From Hymenobacter sp. 15J16-1T3B (lineage in GTDB: Bacteria; Bacteroidota; Bacteroidia; Cytophagales; Hymenobacteraceae): a stretch of 64,000 nucleotides of DNA. The number at the start of each line of letters is the position of its first letter. Position 1 is the stretch's first letter. Under the pieces are notes generated by a model. That model was not told the origin of the DNA. It searched no databases and saw only the letters and a program-made list of their open reading frames with translations. The position numbers and the translations under genes are program-made. Where the stretch lies: assembly GCF_020711235.1 (NCBI RefSeq), contig NZ_JAJFAV010000014.1, positions 1 through 64,000 on the forward strand, read 5' to 3'. This document shows, piece after piece, positions 1-64,000 of the stretch.

Positions 1-1943
1 GCCCAGCTCCAGCCCCCGCGGCCGCGCCGGCCGCTCCCGACGCCGCGGCCGTGGCGCCGCCCGGAGGGGCCAATGCCCCGGCCCCCGCAACGGCCACTGC
101 AACGGACTCGCCCGCTGCGGTGGCCGTTCAAGCATCCGAGCCCAACGAAGCCACCGCAGCACCCGAGCACGACCCGGCCCCCACGCGCCCCGTCGAGGTG
201 GCGGCTGCGCCGGTGGTGCCGGCCCGGCCGCGGCGCGAGCCGGCCGCCGAGGTGACGGCGGGGCAGCAGGTGTGGGCCAAGCTCGGCAACGGCCCGGCCC
301 CAGTGAAGTACATCAACGCCGACGGCAACATCCTCATCCTGAAGGCCAATTTCGTGATGAGTCTGGCCAAGAACACCGGTAAGCAGCTATGGCTGACCAA
401 GGTGGAGCGCACCAAGTCGGCGCACCTAATTGGCAACGGCCCGCTGATTGAGGTGGTGGCGGCCTCGGCCAACAACGAGTACCGGCAGTCCTACATCCTG
501 AACTCGGAAACCGGCAAGGCCATCTACAGCCCACCGGCCGCCCGGCAGGTGGAAAACCGCATCGTGGACGCGGCCAACCTGGTGGTGTGGGAGGCCACCG
601 ATGCGGGCACCCGGGCCCTGCTGCTCGACAAAGCGACCGGCACGCGCCTGCACGAGCTGCCGGTGGCACCCGGTTGGGCCCGCGCCGCCCGCATTCTGCC
701 CCTGCCCGAGGGCAAGGTGTGCGTGGTATCGGGGGCGGGCGTGACGGCGCTGGACCCGGCCGCCGGCAAGCTGCTCTACCACCTGCCGCTCAAGCGTTCG
801 GCCAAGGTCGATGAGCTGCTGCCGCCCACCGAACCCACCTTCGACGTGCTTGAGACGGGTACGCCCGGGCAGGTGTGCGTGCTCAAGGATGGCTACCTGA
901 GCGGGGTGAACATCCGCACCGGGCAGCTGACCGGGGAGCGGGAGCTGCCCGGGGCCTTCGTGCTCTACCGCGAAGCCGGCGCCGAGCAGCTGGTCGTGGG
1001 CAAGTCGGGCAAAAAGGACAAGGACCTGCTGCTGGCCGTGTACGACAAGCGCAGCTGCCAGGAAGTGCGCGCCGCCACGCTCGACATCAGCAACGCCGGG
1101 GCTCTGCAGCCCCACGGCAACGACCTGTTCGTGGTAGGCGGCTCAGCAGTGAAATTGGTGGACCTGGCCACGCTCAAGCTCAAGGCTGATAAAACCTTCA
1201 AGACCAGCCTCGACAACGTGCAGCTGTTTGCCAATGACCAGGGCATCGGGCTGCTCAGCGCCGGCGGGGTGGAGTACTTTAATCCGCAGACCTACGCGGC
1301 CACCGGCAAAACCCGCTATTACGACCCGGCCGGGCGCGTGAAGCACAAGGCCGGCGACGACACGTACTTCTGGGCCAACGGCTACCTGGGCCGCGTGAAC
1401 TTGAAAAAAGGCGAAGAAACCCTGCTGCTTAAGGACAAGCTGCCGCTGAAGCTGCTGGACAACGAGGCTCCGCAACTGGAGCTGCTGCCCGACGGGCTGG
1501 CGGTGGTTACGGCGCAGTCGGTAACCAAGGTGGATTTCAGCGGGCGCATCGTCTACAACCACTATTTCACGCCGCCGGTGGTGGTAGCCGGCGCCATTGC
1601 CGGGCACGCGGCCGCGCAGGTGGCCGATGCCGCCGCCAAGGCCAAAGCCTCGGCCGCGAAGCAGTCGTGGGTGGCGGCCCAGCACGCGTTTGAGGCCGGC
1701 AGCAGCGAAGCCGTGTACAGCGGGCCGCGCACTTTTCACACCGAGCTGCAGCACCACATCGTGCTGACCAAGGCCGACAAAGACGAAGTCGGCCGCTTCA
1801 AGCTGCTCAAGATCAACAAGGCTACCGGCAAGGTGGAAGGGCAGGTAGAAGTGGAAAACCGCACCCCCGACTACATTTTCGACCCTGTCGACAGCGTGGT
1901 GTACTTGTTCGACGTGGATTCGGTGCGGGCGTACAAAATCTAG
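1..1943 (+). CDS. PQQ-like beta-propeller protein (5' end outside window)
   Basis: The reading frame is open from base 3 to the stop at 1941-1943, so the gene probably starts before the window. The first GTG in the window (51) lies inside an Ala/Pro-rich low-complexity stretch of about 80 residues, which looks like a disordered linker rather than a true N-terminus. After it come about 540 residues of repeated beta-propeller strands of the type KNTGKQLWLTK, ATGTRLHELP, AAGKLLYHLP and KATGKVEGQVEVE, as in PQQ-like quinoprotein or BamB-type propellers. No catalytic motif and no sorting domain are visible at the C-terminus (ends YLFDVDSVRAYKI). A scaffold or binding role is inference. The protein may be exported or anchored by the missing N-terminal part. 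Confidence 0.75.
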   Translation, partial: PAPAPAAAPAAPDAAAVAPPGGANAPAPATATATDSPAAVAVQASEPNEATAAPEHDPAPTRPVEVAAAPVVPARPRREPAAEVTAGQQVWAKLGNGPAPVKYINADGNILILKANFVMSLAKNTGKQLWLTKVERTKSAHLIGNGPLIEVVAASANNEYRQSYILNSETGKAIYSPPAARQVENRIVDAANLVVWEATDAGTRALLLDKATGTRLHELPVAPGWARAARILPLPEGKVCVVSGAGVTALDPAAGKLLYHLPLKRSAKVDELLPPTEPTFDVLETGTPGQVCVLKDGYLSGVNIRTGQLTGERELPGAFVLYREAGAEQLVVGKSGKKDKDLLLAVYDKRSCQEVRAATLDISNAGALQPHGNDLFVVGGSAVKLVDLATLKLKADKTFKTSLDNVQLFANDQGIGLLSAGGVEYFNPQTYAATGKTRYYDPAGRVKHKAGDDTYFWANGYLGRVNLKKGEETLLLKDKLPLKLLDNEAPQLELLPDGLAVVTAQSVTKVDFSGRIVYNHYFTPPVVVAGAIAGHAAAQVADAAAKAKASAAKQSWVAAQHAFEAGSSEAVYSGPRTFHTELQHHIVLTKADKDEVGRFKLLKINKATGKVEGQVEVENRTPDYIFDPVDSVVYLFDVDSVRAYKI

Positions 1944-1951
1944 CGCCCGGG

Positions 1952-1976
1952 CCGGCGGCACTTGAACTGCCGCCGG
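1952..1976 (+). terminator. hairpin after the propeller gene
   Basis: A 9-bp perfect stem (ccggcggca / tgccgccgg) with a 7-nt loop starts 8 bp after the stop codon. No clear T-run follows, so it may work as an RNA 3' end stabiliser rather than a classical terminator. Confidence 0.45.
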
Positions 1977-2086
1977 GGCTGCAGGGCCGCGGCGGCTACT
2001 GACGCCACGCCGGCCATACTAAAACCTGGCGGCCAGCAGTTGTGCTGCTGCCGCGGGATAGGCCGGCGGCACTGGCAGTTGGCGTT

Positions 2087-2827
2087 ATGAGCACCGGTTT
2101 CTTATCCATTATTCTGCTGATGGCCGGCCTGCGCAGCTGCGCGGCCCAGCCCGCGGCGCCGAAAGCCCCCGCCGCTTTTTCCGCGCCGGCGTACCAGGCC
2201 ACGCTGCGCTCCTTTGCCGCGCGCCGCGCCCGGCTGGCCGCCGAGTACCGCCGCGCCGCCGCGGCACCCGAGCGCGCCCAGTGCCTGCAGCGGGCGCGGG
2301 AGTTGTTCCTTACCTCCCTCGACAGCGCCATCTTTCCGGCCTGGGAAGGCACGCCCTGGGCATTTTACGGGCAGAGCTGGGCGCCCCAGCGCGGCACCAT
2401 TGCCTGCGGCTACTTCGTGACGACCACCCTGCACGACGCGGGCCTGCGCCTGCAGCGCAGCCTGCTGGCCAAGCAGGCCTCGGAGGTCATCATCAAGAAC
2501 CTCACCGATGAAGGCCACATCCACCGGTACCGCGGGCTGGACCAGCGCGAGTTCGTGCGGCAGGTACAAGGGCTGGGGCCTGGCCTCTACGTGCTCGGGC
2601 TCGATTTCCACGCGGGCTTTCTGCGCGTGCACGACAACGGCAGCGTGCAAATGGTGCATTCCTCGTACCTGGGCCCGGCCACCGTGGTGCGCGAAGCTGC
2701 CGACGCCGCCGAGGCCTTGGCGTCGGAGTACCGGGTGGTGGGCAAGGTGTCGGCCGACGACCGGCTGCTGCGGGCCTGGCTGCTGCAGCAGCCACTGGCG
2801 GTGCGCGGGGCCACGGTGCGAAAGTAG
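2087..2827 (+). CDS. exported papain-like cysteine hydrolase family protein (putative)
   Basis: 246 residues if started at the ATG at 2087. An in-frame CTG/TTG-type start lies 15 codons upstream at 2042, but the ATG gives a compact signal sequence (MSTGFLSIILLMAGLRS) running up to a Cys-Ala-Ala. The core holds Cys107 in IACGYFVTTTLHDAG and His191 in VQMVHSSY, spaced as in papain-like NlpC/P60 or YiiX-type folds, where a Cys starts a helix and a His lies on a later strand. The family assignment is inference from this Cys/His layout and the length; no named domain is recognised with certainty. It stands alone, 144 bp after the propeller gene. Confidence 0.6.
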   Translation: MSTGFLSIILLMAGLRSCAAQPAAPKAPAAFSAPAYQATLRSFAARRARLAAEYRRAAAAPERAQCLQRARELFLTSLDSAIFPAWEGTPWAFYGQSWAPQRGTIACGYFVTTTLHDAGLRLQRSLLAKQASEVIIKNLTDEGHIHRYRGLDQREFVRQVQGLGPGLYVLGLDFHAGFLRVHDNGSVQMVHSSYLGPATVVREAADAAEALASEYRVVGKVSADDRLLRAWLLQQPLAVRGATVRK

Positions 2828-3006
2828 GCACGCCGGCAGGGTACGAGCCACTTACGAGGGCGAGAGTAGCCGAGGCTTGTGCAAAAAGGGGGGAACAAAC
2901 GCGGTACGTAGCTTTTTTGGGCGAAGGGCAGTGCAAGCAGCGGGGCCAGCCAGTACATTGGCGGCAAATAAGTTGTACACCCCTTTTTTCAATCAGCCTC
3001 CGTTTG

Positions 3007-5940
3007 ATGAAGCAACTTTACCCGTTTACCCGGCTGGTAGCACCCACTACCGGCCGCGCCTGGCGCCGCCGCGCCGCCGCCCTGCTCACCGGCTGCCTGC
3101 TGCTGGGCGCCCCCCGGGCCGAGGCCCAGATCGAGCCGGCCGCGCAGTACACCAAGCTGACCATGGCCCAGTTTATGGCCTGGACGCCCACCGGCCCCAC
3201 GGCCGTGCCGGCCAACGTGAGCCAGGTGCCGCTGGTGCCGCGTCAAAACTCACTGCCCGCCCAGCTCAACCCCGCGCAGAGCTTCAGCCAGAAGGTGAAC
3301 TACATCCCCGACGGCATGGCCAACTTCGCCGGCTACCTGAACGAGCAGAATCACTTCAACCTCTACAACTTCACCCATTGGCAGTACATCGACGTGCTGA
3401 CTTGGTTTGACGGGACGGTGGGCATTCCGACGCGGCCCTGGGTGGAAACCGCCCACCGCAACGGGGTGAAAGTTATCGGCACGGTGTTTACCAACGCCGC
3501 CGACGTGGCCGCCCTCATCCAGAAAGACGCTAGCGGCAACTACCTCGGGGCGCAGAAGCTGGTAGCCATGGCCAACTACTACGGTTTCGACGGCTGGTTT
3601 TTCAACCAGGAAAACACCGTGCCGGCCGCCACGGCCCTGGAGTTGCGCGCCCTGCTGCAGCAACTGCAGGCCATCAAGCCCGCCGGCATGGAAATTCACT
3701 GGTACGACGCCATGCGCCCCAACGGGGTGCTCAGCTACCAGAACGCGCTGAACGCCAATAACGCGGCCATGCTGCAGGACGGCACCGCGCGCGTGAGCGA
3801 CGCCATGTTCACGAACTACTTCTGGTCGGGCGCCACCAACATCAACACCTCGGTGACGACGGCCAATGCCCTCGGCCGCAGCCCCTTCGACGTGTACATG
3901 GGCGCCGACATCTGGCCCGGGCGCAACCCGCAGGGCCTGTTTGCGCGCACCACCTGGCTCGACAACTACTTCACCAACGGCGACCTGACCCAGCCGAAGG
4001 TGTCGCTGGGCCTGTTTGCCACCAACCTGACCTACAACGGCGGCTTCAACAACTTCAACAATACCCCGAGCGACTACGCCAACTTCTACCGCACCGAGCA
4101 GCGCATCTTCGCCGGCGACGACTACGACGTGACCACCGCCGACGCCAGCGGCTGGAAGGGCCTGGGCTACTACCTGCCGGTGCGCAGCGTCATCAACACC
4201 CTGCCTTTCGAAACCAACTTCTCGGTGGGGCAGGGCAAGATTTTCGCCAACAACGGCGCCGTGGTGCAGCGCGAGTGGACCGACATGGGCAAGCAAAGCC
4301 TGCTGCCCTCGTGGCAGTGGGCCAAAACCGGCGCCGCACCGGTCACCGTGGGCTTCGACTTCGACGACGCTTACTACGGGGGCAACTCCCTGAAGCTGGC
4401 CGGCAGCCTGAGCGGCAGCGACGAGGCCACCGTGAAGCTGTACCAAACCAAGCTGCCCATCACCGCCACCACCAGCTTCGAGCTGACTTACAAGGCCGGC
4501 GCCGCCGGGGCCACCAACACCAACCTGCTGCTCTACTTCAGCGACAACCTCGCCGCCCCGGTGGCCCTGAGCCTGGGCACGGCCAGCACCGCGCAGTGGA
4601 CCACTCGCACCTTCCCGCTGGCGGCTTACGCCGGGCGCGAGCTGGCCATCATCGGGGTGCAGGCCACGGCTACGGCCGCCGTACCCGCTTACCGCCTGAA
4701 CCTGGGCAAGTTCAGCCTCTACAACGGCACGCTGGTGACGCGCCCGGTGGCCGGCTTTGCCGCCAGCGCCACCCGGGTGGTAACCGGAGAGCCGGTGACC
4801 TTTGCCAACTCTTCCACCAACGCCACAGCCTACCGCTGGACGCTGCCGGGCGCCACGCCCGCCAGCAGCACCGCCATTCACCCGGTGGTGAGCTACGCCG
4901 CGCCCGGCACCTACTCAGTGAAGCTGCGCGCCGAAAGCGGCGCCACCCGCGACTCGCTCACCCGCACCGACTACGTGACCGTGGTGCCCGCCGCCACGCC
5001 CGGCGGCAACACCGCCCTGCTCTACGACGGAGTGGGCAAGTTCGTCGACGCGGGCACCATCAACCTCAGCGGCTCGGCTCTGAGCCTGGAGTGCTGGGTG
5101 AAAGTCAACGCCTTTAAGACCGGCGCACCCTACATTTCCAGCCTGATGGGCACCGAGGACGGCGGCAGCGCGGCCATGCTGCGCCTGGGCGACGCCGGCT
5201 TGGCAGCCAACCGGGTGCAGTTCGTGCTGAACGGCACCAACCTGGCATCCGCCACCGCCCTGGCGGCCAACACTTGGTACCACATTGCCGGTGTGTACGA
5301 CGGGGCAACGATGAAAATCTACCTCAACGGGGTGCTGGATGCGTCGGGTGCGGCGCCGGCTTCCATCACCTCGAATGCAGCCTTCGTGCTCGGCCGCAAC
5401 TACGCTAACTCGCGCTGCCTCGACGGCTCCTTGGACGAGCTGCGGGTATGGAAGCGCGCCCTCTCGGCCGCCGAAGTGGCCGCCAACGCCTGCCAGGTGA
5501 GCAGCAGCGCCCCCGGCCTCGAAGCCTACTGGCCCTGCAACGAAGCCACTGGCGCGGTGGCCAACGACGTGAGCGGCCACGGCCACACCGGCACGCTTAC
5601 CGGCATGGTGCTCAGCGACTGGACCAACACCGTGCCCACCCAGTGCGCCGGCGTAACGGCCACGGCCAGCCCGCGCAACGCGTCGGGGCTGCAGGTGCAG
5701 GTGCTCGGCAACCCGGCCAGCGGCAATCAGGCCGAGCTGGAAATCCGCGGGGCGCAGGGGCAAGCCGCGGTGGTGGAACTCGTCAACTCCCTGGGCGCGG
5801 TGGTGCGCACGTTCCGCGTGAGCCCGGCCGCCGGCGCCACCCAGCGCGTGGCCCTGACGGTGCCCGAGGCCGCCGGCGTGTACGTGGTGCGCGTGCGCAC
5901 CGCCGGCGCCACGGCCGCCACGAAGTTGCTGAAACAGTAG
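3007..5940 (+). CDS. GH85 endo-beta-N-acetylglucosaminidase with PKD, LamG and T9SS sorting domain
   Basis: 977 residues. Secreted enzyme expected to cut the chitobiose core (GlcNAc-beta-1,4-GlcNAc) of N-glycans. Signal peptide about 1-40 (cleavage near AEAQ). The GH85 catalytic domain covers about 85-430, with WQYIDVLTWFDG, YYGFDGWFFNQEN and EIHWYDAM; Asn200 and Glu202 match the Asn/Glu pair of GH85 substrate-assisted catalysis. A jelly-roll-like segment follows (about 440-575), then a PKD domain (578-661, ending in YSVKLRAES), a LamG/concanavalin domain (667-866) and a T9SS type A sorting domain (893-977, GLQVQVLGNPASG to TKLLKQ). I chose ATG 3007 because the in-frame upstream codons (from 2917) are not signal-like. 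The next gene shares the LamG and sorting domains. The family call is strong; the substrate is inferred. Confidence 0.9.
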   Translation: MKQLYPFTRLVAPTTGRAWRRRAAALLTGCLLLGAPRAEAQIEPAAQYTKLTMAQFMAWTPTGPTAVPANVSQVPLVPRQNSLPAQLNPAQSFSQKVNYIPDGMANFAGYLNEQNHFNLYNFTHWQYIDVLTWFDGTVGIPTRPWVETAHRNGVKVIGTVFTNAADVAALIQKDASGNYLGAQKLVAMANYYGFDGWFFNQENTVPAATALELRALLQQLQAIKPAGMEIHWYDAMRPNGVLSYQNALNANNAAMLQDGTARVSDAMFTNYFWSGATNINTSVTTANALGRSPFDVYMGADIWPGRNPQGLFARTTWLDNYFTNGDLTQPKVSLGLFATNLTYNGGFNNFNNTPSDYANFYRTEQRIFAGDDYDVTTADASGWKGLGYYLPVRSVINTLPFETNFSVGQGKIFANNGAVVQREWTDMGKQSLLPSWQWAKTGAAPVTVGFDFDDAYYGGNSLKLAGSLSGSDEATVKLYQTKLPITATTSFELTYKAGAAGATNTNLLLYFSDNLAAPVALSLGTASTAQWTTRTFPLAAYAGRELAIIGVQATATAAVPAYRLNLGKFSLYNGTLVTRPVAGFAASATRVVTGEPVTFANSSTNATAYRWTLPGATPASSTAIHPVVSYAAPGTYSVKLRAESGATRDSLTRTDYVTVVPAATPGGNTALLYDGVGKFVDAGTINLSGSALSLECWVKVNAFKTGAPYISSLMGTEDGGSAAMLRLGDAGLAANRVQFVLNGTNLASATALAANTWYHIAGVYDGATMKIYLNGVLDASGAAPASITSNAAFVLGRNYANSRCLDGSLDELRVWKRALSAAEVAANACQVSSSAPGLEAYWPCNEATGAVANDVSGHGHTGTLTGMVLSDWTNTVPTQCAGVTATASPRNASGLQVQVLGNPASGNQAELEIRGAQGQAAVVELVNSLGAVVRTFRVSPAAGATQRVALTVPEAAGVYVVRVRTAGATAATKLLKQ
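5689..5758 (+). repeat. 70-bp near-identical sorting-domain segment, copy 1
   Basis: This segment of the GH85 gene matches 6997-7066 in the LamG gene with only 2 mismatches in 70 bp (codon AAT versus AGC). It encodes the start of the T9SS sorting domain (LQVQVLGNPASG). Conservation at third codon positions suggests recent duplication or gene conversion. Confidence 0.9.
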
Positions 5941-5973
5941 CCGTCCGCTACCACGTTTATGAGCCCTACCCCA

Positions 5974-6004
5974 AGCCCGCTGGTGCACAACCGGCGGGCT
6001 TTTG
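5974..6004 (+). terminator. Rho-independent terminator after the GH85 gene
   Basis: A 10-bp stem (agcccgctgg / ccggcgggct, one G-U pair) with a 7-nt loop, followed by TTTT. Confidence 0.75.
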
Positions 6005-6177
6005 GCGGTTGAACTGTGTAAGATGGGAAAATGAGTGGAGGTGGGCTGAAAAGCAGGGGGTAAAAATAAAATTCATGCTCTTTTTGCCCTGCAATGGGTG
6101 CGGCGAATAGGCTAAGCGTGTACATTAAGGCCAACATTTTTTTACCACCCCTTCTTTTCATCAACCCCGTTTCATTC

Positions 6178-7245
6178 ATGCAACACGTGTACTCTTCTCT
6201 TGTGGCCACTTCCTTTGCCGGCACCACCCGCCGGGCTGTCACAGGAGCGCTGCTGGCTGGTTTGTTGGGCCTTAGCCTGGGCGCGGCTGCCCAAACGCCC
6301 GCTGCCCTGACGCTGAACGGTTCGTCGACCTACGTGCAGGCCAACTCCATCACCCTGAACGGCCCGCTGACCATCGAGGCCTGGGTGAAGGTCACCGCAT
6401 TTAAGACCACTTCGCCGTTTATCTCCAGCGTGGCGGGCGTGGAAGACGGCAACAACGCGGCCATGCTCCGCTTCGGCGACGCCGGCATTGCCGCCAACAA
6501 GCTGCAGTTTGTGCTGACCATCGGCACGGCCCAGCAGAAGGTGACTTCGGTGGCCACGTTCAACACCAATACCTGGTACCACATTGCGGGCACCTACGAC
6601 GGAACGAACATGCGCATCTACGTCAACGGGGTGCTCGACAACACGCTGAACGCCCCGAGCTCGGCCACGCTGCCGGTGGCGGGCACGGGCGTGTTCTACC
6701 TCGGCCGCAACTACGAAAACCTGCGCGTGCTCAACGGCGCCCTCGACGAGGTGCGGGTGTGGACGCGCGCCCTCTCGGCCGCCGAGCTGCTGGCCAGCCC
6801 CTGCTCGGTTAGCGCCACGGCCACCGGCCTGGAAGCCAACTGGAAGCTGAACGAAGGCAGCGGCGCCACCGCCGCCGACGCCACCTCGCACGCGCACACC
6901 GGTACGCTGGTGGGCACCACCACCACCATGTGGTCGACCACCGTGCCCGCTTCCTGCGCCACCACGGCCGCCCGCCCGGCCGCCGACGCTTCGGGCCTGC
7001 AGGTGCAGGTGCTCGGCAACCCGGCCAGCGGCAGCCAGGCCGAGCTGGAAATCCGCGGGGCGCAGGCCCAGCCAACCGTGGTGGAGGTGCTCAACACCCT
7101 CGGCGCCGTGGTGTCGCGGCAACAGCTGAAGCCCACCGCCGAGGCCCAGCGCAGCTCCCTGAACCTGCCCACCGCCGCCGGCCTCTACGTGGTGCGCGTG
7201 AGCACGCCCGCCGGTTCGGCCAGCGCCAAGCTGCTGAAGCAGTAA
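6178..7245 (+). CDS. LamG-domain secreted protein with T9SS sorting domain
   Basis: 355 residues. Signal peptide about 1-39 (ends SLGAAAQ), a single LamG/concanavalin-like jelly roll at about 40-245 (typical ITLNGPLTIEAWVKVTAF, NTWYHIAGTYDG, NGALDEVRVWTRAL) and a T9SS sorting domain at about 270-355 ending SAKLLKQ. It is very similar to the C-terminal half of the preceding GH85 protein, so it looks like a binding-only relative produced by duplication of that module. LamG domains usually bind carbohydrate or calcium; the ligand here is unknown. ATG 6178 is preferred over the in-frame GTG/ATG further upstream because it starts the signal peptide. It lies 237 bp after the GH85 gene with a terminator between, so it is probably transcribed separately. 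Confidence 0.85.
   Translation: MQHVYSSLVATSFAGTTRRAVTGALLAGLLGLSLGAAAQTPAALTLNGSSTYVQANSITLNGPLTIEAWVKVTAFKTTSPFISSVAGVEDGNNAAMLRFGDAGIAANKLQFVLTIGTAQQKVTSVATFNTNTWYHIAGTYDGTNMRIYVNGVLDNTLNAPSSATLPVAGTGVFYLGRNYENLRVLNGALDEVRVWTRALSAAELLASPCSVSATATGLEANWKLNEGSGATAADATSHAHTGTLVGTTTTMWSTTVPASCATTAARPAADASGLQVQVLGNPASGSQAELEIRGAQAQPTVVEVLNTLGAVVSRQQLKPTAEAQRSSLNLPTAAGLYVVRVSTPAGSASAKLLKQ
6997..7066 (+). repeat. 70-bp near-identical sorting-domain segment, copy 2
   Basis: Partner of 5689-5758, offset 1308 bp, 68 of 70 bases identical by direct reading. Confidence 0.9.
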
Positions 7246-7271
7246 ACGGCCCCCACTGCGGCCTCGGCTAC

Positions 7272-7306
7272 CACGCGGCCCCGTCAGCTTCTGGCGGGGC
7301 CGCGTG
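7272..7306 (+). terminator. strong hairpin after the LamG gene
   Basis: A 12-bp GC stem (cacgcggccccg / cggggccgcgtg) is extended by 4 more pairs (tcag / ctgg, one wobble), with a 3-nt loop. The T-run after it is weak (gcgtt). Confidence 0.65.
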
Positions 7307-7344
7307 CGTTACGGGCCTGCCTCAAAAAAATGTGCTTCGGCGTC

Positions 7345-7377
7345 TTGACTCGGCCCTTATGTCAGGGTCTACCTTCG
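7345..7377 (+). promoter_or_regulatory. MerR-type promoter with a dyad in the spacer
   Basis: TTG at 7345-7347 and TACCTTCG at 7370-7377 are separated by 22 nt, matching the Bacteroidota -33/-7 layout. The sequence from 7345 has a TGAC...GTCA dyad (ttgac at 7345-7349, gtcagg at 7361-7366) placed between the two promoter boxes, where MerR-family regulators normally bind. It lies 20 bp before the MerR gene start, so autoregulation is likely. Confidence 0.5.
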
Positions 7378-7397
7378 CTGCGTCAACTCGTCCGCTC

Positions 7398-8165
7398 ATG
7401 CCCAACGCCCTCAGCTGTCGACAACTAGCCACCCTGGCCGGGGTCAGCGTGCGCACGCTGCACCACTACGACCGGCTGGGGCTGCTGCGGCCCGCCGGCC
7501 GCACCGAGGCCCGCTACCGGCACTACGGCCCGGCCGAGCTGCTGCGACTGCAGCAGATCCTGTTCTACAAGGAGCTGGATTTCTCGCTGGCCGATATCCG
7601 CCGCATCCTCGAAGACCCGGACTACGACCTCGGGCAGGCGCTGCGCGGGCAGCGCCGCGCCCTGCAGGCCCGCCGCGACCGGCTCACGGTGCTGCTGAGC
7701 ACGATTGACCGCACGCTTTCCCACCTCAACGGCCCCCCCGCCATGCTCACCAACGAAGAACTTTACGCCGGCTTCCCCAAAGACGAGGCCGAAGCCTACC
7801 GCCGCGAAGTCGTGGCCAAGTATGGCGCCGCCACCGTCGAGGCCTCAGACCGACACCTGCGCGAGCTGGGCCGGCCGGGCTTCGACGCGCTCATTGCCGA
7901 GCAGAAAGACCTGAACCGCCTGCTGGCGGCCCACGCCCAGGCCGACCCCCGCGGCCCGGTCGTGCAGGCGCTGGTGGCTCGGCACTTCGCCAACATCGTC
8001 GGGTTCTGGGGCCCCGCCGTGCCGGCCGAGCAGCGCCTGCCCACTTACCGTGGCTTGGCTCAGCTCTACCTCGACGACCCGCGCTACACGGCCGGGCAGC
8101 CGGCCTACGCCGCCCTGCTCAGCGAGGCCATGCGCTATTTCGTAGACCAGCAGCTGGCTGCGTAG
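7398..8165 (+). CDS. MerR family transcriptional regulator with TipAS ligand-binding domain
   Basis: 255 residues. The N-terminal winged helix-turn-helix of MerR type (ATLAGVSVRTLHHYDRLGLL, then RYRHYGPAELLRLQQILFYK) occupies about 6-75, followed by a coiled-coil dimerisation helix and a C-terminal TipAS-like domain (from EELYAGFPKDEAEAYRREVV to the end). TipAS domains bind cyclic thiopeptide-like or other multidrug ligands and activate transcription by distorting over-long promoter spacers. ATG 7398 is chosen because the HTH begins eight codons later; the frame is open much further upstream only as a shadow of the LamG gene. No efflux or resistance gene sits beside it, so its targets besides its own promoter are unknown. 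Confidence 0.85.
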   Translation: MPNALSCRQLATLAGVSVRTLHHYDRLGLLRPAGRTEARYRHYGPAELLRLQQILFYKELDFSLADIRRILEDPDYDLGQALRGQRRALQARRDRLTVLLSTIDRTLSHLNGPPAMLTNEELYAGFPKDEAEAYRREVVAKYGAATVEASDRHLRELGRPGFDALIAEQKDLNRLLAAHAQADPRGPVVQALVARHFANIVGFWGPAVPAEQRLPTYRGLAQLYLDDPRYTAGQPAYAALLSEAMRYFVDQQLAA

Positions 8166-8178
8166 GCAGCCCCGCGCC

Positions 8179-8223
8179 GCCACCGCCAACCGGCCGTAGT
8201 GGGCACGCCGTCGGTGGCGCTTT
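8179..8223 (+). terminator. weak hairpin after the MerR gene
   Basis: A 7-bp stem (gccaccg / cggtggc) with a long 26-nt loop, followed by gctttg. Weak candidate. Confidence 0.3.
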
Positions 8224-8291
8224 GACCAGCTATATTTCGCAATCTGCGGCCCGCCACGGCGGCCGGCCGCAGTAGTTATCTGCCATTATCG

Positions 8292-9041
8292 ATGAAGAGA
8301 ATTATCCTTCTCGCCGGGCTGCTCGCCGCCGCGCAGGCGGCCTCGGCCCAAACCCTGCGCTGGCGCCTTAAGGTTGGGGCAGGCGTTACGGTAGCTACCA
8401 CCTCCGAACTAGCTCCCCGCGTGTTCTACCCGAGCACCAGCCCGTACCCGGTGTTCGACCTGGCTGATCCGTACGCTTACAAGGCGGTGCTGCAGCCGGG
8501 CGGCAGCGCGGGGCTGGCGGCCCACTGGCAATCGGCCACGCACTGGGGGCTGGGCGCCGAACTGCTGGCCTGCCACGAGCCGCTCCGGCTGGAGCGGCGG
8601 ACGCTGCCCCTGCCGAACGAGCTAAACCACAACGACGACCCGCGCACCTACCGCTACCGCCTGCCCAAGCTGGCGCTGCCCGTGTACGTGAGCTACCGCG
8701 CCGGCCGGGCCTGGCAGCTGCGGGCCGGGGCGTCCCCCGCAGTGCCGCTGGGCCGGCAGGTACGCATTACCGGCGGGCAAGAGCCCCCCTTGGTCAACGG
8801 GCAGGTAGTGGCTACCCCGTTGGATATCAAGACGACGGATACCAACCTGCGTACCCTGAATTGGCGCCTGCTGCTGGGCGTACAGTACGAATTGACCCCG
8901 GTCGCGGCGCTGGAACTGAGCGTGCTGCCTGCCGTAACGGAGCTGACCGATACCGAGCAGCGGGCGGGGCTGCTGGTGCGCCGCCACCTGCGCCAGCACG
9001 CGCTGAGCCTGGGCGTGAGCTACGCGCTCGGCCGGCGGTAG
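8292..9041 (+). CDS. outer-membrane beta-barrel protein
   Basis: 249 residues. Clear signal peptide (MKRIILLAGLLAAAQAASAQ). The rest alternates polar and hydrophobic residues in strands ending in aromatic or Leu residues (LRWRLKVGAGVTVA, LAAHWQSATHWGLGAELL, LPVYVSYRAGRAWQLRAG, LNWRLLLGVQYEL, HALSLGVSYALGRR), typical of small Bacteroidota outer-membrane barrels of the PorT/OmpW-like size class. The C-terminal strand ends YALGRR. No partner gene is evident: the neighbour at 9048 is convergent and only 6 bp away. Function unknown. Confidence 0.75.
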   Translation: MKRIILLAGLLAAAQAASAQTLRWRLKVGAGVTVATTSELAPRVFYPSTSPYPVFDLADPYAYKAVLQPGGSAGLAAHWQSATHWGLGAELLACHEPLRLERRTLPLPNELNHNDDPRTYRYRLPKLALPVYVSYRAGRAWQLRAGASPAVPLGRQVRITGGQEPPLVNGQVVATPLDIKTTDTNLRTLNWRLLLGVQYELTPVAALELSVLPAVTELTDTEQRAGLLVRRHLRQHALSLGVSYALGRR

Positions 9042-9047
9042 CCGCCG

Positions 9048-9623
9048 TTAGCCGGCCGAGGCATCGGGCGCTTTGTCGGCGGCCCGGGCGGCCTGCTGCT
9101 CCCGCCACTCGTCTTCCAGAATGCCCATTTCCACCAAGCTCCAGTAGGCGTCGCCGTGGCGCACCACGTCGCGCAGCACGCCTTCCTGCTTGAAGCCCGC
9201 TTTCAGGTAGCATTTGAGGGCCGCTTCGTTGAAGTCGTACACGCCGAGGCTGATGCGGTGCAGCTGCAGCTCCTCGAAGCCGATGCGCAGCAGGGCCTGC
9301 ACCATGCGCCGGCACACGCCCTTGCCGCGGGCGCACTCGCTGCCCACCAGCACCCGCGTCACTCGCGCCGACCGGTCGCGCTGGCTGATGCTGCCCAGGG
9401 AAATGTGGCCCACGGCCTCGCCGGTCTTGCTGTCGACGGCTTTGTAGACAAACACGTCGGGGTTCTGCAGGTCGTTGGCGCCTTCGATGTACCAGGCCAG
9501 GCTTTCTTGCGTCAGCGGGTAGGAAAACAGGGAGCCGGACCACTCCTGCATCAGCCGCTCGCTGTTGATCCACTCGATGAGCTGGTTGAAATCGGCCGGG
9601 GTGAAGCGTTCTAGGCGAATCAT
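9048..9623 (-). CDS. GNAT family N-acetyltransferase (RimJ/RimL type)
   Basis: 191 residues. Transfers an acetyl group from acetyl-CoA to an amine. The start MIRLERFTPADFNQLIEWI is typical of RimJ/RimL-like or spermidine-acetyltransferase-like GNATs. Motif A is RVLVGSECARGKGVCRRMV, with the pyrophosphate-binding Arg/Gly-x-Gly, and motif B is LGVYDFNEAALKCYLKAGF. The charged, Ala-rich tail (about 170-191) looks disordered. The ATG complementary to 9621-9623 is chosen because it matches the family start; the frame continues upstream without homology. A TACCTTTG box lies about 20 bp upstream. The substrate is unknown. Confidence 0.85.
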   Translation of the reverse strand: MIRLERFTPADFNQLIEWINSERLMQEWSGSLFSYPLTQESLAWYIEGANDLQNPDVFVYKAVDSKTGEAVGHISLGSISQRDRSARVTRVLVGSECARGKGVCRRMVQALLRIGFEELQLHRISLGVYDFNEAALKCYLKAGFKQEGVLRDVVRHGDAYWSLVEMGILEDEWREQQAARAADKAPDASAG

Positions 9624-9643
9624 AGGAAAGGAGAGCAAAGCGC

Positions 9644-9670
9644 CAAAGGTACTACCTGTGCCTACGGCAA
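9644..9670 (-). promoter_or_regulatory. promoter of the GNAT gene
   Basis: On the minus strand, TTG (9670-9668) and a perfect TACCTTTG (9651-9644) are separated by 16 nt. The -7 box lies about 20 bp upstream of the GNAT start. The spacing is shorter than for other candidates in this window, so the -7 box is the firmer part. Confidence 0.5.
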
Positions 9671-9744
9671 GCTGCGGCCGGTGTTCGGAGCAGGAACGCA
9701 GCCGGCCGGGCCGGCGCCCGGGCGCCACGGCGTTACTTTGCCGC

Positions 9745-10665
9745 ATGCAAGCTGCCCACACCGTCCTGCTCGTTCGCCCTGCCCGCTTCGGCTACAACGC
9801 CGAAACGGCCCTGACCAACCATTTTCAACAGACGCTGACCGGCCTCGACGCGGGCGCGGCCCAGCGGCAGGCCCTGGCCGAGTTCGACGCCGCCGTGGCC
9901 GCGCTGCGGGCCGGCGGCATCGAGGTGCTGGTGTTCGACGACACGGCCGCGCCGGCCAAACCCGACGCGGTGTTTCCCAACAACTGGCTGAGCCTGCACG
10001 CCGACGGCCGCGCGCTGCTCTACCCCATGTGCGCCCCCAGCCGCCGCGCCGAGCGCCGCCCCGACATCCTGGCCGCGTTGGGCCGGCGGTTTCAGCTGCG
10101 CGACATCATCGACCTCTCGCACCACGAGGCCGCCGGCCGCTACCTGGAAGGCACCGGCAGCATCATCTTCGACCACGAGCAGCGCGTGGCCTACGCCGCC
10201 CTCTCGCCCCGCACCGACGCCGGGCTGTTCGCCGAAGTGTGCGCCTTGCTCGGCTACCGTCCCGTGGCCTTTCACGCCGTCGACGCGCAGGGCCAGGCCA
10301 TTTACCACACCAACGTGATGATGTGCCTGGCCCCGGGCGTGGCCGTCGTGTGCCTAGCCAGCCTGCGCGAGGCGGCGGAGCGGGCGGCCGTGGTGGCCGC
10401 GCTCGAAGCCGGCGGCCGCAGCATTCTGGACATTACCCCGGCGCAGGTGGCGTGCTTTGCCGGCAACATGCTCGCCCTGCAGCCCGCCGAGGGGCGGCCG
10501 GTGATGGTGCTGTCGCAAAGCGCCCACGACGCGCTGATGCCGGCGCAGCACGCGCAGCTGGCGCGGCACTGCACGCTACTGCCCTTGCGCATTCCCACCA
10601 TCGAAACACTCGGGGGCGGCAGCGCGCGTTGCATGCTGGCGGAGGTGTGGCTGCCGCTGGCCTGA
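9745..10665 (+). CDS. ctlX: citrulline utilization hydrolase CtlX-like amidinotransferase
   Basis: 306 residues. Belongs to the guanidine-modifying (amidinotransferase/deiminase) superfamily and resembles CtlX of Bacteroidota, which is linked to citrulline breakdown. Visible conserved blocks are AVFPNNWLSLHADGRALLYP, with the substrate-binding Asn pair; LEGTGSIIFDHEQRVAYAAL; YHTNVMMCL, with His188; and GGGSARCMLAEVW, with the nucleophile Cys296 near the C-terminus. ATG 9745 is used; a TTACTTTG -7-like box is only 4 bp upstream, suggesting a very short leader. The gene is followed by a bidirectional hairpin. The family is certain; the citrulline substrate is by similarity. Confidence 0.88.
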   Translation: MQAAHTVLLVRPARFGYNAETALTNHFQQTLTGLDAGAAQRQALAEFDAAVAALRAGGIEVLVFDDTAAPAKPDAVFPNNWLSLHADGRALLYPMCAPSRRAERRPDILAALGRRFQLRDIIDLSHHEAAGRYLEGTGSIIFDHEQRVAYAALSPRTDAGLFAEVCALLGYRPVAFHAVDAQGQAIYHTNVMMCLAPGVAVVCLASLREAAERAAVVAALEAGGRSILDITPAQVACFAGNMLALQPAEGRPVMVLSQSAHDALMPAQHAQLARHCTLLPLRIPTIETLGGGSARCMLAEVWLPLA

Positions 10666-10683
10666 GCCACAAGGACGCAAAAA

Positions 10684-10713
10684 AACCCGCCCGGCTGGTG
10701 AGCCGGGCGGGTT
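10684..10713. terminator. bidirectional terminator between ctlX and a small minus-strand ORF
   Basis: A perfect 13-bp stem (aacccgcccggct / agccgggcgggtt) with a 4-nt loop. On the minus strand it is followed by a run of seven Ts, so it best terminates the small ORF at 10755-10859, but it also lies 18 bp after ctlX. Confidence 0.85.
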
Positions 10714-10754
10714 GGCATTGCCGCGCAGCCGGGGCCGCGGGCCAAGATTGGGGC

Positions 10755-10859
10755 TTACATGGAGAAGAACAGGGCGCTGGCCGCAGCCAGGCCCATGAGC
10801 AGGTACACCACCACGTTGTTGCGGCGAACTGCCCGGTTGTATTGGCCGTGCGAAAGCAT
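10755..10859 (-). CDS. 34-residue single-pass membrane miniprotein (putative)
   Basis: ATG at 10859-10857, stop at 10757-10755. The peptide has a basic N-terminal part (MLSHGQYNRAVRRNN) followed by a hydrophobic segment (VVVYLLMGLAAASALFF), so it should insert as a single membrane helix. Expression is supported by the strong terminator with a T-run placed 41 bp downstream in the right orientation. It is too short for most gene callers. No family is recognised and the function is unknown; it could still be a chance ORF. Confidence 0.5.
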   Translation of the reverse strand: MLSHGQYNRAVRRNNVVVYLLMGLAAASALFFSM

Positions 10860-11095
10860 GAGGGTAAGGGGTTGGGAGTCGCCGCAAGAAAAGCCGGAAG
10901 CTGACCGTCGGGGGCGCTGCGGCGGCGGTGAGGCCGGCGGCGGGCAGTATTGCTAGAACGGGAAACACGGGCCGCACGGCTACTTCCGGGCGTTACCAAA
11001 ACGTTATCATTCTGACCATCAACCCCGCCACCGCGCTACTTGTTTGCCGGCGGCGGCGTGGGCGAGGACGCCGGGCGGCAACGCCCCGCAAAAAA
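10860..11095. other. gene-free stretch upstream of the miniprotein
   Basis: About 235 bp between the small minus-strand ORF and the mqo terminator. It is GC-rich, with one AT-richer patch around 10995-11015. I see no convincing ORF or RNA gene; it may hold the promoter of the miniprotein. Confidence 0.5.
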
Positions 11096-11122
11096 GCACG
11101 CCCGGGGCGTACCCGGGCGTGC
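11096..11122 (-). terminator. Rho-independent terminator of mqo
   Basis: A perfect 11-bp stem (gcacgcccggg / cccgggcgtgc), 5-nt loop, followed on the minus strand by TTTTTT. It lies 25 bp past the mqo stop codon. Confidence 0.9.
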
Positions 11123-11147
11123 TGCGCAGAAGCGAATACCAAGCGGC

Positions 11148-12668
11148 CTAGCTGCTCACGGAAGCATTCAGCCCCAGCACCTCCCCGGTGTGGGTGCGGA
11201 TGTCCTCCACCAGCTGCGGGTCGTCGTTGAGCGACTTGCCGAAGGAGGGAATCATCTGCCGGAATTTGGCCTGCCAGGCCGGCGTGGCCGACTGCTGCGG
11301 AAAGCACTTCTGAATCAGGCCCAGCATGATGCTCACGGCCGTGGAAGCGCCCGGCGAAGCGCCCAGCAGGGCCGCAATGGAGCCGTCGGCGGCGCTGACG
11401 ACCTCGGTGCCGAACTCGAGCACGCCGCCTTCCTTCTTGTCCTTTTTGATGACCTGCACGCGCTGCCCGGCCAGTTCCAGCTCCCAGTCCTCGGCGCGGG
11501 CTGCGGGCAGGTATTCGCGCAGGGCCGCCAGCCGGTCTTCCGGCGACTGCCGCACCTGGTTGATGAGGTAACGGGTGAGCGGAATGTTTTTGAGGCCCGC
11601 AATAATCATCGGGCGCATGTTGCTGAGCTTGATGCTCAGCGGCAGGTCGAGGAAGGAGCCCTTTTTCAGGAATTTGGTGCTGAAGCCCGCATAAGGCCCG
11701 AACAGCAATTCCTTCTTGCCGTTGATGACGCGCGAATCGAGGTGGGGCACCGACATGGGCGGCGAGCCGACCGAGGCCTTGCCGTACACCTTGGCGTCGT
11801 GGCGGGCAATGACGTCGGGGTTCAGGCACTTGAGCCATTGCCCGCTGACGGGGAAGCCGCCGAAGCCCTGGCCCTCGGGTATACCCGAGGCAATGAGCAG
11901 GGGCAGGGAGCCGCCGCCCGCGCCGATGAACACGAAGGGCGCTTTGACTTTCAGCTTCTGGCCCGTGGCTCGCTCTTCGGCGCGTACTAGCCAGCGGCCG
12001 TCCTCCTTGCGCTTGATTTTCTCCACCTCGTGGTTGAAGTAGAACGACACGCCCGGCTTTTGCTGCAGCAGGTTGAACATGCCCCGGGTGAGGGAGCCGA
12101 AGTTCACGTCGGTGCCCAGGTCCATGCGGGTGGCGGCCACCGGCTGGCTGGGGTCGCGGCCTTCCATCACCAGCGGCATCCACTGCTGCAGTTCGGCCTT
12201 GTCGGTGCTGAACTGCATGCCCTGGAACAGCGGCGACTGGGTGAGAGCCGCGTGGCGTTTGCGCAGGTACTCCACATTGTCCTCGCCCCACACGAAGCTC
12301 AGGTGTGGCACGTGGTTGATGAAGCGGCTGAGCTCCTTCACCTGGTATTGCTCGGCCAGGAAGGTCCAGAACTGCTTCGATTGCTCGAATTGCTCGGCAA
12401 TTTTGATGGCTTTGCTCGTGTCGATGCTGCCGTCGGGGCGCTCGGGGGTGTAGTTCAGCTCGCAGAACGCGGAGTGGCCAGTGCCGGCGTTGTTCCAGGC
12501 GTCGGAGCTTTCGGCGGCGGCCACGTCGAGGCGTTCCACCACGGCAATGCGCAGGTCGGGCTGCAATTCCTTGAGCATCATGCCCAGGGTGGCGCTCATG
12601 ATGCCCGCCCCAATGAGGATGACGTCGGGCTGCAGCTCGGTATCGACCGAAGGATTGGGTGTAGTCAT
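11148..12668 (-). CDS. mqo: malate:quinone oxidoreductase
   Basis: 506 residues, the usual Mqo length. A membrane-associated FAD enzyme that oxidises malate to oxaloacetate and passes electrons to quinone, bypassing NAD-linked malate dehydrogenase in the TCA cycle. The N-terminal FAD-binding fold is DVILIGAGIMSATLG (about 15-29), followed by the family signatures SSDAWNNAGTGHSAFCELNY and FVWGEDNVEYLRKRH. The C-terminal GASPGASTAVSIMLGLIQKCFP is also highly typical. ATG 12668 is preceded by a short dyad (aaagtc / gacttt, 12670-12688) in the presumed leader. It is transcribed alone and ended by a strong terminator. Confidence 0.95.
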   Translation of the reverse strand: MTTPNPSVDTELQPDVILIGAGIMSATLGMMLKELQPDLRIAVVERLDVAAAESSDAWNNAGTGHSAFCELNYTPERPDGSIDTSKAIKIAEQFEQSKQFWTFLAEQYQVKELSRFINHVPHLSFVWGEDNVEYLRKRHAALTQSPLFQGMQFSTDKAELQQWMPLVMEGRDPSQPVAATRMDLGTDVNFGSLTRGMFNLLQQKPGVSFYFNHEVEKIKRKEDGRWLVRAEERATGQKLKVKAPFVFIGAGGGSLPLLIASGIPEGQGFGGFPVSGQWLKCLNPDVIARHDAKVYGKASVGSPPMSVPHLDSRVINGKKELLFGPYAGFSTKFLKKGSFLDLPLSIKLSNMRPMIIAGLKNIPLTRYLINQVRQSPEDRLAALREYLPAARAEDWELELAGQRVQVIKKDKKEGGVLEFGTEVVSAADGSIAALLGASPGASTAVSIMLGLIQKCFPQQSATPAWQAKFRQMIPSFGKSLNDDPQLVEDIRTHTGEVLGLNASVSS

Positions 12669-13133
12669 AAAGTCGGAAAAAGACTTTGGCAGTACGGGAA
12701 AGCGAAAAAAAGGTGGCTACCGCCCAGGTTAGCGGGCCGGCGGGCCGGGGCACATGACAACCGCGGGCGGCAGTGGTTCGCGGTGGCGCCGGGGTCGACC
12801 GGGCCGGGTGCCGACGCCGAATCAGCGCTGGTTCAGGCCGCGGGCTGGCCGGGCGGCGCGTGCTGGCAGTGGAGCCCGGCGCAGGCCGGGGGCGGCAGGA
12901 AGACACGCCGATTCAGGCCGGCGGAGCATGCTCCGGGCCGGGTGAACGGCAGCAAGTCGAGTAAAAAGCACACTTCGCCAAGGCTGAGCGCGGAAAATCA
13001 ACAAAGCAACGCGGCGGTGGGAGGGGAGGCCGTCGTCTTGGCGCGGGTAGGGGCAGGGCTCAGCCGGGCAAAGATATCGGGAAACCGAATCTTGAGGCCA
13101 CTATATTTAAGCAACGCACGGCCTTTCCCGCCC
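12669..13133. other. divergent intergenic region between mqo and a membrane protein gene
   Basis: 465 bp of GC-rich DNA with no credible ORF. It holds a 6-bp hairpin directly before mqo (12670-12688) and a perfect 14-bp palindrome cggagcatgctccg at 12922-12935, which could be a regulator site. A TATATTTAA box at 13102-13110 lies 24 bp before the rightward gene. These are candidate control elements only. Confidence 0.5.
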
Positions 13134-13637
13134 ATGAACTCCCCCGTACTCGTCCCCGCCGCCCGTCGTGGGCTGGTGCCCAGCTTCGTACCAGCGGCCC
13201 TGAGGGCCGGGCTGGTGGCCGGCACCCTCGACATTCTCGCCGCCATTATCGTCTTCAGCGGGCTGCGCGGCAAGGCCACCGCCCTGCAGATTCTGCAATC
13301 GGTGGCCAGCGGGCTGCTGGGGCCGGCCGCGTACCAGGGCGGCTGGCCGGCGGGGTTGCTAGGCCTGGGGCTGCACTACTTCATTGCGCTGAGCTGGGCC
13401 ACGTTGTTCGTGGCGCTGGCCCGCACCCGGCCCGCGCTGCGGCGGCACTGGGTGCTCAGCGGCGCGGTCTACGGCGCAGTGGTCTGGGCCCTGATGAACC
13501 TGGTGGTGGTGCCGCTGTCGCGGGTGCCACCGCGGCCGCTCACGCCGGTCAGCATTGCCCTAAACCTCACGATTCTGGTGCTGATGGTCGGCCTGCCCGT
13601 TGCCGGCCTGACGCGCCGCCTCCTCGGCAGCCGGTAA
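13134..13637 (+). CDS. four-TM integral membrane protein of unknown function
   Basis: 167 residues with about four predicted membrane helices: AGLVAGTLDILAAIIVFSGL, GLLGLGLHYFIALSWATLFV, VLSGAVYGAVVWALMNLVVV and LTILVLMVGLPVAGLT. The layout (helix, charged loop with RGKA, HYF in helix 2) resembles the small YagU/DUF1440-like membrane family found next to metabolic genes in Bacteroidota, but I cannot assign it firmly. The ATG at 13134 gives a natural start; the frame upstream is a shadow of mqo. It is followed 5 bp later by a terminator. Confidence 0.75.
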   Translation: MNSPVLVPAARRGLVPSFVPAALRAGLVAGTLDILAAIIVFSGLRGKATALQILQSVASGLLGPAAYQGGWPAGLLGLGLHYFIALSWATLFVALARTRPALRRHWVLSGAVYGAVVWALMNLVVVPLSRVPPRPLTPVSIALNLTILVLMVGLPVAGLTRRLLGSR

Positions 13638-13642
13638 GCAAC

Positions 13643-13666
13643 AAACCCGGCCGCCGGGCCGGGTTT
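13643..13666 (+). terminator. terminator after the four-TM protein gene
   Basis: A perfect 10-bp stem aaacccggcc / ggccgggttt with a 4-nt loop, ending in TTT. The symmetric sequence could also act on the minus strand. Confidence 0.75.
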
Positions 13667-13803
13667 AGGGAATATTGTTCGTAACTGGTCGTTCCGGAGG
13701 GTGGTTGTCGTGGCACGTCTGAGGCCATTTGTGAAGCCAAAAGCAACCCGCAGGGCGCCAGCTCAGCCGCAGGTCGGCGCTGCCAAGCCCGCGTTGGGGT
13801 GGG

Positions 13804-14382
13804 CTAATACCCCAGCGGCGTACCCAGGCCGGGCGCGTAGCCCGGCGCCGTGGCGCTCTGCGACACGCGCACCCCGCCCGACACGGAAAAATGCTCGGTG
13901 ATGTGGTAATCGGCGCGCAGGTTCACGCCCTGGCCCAGGTTGCCGCCGAAGCCCGCGTAGGGATTTACCAGGTAGCCCGGCGTTTGGGGCGTGAGGTCCT
14001 TCCAGGCGCTGCCCGTGAGCGAGAGACGCGGGCTCAGGGCGTAGGTGCCGCCGCCGTAGAGCAGGTAGTGGTTGGTGCCCGCCCAGGCGCCGGGGCGCAG
14101 GCCCGCATCGGCGCTGGGGCGGTAGGCGGCGCCGGGCAGCGCGCGCAGGTAGGTCAGGCCGCCGAACAGCTGCAGGCGGTTGGTCAGCTGGTAGTTGGCC
14201 TGCGGGCTGAGGTAGGTGGCCGCGCCGTAGCGGCCCGCAAACATGGCGCCCGCGTTCAGGCTGTAGCTGACGCGCGCGGCCGGGCGCAGGCCCGGCGTCG
14301 GCGCCTCGGCCGGCGGGGCGGTTTGGGCCGAAACGGCGGTGGCGGACAGCACAAGCAGGGCGGCGGGGAGGAGCAGGCGCAT
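13804..14382 (-). CDS. outer-membrane beta-barrel protein
   Basis: 192 residues. Signal peptide MRLLLPAALLVLSATAVSAQ, a short Pro/Ala linker, then amphipathic strands (RVSYSLNAGAMFAGRYG, LSPQANYQLTNRLQLFGGLTY, HYLLYGGGTYALSPRLSLTGS, VNLRADYHITEHFSVSGGVRVS) typical of an 8-stranded outer-membrane barrel. The sequence ends PGLGTPLGY. ATG 14382 gives the signal peptide. No operon partner; it is divergent from the SDR gene. Function unknown. Confidence 0.72.
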   Translation of the reverse strand: MRLLLPAALLVLSATAVSAQTAPPAEAPTPGLRPAARVSYSLNAGAMFAGRYGAATYLSPQANYQLTNRLQLFGGLTYLRALPGAAYRPSADAGLRPGAWAGTNHYLLYGGGTYALSPRLSLTGSAWKDLTPQTPGYLVNPYAGFGGNLGQGVNLRADYHITEHFSVSGGVRVSQSATAPGYAPGLGTPLGY

Positions 14383-14565
14383 GGGTCGGCGGGTGAAAAG
14401 GACCTTCGAGCAAGGTACGAAGACCGGGCCGGAAAGCTGCCTGGCTAACGGCAAGCGCGGCGGCATTGGTGCCAAGGCGCCGACAAATATTCGCCCGGGC
14501 GCTAACCAAACGGGCGGCTTGCCGGTATTACCGCCGTTTCGTCTTCCACTTATTCCCCTGCGCCT

Positions 14566-15306
14566 ATGAACTTGTCCGGCAACACCATTCTCATCACCGG
14601 CGGCGCCTCGGGCATTGGCTTGGCCTTGGCCCAGCGCTTCGTGCAGGCCGGCAGCACCGTCATCGTGTGCGGCCGCCGCCTCGACAAGCTCCGCGAAGCC
14701 CAGGCCCAGCTGCCCGGCCTGCAGATCCGCGAGTGTGACCTGGCTTCGCCCGCCGAGCGCGTGGCCCTGCGCGACTGGGCCACCGCGCAGTTTCCGCAGC
14801 TGAACGTGCTCATCAACAACGCCGGGGTGCAGCGCCGCCTGCAGGTGGCTGACGAAGAGGAGTGGTTTGAGCGGCAGCAGGAAATTGCCATCAACTTCGA
14901 CGCGCCGGTGCACCTCTCGGGCTTGTTCATTCCGCACCTGCGCCAGCAGGCCACGGCGGCCATTATCAACGTCACCTCGGGCCTGGCCTTCACGCCGCCC
15001 ACGTTTGCCCCGATCTACGGCGCTACCAAGGCGGCGCTGCACTCCTTCACCGTTTCCCTGCGCCACCAGTTGCGCGCCACCAGCATTCAGGTGCTGGAAA
15101 TCGTGCCGCCGGCCGTCAACACCGACTTAGGCGGCACGGGCCTGCACAACTTCGGCGTGCCCGTGGACGAATTCGCCGACTCGGTGCTGGCGCGCCTGGC
15201 CGCCGGCGAGCTGGAAGTCGGCTACGGCACCTCGGAGGAACGTCGCCTGGCCTCGCGCAGCGAGCTGGACGCGGCCACCGAAGCCATGAACGCCCGCTTC
15301 AGCTAG
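14566..15306 (+). CDS. SDR family oxidoreductase (DltE-like)
   Basis: 246 residues. NAD(P)-dependent short-chain dehydrogenase/reductase. The nucleotide-binding TGGASGIG lies at about 11-18, NNAG at about 85-88, and the catalytic triad is Ser138 (NVTSG), Tyr151 and Lys155 (YGATK). The overall sequence (CDLASPAERVALRDW, VPPAVNTDLGG, FADSVLARLAAGELEVGYGTS) is that of the DltE-like SDR group. The substrate is unknown. Single gene, followed by the inverted repeat at 15453-15516. Confidence 0.9.
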   Translation: MNLSGNTILITGGASGIGLALAQRFVQAGSTVIVCGRRLDKLREAQAQLPGLQIRECDLASPAERVALRDWATAQFPQLNVLINNAGVQRRLQVADEEEWFERQQEIAINFDAPVHLSGLFIPHLRQQATAAIINVTSGLAFTPPTFAPIYGATKAALHSFTVSLRHQLRATSIQVLEIVPPAVNTDLGGTGLHNFGVPVDEFADSVLARLAAGELEVGYGTSEERRLASRSELDAATEAMNARFS

Positions 15307-15452
15307 CAAGTAGCGCCAGTCGGGCCGTGTGGCTTTGTTGCGGCGGCCGCGCAGCCGGAACAGCTACACTGAAAGCTTTCACAGAAATGAAGAGGACGTA
15401 AGAGCCGGTTTGGGCAGGCGGTTCAAAAAACGTCTGTCATCCTGAGCTCGCG

Positions 15453-15516
15453 AAGGACCTTATCACGCCAGAACAAGTCGTTGTAACGATGGCCGTTCTG
15501 CGGTGGTAAGGTCCTT
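15453..15516. repeat. REP-like inverted repeat
   Basis: The 22-bp left arm (15453-15474, aaggaccttatcacgccaga...) pairs imperfectly (18 of 22) with the right arm (15495-15516, ending ggtaaggtcctt), around a 20-nt loop. It is preceded by gtcatcctgagc at 15436-15447. I recall very similar gtcatcctgagc...aaggacctt elements scattered between genes in Hymenobacter, so it is probably one copy of a dispersed palindromic repeat; only one copy is in this window. Confidence 0.7.
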
Positions 15517-15586
15517 TGCATTAGGGCCAAAACAACTTCAATCAGCCCCAACCGGTCTTCCCAAAACGCACACCGCGCCGCCAGCC

Positions 15587-16696
15587 TTACTCCGCGGCGG
15601 CCGGGCCGGCCACCAGCCCGGCCTGGGGCTCGTCGACGACGGTGCGCGTGCGGGGCAGGCACTCGGGGTAGTGCTGCTGAATGAAGCCGACCAGCCGTTC
15701 GCGCACGTCGCAGCGCAGGTCGAAGGCGTGGCTGGAATTGGCGGCGCTGACCAGGATGCGCAGCTCCAGGGTGCGCTCCTTGGAATCGGTGACCTGCAGC
15801 ACGCACGTGCGCTTGTCCCAGAGCGGATGAGCGGCCACCACGCGCTCCAGCTCCCGGCGCACCGCCTCGATGGGCAGGGTGTAATCGGCGTGGATGAACA
15901 CGGAGCCCAGCAACTGCGAGGTGGTGCGCGTCCAGTTCTGGAAGGGCTTCTCGATGAAATAGTTGAGCGGCAGCACCAGGCGCCGCTCGTCCCAGATGCG
16001 CAGCACCACGTAGGTGAAGGTAATTTCCTCGACGCGGCCCCACTCGCCCTCCACCACCAGCACGTCGTCGAGGCGAATGGGTTGGGTGAAGGCAATCTGG
16101 AAGCCGGCCAGCAGGTTGCTGATGGAGCGCTGCGCCGCGAAGCCCACGATAACCGACACGATGCCGGCCGAGGTGAGCAGCCCGGTGCCGATTTTGCGCA
16201 CCGTGGCGAAGCTCATCAGAATCAGCGCCACGGCCAGGAAGATGATGAGCGACACGGCCAGCTTGCGCACGAACTGCAGCTGGGTGAAGAGCTTGCGCAC
16301 CCGTAGGTTGTCGGCCTCGCCCAGGCGGTAGTGCTGCTGCACCAGGTCCTCGACCACGTTGACGGTGCGCACCAGCCCCCAGGCAAAGGTGCTGATGAGC
16401 AGGGCCTCCACGATGCGCCGCAGCACCTCGAAGGGCTTGGGGCCCAGCGGCGCCAGCGGCAGCATAAACGACAGCGCCAGCACCGGCAAAAACCACGCGC
16501 TGGGCGCGCTCAGCCACCGCACCACCGACTGCGTGAGCAGGGGCGCGTCGTGGCGGCGGTTGTAGGTGCGCAGCAGCCCGAACAGCAGCCATTTCAGCAG
16601 CAGGCCCAGGGCCAAGCCGCCGAGCACCACGGCCGCGGTATCGAGGGCAAGCGAGAGTTGGTAAGGCAGGTCCAGGCCGAGGTCCGACGACGACAT
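15587..16696 (-). CDS. MscS-type mechanosensitive ion channel
   Basis: 369 residues. Tension-gated channel of the inner membrane that releases solutes on osmotic downshock. Three to five N-terminal membrane helices (LDTAAVVLGGLALGLLLKWL, WFLPVLALSFMLPLAPLG, KLAVSLIIFLAVALILMSF) lead to the pore-lining helix and the MscS beta domain (GLLTSAGIVSVIVGFAAQRSI, FQIAFTQPIRLDDVLVVEGEWGRVEEITFTYVVLRIWDERRLVLP). The C-terminal alpha/beta domain ends in an Ala-rich tail. The ATG complementary to 16694-16696 is used; the frame upstream has an Arg-rich non-family extension. Confidence 0.9.
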   Translation of the reverse strand: MSSSDLGLDLPYQLSLALDTAAVVLGGLALGLLLKWLLFGLLRTYNRRHDAPLLTQSVVRWLSAPSAWFLPVLALSFMLPLAPLGPKPFEVLRRIVEALLISTFAWGLVRTVNVVEDLVQQHYRLGEADNLRVRKLFTQLQFVRKLAVSLIIFLAVALILMSFATVRKIGTGLLTSAGIVSVIVGFAAQRSISNLLAGFQIAFTQPIRLDDVLVVEGEWGRVEEITFTYVVLRIWDERRLVLPLNYFIEKPFQNWTRTTSQLLGSVFIHADYTLPIEAVRRELERVVAAHPLWDKRTCVLQVTDSKERTLELRILVSAANSSHAFDLRCDVRERLVGFIQQHYPECLPRTRTVVDEPQAGLVAGPAAAE

Positions 16697-16814
16697 AGGC
16701 GGGCAGCAAGGGGCGAGGCGGCACCGCCGGTGGTGCCTGCTGCGTCTACCCCGGGCCCGCGGCAAAGGTTATCCGGCGGCGCTTCGTGCGGGTGTTGGTG
16801 GCGGTGTATTATGC

Positions 16815-16830
16815 TCACATCATTATGTGA
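16815..16830. promoter_or_regulatory. 16-bp dyad, possible operator
   Basis: tcacat-catt-atgtga is a perfect 6-bp inverted repeat in the divergent region between the mscS-type gene and the cupin gene, 24 bp upstream of the cupin -7 box. The binding protein is unknown. Confidence 0.4.
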
Positions 16831-16853
16831 ATCAGCAGGCTAGCCGCCGGCGC

Positions 16854-16861
16854 TACCTTTG
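16854..16861 (+). promoter_or_regulatory. -7 box of the cupin gene promoter
   Basis: Perfect TACCTTTG (Bacteroidota -7 element) about 112 bp before the cupin start. No clean TTG box at -33. Confidence 0.45.
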
Positions 16862-16973
16862 TGCCGAACCCGGCGGGCCACCCGGCCGCGCCGCGTTTTG
16901 CCCCCTCTACCGCTTGTGTGTCGTCTTGCCGTGCCGGGCTGCGTGCCGCCGCGGCCCTCATCTTTCTTGCCCA

Positions 16974-17555
16974 ATGGCTTACCAGGGACAAACTATCGAA
17001 AACCCCTTTACGGGGCAAAGCCTGCATTTTTTGACCACGGCCCGGCAAACCGGCGGCGCTGCGTTGGTGCTGCAGTCGAGCTGGCGCGGGCGCGGCGCCG
17101 AGCCGCCGGCCCACTGCCACCCCGCTCAGGAAGAGCTGTTTGAGGTGTTGCAGGGCCAGCTCACGGTGCGCCTCGACGGGGAGCTGCGCCGCCTGCGCGC
17201 CGGCGACCAACTGCGCATCGGCCCCGGGCAGGTGCACTCGATGTGGAACGAGGAAGCGGAGCGCGCCACCGCCCGCTGGGTTACCCGCCCCGCCCTGCGC
17301 ACCGAGGAGTTGCTCGAAACCACGTTTTCGTTGGCGCAGGCCGGCCTGGTCGGCGCCAGCGGGGCGCCGGGGCTGCTGCAGGCTTCGGTGCTGCTGCCCG
17401 CCTACGACCGGGAATTTCGCCTGGCCCGCCCGCCGCGCTGGGTGCAGCGCCTGGTGTTCGGCCTGCTGCGGCCGGTGGCCCGCCTCATCGGGCTGAAAGC
17501 CACGTACAGCACCGGCCCGGCGCTGCCCGAAGCCGTGGCGGCCGCGGGCGCGTAG
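16974..17555 (+). CDS. cupin domain protein
   Basis: 193 residues. A single conserved cupin barrel: motif 1 is PAHCHPAQEELFEVLQGQL (two His and a Glu as metal ligands) and motif 2 is LRIGPGQVHSMWNEEA with the third His. After the barrel (about 115-193) there is an extension with an amphipathic, nearly membrane-like stretch (VQRLVFGLLRPVARLIGL). Cupins of this type may be sugar- or small-molecule-binding or metal enzymes; the reaction is unknown. ATG 16974 chosen. It is convergent with pncA. Confidence 0.8.
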   Translation: MAYQGQTIENPFTGQSLHFLTTARQTGGAALVLQSSWRGRGAEPPAHCHPAQEELFEVLQGQLTVRLDGELRRLRAGDQLRIGPGQVHSMWNEEAERATARWVTRPALRTEELLETTFSLAQAGLVGASGAPGLLQASVLLPAYDREFRLARPPRWVQRLVFGLLRPVARLIGLKATYSTGPALPEAVAAAGA

Positions 17556-17621
17556 GCGCAGCAGGACCCCGTGGCTCAGGTTGTAGCGCCCAAAATCAAC
17601 GGAATGCGGGCCTGGCGCGGG

Positions 17622-18233
17622 CTACCCCAGCACGTGCTGGCTCTGGATGACGCGCCCGCCCAGCTCGTGCAGCTCGACTTTGGCCTGCTCGAAACCGTCG
17701 GGCGAAATGGCGCGGGTGGCGTCTTCGATCAGGAAGGTGCTGAAGCCCTGGCCGCGGGCATCCTTAGCGGAAAAAAACACGCAGTAATCGGCGGCGAGGC
17801 CGGCCAGGTATACCTCCGTCACGCCGCGGCCGCGCAGGTAGTCGGCCAAGCCAGTGCTGCGGCGGTGGCCGTTGTCGAAAAAGCCGCTGTAGCTGTCGAT
17901 TTCGCGGGCCATGCCCTTGCGGAAGATGGCCTCGATGCGGTGCTGGTCGAGGGCGGGGTGCAGCTCGGCGCCGGCCGTGCCCTGCACGCAGTGGTCGGGC
18001 CAGAGCACCTGGGCCAGGCCGTAGAGCTCGATGCGGTCGAAGGGCTGCTTGCCGGGGTGGCTGCTGGCGAAGCTCAGGTGCCCGGCCGGGTGCCAGTCCT
18101 GGGTAGCCACCACCAGGTCGAAGTGCGGTTGCAGGCGGTTGACGAGCGGGATGATGTCGGCCCCACCGGGCACCGCCAGGGCGCCGCCGGGCACGAAATC
18201 GTTCTGAATATCAATCAGTAGCAGAGCTTTCAT
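17622..18233 (-). CDS. pncA: nicotinamidase
   Basis: 203 residues. Hydrolyses nicotinamide to nicotinate in the NAD salvage pathway. The family motifs are complete: LIDIQNDFVPGGAL with the catalytic Asp at about 8, the metal site DWHPAGHLSFASSH (Asp/His/His), the catalytic Lys in FRKGM, and the nucleophile Cys in GLAADYCVFFSAKDA. The ATG complementary to 18231-18233 is used. Confidence 0.95.
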   Translation of the reverse strand: MKALLLIDIQNDFVPGGALAVPGGADIIPLVNRLQPHFDLVVATQDWHPAGHLSFASSHPGKQPFDRIELYGLAQVLWPDHCVQGTAGAELHPALDQHRIEAIFRKGMAREIDSYSGFFDNGHRRSTGLADYLRGRGVTEVYLAGLAADYCVFFSAKDARGQGFSTFLIEDATRAISPDGFEQAKVELHELGGRVIQSQHVLG

Positions 18234-18336
18234 GGGGAGTCGGGTGAAGTAAATAGCACTAGGGCCGGGCAGGCCAGCGCGGCCGGGCGAAAGTACGCGG
18301 CCCGGAGCAAACCGAATCGGTCGGGGAAACACCGCG

Positions 18337-18858
18337 CTAGGCGTTTTCGCCGAAGGGAAACGTGCGCAGCAGCTCCCAGGGGCCGCCGCGGTAGGCCCAC
18401 AGCTGCAGGCCGGTGCCGGTGGCCGCGAAGGGTTGAAATGTAGCCGTCAGCTCGGCCAGCAGGTGGCGCGCCTGCTCGGGCGTCACTTTGTTTTGCACCG
18501 TCACGTGCGGGCGCCGGCGCTGCTGGTCCTGGGGCGTGAGCTGGGCCTGCCAGTGCGTCTGCAGCTCGCGGTGCAGGGCCTCGGTGGGCGGGCTGAAGAG
18601 GGTATAGGCCACGCCCCGGCCCAGGGACTGCAGCCCCGACACGTGCAGCTCGATGGGCGCCTGCGTGCGGCAGCGCACGGCCAAGTAGGCTTCGATGTTG
18701 TCCAGCTCGGCGCCGGACAAGTGGTGAAACAGCGTGAGGTGGGCCGCCAGGTAGTTGCGCGCGGGCGGGAAGTGCCGCTGGCGCAGCGCGTCGAAAAAGG
18801 CTTGGGCTTCGGCGTCGAGCTGCAGGGTCAGGATCAGCGGGGCATCAAGGGACGGCAT
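18337..18858 (-). CDS. 2'-5' RNA ligase family (2H phosphoesterase) protein
   Basis: 173 residues. Two HxT signature motifs (AAHLTLFHH at about 40 and RPHVTVQNK at about 117) define the 2H phosphoesterase superfamily, which acts on cyclic 2',3'-phosphate or related RNA ends. The cellular substrate is unknown. It is divergent from the MutS-like gene, whose start is 134 bp away, and 103 bp upstream of pncA on the same strand. Confidence 0.85.
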   Translation of the reverse strand: MPSLDAPLILTLQLDAEAQAFFDALRQRHFPPARNYLAAHLTLFHHLSGAELDNIEAYLAVRCRTQAPIELHVSGLQSLGRGVAYTLFSPPTEALHRELQTHWQAQLTPQDQQRRRPHVTVQNKVTPEQARHLLAELTATFQPFAATGTGLQLWAYRGGPWELLRTFPFGENA

Positions 18859-18991
18859 AGGCGGCGGAACTTGGGGGCGAAGGGTGGCCCTTGCCTATGC
18901 CTACCCGGCCGCGGCCCGGAATGTTGCGCCGGCTGCGCCGTACCTTGGCCGCCCCGGGCCCGCAGCAGCGCGGGCGTATTCTTACCACGCT

Positions 18992-20614
18992 ATGCTCTTC
19001 GGCCGTCCGCAACCGTTCCGTACCACCCTGCGCGCCGCTTGGGGGCAGCCCAAAGCCGGGCACCGCAACTTCGCCCTCATTGCCCGCTACCACCGCATCG
19101 TGGCCGAAGCGGAGCCGGCTGCTCCGCCGCTCGACGAGGCCACCTGGCAGGATTTGAATTTGGACGAGGTCTTCACCGCCCTCGACCACACCCAGAGCCG
19201 CGTGGGCCAGCAGGTGCTCTACCACCGCCTGCGCACGCCGCGGCAGGAAGCGGCCGAAGTAGCCGGCTTCCAGGCCAGCGTTGCGGCCCTGGCCGCCGAC
19301 GCCCCGGCCCGGGAGGCGGCCCAGCTGGCCCTGCACCGCCTCGCCCACTACGACGCCTACCACCTGGCCGACCTCTTCGCGCCCGCGCCGCCGGTGGTGC
19401 CCGGCTGGACGCGCGCCGCGCCCTGGCTGGCGCTGGTTTCGGCCGGCTTGCTGCTGGCCAGCGCGGTGGAGCCGGCGTTGTTGTTCGGGGTCGGGTTGGT
19501 CTTTATCGTCAACCTGCTGCTGCACTACCGCGGGCAGTACACCATCAACGCCCAGCTCAAGTCGCTGGAGCAGCTCGGCAACCTGTACCGGGCCGGCCGG
19601 GCGCTGGCCGCCGTGGCCCTGCCCGGGCTGGATGCCGCCGCGCTGCGCACCGATCTGGCCGCGCTCCGGCCGCTGGTCGGGCGGCTCGGCTTCGTGGCGC
19701 AGTGGAGCCAGGTGCCGACGGTTGAGCTGCTGATGCCCGTGTGGCTGTTGGGCCAGTACGTCAAAATTACCTTCCTGCTCGATTTGCTTTTGTTTCGGCG
19801 CAACGCGGCGGTGTTGCAGGCCCGCAAGGCCCCGCTGCGACGCCTCTACGAGGCCCTGGGCTACGTCGACAGCGCCCTGGCCGTGGCCTCCTGGCAGCAG
19901 ACCGTGCCCTACCACTGCGCGCCCGACTTCGGGGCCCGGCCGCAGCAATTGGAGCTGCGCGAAGTGTACCACCCGCTGGTGCCCGGCTGCGTGCCCAACA
20001 GCCTCGCCGTGGACGGCCGCAGCGTGCTGCTGACGGGCTCGAATATGTCGGGCAAAACCACCTTCATGCGCACCGTGGGCGTGAATGTGGTGCTGGCCCA
20101 GGCCGTGGGCTGCAGCCTGGCCCGGGCCTACCGGGCGCCCTTGCTGCGGGTGCGCAGCAGCATAGCCGTGGCCGACAGCCTCACCGAAGGCAAAAGCTAC
20201 TACTACCAAGAAGTGGAGGCCGTGCGCGCCCTGGTGCAGGCCGCCGACGCGCCCGGGCAGCTGTTTATCCTCGACGAACTGTTCAAGGGCACCAACACCG
20301 TGGAGCGCATTGCCGTGGCCTACGCCGTGCTCCAGCATCTAGGCCGCCACGCCACCGTGCTGGCCGCCACCCACGACGGGGAGCTGGCCCCGCTCTTGCG
20401 CAGCCGCTACGACCTCTACCACTTCACCGAAGCCGTAGCCGCCCACGACCTGGTCTTTGACTTCAAGCTCAAGCCCGGCCCGCTCACCACCCGCAACGCC
20501 ATCCGGGTGCTGGCCCTGGCCGGCTACCCGCCCGACGTGGTGGCCGCCGCCCAGGCTACTGCCGCCCGCCTCGACCAACAGCAGGCTGCCCGGCCGCCGC
20601 TGACGCCAGCGTAA
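18992..20614 (+). CDS. MutS-like membrane-associated ATPase
   Basis: 540 residues. The C-terminal half is a MutS-type ABC ATPase: Walker A LTGSNMSGKTTFMRT (Lys355), a MutS-style SLTEGKSYYYQEVEAV, Walker B LFILDELFKGTNTVER and an H-loop ATHDGEL. The N-terminal half has the MutS core/lever helices (DLNLDEVFTALDHTQSRVGQQVLYHRLRTP) but no mismatch-recognition domain I (no Phe-x-Glu). Two hydrophobic segments at about 143-178 (WLALVSAGLLLASAVEPALL, FGVGLVFIVNLLL) predict membrane attachment. This domain plan occurs in Bacteroidota proteins often annotated as mismatch repair, but without domain I a repair role is doubtful. ATG 18992 chosen. Confidence 0.88.
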   Translation: MLFGRPQPFRTTLRAAWGQPKAGHRNFALIARYHRIVAEAEPAAPPLDEATWQDLNLDEVFTALDHTQSRVGQQVLYHRLRTPRQEAAEVAGFQASVAALAADAPAREAAQLALHRLAHYDAYHLADLFAPAPPVVPGWTRAAPWLALVSAGLLLASAVEPALLFGVGLVFIVNLLLHYRGQYTINAQLKSLEQLGNLYRAGRALAAVALPGLDAAALRTDLAALRPLVGRLGFVAQWSQVPTVELLMPVWLLGQYVKITFLLDLLLFRRNAAVLQARKAPLRRLYEALGYVDSALAVASWQQTVPYHCAPDFGARPQQLELREVYHPLVPGCVPNSLAVDGRSVLLTGSNMSGKTTFMRTVGVNVVLAQAVGCSLARAYRAPLLRVRSSIAVADSLTEGKSYYYQEVEAVRALVQAADAPGQLFILDELFKGTNTVERIAVAYAVLQHLGRHATVLAATHDGELAPLLRSRYDLYHFTEAVAAHDLVFDFKLKPGPLTTRNAIRVLALAGYPPDVVAAAQATAARLDQQQAARPPLTPA

Positions 20615-20618
20615 GGCG

Positions 20619-21506
20619 CTATTTGTTTTGGGGAGCTTCGTTGAGGACTTCCGCCAGCAGCTGCCAGCCGCCCGGGCCGTGCTGCCAGAGGTGCACGTAG
20701 CTGCCGCGGGCCGCCGCGCCGCCGCTGGTCTGAAAAGTGCCGTAGGTGTAGGCCAGCTCGCCCGAACGGGCCACCCGACCCCCGGCCGGCTGCAGCTGCC
20801 GCGGCGCCTCGGTGCCAAGCTGCTGCTGGATGGCCGCCGGCGTGAGCAGGGGCAATACGTTTTCGCGCAGCAGGCGGGCCTGCGGGTGCAGCCGCGCGGC
20901 GTAGGCGGCGGCCAGGCCCTGCGCGGCCACCGCAGCGGTCAGCTGCTCGTCGAGCTGGGCGGGGCGGGTGAGCACGGCCGCGCTGCCGCGCTTGGGCGCC
21001 TGCCCGGCGGCGGGGTAGAGCAGCGTGGCGGGCGGCTCGGGGCTGCCGACGGGGGCGGGGTGGCTGATGCCGTTGTCGAGCAGCCAGCGGTAGCGGCCGT
21101 CGGGCTGCCGGGCCCAGATGGTGAAAAACTGCCCGTAGGCCACGCGCTGGCCATCTGGCTGGGTGAGAAACCAAGGGCCGGTGCTGTAGCCCAACTCGCC
21201 CGAGGCGGCGGCGCCGGCGCAGGCCGGGCCCCAGTGCAGGGTTGGGTCGGTGGGGGTGGGGGCGGGGCGGCCGCCCCACACGCCGCGGGCCAGGGCGGGC
21301 TCGGCGCGGCTAAACACCACCGCCGAATCGGTCATGAAAGCCAGGAAAGCGGGCTTGGTACCCTCGGCCAGGGCCTGGGCGGCAAAAGCTCGCTCAGCGG
21401 CCACCACGGCCTTGGTCGCGGGCGACTGGGCCCGGGCGGAGGCGGCGGTAAGTCCGAAGGCGAGGAGGCCGACCAGCGTGCGGCGGGAAGCGGAGACGTG
21501 AAGCAT
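20619..21506 (-). CDS. exported protein with two SnoaL/DUF4440-like domains
   Basis: 295 residues with signal peptide (LVGLLAFGLTAASARAQ). Two cystatin-like alpha+beta repeats are visible: residues about 30-150 (VVAAERAFAAQALAEGTKPAFLAF...RYRWLLDNGISHP) and about 180-295 (LDEQLTAAVAAQGLAAAYAARLHPQARLLRENVLP...YVHLWQHGPGGWQLLAEVLNE). These resemble the DUF4440/ketosteroid-isomerase-like fold used for small-molecule binding. No catalytic residues can be assigned. The ATG complementary to 21504-21506 starts the signal peptide. The stop lies 4 bp from that of the convergent MutS-like gene. Confidence 0.72.
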   Translation of the reverse strand: MLHVSASRRTLVGLLAFGLTAASARAQSPATKAVVAAERAFAAQALAEGTKPAFLAFMTDSAVVFSRAEPALARGVWGGRPAPTPTDPTLHWGPACAGAAASGELGYSTGPWFLTQPDGQRVAYGQFFTIWARQPDGRYRWLLDNGISHPAPVGSPEPPATLLYPAAGQAPKRGSAAVLTRPAQLDEQLTAAVAAQGLAAAYAARLHPQARLLRENVLPLLTPAAIQQQLGTEAPRQLQPAGGRVARSGELAYTYGTFQTSGGAAARGSYVHLWQHGPGGWQLLAEVLNEAPQNK

Positions 21507-21680
21507 AGCGGGGAGGTAAGACACCGGCAAGCTGGGCCCGGAAAGCCCGCCGCGCAACAACATGATGATGTGAACCGACGCGGAAAAAGGGGCACCGTTG
21601 CGCGCTGATTTCACGCTGAAATACTTGGTTTTAGCTGGTTTTGCGGGACCTTCCCCGGCCCGCTGGGTGTTGTGCTACAG

Positions 21681-22787
21681 ATGACCGACCCGCTGCTATT
21701 GCCCGTGCTCAATACGCCGGCCTTCCCGGCCGAAACCCCGCGTACCCACGCCGCCAAGCTCTGGCTGCCCAAGCGCGTGCTCTTCACCCCCGACGCCCTC
21801 GACGAGCCCTTCGGCCAGCAAATCCTGGCGCGCGTGACGGCCCACGACCTGGAAGTGGAAATCCTGAAAAGCAACCGCCTCACCGGCCTGCGCGGCGTGG
21901 ACGAGCGCGACACCTACCGCCGCGCCAAGAGCACCCTGGCCGTGGTGAAAGCCCCGCCGAGCGCCCTGCGCCTGCAGCCCACCCCGCCCTCGGCCGACTG
22001 GCAGATGAACCTGGCCGAAGGCTGCCCCGCCCATTGCCAGTACTGCTACCTGGCCGGCTCGCTCAGCGGCCCGCCGGTGGTCAAGGTCTTCGCCAACCTG
22101 CCCGCGCTGCTGCACAACACCGCTGCCTACGAGCAGCCCGGCCGCCTCACCTCCTTCGAAGTCAGCTGCTACACCGATGTGCTCGGGCTGGAGCACCTCA
22201 CCGGCAGCTTGGCCGAGTGCATCCGCCACTTCGGCGCACGGGAAGGCGCGCGGCTGCGCTTCGTGTCGAAGTACGACCACGTCGGCAGCCTGCTCGCGCT
22301 GCCCCACCACGGCCGTACGCGCGCCCGCATCAGCCTCAATGCCGAGCCGGTGGCCCGCCGCCTCGAAGCCGGCACGGCTTCCGTGGAAGCGCGGCTGCAG
22401 GCGCTGCGGCAGCTGGCCCTGCCGCGCGAGCGGGGTGGGGGCGGCTACCCCGTTGGCGTGGTGCTGGCGCCCATCATGCCCTTTCCCGGCTGGCGCGAGG
22501 AGTACGGCCGCCTGCTCGACCGCCTGCAGGCCACCCTGGACTTCGACTGCGACCTGACCGTAGAGCTGATCAGCCACCGCTTCACGCCCGGCTCCAAGGA
22601 GCAGCTACTTGAGTGGTACCCCAACACTTCCCTGGACCTGGACGAGGCCACCCGCGCCGTGAAGCGCAACAAGTTCGGCGGCCTCAAATACGTGTACCAG
22701 CCCGCCGACATGCGCGAATTGAAGGAGTTCTTCTACCAGCAGTGGCAGCGCCGCTTCCCGCAGGCGCCGGTGCTTTACTGGACCTAA
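21681..22787 (+). CDS. SPL family radical SAM protein (spore photoproduct lyase-like)
   Basis: 368 residues. The radical SAM cluster is Cys115, Cys119 and Cys122 in EGCPAHCQYCYLAG (C-x3-C-x2-C). The surrounding sequence (LEVEILKSNRLTGL, FEVSCYTDVLGLEHLTG, LRFVSKYDHVGSLL, LTVELISHRFTPGSKEQL, PNTSLDLDEATRAVKRNKFGGLKYVY) is that of the spore photoproduct lyase family found also in non-sporulating bacteria. The classical enzyme reverses spore photoproduct thymine dimers; here, in a non-spore former, the role is probably repair of UV lesions or another radical reaction (inference). ATG 21681 is preferred to the GTG at 21672. Confidence 0.88.
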   Translation: MTDPLLLPVLNTPAFPAETPRTHAAKLWLPKRVLFTPDALDEPFGQQILARVTAHDLEVEILKSNRLTGLRGVDERDTYRRAKSTLAVVKAPPSALRLQPTPPSADWQMNLAEGCPAHCQYCYLAGSLSGPPVVKVFANLPALLHNTAAYEQPGRLTSFEVSCYTDVLGLEHLTGSLAECIRHFGAREGARLRFVSKYDHVGSLLALPHHGRTRARISLNAEPVARRLEAGTASVEARLQALRQLALPRERGGGGYPVGVVLAPIMPFPGWREEYGRLLDRLQATLDFDCDLTVELISHRFTPGSKEQLLEWYPNTSLDLDEATRAVKRNKFGGLKYVYQPADMRELKEFFYQQWQRRFPQAPVLYWT

Positions 22788-22792
22788 CACCG

Positions 22793-22819
22793 AAAGCCAC
22801 CCCGGCGGGGTGGCTTTTT
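22793..22819 (+). terminator. Rho-independent terminator after the SPL gene
   Basis: A perfect 11-bp stem aaagccacccc / ggggtggcttt, loop ggc, followed by TTC; T-run of five in total. Confidence 0.9.
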
Positions 22820-22837
22820 CGTTACTTGGCCCCGATC

Positions 22838-23290
22838 ATGCAAGCCATTATTTTCTGCGGTATCCAGGCCACCGGCAAGTCCACCTTTTACAAAGAGCGG
22901 CTGTTCAATTCTCACATCCGTATCAGCTTGGATTTGCTTCGGACCCGTAACCGCGAGCAGCGCCTGCTCGCGCTTTGCCTCGACACCCAGGCCCGTTTCG
23001 CCGTCGACAACACCAACCCCACGGCGGCCGAGCGGGCGCGCTACATCGAACCGGCCAAGGCGGCGGGCTACGAAATTGTGGGCTATTACTTTCAGTCGGT
23101 GCCCCGCGAGGCGCTGCTGCGCAACGCGCAGCGGCCGGCAGCCGAGCAAGTGCCCGCGGTGGGCATTTTCGGGGCGGCCGGGCGGCTAGAGCGGCCCCAC
23201 CTGGCCGAGGGCTTCGACGCGCTCTACTACGTGCGCATCGGGCCGGAGGGCAGCTTCGTGGTGGAGCCTTGGCAGGCCGAGCCCCGGTAG
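22838..23290 (+). CDS. P-loop NTPase, polynucleotide-kinase-like
   Basis: 150 residues. Begins with strand/P-loop IIFCGIQATGKSTFYKERLF (Walker A GIQATGKS at about 8-15), then ISLDLLRTRNREQ and the conserved VDNTNPTAAERARYIEPAKAAGYEIVGYYF, which is typical of the AAA_33/Pnk-kinase-like group. These small kinases phosphorylate nucleic acid ends, nucleosides or other small molecules; the substrate is unknown. It sits 18 bp after the terminator of the SPL gene, so it has its own promoter or relies on read-through. Confidence 0.82.
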   Translation: MQAIIFCGIQATGKSTFYKERLFNSHIRISLDLLRTRNREQRLLALCLDTQARFAVDNTNPTAAERARYIEPAKAAGYEIVGYYFQSVPREALLRNAQRPAAEQVPAVGIFGAAGRLERPHLAEGFDALYYVRIGPEGSFVVEPWQAEPR

Positions 23291-23323
23291 CGGCCGCTAC
23301 GTGGCGGTCCGCTATTTTGCGGT

Positions 23324-23776
23324 ATGAAATCCGTCGTCGACAAACTGCAAATCAAGTCCGGTGCTGTGGTCGGCCTGCTGGGCCTGCCCGCCGACCTGCA
23401 ACCCGCCCTGGCCGAGCTCTGGGAGCGGGCCACCGTGGAAGCCGCCCTGGCCCCGACGGTACCGGTCACCACCGTGCTGGCCTTCGTCACCAAGCTGCCG
23501 GAGGTGGAGGAGCTGGCCGCTCAACTGGGACACGCCCCCGGCGACGCAGCCGTGTGGGTGGCCTATCCCAAGGGCACGTCGAAAAAGTACCGCTGCGAGT
23601 TCAACCGCGACAATGGCTGGGCCGCGCTGGGGCAGGCTGGCTTCGAGCCCGTAAGCCAGGTGGCCATCGACGAGGATTGGTCGGCGCTGCGCTTCCGGCG
23701 GGTGGAGTTCATCAAGAGCATGACCCGCAAGGGCGCCATTTCGGCCGGTGGGCAAGCCCGAATTGCCCCGGAATAG
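23324..23776 (+). CDS. DUF3052-like small protein
   Basis: 150 residues. The pattern (opening KLQIKSGAVVGLLGLP, the middle strand TTVLAFVTKLPEVEEL, then VWVAYPKGTSKKYRCEFNRDNGW and VSQVAIDEDWSALRFRRVEFI) matches the DUF3052 family, a Rossmann-like domain of unknown function. The C-terminal basic tail (KSMTRKGAISAGGQARIAPE) is typical of Bacteroidota members. A TATTTTG box lies 8 bp before the ATG. Confidence 0.75.
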   Translation: MKSVVDKLQIKSGAVVGLLGLPADLQPALAELWERATVEAALAPTVPVTTVLAFVTKLPEVEELAAQLGHAPGDAAVWVAYPKGTSKKYRCEFNRDNGWAALGQAGFEPVSQVAIDEDWSALRFRRVEFIKSMTRKGAISAGGQARIAPE

Positions 23777-24113
23777 CGGCTCGATAAAAGCCAATTGCTT
23801 GAATAGCGGCGGAGCGGGTCTCGAACCCAAATGCTGGGCTTTTCAGCAAAAAGTGGTGCGCTGGACTGCGGACGGCACGCATCCGGCGCTGCGCACAGTG
23901 CCTTGCCTCTGCCGAAATCCCAGCTTCGGGGGCTACAATGCCCGGAAGACGGGTTGGGCGCAGGTGTTCGGGCAGGGAAGCAAGCCGCGCGTGCTTCGGG
24001 CGTTGGGCCCAGGCGTGCTAGCCAAGCCGGAGCCCTAGTGGCGCGGCTGCCGGTTAGTGCCGAGGCCGGCGGAGCGTGTATTTTCGGCCCACCAACCGCC
24101 CACTTGCCCCGCT
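23777..24113. other. 337-bp intergenic region before hutI
   Basis: No convincing gene. It contains a direct repeat of gaatagcggc at 23771-23780 (overlapping the preceding stop codon) and 23801-23810. After it, 23812-23828 read on the minus strand resembles a tRNA T-arm (GGGTTCGAGACCC), but a full tRNA cannot be folded. A TATTTTCG box at 24078-24085 could be the -7 element of hutI. Confidence 0.5.
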
Positions 24114-25379
24114 ATGCTCCAGCCGTATTCCCTGCTTTTCTGCCACGCCGCTCAAGTGCTCACCCTCGCCGGCGGCCCCACCGATAAGCCGCTCACCGGC
24201 GCCGCCCACGCCGACTGGCGGATCATCGAGCACGGCTACGTGGCCTGCCTGGGCGACACCATTGCCGCCGTCGGGCCGATGGACGAGCTGGACGCGGCCC
24301 GCATCGGGCCCGACACGCGGGTCGTCGATGCCTCGGGTCGGGTGCTGATGCCCGGGCTGGTGGAGTGCCACACCCACCTCGTGTTCGGCGGCAACCGCGC
24401 CGATGAATTTCAGCGCAAGCTGCAGGGCGAGTCGTACCTCGACATCCTGGCCTCGGGCGGCGGCATTCTGAGCACCGTGCGCAAAACCCGCGCGGCCGCC
24501 GAGGAGGAGCTGCTGCAGAGCGCTCTGCACCACCTCGACGGCTTCCGGCGCTACGGCATCACCACCCTGGAAGCCAAAAGCGGCTACGGCCTCGACGCCG
24601 AAACCGAGCTGCGCCTGCTGCGCGTGGCCCAGCAGGCCGGCGCCCAACAGCCCGTGCGGGTGGTGCCCACCTTCCTCGGCGCCCACGTGCCCGGTCCCGA
24701 GTACAAGGGCCGCCCCGCCGACTACCTCGCCATGCTGGCCGCCGACGTGCTGCCCCAACTGGACCCGGCCGCGGTGCCCTTCGTGGACATTTTCTGCGAG
24801 GAAGGCGCCTTTTCGGTCGACGATTCGCGGCACTACCTGCAGCGGGCGCGGGAGCTGGGCTTTGGACTGAAAATCCACGCCGAGCAGCTCCACGACCTCG
24901 GCGGCTGCCTGATGGCGGCCGAGCTGGGCGCCGTCAGCGTCGACCACTGCGACTACCTCACGCCCGAAGGCGCCGCCCAAGTGGCCGCGGCCTCGCAGGG
25001 CCGCACCGTGGCCGTGCTGCTGCCGCTGGTGCCCTTGTATCTGCGCCAGGAAAAGTACGCCCCCGGCCGGCAGTTCATCGAGGCGGGCCTACCCGTAGCA
25101 TTGAGCACTGACTTCAACCCCGGCTCCTGCCCGAGCAAAAACCTCTGGCTGGCCCTGCAGGTGGCCTGCCTGAAAATGGGCCTCACGCCCCGCGAGGCCC
25201 TGGCCGCCGTCACGCTGAACGCCGCCTGGGCCATCGGCCAGCAGGCGAACTGCGGCTCCCTGGCGCCCGGCAAGCGCGCCGACCTGCTTCTCCTGGGCGT
25301 GCCCGATTACCGGGAGCTGCCCTACTGGCTGGGCGAAAACCCCGTGGAGCAAGTCGTCATCGGCGGGCAGTTTGTGTAA
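24114..25379 (+). CDS. hutI: imidazolonepropionase
   Basis: 421 residues. Amidohydrolase that opens 4-imidazolone-5-propanoate to N-formimino-glutamate in the histidine degradation pathway. Metal ligands and substrate residues are visible: PGLVECHTHLVFGGNRADEF (His-x-His), SGYGLDAETELRLLRV, the lysine/histidine segment LKIHAEQLHDLGG, and the Asp of LSTDFNPGSCPS, followed by GQQANCGSLAPGKRADLLLL. ATG 24114 is used. No other hut genes are in the window. It is followed by a bidirectional terminator. Confidence 0.95.
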   Translation: MLQPYSLLFCHAAQVLTLAGGPTDKPLTGAAHADWRIIEHGYVACLGDTIAAVGPMDELDAARIGPDTRVVDASGRVLMPGLVECHTHLVFGGNRADEFQRKLQGESYLDILASGGGILSTVRKTRAAAEEELLQSALHHLDGFRRYGITTLEAKSGYGLDAETELRLLRVAQQAGAQQPVRVVPTFLGAHVPGPEYKGRPADYLAMLAADVLPQLDPAAVPFVDIFCEEGAFSVDDSRHYLQRARELGFGLKIHAEQLHDLGGCLMAAELGAVSVDHCDYLTPEGAAQVAAASQGRTVAVLLPLVPLYLRQEKYAPGRQFIEAGLPVALSTDFNPGSCPSKNLWLALQVACLKMGLTPREALAAVTLNAAWAIGQQANCGSLAPGKRADLLLLGVPDYRELPYWLGENPVEQVVIGGQFV

Positions 25380-25416
25380 ACGCCCGCCGCGGGGCAGGAA
25401 AATCACTCGGTAATAA

Positions 25417-25445
25417 AAAGGCCGCCCGAAGCTCGGGCGGCCTTT
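25417..25445. terminator. bidirectional terminator between hutI and the lipoprotein gene
   Basis: A perfect 13-bp stem aaaggccgcccga / tcgggcggccttt with a 3-nt loop. It serves convergent genes: T residues follow on both strands. Confidence 0.92.
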
Positions 25446-25497
25446 CCGATAAGCACAATCATCTCGGATACAACGAGTCGGATAGAATAGGTAAAGG

Positions 25498-26436
25498 CTA
25501 TTGAAGGCGAATGAGGGCGGCGGCTTGCTCGGGCGCGACGACTTCCAGGGTGGGGCGCAGCACGAGGCCCCGGCGCACGGTGGCCCGCTGCACGCCCAGC
25601 AGCAACTGCCCGTTCTGGCTGCGCAGCGTGAGCACGTTGAGCTCGGTGGAGGGCGGCACGCCGTACAGCTCCATCAGGCGGGTCTGGGTGTTCCACTTCA
25701 TCAGGAAGGCGCCGCTGCGCTGCGTGGGCAGCAGAAACACCCGCGCGCTGGCGTCGCCGCCCACGTCGGCGCGCAACAGGGTGGTGTCGGCCGGGTTGCT
25801 GGTCCACAGCCGCCCCACGCTAAACCAGCCCAGCGAATCCGTCCACACCCGCCGCTGAAAATACCGCTCCCCGCTGGCGGTGCTGATGGTCCGCACCGGA
25901 ACCGTGTCCTGGGACCAGGCAACGGTGACGCCGCCGCTGGCCGTGCCCACTCCCCGCCAAGCCAGTTGGTCGGAGGCGGAGCTGTTGGCGGGCGACAACG
26001 TGTTGACCGTCAGGAAACGGCCGGTGCGGAGTCGCAGCGCGCTGGAGCCCTGCCGGGCCGTGATGCGGATGTGCCCCCCCGCTTCCAGCGGACGAAAGAA
26101 GGAGGAACTGGGCAGGCTGTTGAGTACCATTTGCGGCGTGGTGCCCAGCACCTGCACGCGCAGCTCCACGGTGCCAGCTGCGGGCGTGCCCGAAGGCAGC
26201 ACGAACGACCCGGCCGGCACCACGATGCTGGAGCCGTCGAGCAGCTTCACGGTTTGCGTCTGGTTGCTGTTGACTTCCACCACCTGCACCGGCGCGGCAA
26301 ACAGCTTGTAGAACGCCGCCAGCGACGCCACGCCCGGTTCCACCGGGTCGCAAACGAGCAGGCCGTCCTCGGCTTTGTCGCAGCCCGCGAGCAAGGCCGC
26401 CCCCAGCAGCAGTGAAATCAGGAATGAGCGTTTCAT
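25498..26436 (-). CDS. lipoprotein of the sigma/anti-sigma operon, unknown function
   Basis: 312 residues. Lipoprotein signal peptide with lipobox LAGC (MKRSFLISLLLGAALLAGCDK), so it is lipidated and probably in the outer membrane. The body is beta-rich: VEVNSNQTQTVKLLDGSSIVVPAGSF and AAGTVELRVQVLGTTPQMV resemble the start of a ZU5/ carboxypeptidase-regulatory-like sandwich, and WFSVGRLWTSNPADTTLLRADV is a further strand-rich segment. It starts 28 bp after the stop of the anti-sigma/barrel gene on the same strand and is last before a terminator, so it is most likely the third gene of that operon. A role as a surface or periplasmic partner of the barrel is inference. Confidence 0.75.
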   Translation of the reverse strand: MKRSFLISLLLGAALLAGCDKAEDGLLVCDPVEPGVASLAAFYKLFAAPVQVVEVNSNQTQTVKLLDGSSIVVPAGSFVLPSGTPAAGTVELRVQVLGTTPQMVLNSLPSSSFFRPLEAGGHIRITARQGSSALRLRTGRFLTVNTLSPANSSASDQLAWRGVGTASGGVTVAWSQDTVPVRTISTASGERYFQRRVWTDSLGWFSVGRLWTSNPADTTLLRADVGGDASARVFLLPTQRSGAFLMKWNTQTRLMELYGVPPSTELNVLTLRSQNGQLLLGVQRATVRRGLVLRPTLEVVAPEQAAALIRLQ

Positions 26437-26464
26437 ATCAAGGCACGAAGCAGAGGTCGGGGAA

Positions 26465-28390
26465 TCAGGGGCGGTGCACGTCGAACAGCCAGCCCACCTG
26501 CAGGCCGGCCGACAGCGTGCCGCGGGCGCCGTTGCGGGTCGGCGACGTGAGCAGGTACGTGGCGGCGGGGCGCACGAGCAGCACGGAGCGCAGGCCCAGG
26601 GCGTAATCGAGGCCGAGGCTGGCCGTGAAGGCCACGCTCACCGGGGCAAACGGGCCGGCGCCGGCGCGGCGCTGGGTTTTCTGCTGGCAGTTGCAGCCGT
26701 CGTCGGTGGTGATGTAGCTGCCGCGCAGCAGCCAGCTGGTCGTGGCGCCCAGCCCGAGCACGGGCTGCCAGCGCACAAAGGGCGTGCGCGGGTGCCACTC
26801 GGCCGCCAGTGGCAGCGTCAGGTACTGCTGGGCCAGCTGGTAGCGCTGCCGCTGCCGGCTCACCACCGAATCGAGCAGGCCGTAGCTGACTAGTTGCAGC
26901 GTGTCGGGGCCGGTGGGGTTGTCGCGCACAATCAGCTGCGTGGTGCGGCCCCAGTAAGCCTGGCGTTTCTCCACCGTCACGTTGGCCTCCTGGCGCTGCT
27001 GGGCGTAGCCCACGCCCCCGCGCAGGGCCAGGGTGCGGCTGAGCCGGTACCGGGCCGCTAGCTCCGCCGACACCCCGGGTAAATGGCGCAGCGGCAGTCG
27101 ATTCGAGCTGTCCAAGCGGGGAGATTGGGCGGAAGGCAGCGCGGTGCCCAGTAGCAAGCCTAGGCTCAGGCGCGCGGGCCGCAGGCGCCGCAAGGAGTCG
27201 CGCGGACCGGCGGGCGGCGGTAGGGGCGTTGGCAAGCCTGCACCCGGCGCCAGCAGCAAGGACGAAGTCAGGCTGCCCAGCCCCGCCTCGTCTGCGCGCC
27301 AACGCGTTAGGCTCTGGGCTTGGCCAGCCGCAGTAGTTGCTAACTCCGGAGTAGCCCGCGTGGCCGTGCCTGCCGCGTCCGGCTCGGCGCTGGGCGCGGC
27401 AGGTGCAGTGGCGTTCATAGCGGGTTTAGCCGCTTTCTTTTTAACCGAACCTGCCCCCAGCGCGCCAAGCCCGGCGGTCTGGCCGCCGGGGCCCGGCAGG
27501 GCGGGGTTTACCGTCGAAGGCGTCGAAGGCTGCGCGGCATGGTCGGGGGGCGCTGAGTTCGACGCAGCAGTGGGAGGCGTATCCTGGCCCGCTGGCTGCG
27601 CCGCCGTCGGGGTGTTTAGACCGGTTGACGAGGCAGAACTGCCCGGCGGCCGGGCGGCCGCAGGTTGCGCGGTCGGGGCATCCGTAGCCGACGCTTTAGC
27701 CGGCACGCGAGGCGTCCGACGCCGGGCAGCCGCTACCACTACGAGGGCCGTCTTGCCCCGTTGCCGGCGCCGGGCGGCGGCTAGCCGGGGCCGCGCCGCT
27801 TCGCCCGACACCGCGGGGCTGGTGGTATCGGCGGGCGCGCTGCCGGCCAATCCCGGGTTTGCGTGTTGAATAGAGCCTCGGGGCGGAATGCGGGTGGGAT
27901 GCCCCGAAGCTAGCCGCTCGGGCACGGCCGGGCCACCGCTGCGCGTCACGCCGGCCGCGGGAGTGGAGCCGGCAGCCGGGGAACTGGCTACGGTTGCAGC
28001 GGCCCCAGTCCGCGATGCTGTTGAAGAACCCAGTGCCGCGGTTTCGCCGGACTTACCGGCGGCCGCTGGGGCCGCCGGCCCCGCAGCGGGGCGGTTGGCT
28101 GAGGCAGCGGAGCCAGTAGCTGCTCGGCCCGGCCCTACGCGAGCAGTGGAGGGCGCTTCTGGACCGCGCTGGGCCTGCCACTGCCAAAGTAGGGCGGTCG
28201 GTACCAGCAGCAACAACAACGCCAGCAGCAACAAGCGGCGGCGCGGCGTGCGCCGCCACCACGGCTTGGGCGGTAGTGGGGGGAGCTTTTGCGCAATACC
28301 CGCCCACCCCCCGGCCGGGAGTGGCTCCTCGTAATCGTGCAGCCGATTACGCAGGGCGTCGTAGAACGGATCGGTTTCGGGCGCGCTCAT
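26465..28390 (-). CDS. dual-membrane anti-sigma factor: cytoplasmic anti-sigma motif, inner-membrane helix, long linker, outer-membrane barrel
   Basis: 641 residues with four parts. (1) Cytoplasmic 1-45, FYDALRNRLHDYEEPLPAGGW, the short Bacteroidota anti-sigma signature (F-L-x2-Y-x3-P-x3-W). (2) An Arg-flanked membrane helix at 51-69 (LLLLALLLLLVPTALLW). (3) A linker of about 330 residues (72-400), extremely rich in Ala, Pro, Ser, Thr and Gly with basic clusters, with no fold expected. (4) A beta-barrel at about 400-641 (RLSLGLLLGTALPSA, LAARYRLSRTLALRGGVGYA, FVRWQPVLGLGATTSWLLRG, ending LQVGWLFDVHRP) with a Cys-x-Cys loop DDGCNCQQ. The start ATG overlaps the sigma-factor stop codon (ATGA). 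The plan equals the dual membrane-spanning anti-sigma (Dma) proteins described in Bacteroides. It should hold the ECF factor inactive until an envelope signal arrives (inference). Confidence 0.82.
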   Translation of the reverse strand: MSAPETDPFYDALRNRLHDYEEPLPAGGWAGIAQKLPPLPPKPWWRRTPRRRLLLLALLLLLVPTALLWQWQAQRGPEAPSTARVGPGRAATGSAASANRPAAGPAAPAAAGKSGETAALGSSTASRTGAAATVASSPAAGSTPAAGVTRSGGPAVPERLASGHPTRIPPRGSIQHANPGLAGSAPADTTSPAVSGEAARPRLAAARRRQRGKTALVVVAAARRRTPRVPAKASATDAPTAQPAAARPPGSSASSTGLNTPTAAQPAGQDTPPTAASNSAPPDHAAQPSTPSTVNPALPGPGGQTAGLGALGAGSVKKKAAKPAMNATAPAAPSAEPDAAGTATRATPELATTAAGQAQSLTRWRADEAGLGSLTSSLLLAPGAGLPTPLPPPAGPRDSLRRLRPARLSLGLLLGTALPSAQSPRLDSSNRLPLRHLPGVSAELAARYRLSRTLALRGGVGYAQQRQEANVTVEKRQAYWGRTTQLIVRDNPTGPDTLQLVSYGLLDSVVSRQRQRYQLAQQYLTLPLAAEWHPRTPFVRWQPVLGLGATTSWLLRGSYITTDDGCNCQQKTQRRAGAGPFAPVSVAFTASLGLDYALGLRSVLLVRPAATYLLTSPTRNGARGTLSAGLQVGWLFDVHRP

Positions 28391-28938
28391 GAGCATTGAA
28401 TGCGTTGACGGGCCGTGAGGCGTGCTTCCAGCAGCTTGCGGGCCCGTGAGAGTTGGGATTTGCTGGTGCCTTCCGAGATGCCCAGCATTTCCGCTATTTC
28501 GGCGTGGGCGTAGCCCTCCACCGCGTACAGGTTCAGTACCATGCGGCAGCCCTCGGGGAGGGTGCCTACCAGGGCCAGCAGTTCCGTCATGGAAAGGTGG
28601 TCGAGGGCGTCGCCGTTGGTTTCCGCCACGGGCGGCGCATCGTCCCACGACACATGCAGGCCGGGTTCTTGGCGTTGCCGCCACGCGTGCAAGGCCGTGT
28701 TTACGGCGATGCGGCGGGCCCAGGCCTCGAAGGGACCTTGGCCGGTGAATTGATGAATTCGGGTGAAAATCTTGACAAACACGTTCTGCAGCACTTCCTC
28801 GGCTTCCTCGCGGTTCGGGCAGTAGCGCAGGCACACGCCGAACAAGCGGCCGCCCAGGCGCTCATACAGCGCCTGCTGGGCCGACGAGCGGCCCTGGCGG
28901 CACTGTTCCACTAGCTCGTCGATGGACACTGGGGGCAT
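28387..28938 (-). CDS. ECF-type RNA polymerase sigma factor
   Basis: 183 residues. Region 2 spans about 20-90 (RLFGVCLRYCPNREEAEEVL, NVFVKIFTRIHQFTG, FEAWARRIAVNTALHAWR) and region 4 about 125-180 (LPEGCRMVLNLYAVEGYAHA, EIAEMLGISEGTSKSQLSRA). It directs RNA polymerase to a special promoter set. I chose the ATG complementary to 28936-28938, which puts the ECF start (SIDELVEQCRQG) at the N-terminus; the frame also has an ATG at 29070 that would add 44 non-family residues. The stop overlaps the start of the anti-sigma/barrel gene by four bases, indicating coupled translation of the pair. Confidence 0.93.
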   Translation of the reverse strand: MPPVSIDELVEQCRQGRSSAQQALYERLGGRLFGVCLRYCPNREEAEEVLQNVFVKIFTRIHQFTGQGPFEAWARRIAVNTALHAWRQRQEPGLHVSWDDAPPVAETNGDALDHLSMTELLALVGTLPEGCRMVLNLYAVEGYAHAEIAEMLGISEGTSKSQLSRARKLLEARLTARQRIQCS

Positions 28939-28961
28939 AGCAACGCGGAGCGGGGCAGTCC

Positions 28962-28976
28962 GTTCCGGTACGGAAC
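28962..28976. promoter_or_regulatory. 15-bp dyad upstream of the ECF sigma gene
   Basis: gttccg-gta-cggaac is a perfect 6-bp dyad 24 bp upstream of the sigma start. Read on the minus strand it contains GGAAC followed after 16 nt by CGTT, the layout of many ECF promoters, but CGTT would lie only 3 nt before the ATG, so promoter function is uncertain. Confidence 0.35.
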
Positions 28977-29154
28977 TGCCGAGCCGGGCAGCTAAAAGTT
29001 CAGGGCCCGCGTGGGCTGATGACCCAAAAGCAGCGTTCGGGGTTGGAACGTGCGCTGAAAAAAATCGCATATCAGCGGCCCCGGGTAGCGCCGCCTGAGG
29101 CCGATGGCTGGGAATCAGGCAATTCGTGAAAAATAAAAAACAGTCAGGGGGCCG

Positions 29155-30768
29155 TTAGGGCGCCTGCCGCAGCAGGCGCACGGCTTGGGGAGCGTCGGGG
29201 AATCGGGCGAGGTAGAGGCCGGCGGGCAGGGCCGGGTCGGGGGTCCAGGTGAGCGAGGCGTCGGGGCCGGGGCCGGGGGGCACGGGCAGGCGGGCCACCA
29301 CGCGGCCGAGGCGGTCGAGCACGAGCACGGCCGCGGCCGGCCGGGCCGGCCGCGCCAGCGTGAAGCGCACCGAGGCCCCGAACGGGTTCGGGTACGCCCA
29401 CGCCGCCGCCGACTGCGCCCGGCTGCGGCTGGCCAGCGGCGAGCCGTACACCCGGAACACCAAGGTCTGCGTGTCGAAGCCCTTGATCGGGCAGGCGTTG
29501 TCGTCGGCTTGCACCGGCACGTAGTACAGCCCGTCGGGCAGCGTGGCGGGCGGCGCAAACGTCACCGTGAGGGCGCCGGGGCCGCTGGCTCGCTCGCTCA
29601 GCCCCGGGACGCTCTGCCGGTTAGCCGTCAGCGCAAGCACTTGCCCGGCGTTGTCGTCGGTTGCCGACACGGTAACGCTGACGGAACTGCCCGAGCGCAC
29701 CGCCACGGCCTGAGTGGCCGGCTGCGGCGCCGGCTGGCCGGCCACCTGCACCGTGGCCGCAAAGCGCGGGTACACGTTCGGGCCGCAGTTGACCACCGTG
29801 AGCATCATCTCGCGGCGGGCCGTGCCAATGAGGCGGTAGCCGCTGCCGACGCGGCGGTATTCCTGCACCTGCACGGCCACCGCGTAGCGGTTGTCGCCGG
29901 TGCTGCGGGTGCCGTTCGGGTCGTACATGCCCGCGTTGAACGTCATGCCCCCGGTCGCTACGTTGAAGGCAAACGGCCGGGCCGTAGCCCGCAGCAGTGG
30001 GCAGGAATCGGCCGTGTCCAGGCGAGTGGCAATGGGGTAGGCGGGCGAAAATGCGGTGGGCTGCCCCGCGGCCGCCATCAGCACGCAGGCCGGCGTGCTG
30101 GATACGAGTAGCGGATTAGCCAGCGGCGTGGGCAGGTAAGTGGCCGCGACGCCGCAGCTGTTCAGCGGGGCCACCGACGAAAACACCAGCGAGTCGCCGT
30201 CGATGTCGAAAGCGCCGATGCTCACCCGGCTGTTCAGCTTCCAGCCGACGTAGTTGATGGGCAGCGAACCGAAATTGGGCGAGTTATTGGCGACGCCGTT
30301 GCGGTTGTCGAGCGTGGCCTCGAAGCGCATGTCGGTGTTGCCGACGATGTTGGCCAGTGGGCCGCGCACGTTTTGGTCCACGCTTAGCGTCCACTGGGCG
30401 GCGGGCAGGGTTAGCGTGCCCACGTAATTGTTTTCCTCGTAGTTGCCGGGATTGGGGCTGCCGCAAATGCTCGTGACGGCGCAATTCTGGGGCCCCGGAA
30501 TGCCCTGGCCCTCGAGCACCAGCGTGGCGGTGCGGTCGAGCGGGTCGGGCGCCCCGGCGCAGCCGTTGACGCGGGCGTTGAGCGTGAAAGAGGCCGCCGC
30601 GGCAATGCCCGAACAGTCACGGAAGTGCCGCAGCGTGACGCGGTAGCGGTTGTTGCCCAGTGACTCGTAGCGCAGGTCGCCGCCCAGGTCGTGCGAGGCC
30701 CGGGCGGGTGCCGCCGACAGGCCCATCGCGGCCGCAAGCAGCAGGGCAGAAGGTAGAAAACGCGACAT
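29155..30768 (-). CDS. T9SS-secreted protein, paralogue A
   Basis: 537 residues. Signal peptide (MSRFLPSALLLAAAMGLSAAP, cleavage near ARA-SHD). The mature N-terminus ASHDLGGDLRYESLGNNRYR and the FRDCSG motif define a Bacteroidota family of large surface proteins with internal disulfide-type Cys pairs. A cadherin/Ig-like strand-rich middle (SVSVTVSATDDNAGQVLALT) precedes the T9SS type A sorting domain (about 455-537, from YPNPFGASVRFTLARPARP). The ATG complementary to 30766-30768 is used; a TTG two codons upstream is less likely. The next gene upstream is a close paralogue, and the last 231 bp of coding similarity are identical in DNA. The function (adhesin or surface layer component) is inference. 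Confidence 0.8.
   Translation of the reverse strand: MSRFLPSALLLAAAMGLSAAPARASHDLGGDLRYESLGNNRYRVTLRHFRDCSGIAAAASFTLNARVNGCAGAPDPLDRTATLVLEGQGIPGPQNCAVTSICGSPNPGNYEENNYVGTLTLPAAQWTLSVDQNVRGPLANIVGNTDMRFEATLDNRNGVANNSPNFGSLPINYVGWKLNSRVSIGAFDIDGDSLVFSSVAPLNSCGVAATYLPTPLANPLLVSSTPACVLMAAAGQPTAFSPAYPIATRLDTADSCPLLRATARPFAFNVATGGMTFNAGMYDPNGTRSTGDNRYAVAVQVQEYRRVGSGYRLIGTARREMMLTVVNCGPNVYPRFAATVQVAGQPAPQPATQAVAVRSGSSVSVTVSATDDNAGQVLALTANRQSVPGLSERASGPGALTVTFAPPATLPDGLYYVPVQADDNACPIKGFDTQTLVFRVYGSPLASRSRAQSAAAWAYPNPFGASVRFTLARPARPAAAVLVLDRLGRVVARLPVPPGPGPDASLTWTPDPALPAGLYLARFPDAPQAVRLLRQAP
29168..29398 (-). repeat. 231-bp perfect direct repeat, copy A (sorting domain)
   Basis: Identical base by base to 30928-31158 (offset 1760). 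It encodes the last 76 residues before the tail of both paralogues, that is, nearly the whole T9SS sorting domain; identity stops abruptly at both ends. Confidence 0.97.
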
Positions 30769-30831
30769 AACCAAGCGTTCTGAACGATGCTAACGGGTAA
30801 AGGCAGTTCGTAAGGGCGGTCCGGCCCGTCG

Positions 30832-30858
30832 GGGGCGGCCGGTAGGGAGCCGGCCGCC
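30832..30858 (-). terminator. GC hairpin after paralogue B
   Basis: A perfect 10-bp stem gggcggccgg / ccggccgccc with a 7-nt loop, 57 bp past the paralogue B stop codon; no T-run follows. Confidence 0.5.
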
Positions 30859-30914
30859 CGCCGCGGGGAACAGCGCACTAGCAATTAAAGAAAAGGGATA
30901 AGCGGGGTAATGGA

Positions 30915-32570
30915 TTAATTCGTCAGGCGCAGCAGGCGCACGGCTTGGGGAGCGTCGGGGAATCGGGCGAGGTAGAGGCCGGCGGGCAGGGCCGGGTCGG
31001 GGGTCCAGGTGAGCGAGGCGTCGGGGCCGGGGCCGGGGGGCACGGGCAGGCGGGCCACCACGCGGCCGAGGCGGTCGAGCACGAGCACGGCCGCGGCCGG
31101 CCGGGCCGGCCGCGCCAGCGTGAAGCGCACCGAGGCCCCGAACGGGTTCGGGTACGCCGACACCACCGGCCGTTGCTGCGCGTTGGCGCTGCTCAGGGCG
31201 GTGTTCGTCACCCGAAAAGCCAGGGTCTGCACTTCAAAGCCTTTGATCGGGCAAGCGTCGTCGTCGGCGCGCACCGTCACGTAGTAAGTGCCTTCGGGCA
31301 GCGTAGCGGGCGGGGCAAACTCGATGGAAAGGGTCGTGGCGGAGTTCTGCACCACGCTCACGCCCGGCACACCCAGGTGGTTGGCGGAGAAGGTGATGTG
31401 CTGGCCGGCGTTGGCATCGGTGGCCGTCAGCACGACCGAGGTGGCCGCGCCGGCCCGCACCGAAATCGGCGTGGCAACCGCTACCGGCCCCGATTGGCCA
31501 AAGACCTGCATCGTGCTGGCGAAGCGCGGCAGCTGGTTTTGCCCGCAGTCGTACACGTTGACGAAAAGTTCGCGGCGGGCGCTGCCGACGTGTTGGTAGC
31601 TGCCGTTGAGGCGGCGAAACTCGTCTACCTTCACCGTCAGGGCGTACTTGTTGAGGCCCTGGCCCGGGGTGGTGTTAGCCGTGTAGGCAATCGGCGTAAA
31701 GCGCAGCCTGCCGGTGGCCGCGTCGAGCAGGAAATAGGGCGCGGCCGTGAACACCGGGCAGGCGCCCGTCAGCTGCGCCGAGGGCAGCGGGTACGTCGCC
31801 GACAGGGCCGTCGACGGCATGACGGCCGTGCAGCCCGGGCTGAGGGTGTAGGTGCCGCCGGCGGGCGTGCTGGTGTAGGGGCTGAGCATGTTGCAGCCTT
31901 CCAGCGGCGTGACCAGCGAAAACGCCAGCGAATCCCCGTCGGCGTCGTAGGCGCCCATGTTCAGCGAAATATCCCGCTGCCAAGCCACAAACACGGCCGG
32001 AGTGGAGCCAAAGTTGGGCGAGCTGTTGGTGAGCGTCGTGGTCGTGCCCCCGGCTTGCAGCTGGTTGTTGAGCACCGCCTCGAAGCGCAGCGTGCGGGTG
32101 ATGACGTTGGAAAGGTTAGCCAGGGCTGGGCGGGCGTTTTCTTCCGCGCTCAGCACCCACTGCGCCGGCGCCAGCGTGACGGTGCCCGTGTAGGTATTCT
32201 CTTCGTAGTTATCGGGGCCGGCGCCGGTGCACACGCCGCTGGCGGTGGCGCAGTATTGGTTGCCGTAGATGGGCAAGCCCTGCTTGGTGAGCGTGGCGGT
32301 GAAGTTGCGCGAATCGGTGCTGGCGCAGGAGGTCGTGGCCGTGCCTATCCGGGCGTTAAGGGTCATCGACGACGGGGCGTCGACGCCGCTACAGTCGCGG
32401 AAAAAGCGGCAGGTGACCTTGTAGAGGTTGGGCCGCACCGGGCTGTACTGGTTGCCGATGTATTCGTAGCGCAGGTCGCCTCCCTGGGCGTGCGAGGCGC
32501 GGGCTTCGTAGCCGCCCAGGCCGAGCAAGGAGAGAACGGTCAGCGTCGTTTTGGGTAAAAAGTGCTTCAT
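30915..32570 (-). CDS. T9SS-secreted protein, paralogue B
   Basis: 551 residues. Signal peptide (MKHFLPKTTLTVLSLLGLGG, cleavage near ARA-SHA). Same plan as paralogue A: ASHAQGGDLRYEYIGNQYSP, CRFFRDCSG, paired cysteines, strand-rich repeats (TSVVLTATDANAGQHITFSA) and the C-terminal T9SS sorting domain identical to that of paralogue A. N-terminal and middle parts have diverged far more than the last 76 residues. The ATG complementary to 32568-32570 starts the signal peptide. The spacing of 146 bp to paralogue A, with a hairpin between, suggests a tandem duplication with separate or attenuated transcription. Confidence 0.8.
   Translation of the reverse strand: MKHFLPKTTLTVLSLLGLGGYEARASHAQGGDLRYEYIGNQYSPVRPNLYKVTCRFFRDCSGVDAPSSMTLNARIGTATTSCASTDSRNFTATLTKQGLPIYGNQYCATASGVCTGAGPDNYEENTYTGTVTLAPAQWVLSAEENARPALANLSNVITRTLRFEAVLNNQLQAGGTTTTLTNSSPNFGSTPAVFVAWQRDISLNMGAYDADGDSLAFSLVTPLEGCNMLSPYTSTPAGGTYTLSPGCTAVMPSTALSATYPLPSAQLTGACPVFTAAPYFLLDAATGRLRFTPIAYTANTTPGQGLNKYALTVKVDEFRRLNGSYQHVGSARRELFVNVYDCGQNQLPRFASTMQVFGQSGPVAVATPISVRAGAATSVVLTATDANAGQHITFSANHLGVPGVSVVQNSATTLSIEFAPPATLPEGTYYVTVRADDDACPIKGFEVQTLAFRVTNTALSSANAQQRPVVSAYPNPFGASVRFTLARPARPAAAVLVLDRLGRVVARLPVPPGPGPDASLTWTPDPALPAGLYLARFPDAPQAVRLLRLTN
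30928..31158 (-). repeat. 231-bp perfect direct repeat, copy B (sorting domain)
   Basis: Partner of 29168-29398. Flanking codons differ at once on both sides (Leu-Thr-Asn tail versus Gln-Ala-Pro tail; VSAYPNPF versus AWAYPNPF). Confidence 0.97.
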
Positions 32571-32992
32571 AGAGTGTTCGGTTGGGAAAGGGGAGGAAAG
32601 CACTAGTGGCCGCAAGGGCGAAGAATACACGGGGCGAAACTTTCCGGCGGACCCGGTCGGCTGGGGTTTCAGAGGGCATGACCCCGCGCACCGGAAACGG
32701 GTTGGAACTCCAGCAGAAAAAAATCAGCGGGCCGGCGCGTTTCGGCACCAGCAGCACGCTCAAGCCTGGGAACCAGCCCTGGAAATCGGCCCGTTGACTG
32801 CGTGTAAATAGTGTGTAAGCTATTGTAGTGCAGGTTTATAGCTGTGTGGGTAAAACAGAGGCGTCACGCCGAACGAAATTGTGTAGCTCCGCCTCGCCTG
32901 CTGCGGAAAAGCCAGCCTCGCCGCGGCGGCTGGTCACCGGCCGCCGGATTTTGTAGCTTCGTCCGCCGCCCCACCAGTCGTTGTTGCTTGCC
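32571..32992. other. 422-bp divergent intergenic region
   Basis: No credible ORF. An AT-richer patch at 32790-32860 carries ttgact (32794-32799) and a short inverted repeat aatag...ctatt around 32806-32823, which may mark promoters. TAGCTTCG at 32953-32960 is a -7-like box 33 bp before the PhzF-like gene. Confidence 0.45.
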
Positions 32993-33802
32993 ATGCTGCT
33001 TTCCCTCTACCAAGTCGACGCGTTTACCGACCACGTGTTTGCCGGCAACCCCGCCGCCGTGTGCCCGCTGCACGAGTGGCTGCCCGCCGCGACTATGCAG
33101 GCCATTGCGGCCGAAAACAACCTGGCCGAAACGGCCTTTTTCGTGCCGCGCGCCGGCACCGACGCGGAGTACGAGCTGCGCTGGTTTACGCCGGCCGTCG
33201 AAGTGGACCTGTGCGGGCACGCCACGCTAGCCGCGGCCCACGTGCTGTTTCGCCACCTCGGCGCCACCGCCGCGGCCCTAACGTTTCACTCCCGCAGCGG
33301 CCCGCTGCACGTGGGCCAGCAGCCCGACGGCCGCCTCACCCTCGACTTTCCGGCCCAGCCCCCGCATCCGTTGCTGCAGCACCCCGACGGGCTCATCGAC
33401 GGGCTGCGGGCTACGCCCCTGCGCATCCTCGGCGGCCCCGACCTGGTGGCTGTGTTCGATACCGAGGCCGAGGTGCGCGCCCTGCGCCCGAGCATGACGC
33501 ACCTGGCCCGCGTCGAGTACCGCGGCGTGGTGGCCACCGCCCCGGCGACCCCGGGCAGCGGCCTCGACTTCGTCTCGCGCTGGTTTGGCCCCCGCGTGGG
33601 CGTGCCCGAAGACCCCGTCACCGGCTCGGCCCACACCCAGCTGGTGCCGTACTGGGCCGAGCGCCTGGGCAAAACCGAGTTGCGCGCCCGGCAGGTATCG
33701 GCGCGGGGCGGCGAGCTGTGGTGCGAGCTGCGCGGCGAGCGGGTGCTCATCAGCGGCTACGCCGTGACGTATCTGCGGGGGGAAATCGAGCTGCCGCTGT
33801 GA
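32993..33802 (+). CDS. PhzF family protein
   Basis: 269 residues. Two-domain PhzF/diaminopimelate-epimerase-like fold. The opening LYQVDAFTDHVFAGNPAAVC, the catalytic Glu in NNLAETAFFVP, WFTPAVEVDLCGHATLAAAH and the second-domain RWFGPRVGVPEDPVTGSAHTQLVPYW are all present. Family members isomerise or epimerise small metabolites (PhzF itself in phenazine synthesis); no phenazine genes are nearby, so the true substrate is unknown. ATG 32993 is preferred over TTG 32981. Confidence 0.92.
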   Translation: MLLSLYQVDAFTDHVFAGNPAAVCPLHEWLPAATMQAIAAENNLAETAFFVPRAGTDAEYELRWFTPAVEVDLCGHATLAAAHVLFRHLGATAAALTFHSRSGPLHVGQQPDGRLTLDFPAQPPHPLLQHPDGLIDGLRATPLRILGGPDLVAVFDTEAEVRALRPSMTHLARVEYRGVVATAPATPGSGLDFVSRWFGPRVGVPEDPVTGSAHTQLVPYWAERLGKTELRARQVSARGGELWCELRGERVLISGYAVTYLRGEIELPL

Positions 33803-33842
33803 AAACCCGCCGGGACCCCATTCCGGGCCGCCGACGAGCCGG

Positions 33843-33873
33843 TTGCGCGCTACGCGGGGGTGCCGTAGCTTGC
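33843..33873 (+). promoter_or_regulatory. promoter of the TPR gene
   Basis: TTG (33843-33845), 20 nt, TAGCTTGC (33866-33873; one deviation from TAnnTTTG). It lies 50 bp before the ATG. Confidence 0.45.
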
Positions 33874-33923
33874 GAAGCTCGGTCCGTGCCGGCCGGGCGG
33901 CTCATTTCATCACTGGTGCGTTT

Positions 33924-34997
33924 ATGATTACTCGCGTTGCCCGTCGCCTGTTCGGCGCTGCCCTGTGCCTCGCGCCGTTGCTGGGCCGGGCGCAGGCCCC
34001 GGAGCAGATACAAGCCCTGATCAAAGAAGGCATTGCCCTCTACGACGAGGGCCGGCTTAACCAAGCCGCGGCCAAGTACCAGGAGGCCCTCAAGCTCGAC
34101 CCGGCCAGCACCTACGCCAAAACCGAGCTGGCCCTAACCTACGAAGGCCTCGACCGCCACGCCGACGCGGCCGCGCTCTGCAAAGAGGTGCTGGCGGCCC
34201 CGGGCTACCGGGCCGAGCCCAGCATCTACGTCACCTACGGCAACGCGCTCGACGGACTGAAGCAGCCCCGGGAAGCGGTGAAAACCTACGAGCAGGGGCT
34301 CAAGAAATTTCCCGCCAGCAACCAGCTCTACTTCAACCTGGGCATTGCGCTGTACGGGCAACACAAGGCCGCCGAGGCCGTGGAGGCGCTGCAGCAGGCC
34401 GTGCGCCTGAACCCGCGCCACGCCAGCGCCCACCTGTTTCTGGGCCTGGTGACGGCCGAAACCGGCAACCGCGTGCCGGCCATCCTGGAGCTGAGCCGCT
34501 ACCTGGTGCTCGAGCCCCGGGGCGAGCGGGCCCGCCACTACCTGCCCCGCCTCGACCAGCTGCTGCGGGGCGGCGCCGAGAAAACCGGCGACAACAGCGT
34601 CACGCTCAACGTCAGCTCGCAGACGCTCAAAGCGGCCAACAGCGGCAAAGGGGCCGACAACTTCGCCCAAACCGACATGTTGCTCGCGATGATGGCCGCC
34701 CTGGACTACGACGACGACAACAAGGACAAGACCACCACGGAGCGCACCGCCGAAAAGCTCAACGATTTGATCGGCAATCTGTCGGCAAAGGGCAGCGGCA
34801 GCCACCGGGGCTTCGTGTGGGACTACTACGTGCCGTACTTCCAGGAAATGAAGCGCAAGGACTACGTGCCGGTGTTTGCGTACCTGATCCGCTCGGCCCA
34901 GAGCGAGGAGCCCGACGTGCAGCAGTGGCTGTTGGCGCACACGGTCCAGGTGGAGGTGTTTCAGGAGTGGTCGAAAACCTACCAGTGGCCTAAGTAA
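33924..34997 (+). CDS. exported TPR-repeat protein
   Basis: 357 residues. Signal peptide (VARRLFGAALCLAPLLGRAQ). Residues about 25-215 form five or so tetratricopeptide repeats (IKEGIALYDEGRLNQAAAKY, EALKLDPASTYAKTELALTY, VTYGNALDGLKQPREAVKTY, FNLGIALYGQHKAAEAVEAL). The C-terminal 140 residues are not TPR: they carry a Asp-rich stretch (LDYDDDNKDKTTTERTAEKL) and end with VFQEWSKTYQWPK. A periplasmic protein-protein scaffold is likely. No operon partner. Confidence 0.82.
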   Translation: MITRVARRLFGAALCLAPLLGRAQAPEQIQALIKEGIALYDEGRLNQAAAKYQEALKLDPASTYAKTELALTYEGLDRHADAAALCKEVLAAPGYRAEPSIYVTYGNALDGLKQPREAVKTYEQGLKKFPASNQLYFNLGIALYGQHKAAEAVEALQQAVRLNPRHASAHLFLGLVTAETGNRVPAILELSRYLVLEPRGERARHYLPRLDQLLRGGAEKTGDNSVTLNVSSQTLKAANSGKGADNFAQTDMLLAMMAALDYDDDNKDKTTTERTAEKLNDLIGNLSAKGSGSHRGFVWDYYVPYFQEMKRKDYVPVFAYLIRSAQSEEPDVQQWLLAHTVQVEVFQEWSKTYQWPK

Positions 34998-35211
34998 CGC
35001 GGAGGGTCGTCGGCTTTGCGCGTTGGGGCCCCGCCGCGCTCCGGCCGCTTCCGAGCGGGGGAGAATGTTTGGGCTAATTCAGCGAGCCGAACCGGCCGGG
35101 GCCGCGGCACCAAGTAGCCAAATACCCCGCACAACCGGCCTGCCAGGCACGCGAAGCCGGTTTGGTACGTTACAGGGAGTGGCCGAAACGCAATGCCGGC
35201 CGCAAGAACCA

Positions 35212-35634
35212 ATGGACATCATGAGCAAAGAAGCCGCGGCGCTGCCTCCCCGCCGCATCGTGCCGGCGCACCCCGCTGATTACCAGGCCGTGCACAACCT
35301 GCGGCGGGTCGACGACGACCGGATTCTGGCGGAACTCGACGGGCTGCTGGCTTGGACGCAGGACGGCACCTGGCCGGTGGCGCGGGGCGTGGGCGAGGTG
35401 CTGGCCCTGCATTTTCCCGTCATTCGGCCGGCCGTTTTGCAAATTTTGCGCGGAGCGGATGCGCGCTGGAAACACGCGTTTCTTGGTTTGGTCGTCGACC
35501 CCGTGCTGCGGGCGCAGGCCGATGCCGACGTGCTGCGCGAACTGCGCCGCTTGGCGCAGCACCCCACGCCGGCCGAACAAGCCGAGCACGTGGCGGAGCG
35601 GGCGCTAGCCCTGCTCGACGACCTGGGCCTCTAG
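35212..35634 (+). CDS. DUF5071 domain protein
   Basis: 140 residues. The sequence LLAWTQDGTWPVARGVGEVL, ILRGADARWKHAFLGLVVDP and LRRLAQHPTPAEQAEHVAE match the DUF5071 family, an alpha-helical HEAT-like protein of unknown function seen in many soil bacteria and sometimes listed among immunity-like proteins. The ATG at 35212 (MDIMSKEAA) is used; an ATG three codons later is equally possible. It ends 8 bp from the convergent ruvC stop. Confidence 0.75.
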   Translation: MDIMSKEAAALPPRRIVPAHPADYQAVHNLRRVDDDRILAELDGLLAWTQDGTWPVARGVGEVLALHFPVIRPAVLQILRGADARWKHAFLGLVVDPVLRAQADADVLRELRRLAQHPTPAEQAEHVAERALALLDDLGL

Positions 35635-35642
35635 CGGTGGAG

Positions 35643-36281
35643 TTAGGCGGCCGGTTTTTTGCGGGCGGCCACGGCCTTTTTGCCGGCTACCGGCGCCGCC
35701 AGCTTGTCGGGGTTGTCGGCCAGAAACTTGCCCCAGCTCTTGCCGCCGGCCTTCACGTTGTTGCCCTTCTGGTGGTGGTGGCACATGGCCACGGCCAGTG
35801 CGTCGGTGGCGTCGAAAAACTTCGGGGCATCCTCTGCGGGTAGCTTGAGCGTCTGGCGCAACATGCTGGCCACCTGTTCCTTGCTGGCAGCCCCCGAGCC
35901 CGTTACCGACTGCTTGACCTTCGTCGGGGCGTATTCCACGTACGGAATCTGGCGGGAGAGGCAGGCGGCAATGGCCACGCCCTGGGCCCGGCCCAGTTTG
36001 AGCATGCTTTGCACGTTGGCTCCGTAGAAGGGTGCTTCGATGGCCAGCTCATCGGGCAGGAACTCCTCGATGAGCTCGATCATGCGGTCGAAGATCTTCT
36101 TTAATTTTACTGCGTGATTGGACCCAAACGCCTTGAGATTGATGACGTCGTAGCGCAGCACCTGCACGCGTTGCCCGGTGACCTCAATCACGGCGTAGCC
36201 CATGATTTGGGTGCCCGGGTCGACGCCCATGATAATCTTGGGCAAATCGGGCAGGGAAGCGGAGGGGAGGAAAGCAGCCAT
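35643..36281 (-). CDS. ruvC: crossover junction endodeoxyribonuclease RuvC
   Basis: 212 residues. Resolves Holliday junctions with RuvAB during recombination. The acidic active site of the RNase H-like fold is visible: Asp in IIMGVDPGTQIMGYAV, Glu in LAIEAPFYGANVQSMLKLGR, and the C-terminal His/Asp pair in FFDATDALAVAMCHHHQKG. The tail after about 175 is Lys/Ala-rich (APVAGKKAVAARKKPAA), common in this phylum. A perfect TAACTTTG -7 box lies 7 bp before the start, implying a very short leader. Confidence 0.95.
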   Translation of the reverse strand: MAAFLPSASLPDLPKIIMGVDPGTQIMGYAVIEVTGQRVQVLRYDVINLKAFGSNHAVKLKKIFDRMIELIEEFLPDELAIEAPFYGANVQSMLKLGRAQGVAIAACLSRQIPYVEYAPTKVKQSVTGSGAASKEQVASMLRQTLKLPAEDAPKFFDATDALAVAMCHHHQKGNNVKAGGKSWGKFLADNPDKLAAPVAGKKAVAARKKPAA

Positions 36282-36287
36282 TCACCC

Positions 36288-36295
36288 CAAAGTTA
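36288..36295 (-). promoter_or_regulatory. -7 box of ruvC
   Basis: caaagtta on the plus strand, that is TAACTTTG on the minus strand, a perfect Bacteroidota -7 element 7 bp upstream of the ruvC start codon. Confidence 0.45.
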
Positions 36296-36353
36296 CGCAA
36301 CGAAACCCCGGCACGCTGCTAGTGCGGCCCGCCGGCGGCGCCTGCGCCCCTGG

Positions 36354-37319
36354 GTGGTGGCCGGCAAGCTGGCCGTTACGGCCCTCACACTCTGGCTGCT
36401 GTGGCAGTCGGTGGTGGCCGACCGGGCCACGGCCGCTGCCTGGCGCGGCCTGCTCACCGACGCGCAACGCGGCCCGGCCCTGGCGGCCCTGCTGCTGGTG
36501 CCCCTGAACTGGGCCCTCGAAGCGTGGAAGTGGTGGCGCCTGGCCCGGCACCTGGAGCCGGTGTCGTACGGGCGCAGCTTCCGGGCCGTGCTCACGGGCC
36601 TCACGCTGGGCTTCGTCACGCCCAACCGCGTGGGCGACTACGCCGGCCGCCTGCTTGAACTCAAAAACCGCCGCCCCGAAGCGCTGGGCGCCGTGTTTCT
36701 GGGCCGTTACTGCCAGCTGGTCATTACCCTGCTGGCCGGTTCGCTGGGCGTGCTCTACTTCGTGATGCGCTACCTGGGCGGGCAGTACCCGCTGGTGGCC
36801 GCCGGCCTGACGCTCACGGCCGCCGTGGGCAACGCCCTGGTGCTGCTGCCGCTCTACCGCAGCCGCCTGCTGCTGACGGCCGTGCTGCAATGGCGGCCCC
36901 TGCGGCGGTTTCAGCGCTACACGGCCAACCTGCCGCATTACCCCGCGCACGTGTTGCACCAGGTGCTGCTGCTCTCGGGCCTGCGCTACGCGGTGTTCAC
37001 GGCGCAATTCGGACTGCTGCTCTGGGCCTACGGCGCCACGGCCCCGGTGGGGGCGGCGCTGGCCGCCATTGCGGGCACGTTTCTGCTCAAGTCCCTGGTG
37101 CCCTCGCTGAACGCGCTGACCGACGTGGGCGCCCGGGAGCTGTCGGCCACCCATTTGTTCGGGCTGCTCGGGCTGCCGGTGCTGCCGGTGTTGTCGGCCA
37201 GCCTGAGCTTGTGGGTGCTCAACATTGCCCTGCCCAGCGCCGCCGGCCTGCTGTTTGTGCTGCGGCTGAAGGTGCTGCGCCGCACCGGCCGCAAGCACCG
37301 CAACGCCGCCCGCGCATGA
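36354..37319 (+). CDS. lysylphosphatidylglycerol synthase-like (YbhN/flippase-like) membrane protein
   Basis: About 321 residues if started at the GTG at 36354; no in-frame ATG exists between the ruvC start and the first membrane helix, so the start is uncertain (the frame stays open upstream into ruvC). Seven to eight membrane helices (GKLAVTALTLWLLWQSVV, GPALAALLLVPLNWALEA, LVITLLAGSLGVLYFVM, LSGLRYAVFTAQFGLLLWAY, VLPVLSASLSLWVLNIALP). The GLTLGFVTPNRVGDYAGRL loop and the FLLKSLVPSLNALTDVGARE loop are typical of the LPG_synthase_TM/UPF0104 family. It overlaps the following glycosyltransferase by 4 bp (ATGA), so the two probably act together on a lipid-linked sugar or lipid flip. Confidence 0.82.
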   Translation: MVAGKLAVTALTLWLLWQSVVADRATAAAWRGLLTDAQRGPALAALLLVPLNWALEAWKWWRLARHLEPVSYGRSFRAVLTGLTLGFVTPNRVGDYAGRLLELKNRRPEALGAVFLGRYCQLVITLLAGSLGVLYFVMRYLGGQYPLVAAGLTLTAAVGNALVLLPLYRSRLLLTAVLQWRPLRRFQRYTANLPHYPAHVLHQVLLLSGLRYAVFTAQFGLLLWAYGATAPVGAALAAIAGTFLLKSLVPSLNALTDVGARELSATHLFGLLGLPVLPVLSASLSLWVLNIALPSAAGLLFVLRLKVLRRTGRKHRNAARA

Positions 37320-38485
37320 GCGGGGCCGCTTGGCTGGGCCTGCTGCTGACGCTGCCCGCGGTTCTCTACGCCGGGGTGTTTGCGCGCTACCGCCGGGCCT
37401 GGGGCCGGCTCCGGCTGGGCCAGCCGCTCGACGCCGCCCAACCGCTCCCGGCCGCCGGGCTGCAAGCGTCCGTTATCATTGCCGCCCGCAACGAAGCCTC
37501 CGCGCTGCCCGCGCTGCTGGCCGATTTGGGCCGCCAAACCTGGCTGGGCGCGGCGCCGCCCTTCGAAGTTATCGTGGTCGACGACCACAGTACCGACGCC
37601 ACCGCCGATGTGGTGCGCGCCGCAACGGTGGGCAGCCCGTTTCCGCTCCGTCTGCTGACGCTGGCGGCGCTGCCGGGCCAGCCGACGGGCAAAAAAGCCG
37701 CCGTCGAAGCCGCCTTGGCCGTAGCGCAAGCTCCCTGGGTCATTTGCACCGATGCCGACTGTCGCGTATCGGAGGGCTGGCTGGCCCGCTACGCGCCTTA
37801 CTTCGCCGCGCCCGGGGTGCAGCTGGTCAGCGGCCCGGTGCTGCTCACGGGCCGGGGGCTGCTGGCCGAATTGCAGGGCCTCGAGCTGGCGGCGCTGGTG
37901 GCTACCGGCGCGGCCAGCATAGCCCAGGCGGCGCCCACCATGTGCAACGGCGCCAACCTGGCTTACCGCCGCGCCGCCTTTGCCGAGGTGGGCGGCTTCC
38001 GCGGCAACGACCACCTGCCCAGCGGCGACGACGAGTTTCTGCTCCACAAGCTGGCGGCCCGCTACCCCCAGGGCATCCGCTTCGTGCACAGCCCGGACGC
38101 CACGGTGCGCACCGCGGCCCAGCCCACGCTCGGGGCTCTGCTGCAGCAACGGGTGCGCTGGGCCAGCAAGTGGCGGCACTACCAGCCCGGCGGCGCCTCG
38201 CGCGGGCTGGCCCTGCTCGTGCTCGGCGCCAACGTGAGCCTGTACCTGCTGGCGCTGCTGCTCGTCGCCCAGCCGGCAGCCTGGCCCTGGGCCGCGGCCG
38301 GCTGGGCGCTCAAGCTCGGCGCGGATGCGTGGTTTTTGACGCCGGTGCTCGGCTTTTTCGGGCGCCGCCGCTGGCTGCGGCTGGTGCCGCTGCTGCAGCT
38401 GCTGTACCCGCCTTACGCCCTGGCCGTGGGGCTACTGGGGCTGCGCGGCGGCTACCGCTGGAAGGGGCGGCAGGTGCGCGCCTAG
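37316..38485 (+). CDS. membrane glycosyltransferase family 2
   Basis: 389 residues. An N-terminal membrane helix (AAWLGLLLTLPAVLYAGVFA), a GT-A domain with ASVIIAARNEASALPALLAD, VIVVDDHSTDAT, the DxD-like ICTDADCRVSEGW, PSGDDEFLLHK and the QQRVRWASKW motif (Q/RxxRW of processive or polyisoprenyl-type GT2), then three C-terminal membrane helices. It transfers a sugar from a nucleotide sugar to a lipid or polymer at the inner membrane. It is translationally coupled to the flippase-like gene before it. The acceptor is unknown. Confidence 0.88.
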   Translation: MSGAAWLGLLLTLPAVLYAGVFARYRRAWGRLRLGQPLDAAQPLPAAGLQASVIIAARNEASALPALLADLGRQTWLGAAPPFEVIVVDDHSTDATADVVRAATVGSPFPLRLLTLAALPGQPTGKKAAVEAALAVAQAPWVICTDADCRVSEGWLARYAPYFAAPGVQLVSGPVLLTGRGLLAELQGLELAALVATGAASIAQAAPTMCNGANLAYRRAAFAEVGGFRGNDHLPSGDDEFLLHKLAARYPQGIRFVHSPDATVRTAAQPTLGALLQQRVRWASKWRHYQPGGASRGLALLVLGANVSLYLLALLLVAQPAAWPWAAAGWALKLGADAWFLTPVLGFFGRRRWLRLVPLLQLLYPPYALAVGLLGLRGGYRWKGRQVRA

Positions 38486-38512
38486 TCGGGCCGCAGAAAT
38501 CGACGAAAAAGC

Positions 38513-38544
38513 TTGGCTGACCACACGGCAGGGGCTACTTTTTG
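38513..38544 (+). promoter_or_regulatory. promoter of the cytochrome c gene
   Basis: TTG (38513-38515), 20 nt, then TACTTTTTG (38536-38544), the -7 element with one extra T. It lies 36 bp before the ATG. Confidence 0.45.
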
Positions 38545-38580
38545 GCCGATTTCAACGTGCCCCAATTAGCCCCGTTTGCC

Positions 38581-39114
38581 ATGTCCCGTAATGCCCTGAC
38601 GCTGGTATTTCCAGTTGCCGTAGCGCTGCTCGTGTGCAGCCTTGTCGTCTTGTTTCTGACCGCCACCGGCCTGGAGCCGGGGCCTGCGGCCGAAGAACCC
38701 TACGCCGCGGCTACCGCCGATTCGGTGCGGGCCGCTACCACACCCGGCCAAGACTCGCTGTACCTGGCCTCATTAAATCTGTCGGCGGCTGACGCGGAGG
38801 CCGTGGCCGCTGGCGACGCCCTTTTCAAAGGCAACTGCGCCCAGTGCCACGCCATCAACGACGTGGTGGTCGGCCCGGCGCTGGCCGGCATCGACAAGCG
38901 CCGCCCGCTGCCGTGGATTATCAAGTGGGTGAAAAACTCCAGCCGGGTAATTGCCAGTGGCGACGAGTACGCCGTGAAAGTCTTCAACCAGTACCAGAAG
39001 CAGCAGATGCCCAGCTTCAACCTCACGGACGATGAAATCCGCAGCATCGTGAAGTACGTGAGCAGGCAGGAAGGGGCGCCCAACGTGGGTGTCGATGCGG
39101 TGGCGGTCAATTAG
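38581..39114 (+). CDS. membrane-anchored c-type cytochrome
   Basis: 177 residues. N-terminal membrane anchor or uncleaved signal (LVFPVAVALLVCSLVVLFLT), a short linker, then one cytochrome c domain with the haem site CAQCH (Cys86, Cys89, His90) and the distal Met143 in QQMPSFNLTDDEIRSIVKYV. It carries electrons in the periplasm. The single-haem, anchored format fits a donor to a terminal oxidase, but no oxidase genes are adjacent. Confidence 0.9.
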   Translation: MSRNALTLVFPVAVALLVCSLVVLFLTATGLEPGPAAEEPYAAATADSVRAATTPGQDSLYLASLNLSAADAEAVAAGDALFKGNCAQCHAINDVVVGPALAGIDKRRPLPWIIKWVKNSSRVIASGDEYAVKVFNQYQKQQMPSFNLTDDEIRSIVKYVSRQEGAPNVGVDAVAVN

Positions 39115-39131
39115 GCCCAGACTAGCCGCGG

Positions 39132-39164
39132 TTGCGCATTCCTGCCCCGCCGATGATACCTTTG
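39132..39164 (+). promoter_or_regulatory. promoter of the small-protein/permease operon
   Basis: TTG (39132-39134), 22 nt, perfect TACCTTTG (39157-39164), 23 bp before the GTG start. Best example of the motif in the window. Confidence 0.6.
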
Positions 39165-39186
39165 TCCATCATCAGCCGAGCCCCCC

Positions 39187-39444
39187 GTGACCGACGCCGA
39201 ATTCGATATCCTCGACGAGCTGTACTTCGTCGCTTCGTTTAACGACTTGCTGCAGCGCACCCAACTGCCCGCCGCCGAGCTGGAGCAGGGCCTGCGCAGC
39301 CTGCTGGAGCAGGGCTTGGTGCGCTGCTACTGGCCCGACCCCGACACCGAGCTGGCCTACGAGCCCACGTCCTTCGGCGCGCTGCGGCAGGACTGCTTTT
39401 TCCTCGCCTCCAAGGAAGGCCTGCTGCAGCACAACACGCGCTGA
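39187..39444 (+). CDS. 85-residue winged-helix-like small protein
   Basis: Starts with GTG. The sequence DAEFDILDELYFVASFNDLL, AELEQGLRSLLEQGLVRCYW, then a strand, looks like a small winged-helix fold (helix-turn-helix plus wing) with an acidic N-terminus, but DNA binding is unproven. The stop overlaps the start of the ABC permease (TGATG), so the two are translated together, which is unusual for a transport gene. A specific accessory role for the permease is inference. Confidence 0.7.
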   Translation: MTDAEFDILDELYFVASFNDLLQRTQLPAAELEQGLRSLLEQGLVRCYWPDPDTELAYEPTSFGALRQDCFFLASKEGLLQHNTR

Positions 39445-40619
39445 TGGCGGCTCCCGTTCTACATCCGCCCGCCGCGGCGCCGGTGCGTACGCCCGGTTAC
39501 TACGTGCGGCGGCGCCTGCTGCGCAACACGCCCGCCGTGGCCGGCGCTGCGTTCATCCTGCTCTGCAGCTTGGTAGCCGTGCTCGGCTACCTCATTCTGC
39601 CCGATCCTTCGCCCGACGCCAACAACAGCTTGGTGCAGCTGCAGAAGCAGCCGCCCGGCTTCCGCGCCACCATTCTGCACCTGCCGCTGGCCGATTCAGC
39701 CGGGGAGGCGCCGGGCCTGGGCGGGCGCTGGCTGGGCGGCGTGCCCGCCCGCACCGAGGAAGTGCCCATCGGCGGTTGGCAGGTGCAGGGCGACACGCTG
39801 GTGGTGCAGCCGTTTCAGGCCAAGGGCACCCTGCCCGAGCCCGCCCGCCGCTACGCCCTGAGCCGTGTGGCCGGCCACGCTGGACCTCCCGCCGCGCTGC
39901 GGGCCGAAATCGAGCGGGACCGAATCAGCCAGCGCACCTACTGGTTGGGCACCGACAAAGCCGGCCGCGACGAACTGAGCCGCCTGCTGCTGGGCACGCG
40001 CATTTCGCTGGGCATCGGGCTGGTGGCGGTGCTCATTTCGCTGGCCATCGGCGTGGCGGTGGGGGCAGTGGCTGGCTACACCGGCGGCTGGCTCGATTCA
40101 CTTTTGCTGGGCGTAATGACCGTGGTGTGGAGCATTCCGGGTATCATGCTGGTAATTGCCATTTCGCTGGCCTTTGGCTCTAAAGGCGTGTGGACCAGCT
40201 TCGTCGCCGTGGGCCTGACCATGTGGGTGGACGTGGCGCGGGTGGTGCGCGGGCAACTGCTGAGCCTGCGCGAAAAAACCTTCGTGGAGGCCGGCCGCGT
40301 ACTAGGCTTGCCGACGAGTCGCCTGCTGATCCGTCACCTGCTGCCCAACCTGCTCGGCCCGCTCATTGTCATTGCCACCAGCAACTTCGCCGCCGCCATC
40401 CTGCTCGAAGCCGGCCTGAGCTTCCTCGGGCTGGGCGTGCAGCCACCGGCCCCGTCCTGGGGCCTGATGGTCAACGAAGGGTTCCAACTGCTGGGCACCC
40501 AGGCCGGTTTGTGGCTTACGCTGCTGCCCGGTGCGGCCATTAGCCTGCTGGTGCTTAGCTTTAACCTGCTCGGCAACGGCCTGCGCGACGCTTACGACCC
40601 CAAAACTCCGCTACAGTAG
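39444..40619 (+). CDS. ABC transporter permease, OppC/DppC type
   Basis: 391 residues. N-terminal membrane helix (VAGAAFILLCSLVAVLGYLI), a periplasmic insertion of about 120 residues (longer than in classical DppC), the DKAGRDELSRLLLGTRISLG motif at the start of the permease core, five more helices, the EAA-type loop (EAGRVLGLPTSRLLIRHLLP) and the C-terminal signature EAGLSFLGLGVQPPAPSWG. It should move oligopeptides or similar solutes. No OppB, ATPase or binding-protein gene is next to it, so the rest of the transporter is elsewhere. Its stop codon region forms the left arm of an 18-bp inverted repeat. Confidence 0.92.
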   Translation: MAAPVLHPPAAAPVRTPGYYVRRRLLRNTPAVAGAAFILLCSLVAVLGYLILPDPSPDANNSLVQLQKQPPGFRATILHLPLADSAGEAPGLGGRWLGGVPARTEEVPIGGWQVQGDTLVVQPFQAKGTLPEPARRYALSRVAGHAGPPAALRAEIERDRISQRTYWLGTDKAGRDELSRLLLGTRISLGIGLVAVLISLAIGVAVGAVAGYTGGWLDSLLLGVMTVVWSIPGIMLVIAISLAFGSKGVWTSFVAVGLTMWVDVARVVRGQLLSLREKTFVEAGRVLGLPTSRLLIRHLLPNLLGPLIVIATSNFAAAILLEAGLSFLGLGVQPPAPSWGLMVNEGFQLLGTQAGLWLTLLPGAAISLLVLSFNLLGNGLRDAYDPKTPLQ

Positions 40620-40718
40620 GGTAGGAGGGCAAGAGGGTGTGGGAGTAGGAGGTGAAATTATTTCATCTCCCAACCCCCGACCCTTTTGCTACCTCACAAA
40701 CTCTTGCCCTCCTACCCT
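40618..40718. repeat. long inverted repeat between the permease and the phosphatase genes
   Basis: The arms 40618-40635 (agggtaggagggcaagag) and 40701-40718 are exact reverse complements, 18 bp each; the interior (about 65 nt) also folds back around ggaggtgaaa-ttat-ttcatctcc. The left arm covers the last bases of the permease stop codon; the right arm ends 14 bp before the phosphatase ATG. Likely a terminator, RNA processing signal or dispersed palindrome. Confidence 0.75.
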
Positions 40719-40732
40719 CATACCCCGACCTC

Positions 40733-42001
40733 ATGCCCGATACCCTGCGTCCCCTGTCCAAAGAGGAGTACCTGCTACTCAAGCTAAAGGAACGGGAACT
40801 AGCCGCGTTGCTGGAAATTACTCCGGTTATCAACGGCGAGCCGGATGACGATAACCTCTTCAAAATCTTTCAGTTCACCCTGCTGGGCCAGCTGGGCGTA
40901 CGGCAGTTGGCCGTCTACACCGTGCAGGACGGCCAGTGGCGCTGCGCGGTTTCGTTCGGGCCGGGCATGCCCGACTTTCGCGGCGTGACGCTGCCCGAGC
41001 AGCTGCAGCGCTTCCCGCCGGAGCACCCTGTCGGCGTGGCCGATTTGGAGCTGGGGGCGCCCTGGCAGCACTTCGCCTCGGTGCTGCCCGTGCGGCAGAG
41101 CGAGCAAATGCTGGGCTTGGTGTTCATCGGGTTGGCCCACCAGAACTACACGGCCACCGTCGAGGCCCGGCGCGAGGCCGTATCGTTTATCGAGTCGCTG
41201 AGCCAGATGCTGCTCGGGGCCGTGTCGTCGCGGCGGCTGGTGCGCCAGCAGGTGCAGGCCGCGGCCGTGCGCAAGGAAATCGAAATTGCCCAGGAAGTGC
41301 AGGCTATGCTCTTCCCCAACAAGCTGCCCAACGACCAGCACGTGGCCGTGCACGCCACCTACGTGCCCCACACCGCCGTCGGCGGCGACTTCTACGACGT
41401 GGTGGCCATCGACCAGGAGCGGTTTCTCTTCTGCGTGGCCGACGTATCGGGCAAGGGCGTGGGCGCTTCGCTCTTGATGTCGAACTTCCAGGCCGGGCTG
41501 CGCACGCTGCTGCGCCAGCAGGCCGAACTCTCGACCGTCGTGAGCGAGCTGAACAACCTCATCTTCCGCAACTCCGGCGGCGACCGGTTTATCACGGCCT
41601 TCTTTGGGGTGTACAACCGCGCCACGCGCGAGCTGGAGTACGTCAATGCCGGCCATAACGACCCCTTGCTGCTGCCCGACGTGGGCCAGGGCCCCGCGCA
41701 GGTGCTCAAAACCGGCACCATCATGCTCGGGGTGATGGAGGAGCTGCCCATGCTGAAGGTGGGCCGCGTGCCCGTGCCCCCGCACAGCACCCTGCTCAAC
41801 TACACCGACGGCCTGACTGAAGTGTTCAACGAAGCCGGCGACGAGTTCGGGGAAGAAGGCGTGCTGCAAACCATGCGGGAGCACCGCTACCTGCCCCTGC
41901 CCAAGCTGCACGACGAACTGCTGCGCCGCATCACCGCCTTCAACGTGAAGGGCACCCACTACGCCGACGACATTACCATCCTGACCTGCCGCTTCCGCTA
42001 A
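40733..42001 (+). CDS. PP2C-type (SpoIIE family) serine phosphatase with N-terminal sensor domain
   Basis: 422 residues. The N-terminal half (about 20-175) is GAF-like (FKIFQFTLLGQLGVRQLAVY, VLPVRQSEQMLGLVFIGLA), joined by a long coiled helix (VRQQVQAAAVRKEIEIAQEV) to a SpoIIE/RsbU PP2C domain (about 190-422). The latter has Asp ligands in VGGDFYDVVAID, DVSGKGVGASLLMSNFQAG and YTDGLTEVFNEAGDEFG, plus the final HYADDITILTCRF. Such enzymes dephosphorylate anti-sigma-factor antagonists in partner-switching pathways. No antagonist or kinase gene is adjacent. ATG 40733 chosen; the long upstream frame is not family sequence. Confidence 0.92.
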   Translation: MPDTLRPLSKEEYLLLKLKERELAALLEITPVINGEPDDDNLFKIFQFTLLGQLGVRQLAVYTVQDGQWRCAVSFGPGMPDFRGVTLPEQLQRFPPEHPVGVADLELGAPWQHFASVLPVRQSEQMLGLVFIGLAHQNYTATVEARREAVSFIESLSQMLLGAVSSRRLVRQQVQAAAVRKEIEIAQEVQAMLFPNKLPNDQHVAVHATYVPHTAVGGDFYDVVAIDQERFLFCVADVSGKGVGASLLMSNFQAGLRTLLRQQAELSTVVSELNNLIFRNSGGDRFITAFFGVYNRATRELEYVNAGHNDPLLLPDVGQGPAQVLKTGTIMLGVMEELPMLKVGRVPVPPHSTLLNYTDGLTEVFNEAGDEFGEEGVLQTMREHRYLPLPKLHDELLRRITAFNVKGTHYADDITILTCRFR

Positions 42002-42091
42002 GCCGAAGCCGCGCTTCGCCGCCCGGGCGCCGCTGCCGCAGGAAAACCACTGCGCCGGCGGCGCCCGGGTGCATTAATACCATCTTCAGCC

Positions 42092-42673
42092 ATGCAGGCC
42101 CCCGCCGATATTCAAGATGTTATTGCGCACATTCGCCACGCGCTGGACCACGCTTTTGCCCGCCTCGATGCCTGGTTTGACCACCCGGCGTCCGAACGGC
42201 AGTACCGGCCGCAAGCGGGCGGCTGGACCGTGGAAGAAGTGCTGGAGCACGTCGGGCTGACCAACCACTTCCTGCTCATTCTCATCGACAAGGGAGCCGC
42301 CAAAGCCCTGAAAAATCAGGCCGGCCTGGACCTGGCCACCGAGCTGCAGGGCTACCGGTTTGCCGATGCGCGCCTCGACGAAATCGGCCTGCACAAGTCG
42401 TTCGAGTGGATGCGGCCCGCCCACATGGAGCCCACGGGCGCCCAGCCGCTGGCCGCGGTGCGCCGGCAGCTGCACGAGCAGCTCCGGCATTGCCACCGGG
42501 TGCTCGATGCACTGCCCCACGGCGAAGGCGTGCGCTACCGCACCACCATGAGCGTGAACGGCTTAGGCAAAATCGACGTGTATCAGTACGTGTACTTTCT
42601 GGCCCGGCACGCCGAGCGCCACCTTGCGCAGCTGGCGCGCATCCGGGAAGAATACCGGGCGGCCACCCGGTAG
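42092..42673 (+). CDS. DinB-like four-helix-bundle protein
   Basis: 193 residues. DinB/YfiT-like metal-binding helix bundle: the first His ligand is in VEEVLEHVGLTNHF, and the second pair in YVYFLARHAERHLAQLARI, both typical positions. Members are often thiol transferases or of unknown function. Convergent with the O-antigen ligase gene: the two stops lie within an 18-bp palindrome. Confidence 0.85.
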   Translation: MQAPADIQDVIAHIRHALDHAFARLDAWFDHPASERQYRPQAGGWTVEEVLEHVGLTNHFLLILIDKGAAKALKNQAGLDLATELQGYRFADARLDEIGLHKSFEWMRPAHMEPTGAQPLAAVRRQLHEQLRHCHRVLDALPHGEGVRYRTTMSVNGLGKIDVYQYVYFLARHAERHLAQLARIREEYRAATR

Positions 42674-42675
42674 CG

Positions 42676-42693
42676 CCGCCGCTTAAGCGGCGG
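42676..42693. terminator. perfect 18-bp palindrome at a convergent gene end
   Basis: ccgccgcttaagcggcgg is fully self-complementary and lies 3 bp after the DinB stop; its centre is the stop codon of the ligase gene on the other strand. A shared 3'-end signal is plausible, without T-runs. Confidence 0.5.
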
Positions 42694-44176
42694 GCTCCGC
42701 CGACGGTAGCGGCCGGTCGGGGGCAGCGGCCGGCTCGCCGAGCCACCGCTGGCACTTGATCAGCACGGCCAGGCTGATGAAGAAGAACGAACCGATTTTA
42801 TCGACTTCGATCAACTCGTTGAGCGTGAGGTGAAAGATGATGACGATAAGCGACAAGGTGGCCGCCAGCACCACTCGGCGCAGGGCGGGCCAGCCGGCCG
42901 CGCGGTGGTAGAGGTTTTCGGCCGTAATCAGGGCCACGCAGAGCAGCACGGCAAACAGCACGAAGCCCGGCACGCCCTGCTCAGCCAGTTGCAGCAGGAA
43001 GTAGTTGTGGGTGGTGGAATGCTCCGGGTTGTCCGACACGTAGGTGCGGAAGCTCTTGACAGTGTAGCGCTTGTACTCCGGGTAGAACGTTGACGGGCCG
43101 CTGCCGGTGACGGGCTTGTCGGCCAGCATGCGGGCGGCGGCCACCCAGCGGTACACCCGCTCCATGCCCGATACGTCCTGCAGCTTGTAGGTCGCCTCCA
43201 GGTGCTTCTCGAAGTTGCCGCCGTTAAACACGGTTTTCTCGAAGTCCGGGGCGTAGAGCATGTAGTTGTTTTGCTGCACGAAGTAGGTCGCGCCGGCGCC
43301 TACCCCCAGCAGCGCGCCCAGCAGCACCCAGCGGGTAAAGCGCAGGCGCATAATCCAGTAGAAGCCGGCCGCAATCGGAATCGAGAGCATGGAGGCCCGG
43401 GTGTAGGAGAAAAACAAGCCGAACACCAGCACCCACACGGCCCACTGCCACCAGCGGCGCGCCCCGCTGCCGGGCGCCGCGTTTTGCCGGCCGTAAAAGG
43501 CGTAGGGCAGCAGCAGCGCCAGCACCGTGGCGTAGATAACGTGGTTGATGTAAAAAGGCTGAATGGCCCAGTTGATGCCGGCAAAGCTGAAGCCCACCGT
43601 GGCGTGGCGCACAGCCGTGTAGAGCACCGTGACGCAGGCCCCGCCCGCGTGGCAGGCGGCCACGCGCCACACGTCGGCCGGGCGGCGCAGCAGCATCAGG
43701 GTAATGAAGAGGAAGGGCCCCAGGTACCAGGTTTTGGCCAGCAGGTACTTCACCGATTTGGTGGTGTCCACCGAAAACAGCGTCGAGACGCCGGCCCAGA
43801 GCAGCATCAGGCCCAGGATGAGGACGATGGGGTGCAGCACCTCGCGGCGGGACAGCTCGATGCGCCCGCTGAGCAGGGCTATGCCCAGGCAGCCCAGCAG
43901 CAGCAGCATGAGCGGCTCCGAGGGCACGTCGAGGGTGAAGGTGCCAATTTTCAGCTCCTGCGAAAACGCCAGCGTGCTCAGCAGCAGGTAGTACAGCCAG
44001 CGCCAATCGATGATGAGCACGCCCACGCCGATGGCCACCAGCGCGGGCAGCACGCCCGCCAGCGGCGAGCGGGCCGCCACCCCGACCACCCCGCCCACCA
44101 GCAGCAGCAGCACGAAGGCCACGAACACCCGCTCCGGGGTGTCGCGGGGGCGCAGCCGGGTCAGCCAGGTATTCAT
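42683..44176 (-). CDS. O-antigen ligase / polymerase (Wzy/WaaL-like) membrane protein
   Basis: 497 residues, about 11-12 membrane helices (VFVAFVLLLLVGGVVGVAA, WLYYLLLSTLAFSQ, HPIVLILGLMLLWAGVSTLF, WAVWVLVFGLFFSYTRASML, GFVLFAVLLCVALITAENLY). A large periplasmic loop contains the Wzy_C-type motif AARMLADKPVTGSGPSTF and HSTTHNYFLLQLAEQGVPG, where catalytic Arg/His residues sit in this family. It polymerises or ligates polysaccharide units at the periplasmic face. It follows the Wzz-like gene in the same direction (52 bp). The ATG complementary to 44174-44176 is used. Confidence 0.88.
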   Translation of the reverse strand: MNTWLTRLRPRDTPERVFVAFVLLLLVGGVVGVAARSPLAGVLPALVAIGVGVLIIDWRWLYYLLLSTLAFSQELKIGTFTLDVPSEPLMLLLLGCLGIALLSGRIELSRREVLHPIVLILGLMLLWAGVSTLFSVDTTKSVKYLLAKTWYLGPFLFITLMLLRRPADVWRVAACHAGGACVTVLYTAVRHATVGFSFAGINWAIQPFYINHVIYATVLALLLPYAFYGRQNAAPGSGARRWWQWAVWVLVFGLFFSYTRASMLSIPIAAGFYWIMRLRFTRWVLLGALLGVGAGATYFVQQNNYMLYAPDFEKTVFNGGNFEKHLEATYKLQDVSGMERVYRWVAAARMLADKPVTGSGPSTFYPEYKRYTVKSFRTYVSDNPEHSTTHNYFLLQLAEQGVPGFVLFAVLLCVALITAENLYHRAAGWPALRRVVLAATLSLIVIIFHLTLNELIEVDKIGSFFFISLAVLIKCQRWLGEPAAAPDRPLPSAEPAA

Positions 44177-44228
44177 AACAGCGGGAAGCGAAGAAAGCGG
44201 ATAAAACGAACCGGGGCGACCCGCCGCA

Positions 44229-45326
44229 CTAGGCGTGCTGCGGGGCTTGGGCCGGGGTGCGGAAGCGGCCCACGTTGCTGCGGTAAATTTCCAGCAGCGC
44301 AATGACCACCACCGAGAGGGCGAAGGTGATGACCATCGACGACACCACGATCAGCCAGCGGATGGGCTTGGATTTCTTGGCGGCCGGGTAGGCTTTCTGC
44401 ACCACGTAGAGCGAAGAAATACGGCCTTTAATGGCCAGTTCGGCCGTTTCGTAGGCCGATTTGGCGCCCACCAAGCGGCTCTGCAGGTCGTTGAAGCGCG
44501 CGTACAGGGTGGTCATCGAATCCGTACCCTGCACGTAGTTCTCCAGGTTGATGACGTTGCCGCCGTCGGCATGGGTCAGCGCGTGCAGGGCCCGGCGCAG
44601 TTCGCGCACCTCGCCGGCGTTGCCAGCGGCTTCGGCCCGGCGCAGCGCCGTTTCGGTTTTGATGATTTCCATGCCCAGGTAGCGGGACTGTTGCTCCAGG
44701 CCGTAGATGCCGTAGCGGCGGCGGCCTTCGAGCAGGGCTTTGCGCGTGCGGTCGTACTCGCTCTGCAGGAAATCGTAACGGGTGCGGTAGAGCCCGAGCA
44801 CGCGGCGGCGGTTTTCGAGCGTGAGTTGCTGGTTAAACGAGTCAATCACGCTCACCAGGGTGTTGGCCACGCGGGCGGCCAGCTGCTTGTCCTCGTCCTG
44901 AAACGTCAGCTCGATGGCGTCGCGGTCGGAGTGCATGATGGTCAGGTTGCCGCTGAACTCGTCCAGCGCAGCCTGTTCGGCCAGCTCCGCGTTGCCCGTC
45001 GTATCGATTTTGTAGTGCTGCTGCAGGCGAAATTTCTGGATGATGTGCTCGGCCACCGGCTGCGAGTTGCCGATGGTGATGACGCGGTCAATGTCCTCGG
45101 TGCGGCCGCTCAACTCCAGCTTGCCCCCTTCGATAACAATGCGGTCGGGGTCAGTGGTCTGCGGGTTGGTGGGATAAAAAACAGCCGTGGATTTGAAGAT
45201 GTTGGGCAGCGTCAGGGCCACCACGATGCTGATGACGGCGGCCAGGCTTACGGCCCCGAGCACCAGGTATTTCCACCGGTTAACAATCGGCCAAAGGCCC
45301 AATAAAGAGTAAGGGCGTGCGGACAT
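44229..45326 (-). CDS. Wzz/chain-length-determinant-like exopolysaccharide protein
   Basis: 365 residues. Two membrane helices: N-terminal (LVLGAVSLAAVISIVVALTL, about 21-40) and C-terminal (WLIVVSSMVITFALSVVVIA, about 325-345). Between them is a large periplasmic domain with long coiled-coil helices (YRTRYDFLQSEYDRTRKALL, TLYARFNDLQSRLVGAKSAY). This is the polysaccharide co-polymerase plan, controlling chain length in Wzy-dependent synthesis. The proline-rich PxG signature of classical Wzz near the second helix is not obvious. It is divergent from the flippase gene, with back-to-back -7 boxes between. Confidence 0.85.
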   Translation of the reverse strand: MSARPYSLLGLWPIVNRWKYLVLGAVSLAAVISIVVALTLPNIFKSTAVFYPTNPQTTDPDRIVIEGGKLELSGRTEDIDRVITIGNSQPVAEHIIQKFRLQQHYKIDTTGNAELAEQAALDEFSGNLTIMHSDRDAIELTFQDEDKQLAARVANTLVSVIDSFNQQLTLENRRRVLGLYRTRYDFLQSEYDRTRKALLEGRRRYGIYGLEQQSRYLGMEIIKTETALRRAEAAGNAGEVRELRRALHALTHADGGNVINLENYVQGTDSMTTLYARFNDLQSRLVGAKSAYETAELAIKGRISSLYVVQKAYPAAKKSKPIRWLIVVSSMVITFALSVVVIALLEIYRSNVGRFRTPAQAPQHA

Positions 45327-45385
45327 GTAGCGCAAAAAAGAAGAATCAGCCCGCCGCCGCGGCCAACTTGCCGGGGCGGACTTGG

Positions 45386-45393
45386 CAAAGCTA
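45386..45393 (-). promoter_or_regulatory. -7 box of the leftward polysaccharide operon
   Basis: caaagcta, read on the minus strand as TAGCTTTG, a perfect -7 element about 60 bp before the Wzz-like start. It faces away from the TAGCTTTG box at 45425-45432. Confidence 0.5.
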
Positions 45394-45424
45394 CCACAAA
45401 AACCGGGTACGCGCCGCTTTTTGG

Positions 45425-45432
45425 TAGCTTTG
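45425..45432 (+). promoter_or_regulatory. -7 box of the rightward polysaccharide operon
   Basis: Perfect TAGCTTTG on the plus strand, 26 bp before the proposed flippase start at 45458. Confidence 0.5.
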
Positions 45433-45457
45433 CGGCCCACCTTCCTGCCTCGCCGCC

Positions 45458-46885
45458 ATCAAACGCTTTTTCGGAAATATCAGCCTAGCCGTCCTGCTCA
45501 ACCTGCTCGTGAAGCCGGGCTGGGTGCTGGCCGAGAACGTGGTGCAGGACCGCATCGGCAACGCGGCCTTCGGCACGTTTGCCGCCTTGCTGAACTTTAC
45601 GCTGGTGCTGGCCTCGGTGTCGGACCTGGGCATTACTCAGCACACCACCAAGCGCGTGGCGGCCGAGCCGGGCTTTTTGCCGGAGTATTTTCCCACGGTG
45701 CTGCCCCTGCGCGGAGCGCTGAGCGTGGTGTTTCTGGTGGTGATGGTAGCCGGCGGCTGGCTGATGGGCTACCGCGGCCACACGCTCACGCTGCTGGCCC
45801 TGATCGGGGCGGGCCTGCTGCTGACGCAGTACGCGCAGTTTTTGCGCGGGGCCGTGCAGGCCCACCAGCACTTCCGCACCGATGCTTGGCTCTCGGTGCT
45901 CGAAAAAGCGCTGATGCTCGGGCTGGTGCTGGCCCTGCTGCCCGTCGGCATTACCCTGGACCGCTACGTGGGCATGCGCACGGCGGCGGCGGCCTTCACC
46001 TTCGTGCTGCTGTATGGGCTGGTCACGCGGTTGTTTGGGCGGGTGGCTTGGCGCCCGCGGCGCGCCCAGGCCGGCGAGCTGCTGCGCGGGTCGTTGCCCT
46101 TCGCGCTCATCACCCTGCTCTACGGCATGAACGAGCGCATCGACATGCTGATGATCGAGCGGCTGGCCTCGCCCCAGGAGGCGGGTTACTACGCCGGCGC
46201 CTACCGCTGGGTCGACGCGGTGATGATGTACCTCTGGACGGTGCTGCCGCTGTTCTTCGCCAAGTTTGCCCACTCCCTGCACAGCCGTGAGGAGCAGCGC
46301 GAGCTGCTCTGGTTCGGGCAGCGCGTGGCCACGGTGCCGCTGCTGTTCGTGGCCGCCTTCGTGCTGTTTCACGGCGAGCTGCTGTTTTTTCAGTTCAAGC
46401 ACAGCACCCCCGCCGAGCTGGCCCGCATGACGCTGTGCGCCCAGCTGCTGTTCCTGAACGTGCTGGTGCACGCCTTTTTTGCCATTTACAGCACCTTGCT
46501 CACCAGCACCTCACACGAGCGGCCGGTAAGCTGGCTGGTGGCCCTGAGCATCGCCCTGAACATTGGGCTGAACGTGGTGCTGCTGCCGCGCTACGGGGCC
46601 GTGGCCGGGGCTCTGAACACGCTCGTCTGCGCCGTGGTGGTGTCGGGCGGCTACGTGTGGCTGGTGCGCCAGCGCGCCGGCGTGGCCGTGCCCTGGGGCC
46701 TGCTGGCCCGGCTAGGCCTGACCTTCGGCGGGCTCTGCGCCGCGTGGTACGGGCTGCAAACCTACGCCCAGCTGCCCTGGCTGGCCGAAAGCGTGGTGGC
46801 CGGGCTGCTCTTCGTGGGCCTGCTCTTCGGCACCGGCGTCGTCAGGGTAGGGGAGCTGCGCGCGGCCCTGAAGAGCAAGGGCTAA
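45458..46885 (+). CDS. polysaccharide flippase (Wzx/MATE-like), start codon unusual
   Basis: About 475 residues, 12-14 membrane helices. Flips lipid-linked oligosaccharide units across the inner membrane. The first canonical start is GTG 45509 (458 residues), but the frame upstream encodes IKRFFGNISLAVLLNLLV directly before KPGWVLAENVVQDRIGNAAF; together these are the standard first helix of Bacteroidota flippases, which normally read LNLLVKPFWIL followed by VQNxVG. The frame is open from 45428 and the only plausible initiator there is ATC at 45458, 26 bp after a perfect -7 box. Either ATC is used, the GTG gives a truncated first helix, or the base is a mutation or assembly error of ATG. A typical ITLLYGMNERIDMLMIERL segment confirms the family. 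Confidence 0.82.
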   Translation: MKRFFGNISLAVLLNLLVKPGWVLAENVVQDRIGNAAFGTFAALLNFTLVLASVSDLGITQHTTKRVAAEPGFLPEYFPTVLPLRGALSVVFLVVMVAGGWLMGYRGHTLTLLALIGAGLLLTQYAQFLRGAVQAHQHFRTDAWLSVLEKALMLGLVLALLPVGITLDRYVGMRTAAAAFTFVLLYGLVTRLFGRVAWRPRRAQAGELLRGSLPFALITLLYGMNERIDMLMIERLASPQEAGYYAGAYRWVDAVMMYLWTVLPLFFAKFAHSLHSREEQRELLWFGQRVATVPLLFVAAFVLFHGELLFFQFKHSTPAELARMTLCAQLLFLNVLVHAFFAIYSTLLTSTSHERPVSWLVALSIALNIGLNVVLLPRYGAVAGALNTLVCAVVVSGGYVWLVRQRAGVAVPWGLLARLGLTFGGLCAAWYGLQTYAQLPWLAESVVAGLLFVGLLFGTGVVRVGELRAALKSKG

Positions 46886-46950
46886 GCGGACCTGACCGCC
46901 AGCCTGGCCCGCCGGGCAACACGCAGACGCGGCTCCTGCGGCGCGCAATC

Positions 46951-46994
46951 AGCACATTAGCACATTCAAACCCATTAGCGAAGCGAAGCACATT
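46951..46994 (+). repeat. three copies of AGCACATT before the GT4 gene
   Basis: agcacatt occurs at 46951-46958, 46959-46966 (direct tandem) and 46987-46994, the last ending on the first base of the TTG start codon. It could be a slippage remnant or a binding site. Confidence 0.5.
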
Positions 46995-48124
46995 TGGATA
47001 TAGCCGTCAACACCCGCTTCCTGCTGCCCGGCGACCAGCTCGAGGGCATCGGGCGTTTCACCTACGAAACGCTGCGGCGCATGGTGCAGCAGCACCCCGA
47101 GCACACGTTTCACTTCTTGTTCGACCGGGCCTTCGACCCGCGCTACCTCTTTGCCCCAAACGTGGTGCCGCACGTGCTCAACCCGCCGGCCCGGCACCCG
47201 CTGCTGTTCGTGGCCTGGTTCGAGGGCGCGGTGGCCGCCTGGCTGCACCGCCACCGCCCGGCCGTGCTGCTGAGCACCGACGGCTTCACCACGCTCCGCA
47301 CCGCGGTGCCGCGCGTGACGGTGGTACACGACCTGGCCTTCGAGCACTTTCCGCAGGACGTGAGCTGGCTGGTGCGCCAGTACTACCACTTCTTCTTCCC
47401 GCGCTTCGTGCGCGCCTCCCGCCGCTTGGTGGCCGTGTCGGAGGCCACCCGCCAGGACCTGGTGCAAACCTACGGCGTCGACCCCGGGCGCATCGACATC
47501 GTCTACAACGCGGCCGATGCGCACTTTCGGCCCCTGCCCGCCGCCGCGCAAACGGCCGTGCGCCGGCAATTCAGCGGCGGCCGGCCCTACATTTTGTTTG
47601 TGGGCGCCCTGCAGCCGCGCAAAAACCTGGTGAACCTGCTGCGGGCCTTCGACCAATTCAAAATCCAGACCGGCTCCGATACCCAGCTGCTCATCGTGGG
47701 CCGCAAGGCCTGGAAAGCCGGGCCCATTTTCGACGTGTACCAGCAGATGCAGCACCAAGGCGCGGTGCAGCTCACCGGCCGCGTCAGCGACGAAGACCTG
47801 GTGCGGCTCTACGCGGCGGCCCGGGCTTGCGCCTACGTGCCTTATTTCGAGGGCTTTGGCATTCCCATCGTGGAGGCGCAGCAAAGCGGCTGCCCGGTGC
47901 TCACCTCCGACCGCAGCTCCATGCCCGAGGTGGCCGGCCCCGGCGGCGCCCTGCTGGCCGACCCCTTTTCCGTCGACGAGCTGGCCGCCGCTCTCACCCA
48001 ACTCGACACGGACGAGGCGTTGCGGACGCGGTTAATTGAGCAAGGTTTGGTAAACTCGCAACGCTTTGGCTGGGACGAAAGCGCCCGGCGGCTTTGGGCC
48101 AGCGTGGAAGCCGCGCTGCGGTAG
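46994..48124 (+). CDS. glycosyltransferase family 4 (GT-B)
   Basis: 376 residues, starting with TTG (MDIAVNTRFLLPGDQLEGIG). GT-B fold: N-terminal acceptor domain with VVHDLAFEHFPQDVSWLVRQ, linker VSEATRQDLVQTYGVDPGRIDIVYN, and C-terminal donor-binding domain with ILFVGALQPRKNLVNLLRAF and the E-x7-E signature YFEGFGIPIVEAQQSGCPVLTSD. Adds a sugar to the growing repeat unit at the cytoplasmic face. It follows the flippase by 108 bp in the polysaccharide cluster. The TTG start is supported by the family N-terminus (IAVNTRFLL). Confidence 0.9.
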   Translation: MDIAVNTRFLLPGDQLEGIGRFTYETLRRMVQQHPEHTFHFLFDRAFDPRYLFAPNVVPHVLNPPARHPLLFVAWFEGAVAAWLHRHRPAVLLSTDGFTTLRTAVPRVTVVHDLAFEHFPQDVSWLVRQYYHFFFPRFVRASRRLVAVSEATRQDLVQTYGVDPGRIDIVYNAADAHFRPLPAAAQTAVRRQFSGGRPYILFVGALQPRKNLVNLLRAFDQFKIQTGSDTQLLIVGRKAWKAGPIFDVYQQMQHQGAVQLTGRVSDEDLVRLYAAARACAYVPYFEGFGIPIVEAQQSGCPVLTSDRSSMPEVAGPGGALLADPFSVDELAAALTQLDTDEALRTRLIEQGLVNSQRFGWDESARRLWASVEAALR

Positions 48125-48150
48125 GGGAGAAGTTAGCTTGTTAACGAGGT

Positions 48151-48165
48151 TTACTATTTAAGTAA
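48151..48165. promoter_or_regulatory. AT-rich dyad upstream of the deacetylase gene
   Basis: ttact-attta-agtaa, a perfect 5-bp dyad in the most AT-rich stretch of the polysaccharide cluster, 146 bp before the deacetylase start. A TACCTTCG -7-like box lies at 48263-48270. Confidence 0.35.
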
Positions 48166-48296
48166 GCGGGTTTAGCAATGGGCGTCAGAGGCTTTGCCAA
48201 GTCGGCCGCGGAAGGCAAGATGCGCCACTCCGGGCTGCGGCGTCAGTCTGACCGGGCGGGCTTACCTTCGCGCCGCCACCAATTTTCCCGCTCTTC

Positions 48297-48926
48297 ATGC
48301 GCCTGCACCGCCTGCCCGACGTGATGCACCGCTGGCTGCCCGGCGCCGTCTGGCAGGGGCCGGCCGCTGCCGCGCCCACCGTCTACCTCACCTTCGACGA
48401 CGGCCCCATTCCCGAAGAAACGCCCTGGGTGCTGGAGCAACTGGCCCGCTTCGACGCCAAGGCGCTGTTTTTCTGCGTGGGCGACAACGTGGAGCGTCAC
48501 CCCGACGTGGCCCGGCAGGTGCTGGCCGCCGGCCAACAGCTCGGCAACCACACCCACCACCACCGCAGCGGCTGGAGCACCCCGCGCGCGGACTACCTGC
48601 AGGACGTGGCCCGCTGCCAGCAGGCCCTGGAGGCGCTGCAGCCCGGCGCCCCGCGCTTTTTCCGGCCGCCCTACGGCCGCATCACGCCCGGCCTGCACCG
48701 CACCCTGCAGCCCGAGTACCAAGTGGTGATGTGGGACCTGCTCACCTGCGACTACGACCGCGCCTACGCCCCCGAGCGCTGCCTGCGTGAAGCGCTGCAC
48801 TACACCCGGCCCGGCGCGGTGGTCGTGTTTCACGACAGCCTCAAGGCCAGCCCCAACTTACGCTACGTGCTGCCACGCTACCTCGAAGCGCTGCGCGAAC
48901 GGGGCTACCAATTTGGCGCGCTCTAG
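48297..48926 (+). CDS. polysaccharide deacetylase (NodB/CE4)
   Basis: 209 residues. The CE4 catalytic motifs are complete: VYLTFDDGPIPEE (Asp34 catalytic base, Asp35 metal ligand), LGNHTHHHRSGW (metal His residues), FRPPYGRITPGL, the WDLLTCDYDR strand and VVVFHDSLKA (catalytic His). It removes N-acetyl groups from polysaccharide or peptidoglycan. No signal peptide is visible, so it is either cytoplasmic or exported in an unusual way. It precedes the GT2 gene by 4 bp. Confidence 0.93.
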   Translation: MRLHRLPDVMHRWLPGAVWQGPAAAAPTVYLTFDDGPIPEETPWVLEQLARFDAKALFFCVGDNVERHPDVARQVLAAGQQLGNHTHHHRSGWSTPRADYLQDVARCQQALEALQPGAPRFFRPPYGRITPGLHRTLQPEYQVVMWDLLTCDYDRAYAPERCLREALHYTRPGAVVVFHDSLKASPNLRYVLPRYLEALRERGYQFGAL

Positions 48927-48930
48927 ACCT

Positions 48931-50040
48931 ATGCTGATCTGGGCATTGTGCGCGTTTTTTGCCGGCTGGTTTGCCGTGCTGCTGGGCTCCTGGCTGCTCT
49001 TTAGCCGGCGCCGGGTGCCGCGGGCCCGGCCGCTGCCCAGCTCGCCGCCCCGGGTGAGCATCCTCATTGCGGCCCGCAACGAAGAAGCCGCCATCGGCCG
49101 CTGCCTGCGCAGCGTGCGGGCCCTCGACTACCCGCCCGCGTGCCTGGAAGTGCTGCTCGGCGACGATGCCAGCACCGACCGCACCGCCGCCGTGGCCGCC
49201 GAGGTCATGCGGGGCTTTGCCGGCTCGTTTCGCATCCTGCCCATCACCGACACCCTGGGCCTGGCCCGCGGCAAGGCCAACGTACTAGCCCACCTGGCCC
49301 GGGCCGCCACCACGGACTTCTTCCTCATCACCGACGCCGACATCGAGCTGCCCCGCGGCTGGGTGCCGGGCCTGCTGGGCCACTGGCAGCCGGGCACGGG
49401 CACCGTCACCGGCCTGACCGTGGTGGGCGGCCCGCGCCTGTTCGACCGCCTGCAGGGCCTCGACTGGCTGATGTCGCTGGCGCTGGTGCAGATGGTGTCG
49501 GACCGCGGGCAGCCCGTGACGGCCATGGGCAACAACATGCTCATCAGCCGCGCCGCCTACGAGGCCGTGGGCGGCTACGAAACGCTGCCGTTTTCCGTCA
49601 CGGAGGACTACGAGCTGTTTCGGGCCGTGCTGGCCCGGGGCTTCGGCTGGCGGAACGTGTTCGAGCCCGCGGTGCTGGCTGAGTCGCTGCCGATGGCCAC
49701 CTGGCGCGGCTTGCTGCACCAGCGGCGGCGCTGGCTGCGCGGCGTGGAAGCCCTGCCGGCGCACATTCAGGCGGGCCTGATCTACTACGCCGGCTTCTAC
49801 CCAGCCCTGGCCGTGGCCGGCTGGCACGGGGGCGCCGGGGCGGTGCTGGGCATTTGGGGCGCCAAAATGCTAGCCCAGGGCCTGCTGGCCGGCAGCGCCT
49901 TCCGCCACGCCGGCCGCCGCGCGCCCCTGCACCTGCTGCCGCTGTTCGAGCTCTACACCCTGGCCGTCACGGCTGGCCTGACGTGGTTTCGCCTGAGCGG
50001 CCGCGCCTTCGAGTGGAAAGGCCGGCGCTACCGGCAATGA
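48931..50040 (+). CDS. membrane glycosyltransferase family 2
   Basis: 369 residues. N-terminal helix (LIWALCAFFAGWFAVLLGSWLLF), GT-A domain with VSILIAARNEEAAIGRCL, LLGDDASTDRTAAVA, the DxD motif in FLITDADIELPRGW, TEDYELFRAVLARG and the QRRRWLRG motif, then two or three C-terminal helices (LIYYAGFYPALAVAGW, LYTLAVTAGLTWFRL). It ends FEWKGRRYRQ, close to YRWKGRQVRA of the GT2 at 37316-38485, so the two are paralogues. Starts 4 bp after the deacetylase stop. Last gene of the polysaccharide cluster. Confidence 0.9.
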   Translation: MLIWALCAFFAGWFAVLLGSWLLFSRRRVPRARPLPSSPPRVSILIAARNEEAAIGRCLRSVRALDYPPACLEVLLGDDASTDRTAAVAAEVMRGFAGSFRILPITDTLGLARGKANVLAHLARAATTDFFLITDADIELPRGWVPGLLGHWQPGTGTVTGLTVVGGPRLFDRLQGLDWLMSLALVQMVSDRGQPVTAMGNNMLISRAAYEAVGGYETLPFSVTEDYELFRAVLARGFGWRNVFEPAVLAESLPMATWRGLLHQRRRWLRGVEALPAHIQAGLIYYAGFYPALAVAGWHGGAGAVLGIWGAKMLAQGLLAGSAFRHAGRRAPLHLLPLFELYTLAVTAGLTWFRLSGRAFEWKGRRYRQ

Positions 50041-50093
50041 CGGTGGCATGGGTTGCGGGGCCGCGCGGCAATTCGCCGTGCAGCCCACTTTCG

Positions 50094-50101
50094 TAGCTTT
50101 G
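50094..50101 (+). promoter_or_regulatory. -7 box of the tatD-like gene
   Basis: Perfect TAGCTTTG, 74 bp before the GTG start. No clear TTG at -33. Confidence 0.45.
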
Positions 50102-50175
50102 TCCCGTCCCCCATTGTCCCCAAACCCGTGAACCGGAGGAAAGCGTAAGCCAAATCCGGAAAACCTTCTACATCC

Positions 50176-50943
50176 GTGGTCCTGACCGATTCCCACGCCC
50201 ACATCTACGCCGAGCAGTTCAAGCAGGACCGCGACGAAGCCCTGGACCGCGCCTACGCCGCCGGCGTGCGCACCATCCTGATGCCCAACATCGACCACAC
50301 CAGCATCGACGTGATGCTGGAAACCGAGGCGCGCCACCCCCAGCACTGCTTTGCCATGATGGGCCTGCATCCCTGCCACGTGCTCAAGGACTTCGAGCAG
50401 GAGCTGTACCGCGTGGAAGACTGGCTCGCGAAGCGCCCGTTTGCGGCGGTGGGGGAGTGCGGCGTGGATCTGTACTGGGACAAAACCACCCTGGCCTGGC
50501 AGCAGGAGGCGCTGAAAGTGCAGCTCGACCTGGCCAAAAAGCACCAGCTGCCCATCGTGCTCCACACTCGCGACGCCTTCAACGAAACCGCCGAGCTGGT
50601 GGAAGCGGCTCAGGACGGCACGCTCACGGGCGTATTTCACTGCTTTTCGGGCAGCAAGGAGGAGGCCGAACGCGCCATCAAGCTGGGTTTTAAGCTCGGC
50701 ATCGGCGGGGTGGCCACGTTCAAAAACGGCGGCCTCGACCAGGTGCTGCCCCACGTCGGGCTGGAGCACCTGCTGCTGGAAACCGACTGTCCGTATCTGG
50801 CCCCGGTGCCCCACCGCGGCAAGCGCAACGAGCCCAGCTTCCTGCCCCTGATTGCCCAGCGCGTGGCCGACCTGCTGCAGCGCGACGTGGCCGACATTGC
50901 CGAAGCCACCACCCGCAACGCGGCGGAGCTGTTCAAGTTGTGA
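50176..50943 (+). CDS. TatD family metal-dependent hydrolase
   Basis: 255 residues from GTG 50176 (VLTDSHAHIYAEQF). TIM-barrel metallohydrolase with His-x-His in DSHAHIY, Glu in AVGECGVDLYWDKT, His in IVLHTRDAFNET, His in GVFHCFSGSKEEAERAIKLG and Asp in LLETDCPYLAPVPHRGKRNEP. TatD proteins are 3'-5' exonucleases/DNases and D-aminoacyl-tRNA-type hydrolases; the physiological substrate is unsettled. GTG is the only start before the first metal motif. Confidence 0.93.
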   Translation: MVLTDSHAHIYAEQFKQDRDEALDRAYAAGVRTILMPNIDHTSIDVMLETEARHPQHCFAMMGLHPCHVLKDFEQELYRVEDWLAKRPFAAVGECGVDLYWDKTTLAWQQEALKVQLDLAKKHQLPIVLHTRDAFNETAELVEAAQDGTLTGVFHCFSGSKEEAERAIKLGFKLGIGGVATFKNGGLDQVLPHVGLEHLLLETDCPYLAPVPHRGKRNEPSFLPLIAQRVADLLQRDVADIAEATTRNAAELFKL

Positions 50944-50945
50944 AG

Positions 50946-51018
50946 GGTGAAATTGTGAAGAGCTCTTTGGCCTTCTTTTACTGAACTGTTTCGCTATCTG
51001 CTATTTCACAACTTCACC
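50946..51018. repeat. imperfect inverted repeat between tatD-like and asparaginase genes
   Basis: ggtgaaattgtgaa (50946-50959) pairs with ttcacaacttcacc (51005-51018), 13 of 14 positions. The right arm is also followed by a related direct repeat (cacaacttcacc, tacaacctcacc). The AT-rich loop may hold a promoter or terminator. Confidence 0.55.
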
Positions 51019-51036
51019 ATTTTACAACCTCACCTT

Positions 51037-52143
51037 TTGGAGCCTCAGATCATCGTTGATTCTTCGGCCGCCGCGGCGCCGGGGCAGCAGCCGGCCTCGG
51101 TGCTGGTGATATACACCGGCGGCACGGTGGGCATGTCGGTGAACAAGCGCGGCGAGCTGGTGCCGATGGACTTCACCCAGATCCGCAAGCAGGTGCCCGA
51201 AATGCGTCACCTCGGCATGCAGGTCTCCGTGCTGAGCTTGCCCGAGCCCATCGACTCGAGCAACGTGACGCCCGCCGAGTGGCTGCTGCTGGCCGGCATC
51301 CTGCAGGAACACTACGCGCAGTACGACGGCTTTGTGGTGCTGCACGGCACCGACACCATGGCCTACTCGGCCGCCGCGCTGAGCTACCTACTCGAAAACC
51401 TGGGCAAGCCCGTCATCTTCACCGGGGCGCAGGTGCCCGTGGGCCGCATCCGCACCGATGCCCGCCGCAACCTCGTCACGGCCCTGGAAATTGCCGCCGC
51501 CCGCCACCCCCGCGCCGGCACCGTGCGCGTGCCCGAGGTGTGCGTGTTCTTCAACGACGTGCTCATCCGCGGCACCCGGGCCAAGAAGGTGGAAAGCCAG
51601 CGGTACTCGGCCTTCCGAAGCGAGAATTTTCCGCCCCTGGCCCACGCCGGCATCGAGCTGGAATTCCACGACAACCTGATGCGCCTGCTGCCCGGCGGGC
51701 CCCTGCGCGTGCACCCGCAGCTCGACGACCGCGTGGTGGTGCTCAAGCTCTTCCCGGGCATTACCGAGCGCACCGTGCGCGCCATCCTCGGCGCCGACGA
51801 TTTGCGCGGCTGCGTGCTCGAAACCTACGGCTCGGGCAATGCGCCCACCAGCCCGTGGTTTCTCGCGTGCCTGCGCGAAGCCACCGCCCGCGGCGTGTTC
51901 GTGCTCAACGTCAGCCAGTGCGAGGAAGGCCGCGTCATTCAGGGCCGCTACGAAACCAGCGCCCACCTCACCGAACTCGGCGTCATTGGCGGCGAGGACA
52001 TCACCACCGAAGCGGCCATCACCAAACTCATGTATGTGCTCGGCCTCGGCCACGACGCGGCCGCCACGCGCCGCCTGCTAATGAGTGACTTGCGCGGCGA
52101 AATCTCGCTGAACCCGGCCGCCGGCGCCGGCATCCGCTTGTAG
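51037..52143 (+). CDS. ansA: type I L-asparaginase
   Basis: 368 residues from TTG 51037. Hydrolyses asparagine to aspartate and ammonia; type I enzymes are cytoplasmic, which fits the lack of a signal peptide. Both catalytic threonine motifs are present: VLVIYTGGTVGMSVN near residues 23-37 and GFVVLHGTDTMAYSAAAL near 100-117. A downstream Lys/Arg segment is FTGAQVPVGRIRTDARRNLV. The N-terminal extension of about 20 residues (EPQIIVDSSAAAAPGQQPAS) is longer than usual, so the true start could lie further in, but no ATG is available before the first motif. Confidence 0.92.
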   Translation: MEPQIIVDSSAAAAPGQQPASVLVIYTGGTVGMSVNKRGELVPMDFTQIRKQVPEMRHLGMQVSVLSLPEPIDSSNVTPAEWLLLAGILQEHYAQYDGFVVLHGTDTMAYSAAALSYLLENLGKPVIFTGAQVPVGRIRTDARRNLVTALEIAAARHPRAGTVRVPEVCVFFNDVLIRGTRAKKVESQRYSAFRSENFPPLAHAGIELEFHDNLMRLLPGGPLRVHPQLDDRVVVLKLFPGITERTVRAILGADDLRGCVLETYGSGNAPTSPWFLACLREATARGVFVLNVSQCEEGRVIQGRYETSAHLTELGVIGGEDITTEAAITKLMYVLGLGHDAAATRRLLMSDLRGEISLNPAAGAGIRL

Positions 52144-52147
52144 CGGC

Positions 52148-52178
52148 TTGCGTATGTGCGAAATGCCGCGTTACTTTG
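52148..52178 (+). promoter_or_regulatory. promoter of tRNA-Ser
   Basis: TTG (52148-52150), 20 nt, TTACTTTG (52171-52178), 19 bp before the mature tRNA. Position and fit make it the likely tRNA promoter. Confidence 0.55.
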
Positions 52179-52196
52179 CGCAGCTTTCCGCAACCT

Positions 52197-52284
52197 AGAG
52201 AGGTGTCCGAGTGGTCGAAGGAGCACGCCTGGAAAGTGTGTATGGCCCAAAAGGTCATCGTGGGTTCGAATCCCATCCTCTCTG
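52197..52284 (+). tRNA. tRNA-Ser (anticodon GGA)
   Basis: 88 nt. Acceptor stem agagagg / cctctct, discriminator G; anticodon arm cacgc-ctggaaa-gtgtg with anticodon GGA; a long variable arm (typical of serine tRNA, ggcccaaaaggtc region); T arm gtggg-ttcgaat-cccat. CCA is not encoded. It is the presumed attachment site of the element that follows. Confidence 0.95.
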
Positions 52285-52298
52285 CCCTTTGTTTAGCA

Positions 52299-52333
52299 GC
52301 CCCCGTCGATTCACCCGGCGGGGGTTTCTTTTT
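52299..52333 (+). terminator. terminator of tRNA-Ser
   Basis: Stem cccccg / cggggg with a 13-nt loop, followed by tttctttttg. It starts 15 bp past the tRNA. Confidence 0.75.
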
Positions 52334-52461
52334 GCCCCTGAGCCCCCCTGAAAACGCGGTTTTTGCCCTGGTGGGGCACTGTGCGCGGCGGACCCGGCAG
52401 CGGCCCGGCAAAATAATTCGCGGCCCGGCACAATCCATTTCGGACTTCTTTCGTCTATTTG

Positions 52462-52474
52462 CTAACATCGTTAG
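52462..52474. promoter_or_regulatory. 13-bp dyad upstream of the integrase
   Basis: ctaac-atc-gttag, perfect 5-bp dyad 15 bp upstream of the integrase start; possible operator or integrase arm site. Confidence 0.4.
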
Positions 52475-52489
52475 TAAAATGCGAAAGCC

Positions 52490-53713
52490 ATGAGACACTT
52501 TATGAAGGTACGCTTCGTGTACCGCCCTTCTGAGGGCAAAACCGCGGCCGGCTCCGGCGCCATCCTCTGCCGCATTACGGTGGACAAGCAGCGGCAGAAG
52601 TTCACCACGCCCGTCACCTGCCTGCGCCGCGACTGGGACGCCACCCGCCAAACGCTCAAGGGCAACGGCGTGAAGGCCCGGCAAGACAACGGGGTGCTTT
52701 CGAAGATCCGAACGGACATCGAGGGCATCTATTACCTGATGGAGCGCAACCACGAACTGGTGACGGCCGAGGGGTTGCTTGACGCCTACCTGAAACGCGA
52801 CCAGCCCCGCGTCACCCTGGCGGCTGCAACCCTGCTCTGGCACGAACAGCGGCACCTACTCGTCGGCAAGACCATCACCAAGGCGTCCTACGACGGCTAC
52901 CGCCGCAAGACCGCGTTGCTGCTGCAGTTCCTCGCGCACCACGGCATGCCCAAGGCCTTGCCCGACATGCTCACCGAGTCCGTGGCGGAACAGTTCGTCG
53001 TGTGGATGCGCAGCCACCAAGATCTGAGCCAGAACTACACCGGCAAAACCGTGCAGGTGGTCAAGCAGCTGCTCAAGTGGTGCAAGCGCTACAAGTACGC
53101 GGCCACCAACCCGCTCGAAGACTTCGCCCCCTCGTTTGAGCCCACCAAGGCCCCGCTGTTCCTAAGCCGGCAGGACGTGCAGCGCCTGCACACCCACGTC
53201 TTTGCGGCCGACGCGCTGCGCCGGGTGGCCGACGTGTTCCTGTTCCAGTGCTACACCGGCCTGGCGTACGCGGACCTCAAGCGCTTCGACGTGACCCGGG
53301 ACGTGGGCCTGAACTTGAACGGGGAAGTCATGATCTACATGGGCCGGCAGAAGACCCAGCACAGCACCGGGCAGCAGGCCACCATCCCGTTGCTCAAGCC
53401 TGCCAAGGAACTGCTGCAGAAGTACGGCAACCAGTTGCCGGTGCCCACCAACCAGGTGTACAACCGGATGCTGAAGGAAGTCGCCACGGTGGCGGGGCTC
53501 GCCATCAAGCCCGAGCAGCTGACGACCCACATCGGCCGCAAGACCGCGGGCCGGCTCTGGTTGGATGCCGGGGTCAGCATTGCCGCCGTGTCGAAAGCCT
53601 TGGGCCACCGCACCATTGCCATGACCGAACAATACTACGTGCGCGCCGGGGAGGACCTGGTGTCGCGTGAATTCAACAAAGCCTTCGGCGACGCCGAAAC
53701 CGACGCTGCCTAA
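52490..53713 (+). CDS. tyrosine recombinase/integrase
   Basis: 407 residues. Bacteroidota integrase plan: N-terminal arm-binding beta domain (MKVRFVYRPSEGK, then FTTPVTCLRRDWDATRQTLKG, about 1-95), SAM-like core-binding domain (about 105-215, KTITKASYDGYRRKTALLLQ) and catalytic domain (about 225-400). Catalytic residues seen: His347 and Arg350 (THIGRKTAG), His373 (LGHRTIAM) and Tyr382 (TEQYYVR). The usual first Arg of TGLR is Ala259 (CYTGLAYADL), as in IntDOT-like enzymes where this residue is also replaced. ATG 52490 or 52502. It probably catalyses integration at the neighbouring tRNA-Ser. Confidence 0.93.
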   Translation: MRHFMKVRFVYRPSEGKTAAGSGAILCRITVDKQRQKFTTPVTCLRRDWDATRQTLKGNGVKARQDNGVLSKIRTDIEGIYYLMERNHELVTAEGLLDAYLKRDQPRVTLAAATLLWHEQRHLLVGKTITKASYDGYRRKTALLLQFLAHHGMPKALPDMLTESVAEQFVVWMRSHQDLSQNYTGKTVQVVKQLLKWCKRYKYAATNPLEDFAPSFEPTKAPLFLSRQDVQRLHTHVFAADALRRVADVFLFQCYTGLAYADLKRFDVTRDVGLNLNGEVMIYMGRQKTQHSTGQQATIPLLKPAKELLQKYGNQLPVPTNQVYNRMLKEVATVAGLAIKPEQLTTHIGRKTAGRLWLDAGVSIAAVSKALGHRTIAMTEQYYVRAGEDLVSREFNKAFGDAETDAA

Positions 53714-53754
53714 TACCACCCTAGCCTGCCTACACGCCTGTTCCGAACACCCTA

Positions 53755-53934
53755 CTACCGCCGTTCCACACCGTTGACGCCCTGGCCCTGGCCGGGGTTT
53801 TCTGTGTTTGGGAGGTTCTGCGAGGGCTTATCTAGATCGATGACGCCCGCCTTGTCCAGTATGAACACCACGGCCAGCCCGAGCAAGAGCAGCACGCCGT
53901 ACACCTTCAGTCGGGTAGCATCCCAATGGGCCAT
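53755..53934 (-). CDS. 59-residue single-TM protein
   Basis: ATG at 53934-53932, stop at 53757-53755. MAHWDATRLK, then one hydrophobic helix (VYGVLLLLGLAVVFILDKAG), then a Pro/Asn/Gly-rich tail (KPSQNLPNTENPGQGQGVNG). It has the composition of a real small membrane protein and is the first gene inside the element after the integrase, in the orientation of the other phage genes. Too short for a 60-residue cut-off. Unknown function; perhaps a holin-associated or superinfection-type protein (speculative). Confidence 0.65.
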   Translation of the reverse strand: MAHWDATRLKVYGVLLLLGLAVVFILDKAGVIDLDKPSQNLPNTENPGQGQGVNGVERR

Positions 53935-54001
53935 GTTAGCTCAGGAAATAATAAGAAAGGGATTATTATACTTTCACGACCTAAACTGCAATAAAAAGAA
54001 A

Positions 54002-54030
54002 CGCCCCGCAACCAGGAAGGAAGCGGGGCG
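54002..54030 (-). terminator. Rho-independent terminator of the accessory gene block
   Basis: Stem cgccccgc / gcggggcg with a 13-nt loop; on the minus strand it is followed by TTTCTTTTTATT. It lies 7 bp after the stop of the 146-residue gene. Confidence 0.85.
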
Positions 54031-54036
54031 CGGCGG

Positions 54037-54477
54037 CTAGGCAGCTTCTAGGTAAGCAAGGTTCACCGACAGCTGAATAAACTGCGCCATGTCGAGCACG
54101 GCGGAGGTAAGCAGCGCGGGGTCGGTGATGTGTTTGAAGAAGACCGCCTGCCCGTCTGCCAAGTAGCAGCTTACGTCGTACTCTTCTTGCAGCCGGTGGC
54201 CGTGGTCGGCCGTGCTGGCTTCGTCGCCAACATAATAGGCGTCGGTTTCCAAGTAGTTGTTGTCATGCACCCACCACCCGCCTTCGTGGTGCGGCTTCAC
54301 AAACACGCTGACGAACTTGCTGGTAAGCGTCGACAGCGGCAAGATCAGTTCGACCATCGGGCCATGCATCTTCACCTGGGACAACGCCGTGATGTCGGCC
54401 TGCCACATGGCTAGCAGGTGCTCGGGCAGATCGGCAACGGACTGGGCGGCACCGCGGGTATCGGGAGTAGTGGACAT
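54037..54477 (-). CDS. hypothetical prophage protein, 146 residues
   Basis: MSTTPDTRGAAQSVADLPEH, then a predicted alpha/beta core with LTSKFVSVFVKPHHEGGWWV, HDNNYLETDAYYVGD and DVSCYLADGQAVFFKHITDP, and a helical C-terminus. The arrangement (two-stranded start, W-V-H-D-N, then D-x-x-x) is faintly like DUF1828-type proteins, which occur next to restriction or phage genes, but I do not rely on that. Probably an accessory protein of the element. Confidence 0.65.
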   Translation of the reverse strand: MSTTPDTRGAAQSVADLPEHLLAMWQADITALSQVKMHGPMVELILPLSTLTSKFVSVFVKPHHEGGWWVHDNNYLETDAYYVGDEASTADHGHRLQEEYDVSCYLADGQAVFFKHITDPALLTSAVLDMAQFIQLSVNLAYLEAA

Positions 54478-54487
54478 GGGGACTAGG

Positions 54488-54661
54488 CTATCGTTGCAAG
54501 TCGTCTTTGATGATGTGCCAGCCGGTGATCCAAAGCAGCGCCGGCCAGCCCAGTCCCGACAGCACGGCCTTCCATACGGGCAGGTCGCTAATGAGGCCCA
54601 ACACAAGGATGGCCCCGGCAATGCCGCCGTACAACAGGCAGGCGAAAATCAGCAAGATCAT
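54488..54661 (-). CDS. 57-residue two-TM protein
   Basis: ILLIFACLLYGGIAGAILVL and then AVLSGLGWPALLWITGWHII form two membrane helices, with the charged end KDDLQR. The stop of the gene upstream and this ATG are 2 bp apart, so the genes are read together. Unknown function; it resembles small phage membrane proteins. Confidence 0.6.
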   Translation of the reverse strand: MILLIFACLLYGGIAGAILVLGLISDLPVWKAVLSGLGWPALLWITGWHIIKDDLQR

Positions 54662-54662
54662 A

Positions 54663-54815
54663 TCACAGGGCCCGGTACGGGCGTTTGCGGTGAAGGCTTT
54701 TGAGGCGGCAATAGCTGGCGGAGTAGCCGAGGAAACGGAATTGCAGGAAGCCGGCACGGGAGTACACCGGCCACTCGCCGTAGAGGTCGAAGTATTCAAA
54801 GTCAGGCATGGACAT
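54663..54815 (-). CDS. 50-residue hypothetical protein
   Basis: MSMPDFEYFDLYGEWPVYSR, then a region rich in Phe, Tyr, Arg (GFLQFRFLGYSASYCRLKSL). ATG 54815 or 54809. No family recognised; placed between two genes of the same operon with tight spacing (5 bp and 1 bp), which supports it being real. Confidence 0.45.
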   Translation of the reverse strand: MSMPDFEYFDLYGEWPVYSRAGFLQFRFLGYSASYCRLKSLHRKRPYRAL

Positions 54816-54820
54816 GGGGA

Positions 54821-55288
54821 CTAGGCGGGCTTTTCGGACACTTCGATTTTGCCAGTAAGCGGGCAGGTGAATATTTCCAGCGGGCGCTTGCACCCTTGGC
54901 ACCTTACCGCTGTGAAAACGTTGCGGGCCGTGCGCCACCGCTTAAAGTCTGTGGCGTCCTGTGGGCAAGTGCAGGCCGGGCATTCGAAAGCGGAGCCCGA
55001 CCCGGTGGTCAGCATGAAGCCACCGCCCTGTTTCAACTCGCCCGACTCGCTCACGGTGTCAGGGAACTTGCCCACCGCTACCGACTCCGTTACTTGATGC
55101 ACTTCCGGCAGTTCGCGGCCATACTCATACACCGACTTGTAGCCAAAATAGTGGCACACCCGGGCGGCCTGCGCTTCGTAGTCGTTGCGGCGGGTACCCT
55201 TCTGCCAGAAGCCCATCTCCTTCAATTCATCGAAAGGAAAATGGTCAAGAATGAATGCTTTGAGGCGGTCTTTTTCGGCGGTATCCAT
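54821..55288 (-). CDS. prophage protein with zinc-ribbon-like cysteines
   Basis: 155 residues. N-terminal helical part (TAEKDRLKAFILDHFPFDEL, MGFWQKGTRRNDYEAQAARV), a flexible middle with GKFPDTVSESGELKQGGG, and a C-terminal CPACTCP ... CQGC ... CPLTG set that could bind one zinc. The first half resembles proteins found in early phage regions. It starts 30 bp inside of a cluster of TGAC/GTCA half-sites (55313-55331) that could be its operator. Confidence 0.6.
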   Translation of the reverse strand: MDTAEKDRLKAFILDHFPFDELKEMGFWQKGTRRNDYEAQAARVCHYFGYKSVYEYGRELPEVHQVTESVAVGKFPDTVSESGELKQGGGFMLTTGSGSAFECPACTCPQDATDFKRWRTARNVFTAVRCQGCKRPLEIFTCPLTGKIEVSEKPA

Positions 55289-55312
55289 GCTCTAATTACG
55301 CAATTAATTCAC

Positions 55313-55331
55313 TGACAGTCAATATTTTGAC
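55313..55331. promoter_or_regulatory. cluster of TGAC/GTCA half-sites
   Basis: tgac-a-gtca at 55313-55321 overlaps gtcaa-tatt-ttgac at 55318-55331, 25 bp upstream of the zinc-ribbon gene, in an AT-rich intergenic region of the element. Possible phage repressor operator. Confidence 0.45.
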
Positions 55332-55377
55332 TCATTATTTACCCACATTCTGCATGTGGATAAGTGCATAAAAACAC

Positions 55378-55419
55378 CGCCCCCTCTCCGCCGCGTGCCG
55401 CGCTATGGGAGAGAGGGCG
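55378..55419 (-). terminator. terminator after the cupin-like gene
   Basis: 12-bp stem cgccccctctcc / ggagagagggcg with one mismatch, about 18-nt loop; on the minus strand it is followed by gtgTTTTTAT. It lies 23 bp past the stop of the 150-residue gene. Confidence 0.75.
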
Positions 55420-55441
55420 GGCCCGACCCGGTTGGTCAAGA

Positions 55442-55894
55442 TCAGGGGAGCAGTTCCGCTTCGTCGTAGTGACGCCATGCCCGTACTACTGGACCGGCTA
55501 GGCAGAGCGTCCAGCACTCCCCCTCGGGCAAGTCCAGGAGCCGGTGAATACAGGTCGGCTCAATGACGTGGGACGACCCGGCCGGCCGCAGCACATCGGC
55601 AAACCCTCCGTTCTCATACACCCGCTCCCGGTAGGAGCCGGCTAGGACGTGGCTTTCAAACCGTACGGGGTGGTCATGGGCCCGCGGGTCGGGGTCCGGC
55701 CCGGTGAAGTGGTGCAGCATGGCCCATTGGTCGGTGCCCGGGATGGGGCCTAGCGTGTACTTGGTAAACACCGGGCTCAGGACGTCGATGCGGTAGATAG
55801 CATTGGGCACGAAGCCGAGTATCTGCCGAATGGTGGCCTCATGCCGGACAATGAGCTGACGGGCGGGGCCCTGTAGTTCCAGGAAGGTATTCAT
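55442..55894 (-). CDS. cupin-fold-like protein of the element
   Basis: 150 residues. WAMLHHFTGPDPDPRAHDHPVRFESHVLAGSYRERVYENG and then SHVIEPTCIHRLLDLPEGE give the two cupin-like motifs (His-x-His, Glu and later His), so a metal-binding small barrel is likely. It is a cargo-like gene without obvious phage structural role and is separated from the lysis module by a control region. Function unknown. Confidence 0.65.
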   Translation of the reverse strand: MNTFLELQGPARQLIVRHEATIRQILGFVPNAIYRIDVLSPVFTKYTLGPIPGTDQWAMLHHFTGPDPDPRAHDHPVRFESHVLAGSYRERVYENGGFADVLRPAGSSHVIEPTCIHRLLDLPEGECWTLCLAGPVVRAWRHYDEAELLP

Positions 55895-56131
55895 AGGAAA
55901 TATCAGGACAGAAATCCGGGTTTAATCCGGGTTTTTTATGAGCACATAGACGCTCATAAGCGCTCATACAGTTTTAAAAAGGCCATTTGCGCAGTGCATA
56001 GGGCATTTGCCTATGAGAAATCCGGGTTTTATATGGGAATTATATGTGCGTCCTATTTTATCCCGAAAATTCCTGTATGGGCTAGCGGCGTTGGTGCTGG
56101 TACTGCCAGACGGGGCGGCGGCGTTTGGTCT
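55895..56131. promoter_or_regulatory. AT-rich control region with short repeats
   Basis: About 235 bp without a gene. It holds three copies of aaatccgggttt (55912-55923, 55924-55937 in tandem, 56018-56030), gctcata at 55952-55958 and 55962-55968, its inverse tatgagc at 55937-55943, and a catagg...cctatg hairpin (55997-56015). This looks like a switch or operator region of the element. Confidence 0.6.
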
Positions 56132-56494
56132 TCATTTCCGGAGCCACAGGTAGAGGGGTTGAAACACCAGCCGGCGCAGCGCCACCGGCACCAGGGCCAG
56201 CCACCCGTAGGCAGGCCACGCGGCCACGAACAGCGCCGCATCGGCCGCCCACCAGCTCAGGGCGTTGGTGGCGTGCCAGGCGTCCGAAAAGCTCACCAGC
56301 CAGGACGTGGCGCCGAAGTAGGCCGGCCCTTGGTTGGGGTCTTCGTTCTTGTACTTGCGCTTCCAGCTGGTGGCGGAGTTCCACCAGGGCCCGAGTTTGG
56401 AGAGCTTGCCCACGCCGGGGGAGTGCGTCAGGGAGTCGTGGCAGGCGCGCAGGGCCCCGGCCAGTATCGACAAAGCAATCAGCAGCCCGAGCAT
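56132..56494 (-). CDS. prophage membrane protein of unknown function, 120 residues
   Basis: Helix at the N-terminus (MLGLLIALSILAGALRACHD), then WNSATSWKRKYKNEDPNQGP and FGATSWLVSFSDAWHATNAL, ending in one or two helices (ALFVAAWPAYGWLALVPVAL). Proteins with this W-x-S-x-x-W-K-x-K-Y-K pattern recur in Bacteroidota phage genomes next to lysis genes. Its ATG overlaps the stop of the holin-like gene (ATGA). Function unknown. Confidence 0.7.
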   Translation of the reverse strand: MLGLLIALSILAGALRACHDSLTHSPGVGKLSKLGPWWNSATSWKRKYKNEDPNQGPAYFGATSWLVSFSDAWHATNALSWWAADAALFVAAWPAYGWLALVPVALRRLVFQPLYLWLRK

Positions 56495-56697
56495 CAGCCC
56501 CGCTTGTTCAGGTTGGGCTTGCGGCTGACGCTGTACACAATGCCCGCCAAAACGAGGGCGCCGGCAATAAAGGCGACTTCGTACCAGTCGGCTCCTTGGC
56601 CGATGAAGTGGTCATAGGCCGTGTAGAGGGCGGCCAGCAGGGCAATGCCCAGCAGGGCATAGACGGCGGCGCGGGCTTCGTTAGACAGATTGCTCAT
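56494..56697 (-). CDS. holin-like two-TM protein
   Basis: 67 residues. Helices AVYALLGIALLAALYTAYDHF and VAFIAGALVLAGIVYSVSRK, a short loop, and the charged C-terminus KPNLNKRG. Size, two-helix topology and placement next to the lysozyme gene are those of class II holins, which make the membrane hole that frees the lysozyme. No sequence family can be named. Confidence 0.6.
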   Translation of the reverse strand: MSNLSNEARAAVYALLGIALLAALYTAYDHFIGQGADWYEVAFIAGALVLAGIVYSVSRKPNLNKRG

Positions 56698-56714
56698 GGT
56701 GTTGGGGTTGGTAG

Positions 56715-57278
56715 TTAAAAGCTCACCCGGCTAAGCCAGCTGGCCATGAAGATTTCCTGGGTCGGGTTGCGCTCGGCAATGCGCACGTAGAACTCGCCTT
56801 GCAGCGCGTTGAGGACCTTCAGCACGTCCTGGGGGCGCTTGTGTTGGTTCAGGGCCGTGATGGTGGCCGCGCCTACCTTGCCGTCCGGCGTCACGTCCGG
56901 CGCGTACTGGCCCCGCTTGTTGGTCACGTTGATGGCCCGCTGCAGAAAGCCCGCCGCCCGGCCAACGCCCATGTTCACGGCCGTGTCGAACACCTCGTTG
57001 GCAATGGCTTGGTTGTTGGCCTGGTCGAGCTTGAAGGCGTCCCAGAACTGCTCTTTGTAGAAGTTGGCCGCCATGACCTTTAACTGCGCGCTGGCTTCGG
57101 CGGTGCCGGGGAACCCTGCCCGTTTCTTTAGGCCGTCGACTACGGCCCATCCAACCCACTTGGGGAAGTTGTTGCGGGACACGCCGAAGATGGTTTCTCC
57201 GCCGGTGTCGGCCGGGTTGTTGGCGTAGCCGCCCTCGTGTTGGGCGGTAATCTTGTAGGCGGTAGCGAAGTCGGCCAT
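56715..57278 (-). CDS. GH108 family lysozyme (endolysin) with C-terminal peptidoglycan-binding domain
   Basis: 187 residues. Catalytic Glu15 in AQHEGGYANNPADTGGETIFG, then the YKEQFWDAFKLDQANNQAIA and EVFDTAVNMGVGRAAGFLQRAINV helices, and a C-terminal PG_binding_3 region (TPDGKVGAATITALNQHKR). It cleaves the glycan strand of peptidoglycan during lysis. No signal peptide, so it depends on a holin. ATG 57278. Confidence 0.93.
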   Translation of the reverse strand: MADFATAYKITAQHEGGYANNPADTGGETIFGVSRNNFPKWVGWAVVDGLKKRAGFPGTAEASAQLKVMAANFYKEQFWDAFKLDQANNQAIANEVFDTAVNMGVGRAAGFLQRAINVTNKRGQYAPDVTPDGKVGAATITALNQHKRPQDVLKVLNALQGEFYVRIAERNPTQEIFMASWLSRVSF

Positions 57279-57281
57279 AGC

Positions 57282-57638
57282 TTATTTGAGAATGGTGTAC
57301 AATCCGAGGGCCGCCGGCACCGCCACGCCCACGCCGATGATGAGGCCCCGCCGTTTGGCTTTGGCTTTCCACAGGGCCGCTTCGTTTAGGCTGACGAGCA
57401 AGGCGTTGTTGGCCTGCGCCGTTTGGGCCTGGGTGCGGGTCAGCTGCAGGGTCAGGGCCCGGGCTTCCTGCCGGCTCCCCGCCAGCATCTCCCGCACCAG
57501 GGGCAGGGCGCGCAGCGAGTCGAGGTTCTTAGCGGCCTGCGCGCGGGGCGTGCAAATCATCCCCGTAGGGGTTTGCGAGGCCGCGCTCAATGGCGCTATC
57601 AGGCCAAGCAGCAGCAGGGTCTTTCGCAATCTGTCCAT
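57282..57638 (-). CDS. exported coiled-coil protein with C-terminal TM (spanin-like)
   Basis: 118 residues. Signal peptide MDRLRKTLLLLGLIAPLSAASQ, then a helical part with heptad-like spacing (RQEARALTLQLTRTQAQTAQ, NNALLVSLNEAALWKAKAKR), ending in one membrane helix (GLIIGVGVAVPAALGLYTIL). Its first 110 coding bases overlap the 3' part of the gene at 57529-57831 in another frame. This inverted membrane layout (signal, coiled coil, C-terminal TM) and its place in the lysis cassette suggest spanin function, that is, joining the two membranes at lysis. Function is inference. Confidence 0.6.
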   Translation of the reverse strand: MDRLRKTLLLLGLIAPLSAASQTPTGMICTPRAQAAKNLDSLRALPLVREMLAGSRQEARALTLQLTRTQAQTAQANNALLVSLNEAALWKAKAKRRGLIIGVGVAVPAALGLYTILK

Positions 57639-57831
57639 ACTTGAGTTGGGCTAGTTGTTGGCGGAATTGGCCGCGGCACAGCGCCAGCGAATCCCGGTAG
57701 GCGTCGCGCTGGGCAATCAGGTGGGCGGTGGGGTCGGGCTTGCGCTGGCAGCCAGGCAGCAGGTACAAGGCCAGCAGGCAGAGGCCGCAGACCACGGCCA
57801 TAATCAGCAGGTTTCGGCGGGTGCGGGTCAT
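57529..57831 (-). CDS. small anchored protein overlapping the spanin-like gene
   Basis: 100 residues. Hydrophobic helix NLLIMAVVCGLCLLALYLLPGC with an LPGC lipobox-like end, then QRDAYRDSLALCRGQFRQQL (helical) and an irregular tail. It overlaps the gene at 57282-57638 by 110 bp out of frame, and its own ATG overlaps the stop of the DUF6527 gene (ATGA). Overlap plus one lipoprotein-like and one membrane-anchored partner recall Rz/Rz1. It could be the o-spanin or i-spanin partner; unproven. Confidence 0.6.
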   Translation of the reverse strand: MTRTRRNLLIMAVVCGLCLLALYLLPGCQRKPDPTAHLIAQRDAYRDSLALCRGQFRQQLAQLKYGQIAKDPAAAWPDSAIERGLANPYGDDLHAPRAGR

Positions 57832-58193
57832 GGCTGGGCAGATAGAGGCACGGTTTGCCCGGCCAGCGGGTGGGTACAATCACCCAAAAACTGTATATGT
57901 CCCTCACGCACGAATGAATGGCAGACGCCGCATGAAAACGGCGCGGGCTCGTCGGGATGCTCTCGGTTGTAATCACACCAGCACCGAGGGCTGCTGTATC
58001 CGGGTATATAATGGCCGCTTATGAATAGCAGGCTGGGGCTGAACGTTGGTTGCGTTAAGCTGCCATTCCAGCCCCAGGCCATACCATTGCCGTTAGGTTC
58101 CGCCGTGGTAACCAGGTGCGTTCCTCCGCAGCCGGGGCATTTGAAGGTGTAGCCACCGGGCTTTGCGGGGTGAGGTGTTAAGACAGGGGTCAT
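57828..58193 (-). CDS. DUF6527 family zinc-ribbon protein
   Basis: 121 residues. FKCPGCGGTHLV (first CxxC plus His), MAWGWNGSLTQPTFSPSLLF, the CWCDYN pair, then SCGVCHSFVREGHIQFLGDCTHPLAGQTVPL, all features of the DUF6527 family seen in phages and prophages. A small metal-binding protein; biochemical role unknown. Overlaps its neighbours by four bases on both sides. Confidence 0.75.
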   Translation of the reverse strand: MTPVLTPHPAKPGGYTFKCPGCGGTHLVTTAEPNGNGMAWGWNGSLTQPTFSPSLLFISGHYIPGYSSPRCWCDYNREHPDEPAPFSCGVCHSFVREGHIQFLGDCTHPLAGQTVPLSAQP

Positions 58194-58573
58194 TCGGTAG
58201 ATTGCCCGGCGGGCGCGTTGGGGTTGGGGTTGACCGAAACCGGGCCGCCCGTTACGGTGGCTTGTTCGGCGGTGATCTGCGTATCGGCCGCGGGCGGCGG
58301 GCCTTCCAACTTGATCTTGGCCAGCGTGCCCAGCCCGAGCAGGGCGGCAATCAAGGCGCACAGCGTAGCCCAGATGTACTCGGGCGGCCACCCGGTCACG
58401 AGGATGCCGTTGATGACTTCGGGGCGCACCACGGCCCCGCGCCAGAGCAGCAGCAGGGCGGCCAGCACGAAGGAAAACGTGGTGAGCAGGCGGGGCGAAA
58501 ACCGCTCGTTCTCCATCACGGAGCGCAAGAGCAGTTGCCAGAAGGTGCGGCGGGGCGGGGCGGGTTTGTGCAT
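58190..58573 (-). CDS. prophage membrane protein with two to three TM helices
   Basis: 127 residues. TFWQLLLRSVMENERFSPRL and TTFSFVLAALLLLWRGAVV, then EYIWATLCALIAALLGLGTLAKI, with a Pro/Thr/Asn-rich cytoplasmic or periplasmic tail (VSVNPNPNAPAGQSTE). Could be a second holin or antiholin; no family recognised. Overlaps both neighbours by 4 and 1 bp. Confidence 0.6.
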   Translation of the reverse strand: MHKPAPPRRTFWQLLLRSVMENERFSPRLLTTFSFVLAALLLLWRGAVVRPEVINGILVTGWPPEYIWATLCALIAALLGLGTLAKIKLEGPPPAADTQITAEQATVTGGPVSVNPNPNAPAGQSTE

Positions 58574-59013
58574 CAGCGGGTGCGGAAGAATTCCAAAAAG
58601 TTCTTGTTCAGGTCGCGCAGCTCCATCTTGACTTCCTCCAAGGCTTTGTTGGTGTTTTCCACCTGATTGCGCAGCAGGGCCACTTCTTGCAGGGCACGCT
58701 TGGCTTCCTGCACCTCGGCTTTGATGGCCTCTTGGTCGCGTGCGCAGCCTTCGGCAAACCGCTCGTGTTGTTGTTGAAAGCCCAGCATGCGGTCGTGGTA
58801 CTTTTCAAGCGTGGCGTCTACCTTCTTTTTCCAATCCTCTTGCTCACGCTCGGATTTTTCCCGCGCTTGTTTCTGCTCTTTCGTTTCCGAGTACGAGCGG
58901 TTGAGGCGCGCCAGGAGGTAGCCGACACCCAGGGAGAGTAACGCCCCGATGAAGGGCACGATGTAAGACCAAATGCTCGACGTCTGCAGCAGCAGCGAAA
59001 GGGGAAAGATCAC
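58573..59013 (-). CDS. TM plus coiled-coil prophage protein
   Basis: 146 residues, starting with GTG. N-terminal helix SIWSYIVPFIGALLSLGVGYLLARL (about 13-37), then a long charged coiled coil (YSETKEQKQAREKSEREQED ... QVENTNKALEEVKMELRDLN). Topology of type II membrane-anchored coiled coil, as in i-spanins or tape-measure-linked proteins, but the family is unknown. It opens the overlapping chain of lysis-module genes. Confidence 0.6.
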   Translation of the reverse strand: MIFPLSLLLQTSSIWSYIVPFIGALLSLGVGYLLARLNRSYSETKEQKQAREKSEREQEDWKKKVDATLEKYHDRMLGFQQQHERFAEGCARDQEAIKAEVQEAKRALQEVALLRNQVENTNKALEEVKMELRDLNKNFLEFFRTR

Positions 59014-59096
59014 GGCGGGGCAATCATGGGGTGGAGAGAGGGGGATGATTGCAGGTAGGTGTGCGGAGGCAGGGAGGCGGGAGGCGGAGGCAGGTG

Positions 59097-60701
59097 TTAG
59101 ACCGGGGATATTTGCACGAAATCAATGTCGGCCACAACGTTGCCGCCACCCACGGCCCGGATGCCGAAGCCCTGATCGGTGCCGCGGAAGACGAAATCGG
59201 CATAGCGGTAGCCGGGCGTGTCGTACACCTTGTCGAACATACCCGGCTCGTTGTCTGGGTTGATGAAGAAGTTCAGGCCGCTGCCGGCGTCCGCCGTCAG
59301 GCTCAACACGTTCATGTGCACCCGGTACGTCTGCCCTACTACCATCTGCGAGATGTATTGGTAGAAGAACCCGCCGCCTGTGTTGGCCATGTGCAGCACG
59401 CCACCCGACACCGTGAACCCCGTCGAGCCGTCTCCAAACCGGGTCCAGTTGGTTTCGCCGTTCGTGAAATCCGGGTTCAGCAGATAGCCGGTGGGCGCCG
59501 AGGTGGGGGCGCCGCCGAAGTCAGCTTTGACGAAATCGAACAGTCGTTCCCCGCCCAGCTTGCTGTACTGCGGGGCCGGGTGCACGCCGTCGCCCGCGGC
59601 AATTTCGGCCTGGGTCAGAATCGAATCGCCTGGAATCAGGCGCAGGCGCGGGTCTTGGGCCTTGATGTCGGCTAGAATTTGCCGCGTCTCCGCCACCTTG
59701 GTAGCGTCGCCCGGGAAGTCGAAGCAGGTAATCCAATAGAGCACCGACCCGGCCGGGAAGGTGTTGTAGAAGCGGGTCACGAAGTCGGCCGCGTACTCCT
59801 GGAAGGCGGCGGCCGACACGTTGCGCTGCCACCGGTCGTTGCGCTGGTGCTCCATAATCAGCGTAATCTTACCCGCGGAGGTGCTGCGCTTGTAGGCCAG
59901 CAGGCTTTCCATGATGGCCTGCCGCACGTTCATGTCGGTGGCCGCGCCGTACTCGATGTAGAGCGACATGCTGCCGCAAGTGCGCAGCGAAACGGCTACC
60001 GACGTGCCGAACTCGGCTAAGAAGCATTCGCGGAAGCGGCCCGCGAACCCGTCCAAGCCCGCGTTGGTGCTGTATTGCCCGGTGGTGATGCTGTCGCCGA
60101 TGAGCAGTACATCGGCGTCCGGCACCGACGGCACCACGAATGTAACCGGGCTCGTGTCCTTCACGCCTACCCAAGTGGAAAACTGGTGCGTGCTCGGCTC
60201 CGAGTGAGCCGAATCGATCAGCTCGATCAGCGGTTTGCCACCGGGGCCGGCGCCTGTCAGGGGCAAACCCGGGAGCGTGACTTCCTGTAACCCGTTGCTG
60301 TCGGTAGGCGGCACGAAGCTGGCAAACGGCACGCCGTCGACCTTCACGTTCAGCACCCCGATGCTGTTGCCTTGCGCCGGGGCGGCGTCGGGCAGGTTTG
60401 ACCAGTACTGCAGGGGGTAGCTGCTCTTGCCTCCGACGAAAGTGAAGGCGGCGAAGCTGTCGGTGCGCAGATGGTCTCCCTCGTCTTGGAAGAAGCCGGC
60501 GTAGTTGCGCTGTGCATTAGTGGGCTTATACAGCACCGGAATGGCGGCGGGGCCGTCGACCGCTGCCGTAGACGCCAGCCCCGCCGGCGTGCTGCCTGCG
60601 GCTTTGAGGCGAACAGACACCGAGCCGCCGGCCGTGCCGGGCAGCGTAAACGAAACCTTGCCGTTGGCGGTGACGGGGGAAGGAAGGGCGGAGTAGGCCA
60701 T
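59097..60701 (-). CDS. phage tail protein with SGNH hydrolase domain and C-terminal carbohydrate-binding module
   Basis: 534 residues. The N-terminal part (1-190) is strand-rich (SALPSPVTANGKVSFTLPGT, PAAIPVLYKPTNAQRNYAG). The SGNH/GDSL hydrolase covers about 195-385: block I IGDSITTGQ with Ser204, and block V DGVHP with Asp371 and His374. The C-terminal 140 residues (TGYLLNPDFTNGETNWTRFG ... DIDFVQISPV) look like a CBM-like jelly roll. Probably a receptor-binding or surface-polymer deacetylating tail protein. Overlaps the next gene by one base (TAATG). Confidence 0.8.
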   Translation of the reverse strand: MAYSALPSPVTANGKVSFTLPGTAGGSVSVRLKAAGSTPAGLASTAAVDGPAAIPVLYKPTNAQRNYAGFFQDEGDHLRTDSFAAFTFVGGKSSYPLQYWSNLPDAAPAQGNSIGVLNVKVDGVPFASFVPPTDSNGLQEVTLPGLPLTGAGPGGKPLIELIDSAHSEPSTHQFSTWVGVKDTSPVTFVVPSVPDADVLLIGDSITTGQYSTNAGLDGFAGRFRECFLAEFGTSVAVSLRTCGSMSLYIEYGAATDMNVRQAIMESLLAYKRSTSAGKITLIMEHQRNDRWQRNVSAAAFQEYAADFVTRFYNTFPAGSVLYWITCFDFPGDATKVAETRQILADIKAQDPRLRLIPGDSILTQAEIAAGDGVHPAPQYSKLGGERLFDFVKADFGGAPTSAPTGYLLNPDFTNGETNWTRFGDGSTGFTVSGGVLHMANTGGGFFYQYISQMVVGQTYRVHMNVLSLTADAGSGLNFFINPDNEPGMFDKVYDTPGYRYADFVFRGTDQGFGIRAVGGGNVVADIDFVQISPV

Positions 60702-61006
60702 TACTGAGCAGTGAATTGGTATTCGTAATCCGCCGCGGCCTTCCCGCTGGCGAGGTCAAACGTGACGGTGCGGCCGCTGACGGCCAGTCCCGTAGGCGCC
60801 GCCGGCTGGGTGGGCGCGGGCGTGGTGGTGCCGCGCAGAATGTTCAAGGCATCGACCACCTCTTTGAGCTTGTCGCGCAAGCCGTTGATGATGGCCGGCG
60901 TGTAGATGGCGGCGTCGGGTTGGGCGTCGACAAAGGCTTGTAGCTCCGGTGTCAGCTCCGCCGGCACCCGGTCGGGGAAGTCGAAGTATTCGATGGGCTC
61001 CAACAT
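60701..61006 (-). CDS. short tail-fibre-associated protein with fibre C-terminal motif
   Basis: 101 residues. YFDFPDRVPAELTPELQAFV, helical middle NGLRDKLKEVVDALNILRG, then PAAPTGLAVSGRTVTFDLAS to YEYQFTAQ. The last 31 residues are closely similar to the end of the next (upstream-transcribed) fibre gene: PTGL-V-GRT-FDLA-GK-AADYEYQFT. The motif looks like the first strands of an Fn3-like fold. Probably attached to or assembled with the fibre. Confidence 0.65.
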   Translation of the reverse strand: MLEPIEYFDFPDRVPAELTPELQAFVDAQPDAAIYTPAIINGLRDKLKEVVDALNILRGTTTPAPTQPAAPTGLAVSGRTVTFDLASGKAAADYEYQFTAQ

Positions 61007-61009
61007 GGC

Positions 61010-62410
61010 TTAGGGCGTCGGGGTGAATTGGTACTCGTAATCGGCCGCGCTCTTGCCCGCAGCCAGGTCGAATTCCGCCGTGCGCCCGGTCACGGTCAAG
61101 CCGGTCGGCGCGGGTGGGGGCGGCGAATACGTACCGCCCAGCAGGTAGGCGTTCAGCGCGGCTTGCGAGGTGAAGGCCGGGTGCGTGCTGTACTGGTTTT
61201 CGGCGATGGGTACAAAGTCTTCCCCGCCCCCGCGCTCGTCCGAGACGGTGCCGCCCTGCGGGGTGGTGTAGGTGTGCTGCCCTTGCACGGTCATGCCCGC
61301 GAAGAACGAGGGCGGCAGGATGCAGCCCGCCCCGATCGTGAGCGTGGCCCCGCTGGCGACTGTCGTCAGCCCCAACTCGCTGTTGTACACCCGGCAGGAG
61401 GTGGTGACCGTTTGGGCCGCGCTCAGCAAGCGGCTGTTGCGGATGGTGCCCTGCAGCACCACCGTGCCGCTGCCCCCGCCGCCGGAGATGTACACGCCCT
61501 GGGTTTCGCTGGTGGGCAGGCGCAGCGTGGCCCCAGCGAGTACCACGATGCCCGTTTGCAGGCCGACCAGCGCCGCGGCGTTGTCCAAGTAGACGTTGCT
61601 GCCGATGAACTGCCCATCGGCCACGAGCAGCGTGCATTCGTCCAAGCCCCCGAACGCCGCTGTGGCCCCGTCCGCCGCCGCGGCCAGGTCGCCGTAGCCC
61701 GCGGCTTCTTCCCCGGGCAGGGTGACGCGCACCGCGGCCACCCGCGAAAAGTCCAGTTTGCTGAACGAGTCGGTGGCGAGGTCGTAGTAGCCGGGGGTAT
61801 TGGCGCCGGTGGGGTCTTCGACGGCGTACGAGCCGAGCGTCGTGGCCGAGGTGGCCTGCACAAATACGTCCGGCTCCCCGTTGTCGCGGAAGATGGTGTA
61901 GAACTTGCCGGTCTGCAGCCGCTCGTTGTCGGCCAGGTCTTTGATGGCGGCGTACCCGCCGCTCACCAGCGGGTTGTACCCCCGGCCCCCGATGGGTAAT
62001 TCCTTCCAATTCAGGTCGGCGGCAAGTCCGGTCGGCACCGGGAAAAACCCCGCGCTGCGGGTCAGGTCGCGTTTGGCTTGGAAGCGGCGCCCTTCTGTGC
62101 CCAACGTAGCAATCACGTTGTCGCCTTGCTTGACGAGCACCACCCCGGGATCGGCCTGCAGGTCTTCGAAGACCTGAATCCCCGCGGTTTCCGAGGCCGC
62201 CCCGCCGGCGTTCAACTCCAAGCGGTTCAGGCGGGCAATCAGGCCGATGACGCTCGACTGCGGGATCTGGTCGTCCAGCTTGAAAAAGGCGCTGTCCGCG
62301 GCGTTGCGCAGCAGGGTCCCGACGTCGCGGAAGTCTATCGGCCACGCCGCAGGGGTTTCCAGCAGTTGGACGATGAGGCTGATGAACTGCGGGCGGGTGA
62401 TCTGTGCCAT
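61010..62410 (-). CDS. tail-fibre-like protein
   Basis: 466 residues. MAQITRPQFISLIVQLLETP, a helical adaptor (FKLDDQIPQSSVIGLIARLN), then a right-handed beta-helix-like region rich in G, S, T and N with repeated short strands (LDNAAALVGLQTGIVVLAGA, GTVVLQGTIRNSRLLSAAQT, NSELGLTTVASGATLTIGAG), a TYTTPQGGTVSDERGGGEDF segment and the C-terminal APTGLTVTGRTAEFDLAAGK motif ending YEYQFTPTP. Presumably the trimeric fibre binding the host surface. ATG 62410. Confidence 0.72.
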   Translation of the reverse strand: MAQITRPQFISLIVQLLETPAAWPIDFRDVGTLLRNAADSAFFKLDDQIPQSSVIGLIARLNRLELNAGGAASETAGIQVFEDLQADPGVVLVKQGDNVIATLGTEGRRFQAKRDLTRSAGFFPVPTGLAADLNWKELPIGGRGYNPLVSGGYAAIKDLADNERLQTGKFYTIFRDNGEPDVFVQATSATTLGSYAVEDPTGANTPGYYDLATDSFSKLDFSRVAAVRVTLPGEEAAGYGDLAAAADGATAAFGGLDECTLLVADGQFIGSNVYLDNAAALVGLQTGIVVLAGATLRLPTSETQGVYISGGGGSGTVVLQGTIRNSRLLSAAQTVTTSCRVYNSELGLTTVASGATLTIGAGCILPPSFFAGMTVQGQHTYTTPQGGTVSDERGGGEDFVPIAENQYSTHPAFTSQAALNAYLLGGTYSPPPPAPTGLTVTGRTAEFDLAAGKSAADYEYQFTPTP

Positions 62411-62433
62411 AGTGCGTAGGGGCTGACACAAAG

Positions 62434-62481
62434 AACCCCGCCGCACCAAGGGGCCGAAAGCGGCACCGGTGCGGCGGGGTT
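62434..62481 (-). terminator. hairpin between structural and fibre genes
   Basis: A perfect 14-bp stem aaccccgccgcacc / ggtgcggcggggtt, 20-nt loop, 18 bp past the stop of the gene at 62499-63080. A T-run is short (tcttt on the minus strand). Confidence 0.75.
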
Positions 62482-62498
62482 GCTACAGGGCGAAGCGC

Positions 62499-63080
62499 TT
62501 AGTCTTCGTCGGGGCCCAAGGGGAAGACGTTGGCGCCCTGCTTGGGCTCGAACTGGCTGCGGAAGCGGATCTGCCCCGTCAGCGTGCGGGCGTCGTCCCG
62601 GCCGGTCGGAATGACCGAGTTGAGCTTCAGGCGGCCGTTGATGCCGTTCTGCCCGCCGCGCATGTACTTGCCGTCGAGCGTGACCGGCCACCAGTGCCCG
62701 CTGTAGCCGCCGCCGGCCTGGGTGAGGCGGGCGAATTCGACGTTGGTGGAGTTGGTTTCCAGAATGGTCACGTCGATGGTGCGGTCGGCGGGGCCGGCGC
62801 TGATCGTGTCGTTGCCGTACTGCAGCTCCGGGGCGTCGACGGCGGGCATGCCGCCCTCCGAGAGCTTGAAGACGATCATTTTCGTGTCGTCGTTGGCCGC
62901 CAAGCGGGTGGTGACCTCCGTCAGGGAAGGCGCCGCCGCGAAGGGCTGTTTGGAGAATACGACCCAGCCGAAGCCGCCGCGGCCGATGTCGGCCGACGAG
63001 GCGCAGTCGGCGAAGAGGACCGTGGGCGCCGGAAACGACGCGCAATCGGCGGGAATTGTCGGGTTGTCTACCGATGCCAT
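62499..63080 (-). CDS. phage structural protein, unknown subclass
   Basis: 193 residues. SVDNPTIPADCASFPAPTVL, GRGGFGWVVFSKQPFAAAPS, then a beta-rich core (MIVFKLSEGGMPAVDAPELQ, TIDVTILETNSTNVEFARLT, GYSGHWWPVTLDGKYMRGGQ) and the end FRSQFEPKQGANVFPLGPDE. The length and the beta-rich, single-domain make-up, at the head of the tail module, fit a tail tube-like or neck protein, but I cannot name the family. The strong hairpin after it suggests high expression. Confidence 0.55.
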   Translation of the reverse strand: MASVDNPTIPADCASFPAPTVLFADCASSADIGRGGFGWVVFSKQPFAAAPSLTEVTTRLAANDDTKMIVFKLSEGGMPAVDAPELQYGNDTISAGPADRTIDVTILETNSTNVEFARLTQAGGGYSGHWWPVTLDGKYMRGGQNGINGRLKLNSVIPTGRDDARTLTGQIRFRSQFEPKQGANVFPLGPDED

Positions 63081-63092
63081 GAGAAAAAGGGG

Positions 63093-63614
63093 TTAGGGGT
63101 TGATGACTGCAGAGCAGGAACCGCACGGCACGGTGCCGGTGGTGTTGTAGGCCACGAAGTAGTTGGTGGCTTCGTCCTCCGTGGCGGCGCGCACGTCGCT
63201 GGGGTCGTTGGTGTTGTACATCAGGCAGCGGAAACAGCCTTCGCTGGATCCGCTGGTGTAGTAGAGCGGGGCCCACTGGTCGGCCTGTTGGGTGTCGCAG
63301 ACGCCGTTGGCGTTGGCGTAGGCTTGCTTGGTGGCGTCGAAGTAGGCCTGCGCTTGCTGGTCCGCGTCCGCCTGGCTGATGGCGCTGGTTTTGTAGCCGT
63401 CCGGCAAGGTGTAGGTCACCGCCGAACCAAACTGCCCGCTGGGGCAGTCGTTGCGCGTCACCGACTCGCTGATGCGCGCGGAGCGGAACACCGTGGGCAA
63501 GGGGCAGGCCGTCAGGTCGGTGTACCCGGCATCCACCCACCGCACGGTGCCGTAGGTGGGGCTGTTGGGGTTCATGTCCCGCTGTTGTTTCTCGACGCGG
63601 CCGGTGTTTGCCAT
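63093..63614 (-). CDS. DUF5977 domain protein
   Basis: 173 residues. NPNSPTYGTVRWVDAGYTDL, then FRSARISESVTRNDCPSGQFG, SAVTYTLPDGYKTSAISQAD, ADQQAQAYFDATKQAYANAN and the C-terminal CFRC, CGSC pairs. The DUF5977 family is common in Bacteroidota surface and phage tail proteins and binds unknown ligands. The NPNSPTYGTVRWVD opening is the widespread motif that usually sits just before DUF5977. Downstream of the cysteine-repeat gene by 9 bp. Confidence 0.72.
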   Translation of the reverse strand: MANTGRVEKQQRDMNPNSPTYGTVRWVDAGYTDLTACPLPTVFRSARISESVTRNDCPSGQFGSAVTYTLPDGYKTSAISQADADQQAQAYFDATKQAYANANGVCDTQQADQWAPLYYTSGSSEGCFRCLMYNTNDPSDVRAATEDEATNYFVAYNTTGTVPCGSCSAVINP

Positions 63615-63623
63615 GTAAGTAGA

Positions 63624-64000
63624 TTATTCTTCGGAGCCCCCGGAGAAGGAATCCTGCGCGCAGCGGGTGCGGCCGGTGTCCTGCCAAGTGGCCGTGGTGT
63701 CTTGCTCGCAGCGGGTCAGGCCGGTGTCTTGCCAGTCTTCCGCCGTGTCGCTGGTGTCGCCGCAGCGCCACCCCCGCACCGCGTAGCCGTCTTCCGGCAC
63801 CGGCACGGCCACGAGGGGCGCCGGGGCAGCGCAAGTGCCGGCGGCCGTGGTCACGACTTCCAGCGCCTCCACCGTCACCGTCACCGACGAGCGGCACCGG
63901 TCGGCGGCGTCGTAGCTGAGCGCCACTCGTTCGCCCCGCGTTTCGGGGAAATCGGAGAGCGTCACGTGCGCGTGCGACCGGATGCCGCTCAACGCCTCGC
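63624..64000 (-). CDS. cysteine-repeat tail protein (5' part outside window)
   Basis: Only the C-terminal 125 residues are in the window; the frame is open to base 64000, so the gene begins further right. The part seen ends with two tandem repeats, DWQDTGLTRCEQD and TWQDTGRTRCAQD, followed by SFSGGSEE. Before them is a strand-rich segment (RVALSYDAADRCRSSVTVTV). The W-x-D-T-G-x-T-R-C repeat is a known Bacteroidota motif occurring with DUF5977 proteins, which agrees with the neighbour. Confidence 0.65.
   Translation of the reverse strand, partial: EALSGIRSHAHVTLSDFPETRGERVALSYDAADRCRSSVTVTVEALEVVTTAAGTCAAPAPLVAVPVPEDGYAVRGWRCGDTSDTAEDWQDTGLTRCEQDTTATWQDTGRTRCAQDSFSGGSEE

What the first reader, a model, noticed from the sequence alone, without database searches (positions are those of the whole stretch)
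25498..28938. ECF sigma factor, dual-membrane anti-sigma factor and lipoprotein operon
One 641-residue polypeptide combines a cytoplasmic anti-sigma motif (Y-x3-P-x3-W), an inner-membrane helix at 51-69, about 330 disordered Ala/Pro/Ser/Thr-rich residues and an outer-membrane beta-barrel, overlapping the sigma gene by ATGA and followed after 28 bp by a lipoprotein gene. This matches the dual membrane-spanning anti-sigma (Dma) concept known from Bacteroides. The conserved third gene (lipoprotein) and a Cys-x-Cys loop in the barrel may be new parts: a sensor that connects cell surface and transcription without a separate TonB receptor or protease cascade.
Basis: partly seen in the sequence, partly recalled or inferred. 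Interest (0 to 1): 0.7.

Follow-up and report, generated by a model that had tools for sequence, protein, structure and literature searches.

The report
Surface-sensing anti-sigma operon with lipoprotein
A Hymenobacter-type bacterium carries a three-gene unit in which one protein, stretched from the cell surface to the cytoplasm, probably holds back a gene switch, and one of its surface loops is kept or lost together with a neighbouring lipoprotein, which suggests that the two work together as one sensor.

Summary
An ECF sigma gene overlaps (ATGA) a 641-residue Dma-type protein: cytoplasmic motif, inner-membrane helix, 332-residue low-complexity tether, C-terminal outer-membrane barrel (PF13568 in 47 of 48 aligned members). 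A lipoprotein gene follows after 28 bp. The nearest named genome is Hymenobacter edaphi. The architecture itself is known (Dma; EcfO/Reo-type pairs).

Found here: (1) A C-x-C in a near-constant-length, predicted extracellular barrel loop tracks the lipoprotein gene. Of 66 loci, 52 have both, 12 neither, 1 only C-x-C, 0 only the lipoprotein; 1 ends too early. They change together about four to five times on a tree (likelihood ratio 35.5; sign test on four independent pairs only p=0.125). (2) A GCAACC-N16/17-GGTCA promoter lies before the sigma gene in 65 of 66 loci. (3) In this genome and H. edaphi the local form also precedes a neighbouring secreted-protein gene. (4) None of 18 Dma loci outside the family has C-x-C; one has the lipoprotein.

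Best reading: a Dma variant whose surface loop works with a lipoprotein partner.

The parts
29019..29048 (-). Promoter-like site TTCCAACCC-N14-GGGTCAT before the sigma gene (CAAC 107 bp before its ATG)
   Evidence: same bipartite site before the sigma gene of relatives
28387..28938 (-). ECF sigma factor gene, 183 aa
   Evidence: Sigma70_r2 1.2e-16, Sigma70_r4_2 6.7e-17; 96% identical in H. edaphi
26465..28390 (-). Dma-type anti-sigma factor gene, 641 aa
28241..28390 (-). Predicted cytoplasmic sigma-binding region, residues 1-50, with invariant L13, L17, W29
   Evidence: Alignments
28178..28240 (-). Predicted inner-membrane helix, residues 51-71
   Evidence: Hydropathy maximum at 53; basic residues before it
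27179..28174 (-). Tether, residues 73-404, 69% A/P/S/T/G; 207-339 residues long in the 48 aligned members
26468..27178 (-). Predicted eight-strand outer-membrane barrel, residues 405-641
   Evidence: PF13568 in 47 of 48 members; segment-length pattern
26657..26722 (-). Predicted extracellular loop 3, residues 557-578, holding the C-x-C
   Evidence: Length 22.1, sd 1.1, over 48 members, against sd 9.5 and 10.2 in loops 1 and 2 and 1.7 in loop 4
26687..26695 (-). C566-N-C568
   Evidence: Invariant in 23 of 23 and 48 of 48 (rows chosen with C-x-C); 42 of 42 intact lipoprotein-linked Dmas
25498..26436 (-). Lipoprotein gene, 312 aa, lipid Cys19, second Cys29, acidic residues after the lipid Cys
   Evidence: no Pfam or NCBIfam family
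32678..32707 (-). Second copy of the promoter-like site, before the secreted-protein gene (CAAC 134 bp before its ATG)
   Evidence: orthologous site in H. edaphi
30915..32570 (-). Gene of a predicted secreted protein, 551 aa, candidate member of the regulon
   Evidence: same place in H. edaphi (550 aa) and H. gummosus (538 aa)
29155..30774 (-). Paralogous secreted protein, 539 aa, between that gene and the sigma gene; possibly read from the same promoter
   Evidence: 52% identical to the 551-aa protein; co-transcription not tested

Best explanation
The operon encodes a self-regulating envelope sensor of the Dma type with a lipoprotein partner. The N-terminal 50 residues of the 641-aa protein hold the sigma factor at the inner membrane; the helix and the long flexible tether link this part to an eight-strand barrel in the outer membrane. 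The barrel's third outer loop, with the C-x-C, works together with the lipoprotein, most likely by docking it or by forming a site that it controls. A change at the surface (ligand, damage, or thiol/metal chemistry at the C-x-C; which one is unknown) alters the barrel or its partner, frees the sigma factor, and the sigma factor then reads its own operon and, in this lineage, the neighbouring secreted-protein gene from the CAACC...GGTCA promoter. Shown by sequence: the architecture, the gene order, the promoter, and the joint keeping and losing of C-x-C and lipoprotein. Inferred: sigma binding, outer-membrane insertion, surface location of the lipoprotein, physical contact, the signal, and promoter use.
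For: Architecture and order. Co-occurrence: of 66 loci (65 named ones kept from the 80, plus the window) 52 have lipoprotein and C-x-C, 12 neither, 1 C-x-C alone (L204, H. terrenus), 0 the lipoprotein alone, 1 unknown at a contig end (L220). On a tree built without the loop columns each trait changes 5 times; 4 independent pairs on well-supported branches, C-x-C going the same way in 3.7 on average and never the other way; a dependent two-trait model beats an independent one by LR 35.5, p 3.7e-7. Two of the losses are local edits, not barrel swaps: L216/L221 lost the loop in frame with 78-87% identity on both sides to L215, L217 has Y-G-G for C-G-C with 72% and 83% identity to L235. Promoter: CAAC-N18-GTCA in 57 of 66 upstream regions and N19 in the other 9, against at most 5 for any such word in 5 shuffles. 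Lipoprotein: acidic residue at +2 to +5 after the lipid Cys in 44 of 45, the optimal export signal C-x-K-(D/E)2 in 14 of 45 (signal from PMC5080379, abstract and passages).
Against: The sign test on four pairs gives only p 0.125, and the tool says that under six pairs cannot reach 0.05; the dependent model has rates at their bounds and the tree is a quick one with 17 of 63 inner branches open. L204 keeps C-x-C without the lipoprotein. The lipoprotein's second Cys is absent in 5 of 45 although these Dmas have C-x-C, so no fixed disulfide partner exists. Outside Hymenobacteraceae related lipoproteins stand next to other ECF sigma/anti-sigma pairs or after Dmas without C-x-C, so the lipoprotein does not need C-x-C everywhere. 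Genome-wide searches with looser promoter patterns give little above controls (own genome 14 against 13; 84 against 56 over 21 genomes). No structure could be predicted.
Confidence: 0.6

Rival explanations
1. The lipoprotein is only an output of the system, such as a protective or repair lipoprotein made when the sigma factor is free, like NigD proteins or the genes next to dma2 in Bacteroides. It takes no part in sensing; the C-x-C serves the barrel alone.
For: In B. thetaiotaomicron the genes next to dma2 are among the most induced when dma2 is deleted and are not needed for vesicle production (PMC13088901, passages). In P. vulgatus NigD genes are induced with the EcfO/Reo-type pair (PMC9308784, passages). 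Seven of the 13 loci examined outside the family have the related lipoprotein divergent from a different ECF sigma/anti-sigma pair.
Against: A pure output gives no reason why the C-x-C in the barrel should disappear in the same lineages.
Confidence: 0.25
2. C-x-C and lipoprotein are not partners but were lost together because lineages stopped meeting one and the same signal, or because single recombination events took out the end of the Dma gene together with the next gene.
For: The C-x-C codons lie only about 220 bp before the end of the Dma gene; in most of the 12 lipoprotein-less loci (9 of 12) the barrel is under 50% identical to the nearest C-x-C barrel left of the loop.
Against: In L216, L221 and L217 the barrel on both sides of the loop is 72-87% identical to a C-x-C relative, so the loop changed on its own; the lipoprotein is gone from the genome, not just from the spot, in 12 of 13 lipoprotein-less Dma genomes searched, the 13th having only related domains in 595- and 646-aa frames.
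Confidence: 0.2
3. The 641-aa protein is a porin-like protein with a membrane anchor that lies next to a sigma gene but does not inhibit it.
For: No Pfam or NCBIfam anti-sigma model matches it; binding was not tested.
Against: Coupled ATGA or overlapping reading in most relatives (gap -4 in 38 and -8 in 22 of 65), invariant N-terminal residues, and experimental precedent for the same architecture: mutants of Dma2 and of the P. vulgatus protein act through the cognate sigma factor (PMC13088901, PMC9308784, passages).
Confidence: 0.05

Closest known systems
[quoted passage not shown]
   Same: N-terminal sigma-binding part, one membrane helix, long disordered tether, C-terminal barrel, next to an ECF sigma gene; dma2 also lies in a three-gene operon (PMC13088901, abstract and passages)
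   Different: Third gene here is not DUF4943 at Pfam level (no match in 45 lipoproteins); C-x-C loop linked to it; different host order. The Dma1 paper (PMC10927553) was not held, so whether it mentions such parts is unknown
EcfO/Reo and the P. vulgatus pair M0N98_03761/03760
   Same: ECF sigma followed by a large anti-sigma factor predicted to span the periplasm with a C-terminal barrel; response to oxidative or envelope stress (PMC9308784, passages; the EcfO paper itself not held)
   Different: No lipoprotein or C-x-C linkage described in the passages seen
Class B Dma of the same genome (G000 contig C7, locus L039) and 12 Hymenobacteraceae relatives
   Same: Sigma overlap, membrane helix at about 50, tether, barrel
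   Different: No C-x-C in 13 of 13 and no such lipoprotein; upstream regions show another motif, GGCAGCCTTTT...TTGTCTG, read by eye
FecA-FecR-type cell-surface signalling (recalled)
   Same: Surface signal to ECF sigma factor through an inner-membrane anti-sigma factor
   Different: There the outer-membrane receptor is a separate TonB-dependent protein; here barrel and anti-sigma part are one polypeptide
RcsF with its outer-membrane partners (recalled)
   Same: A lipoprotein that works with an outer-membrane barrel as a stress sensor
   Different: No homology tested or claimed; output is a phosphorelay, not a sigma factor

Membership tests
Dma family | Gene next to an ECF sigma gene | tested here: met
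   ATGA overlap in the window; sigma next to Dma in all 66 loci compared, a criterion of the selection
Dma family | One transmembrane helix after a short cytoplasmic N-terminal part | tested here: met
   Hydropathy maximum at residue 53, basic residues before it
Dma family | Long intrinsically disordered tether | tested here: met
   332 residues, 69% A/P/S/T/G; 207-339 in 48 members; no disorder predictor was run
Dma family | C-terminal outer-membrane beta-barrel | tested here: met
   By sequence family only: PF13568 in 47 of 48 members, window below the curated cut-off; strand and loop pattern. Structure prediction off
Dma family | Sigma factor of group ECF21 | not testable with these tools
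   No ECF-group models held; NCBIfam gives only the superfamily TIGR02937 over its cut-off among the 25 of 88 matches shown
Dma family | Inhibits the cognate sigma factor; lies in both membranes | not testable with these tools
   Needs experiments
Surface-exposed Bacteroidetes lipoproteins | Lipobox followed by export signal C-x-K-(D/E)2 or similar acidic residues | tested here: inconclusive
   Acidic residue at +2 to +5 in 44 of 45, exact C-x-K-(D/E)2 in 14 of 45; window has C-D-K-A-E-D. No signal for Hymenobacter is defined in the passages seen
DUF4943 (third gene of the dma2 operon) | Match to the Pfam family | tested here: not met
   Not among families at E<=0.1 for any of 45 lipoproteins

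The most novel reading that the evidence does not exclude
The lipoprotein is the missing input part of a Dma sensor: it sits on the cell surface, docks on barrel loop 3 through a site that needs the C-x-C (a loop disulfide, a bound metal or a redox switch), and its binding or release sets whether the anti-sigma part, across both membranes, lets go of the sigma factor. This would be a complete surface-to-RNA-polymerase line in two proteins.
Probability: 0.3. Interest if true: 0.75.

Novelty: new variant of a known kind. Interest (0 to 1): 0.55.

Why it matters
How Dma proteins sense anything is open: the Dma2 paper calls for finding what is sensed (PMC13088901, passages). Here evolution has done the experiment: lineages without the lipoprotein have lost a specific two-cysteine site in the barrel, and two of the losses are small local edits. 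That points to a defined loop and a defined partner, so that the signalling step can be tested with two cysteine changes and one gene deletion in a culturable, non-pathogenic genus. The promoter gives a ready reporter, and the neighbouring secreted-protein gene a first target.

Tried and rejected
Structure prediction of the 641-aa protein and of the lipoprotein: switched off for all sessions; the barrel was then argued from family matches and segment lengths. Solved structures by sequence: nothing usable for either alignment (best E 0.062-0.94 range; the table's best values were 0.62 for the lipoprotein and 0.058 for the Dma, the latter in the low-complexity part).

Wider regulon by looser promoter patterns: near control levels. 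Of the 30 loci returned (of 84 matches) 11 are sigma promoters, 4 lie before genes of predicted exported proteins and 15 before no frame of 90 aa or more within 200 bp. The exact pattern TTCCAACCC-N14-GGGTCAT was read off the two window sites, so two exact hits per genome were partly expected; the information is that there is no third exact site, and that hits with two mismatches (3 and 2) match the backward control (4 and 5).

Disulfide between lipoprotein Cys29 and the C-x-C: rejected as a general rule, since 5 of 45 lipoproteins lack the second Cys. Frame break in the tether: rejected for the window, though L096/L241 and L214 do show broken Dma frames; their barrel fragments still carry C-x-C and the lipoprotein gene is present. 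These rows (L214, L241) and L218 (contig edge), L231 (no Dma), L233, L234, L236-L240 and L242-L245 (other kinds) were dropped from the 80 loci before the count of 66.

Absence from print: searched; no paper in the held library describes the C-x-C or this lipoprotein link in the listings and passages seen, but the Dma1 and EcfO papers were not held.
Full report
What is there. On the minus strand the window holds an ECF sigma gene (28938-28387), a 641-aa gene that starts inside its stop region (ATGA), and, 28 bp further on, a 312-aa lipoprotein gene. The sigma factor matches Sigma70_r2 and Sigma70_r4_2. The nearest named relatives by sigma factor are Hymenobacter edaphi (96%) and H. gummosus (89%).

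Architecture of the 641-aa protein. N-terminal residues with invariant L13, L17 and W29, a hydrophobic stretch from 53 after a basic patch, a 332-residue tether with 69% A/P/S/T/G, and a C-terminal barrel. PF13568 is found in 47 of 48 aligned members; the window protein alone stays below the curated cut-off (22.6 against 27 bits). I divided the barrel by eye into eight strands: the proposed strands and periplasmic turns keep their lengths over 48 members, loops 1 and 2 vary (sd 9.5 and 10.2 residues), while loop 3, with the C-x-C, stays at 22.1 (sd 1.1) and loop 4 at 11.9 (sd 1.7). With both ends in the periplasm, loop 3 would face outwards. This topology is inference; structure prediction was off.

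One reading frame. Window and H. edaphi keep one frame through the tether (12 gapped residues) with most differences at codon position 3 (0.44/0.40/0.63 of codons for positions 1/2/3), although the tether evolves fast (42% identity against 76% in the barrel).

The third gene. In a search of 150 genomes of the family 50 had some match to the lipoprotein at E<=0.001, including partial matches in larger proteins. I fetched 42 loci with full-length matches; with the window all 43 have sigma, Dma and lipoprotein in this order, one with a broken Dma frame, and the 42 intact Dmas all carry C-x-C. Three further loci with partial matches had no sigma gene (L133-L135).

A selection not made on the lipoprotein. 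To avoid choosing for the lipoprotein I searched genome contigs with the sigma alignment (the alignment itself came from lipoprotein-bearing loci). Of 80 loci 65 had an intact Dma of this class; 15 were dropped (listed in Tried and rejected). With the window, 52 of 66 have lipoprotein and C-x-C, 12 have neither, one (L204) has C-x-C only, none has the lipoprotein only, and one (L220) ends at the contig end. The lipoprotein is not elsewhere in the genome in 12 of the 13 lipoprotein-less Dma genomes searched; the 13th (that of L225) has only related domains inside frames of 595 and 646 aa (completeness of these genomes is not told there).

Joint loss. On a quick tree of sigma, Dma N-terminus and barrel without the loop columns, each trait changes five times. 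Four independent pairs lie on well-supported branches; C-x-C follows the lipoprotein in 3.7 of 4 on average, never goes against it, and the sign test gives 0.125. A two-trait likelihood model that lets the traits depend on each other is better by LR 35.5 (4 degrees of freedom, p 3.7e-7), with several rates at their bounds. L216 and L221 lost the loop in frame while the barrel on either side stays 78-87% identical to L215; L217 has YGG in place of CGC with 72% and 83% identity to L235. The other nine C-x-C-less barrels are 37-47% identical to their nearest C-x-C barrel left of the loop, so for them the order of events is not clear.

Promoter. In 66 upstream regions the word CAAC-N18-GTCA occurs in 57 and the same with N19 in the other nine; five shuffles gave at most 5 for any word of this shape. 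One row, H. gummosus, is that of its second sigma gene; its Dma-linked sigma gene has the site not directly before it but before the secreted-protein gene upstream. So 65 of 66. Consensus GCAACC-N16/17-GGTCA, CAAC 73-107 bp before the ATG in the 57. Lipoprotein-less loci keep it. This fits an ECF promoter and autoregulation; use of the site is inferred.

Neighbour gene. In the 64-kb window the pattern CAAC[CG]-N15-18-GGTCA occurs twice: before the sigma gene and before the gene of a 551-aa predicted secreted protein upstream of it. Both window sites, and both orthologous H. edaphi sites, read TTCCAACCC-N14-GGGTCAT; there is no third exact site in either genome. H. gummosus has a like site before its single homologue. 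The letters were read off these sites, so this is a candidate regulon of two promoters, not a proven one. Looser patterns do not show a wider regulon.

Specificity. Class B Dmas (13 aligned, one in this genome) have no C-x-C and no such lipoprotein. Outside the family I fetched 40 sigma loci from a phylum search with matches in 125 of 395 genomes: 18 have helix and barrel (barrel profile E<=0.001), none of the 18 has C-x-C, one (L316) has the lipoprotein. The lipoprotein family reaches further: 42 of 395 genomes have some match. Of 20 such loci fetched I examined the gene order of 13: seven lie divergent from another ECF sigma gene with a ~240-aa anti-sigma-like gene (identified by eye), three follow sigma and a Dma without C-x-C, three neither. 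So the lipoprotein family keeps company with ECF systems in general, and C-x-C is the Hymenobacter version of the link.

How it probably works, and what is known. Dma proteins and their use are established in Bacteroides: mutants of dma2 act through das2 (PMC13088901, abstract and passages), and a P. vulgatus pair with the same layout is induced by an envelope-damaging toxin (PMC9308784, passages). The window's protein has every sequence feature of this kind that I could test. The new element is the tie between a surface loop and a lipoprotein. I read it as a partner that takes part in sensing (0.6 for the whole model), against an output-only lipoprotein (0.25) and indirect joint loss (0.2); these overlap and need not sum to one. 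The lipoprotein's acidic residues after the lipid Cys (44 of 45; 14 of 45 with C-x-K-(D/E)2) resemble the export signal of surface lipoproteins of Capnocytophaga.

Verdict. A real, conserved operon; new variant of a known kind; the co-loss of C-x-C and lipoprotein makes the sensing step of a Dma directly testable.

Noticed in passing
window 29155-30774 and 30915-32570, minus strand: Tandem paralogous secreted-protein genes, 52% identical in protein; their last 300 bp are 90% identical DNA, which suggests recent conversion or duplication. The C-terminal part looks like a type IX secretion sorting domain by eye; NCBIfam finds no family.
   Followed up: partly
L039 (own genome, contig C7), L064-L073, L075, L076, L078: A second class of Dma with its own, different promoter-like motif GGCAGCCTTTT...TTGTCTG before the sigma gene, read by eye.
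   Followed up: partly
L167 (H. gummosus): Two sigma genes of this class in tandem within 4 kb, the second with the standard GCAACC...GGTCA site.
   Followed up: no
L096/L241 (Hymenobacter sp. H14-R3), L214 (Hymenobacter sp. BRD67): Dma reading frame broken while sigma and lipoprotein genes and the C-x-C barrel fragment are present; L231 (H. telluris) has the sigma gene with no Dma after it.
   Followed up: no
L054 and L053 (own genome, contigs C38 and C1): Two further sigma genes followed by proteins of 552 aa and 309 aa with the same kind of N-terminal motif; no barrel found by the barrel profile.
   Followed up: no
lipoprotein-less loci L200, L201, L205, L207, L210, L212, L225, L229: An imidazolonepropionase-like gene on the opposite strand still lies beyond the Dma gene, as beyond the lipoprotein in the window (24057-25379), so the lipoprotein seems to have dropped out of a kept neighbourhood (read by eye; in L210 another lipoprotein-like frame lies between).
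   Followed up: partly
L146, L148, L149, L152, L153, L155, L160: Relatives of the lipoprotein in other families stand divergent from an ECF sigma gene with a ~240-aa anti-sigma-like gene.
   Followed up: partly
G000:C11:775409-776755, G551:C11:96712-98256 and other hits: Larger proteins (about 500-700 aa) contain domains related to both halves of the lipoprotein.
   Followed up: no
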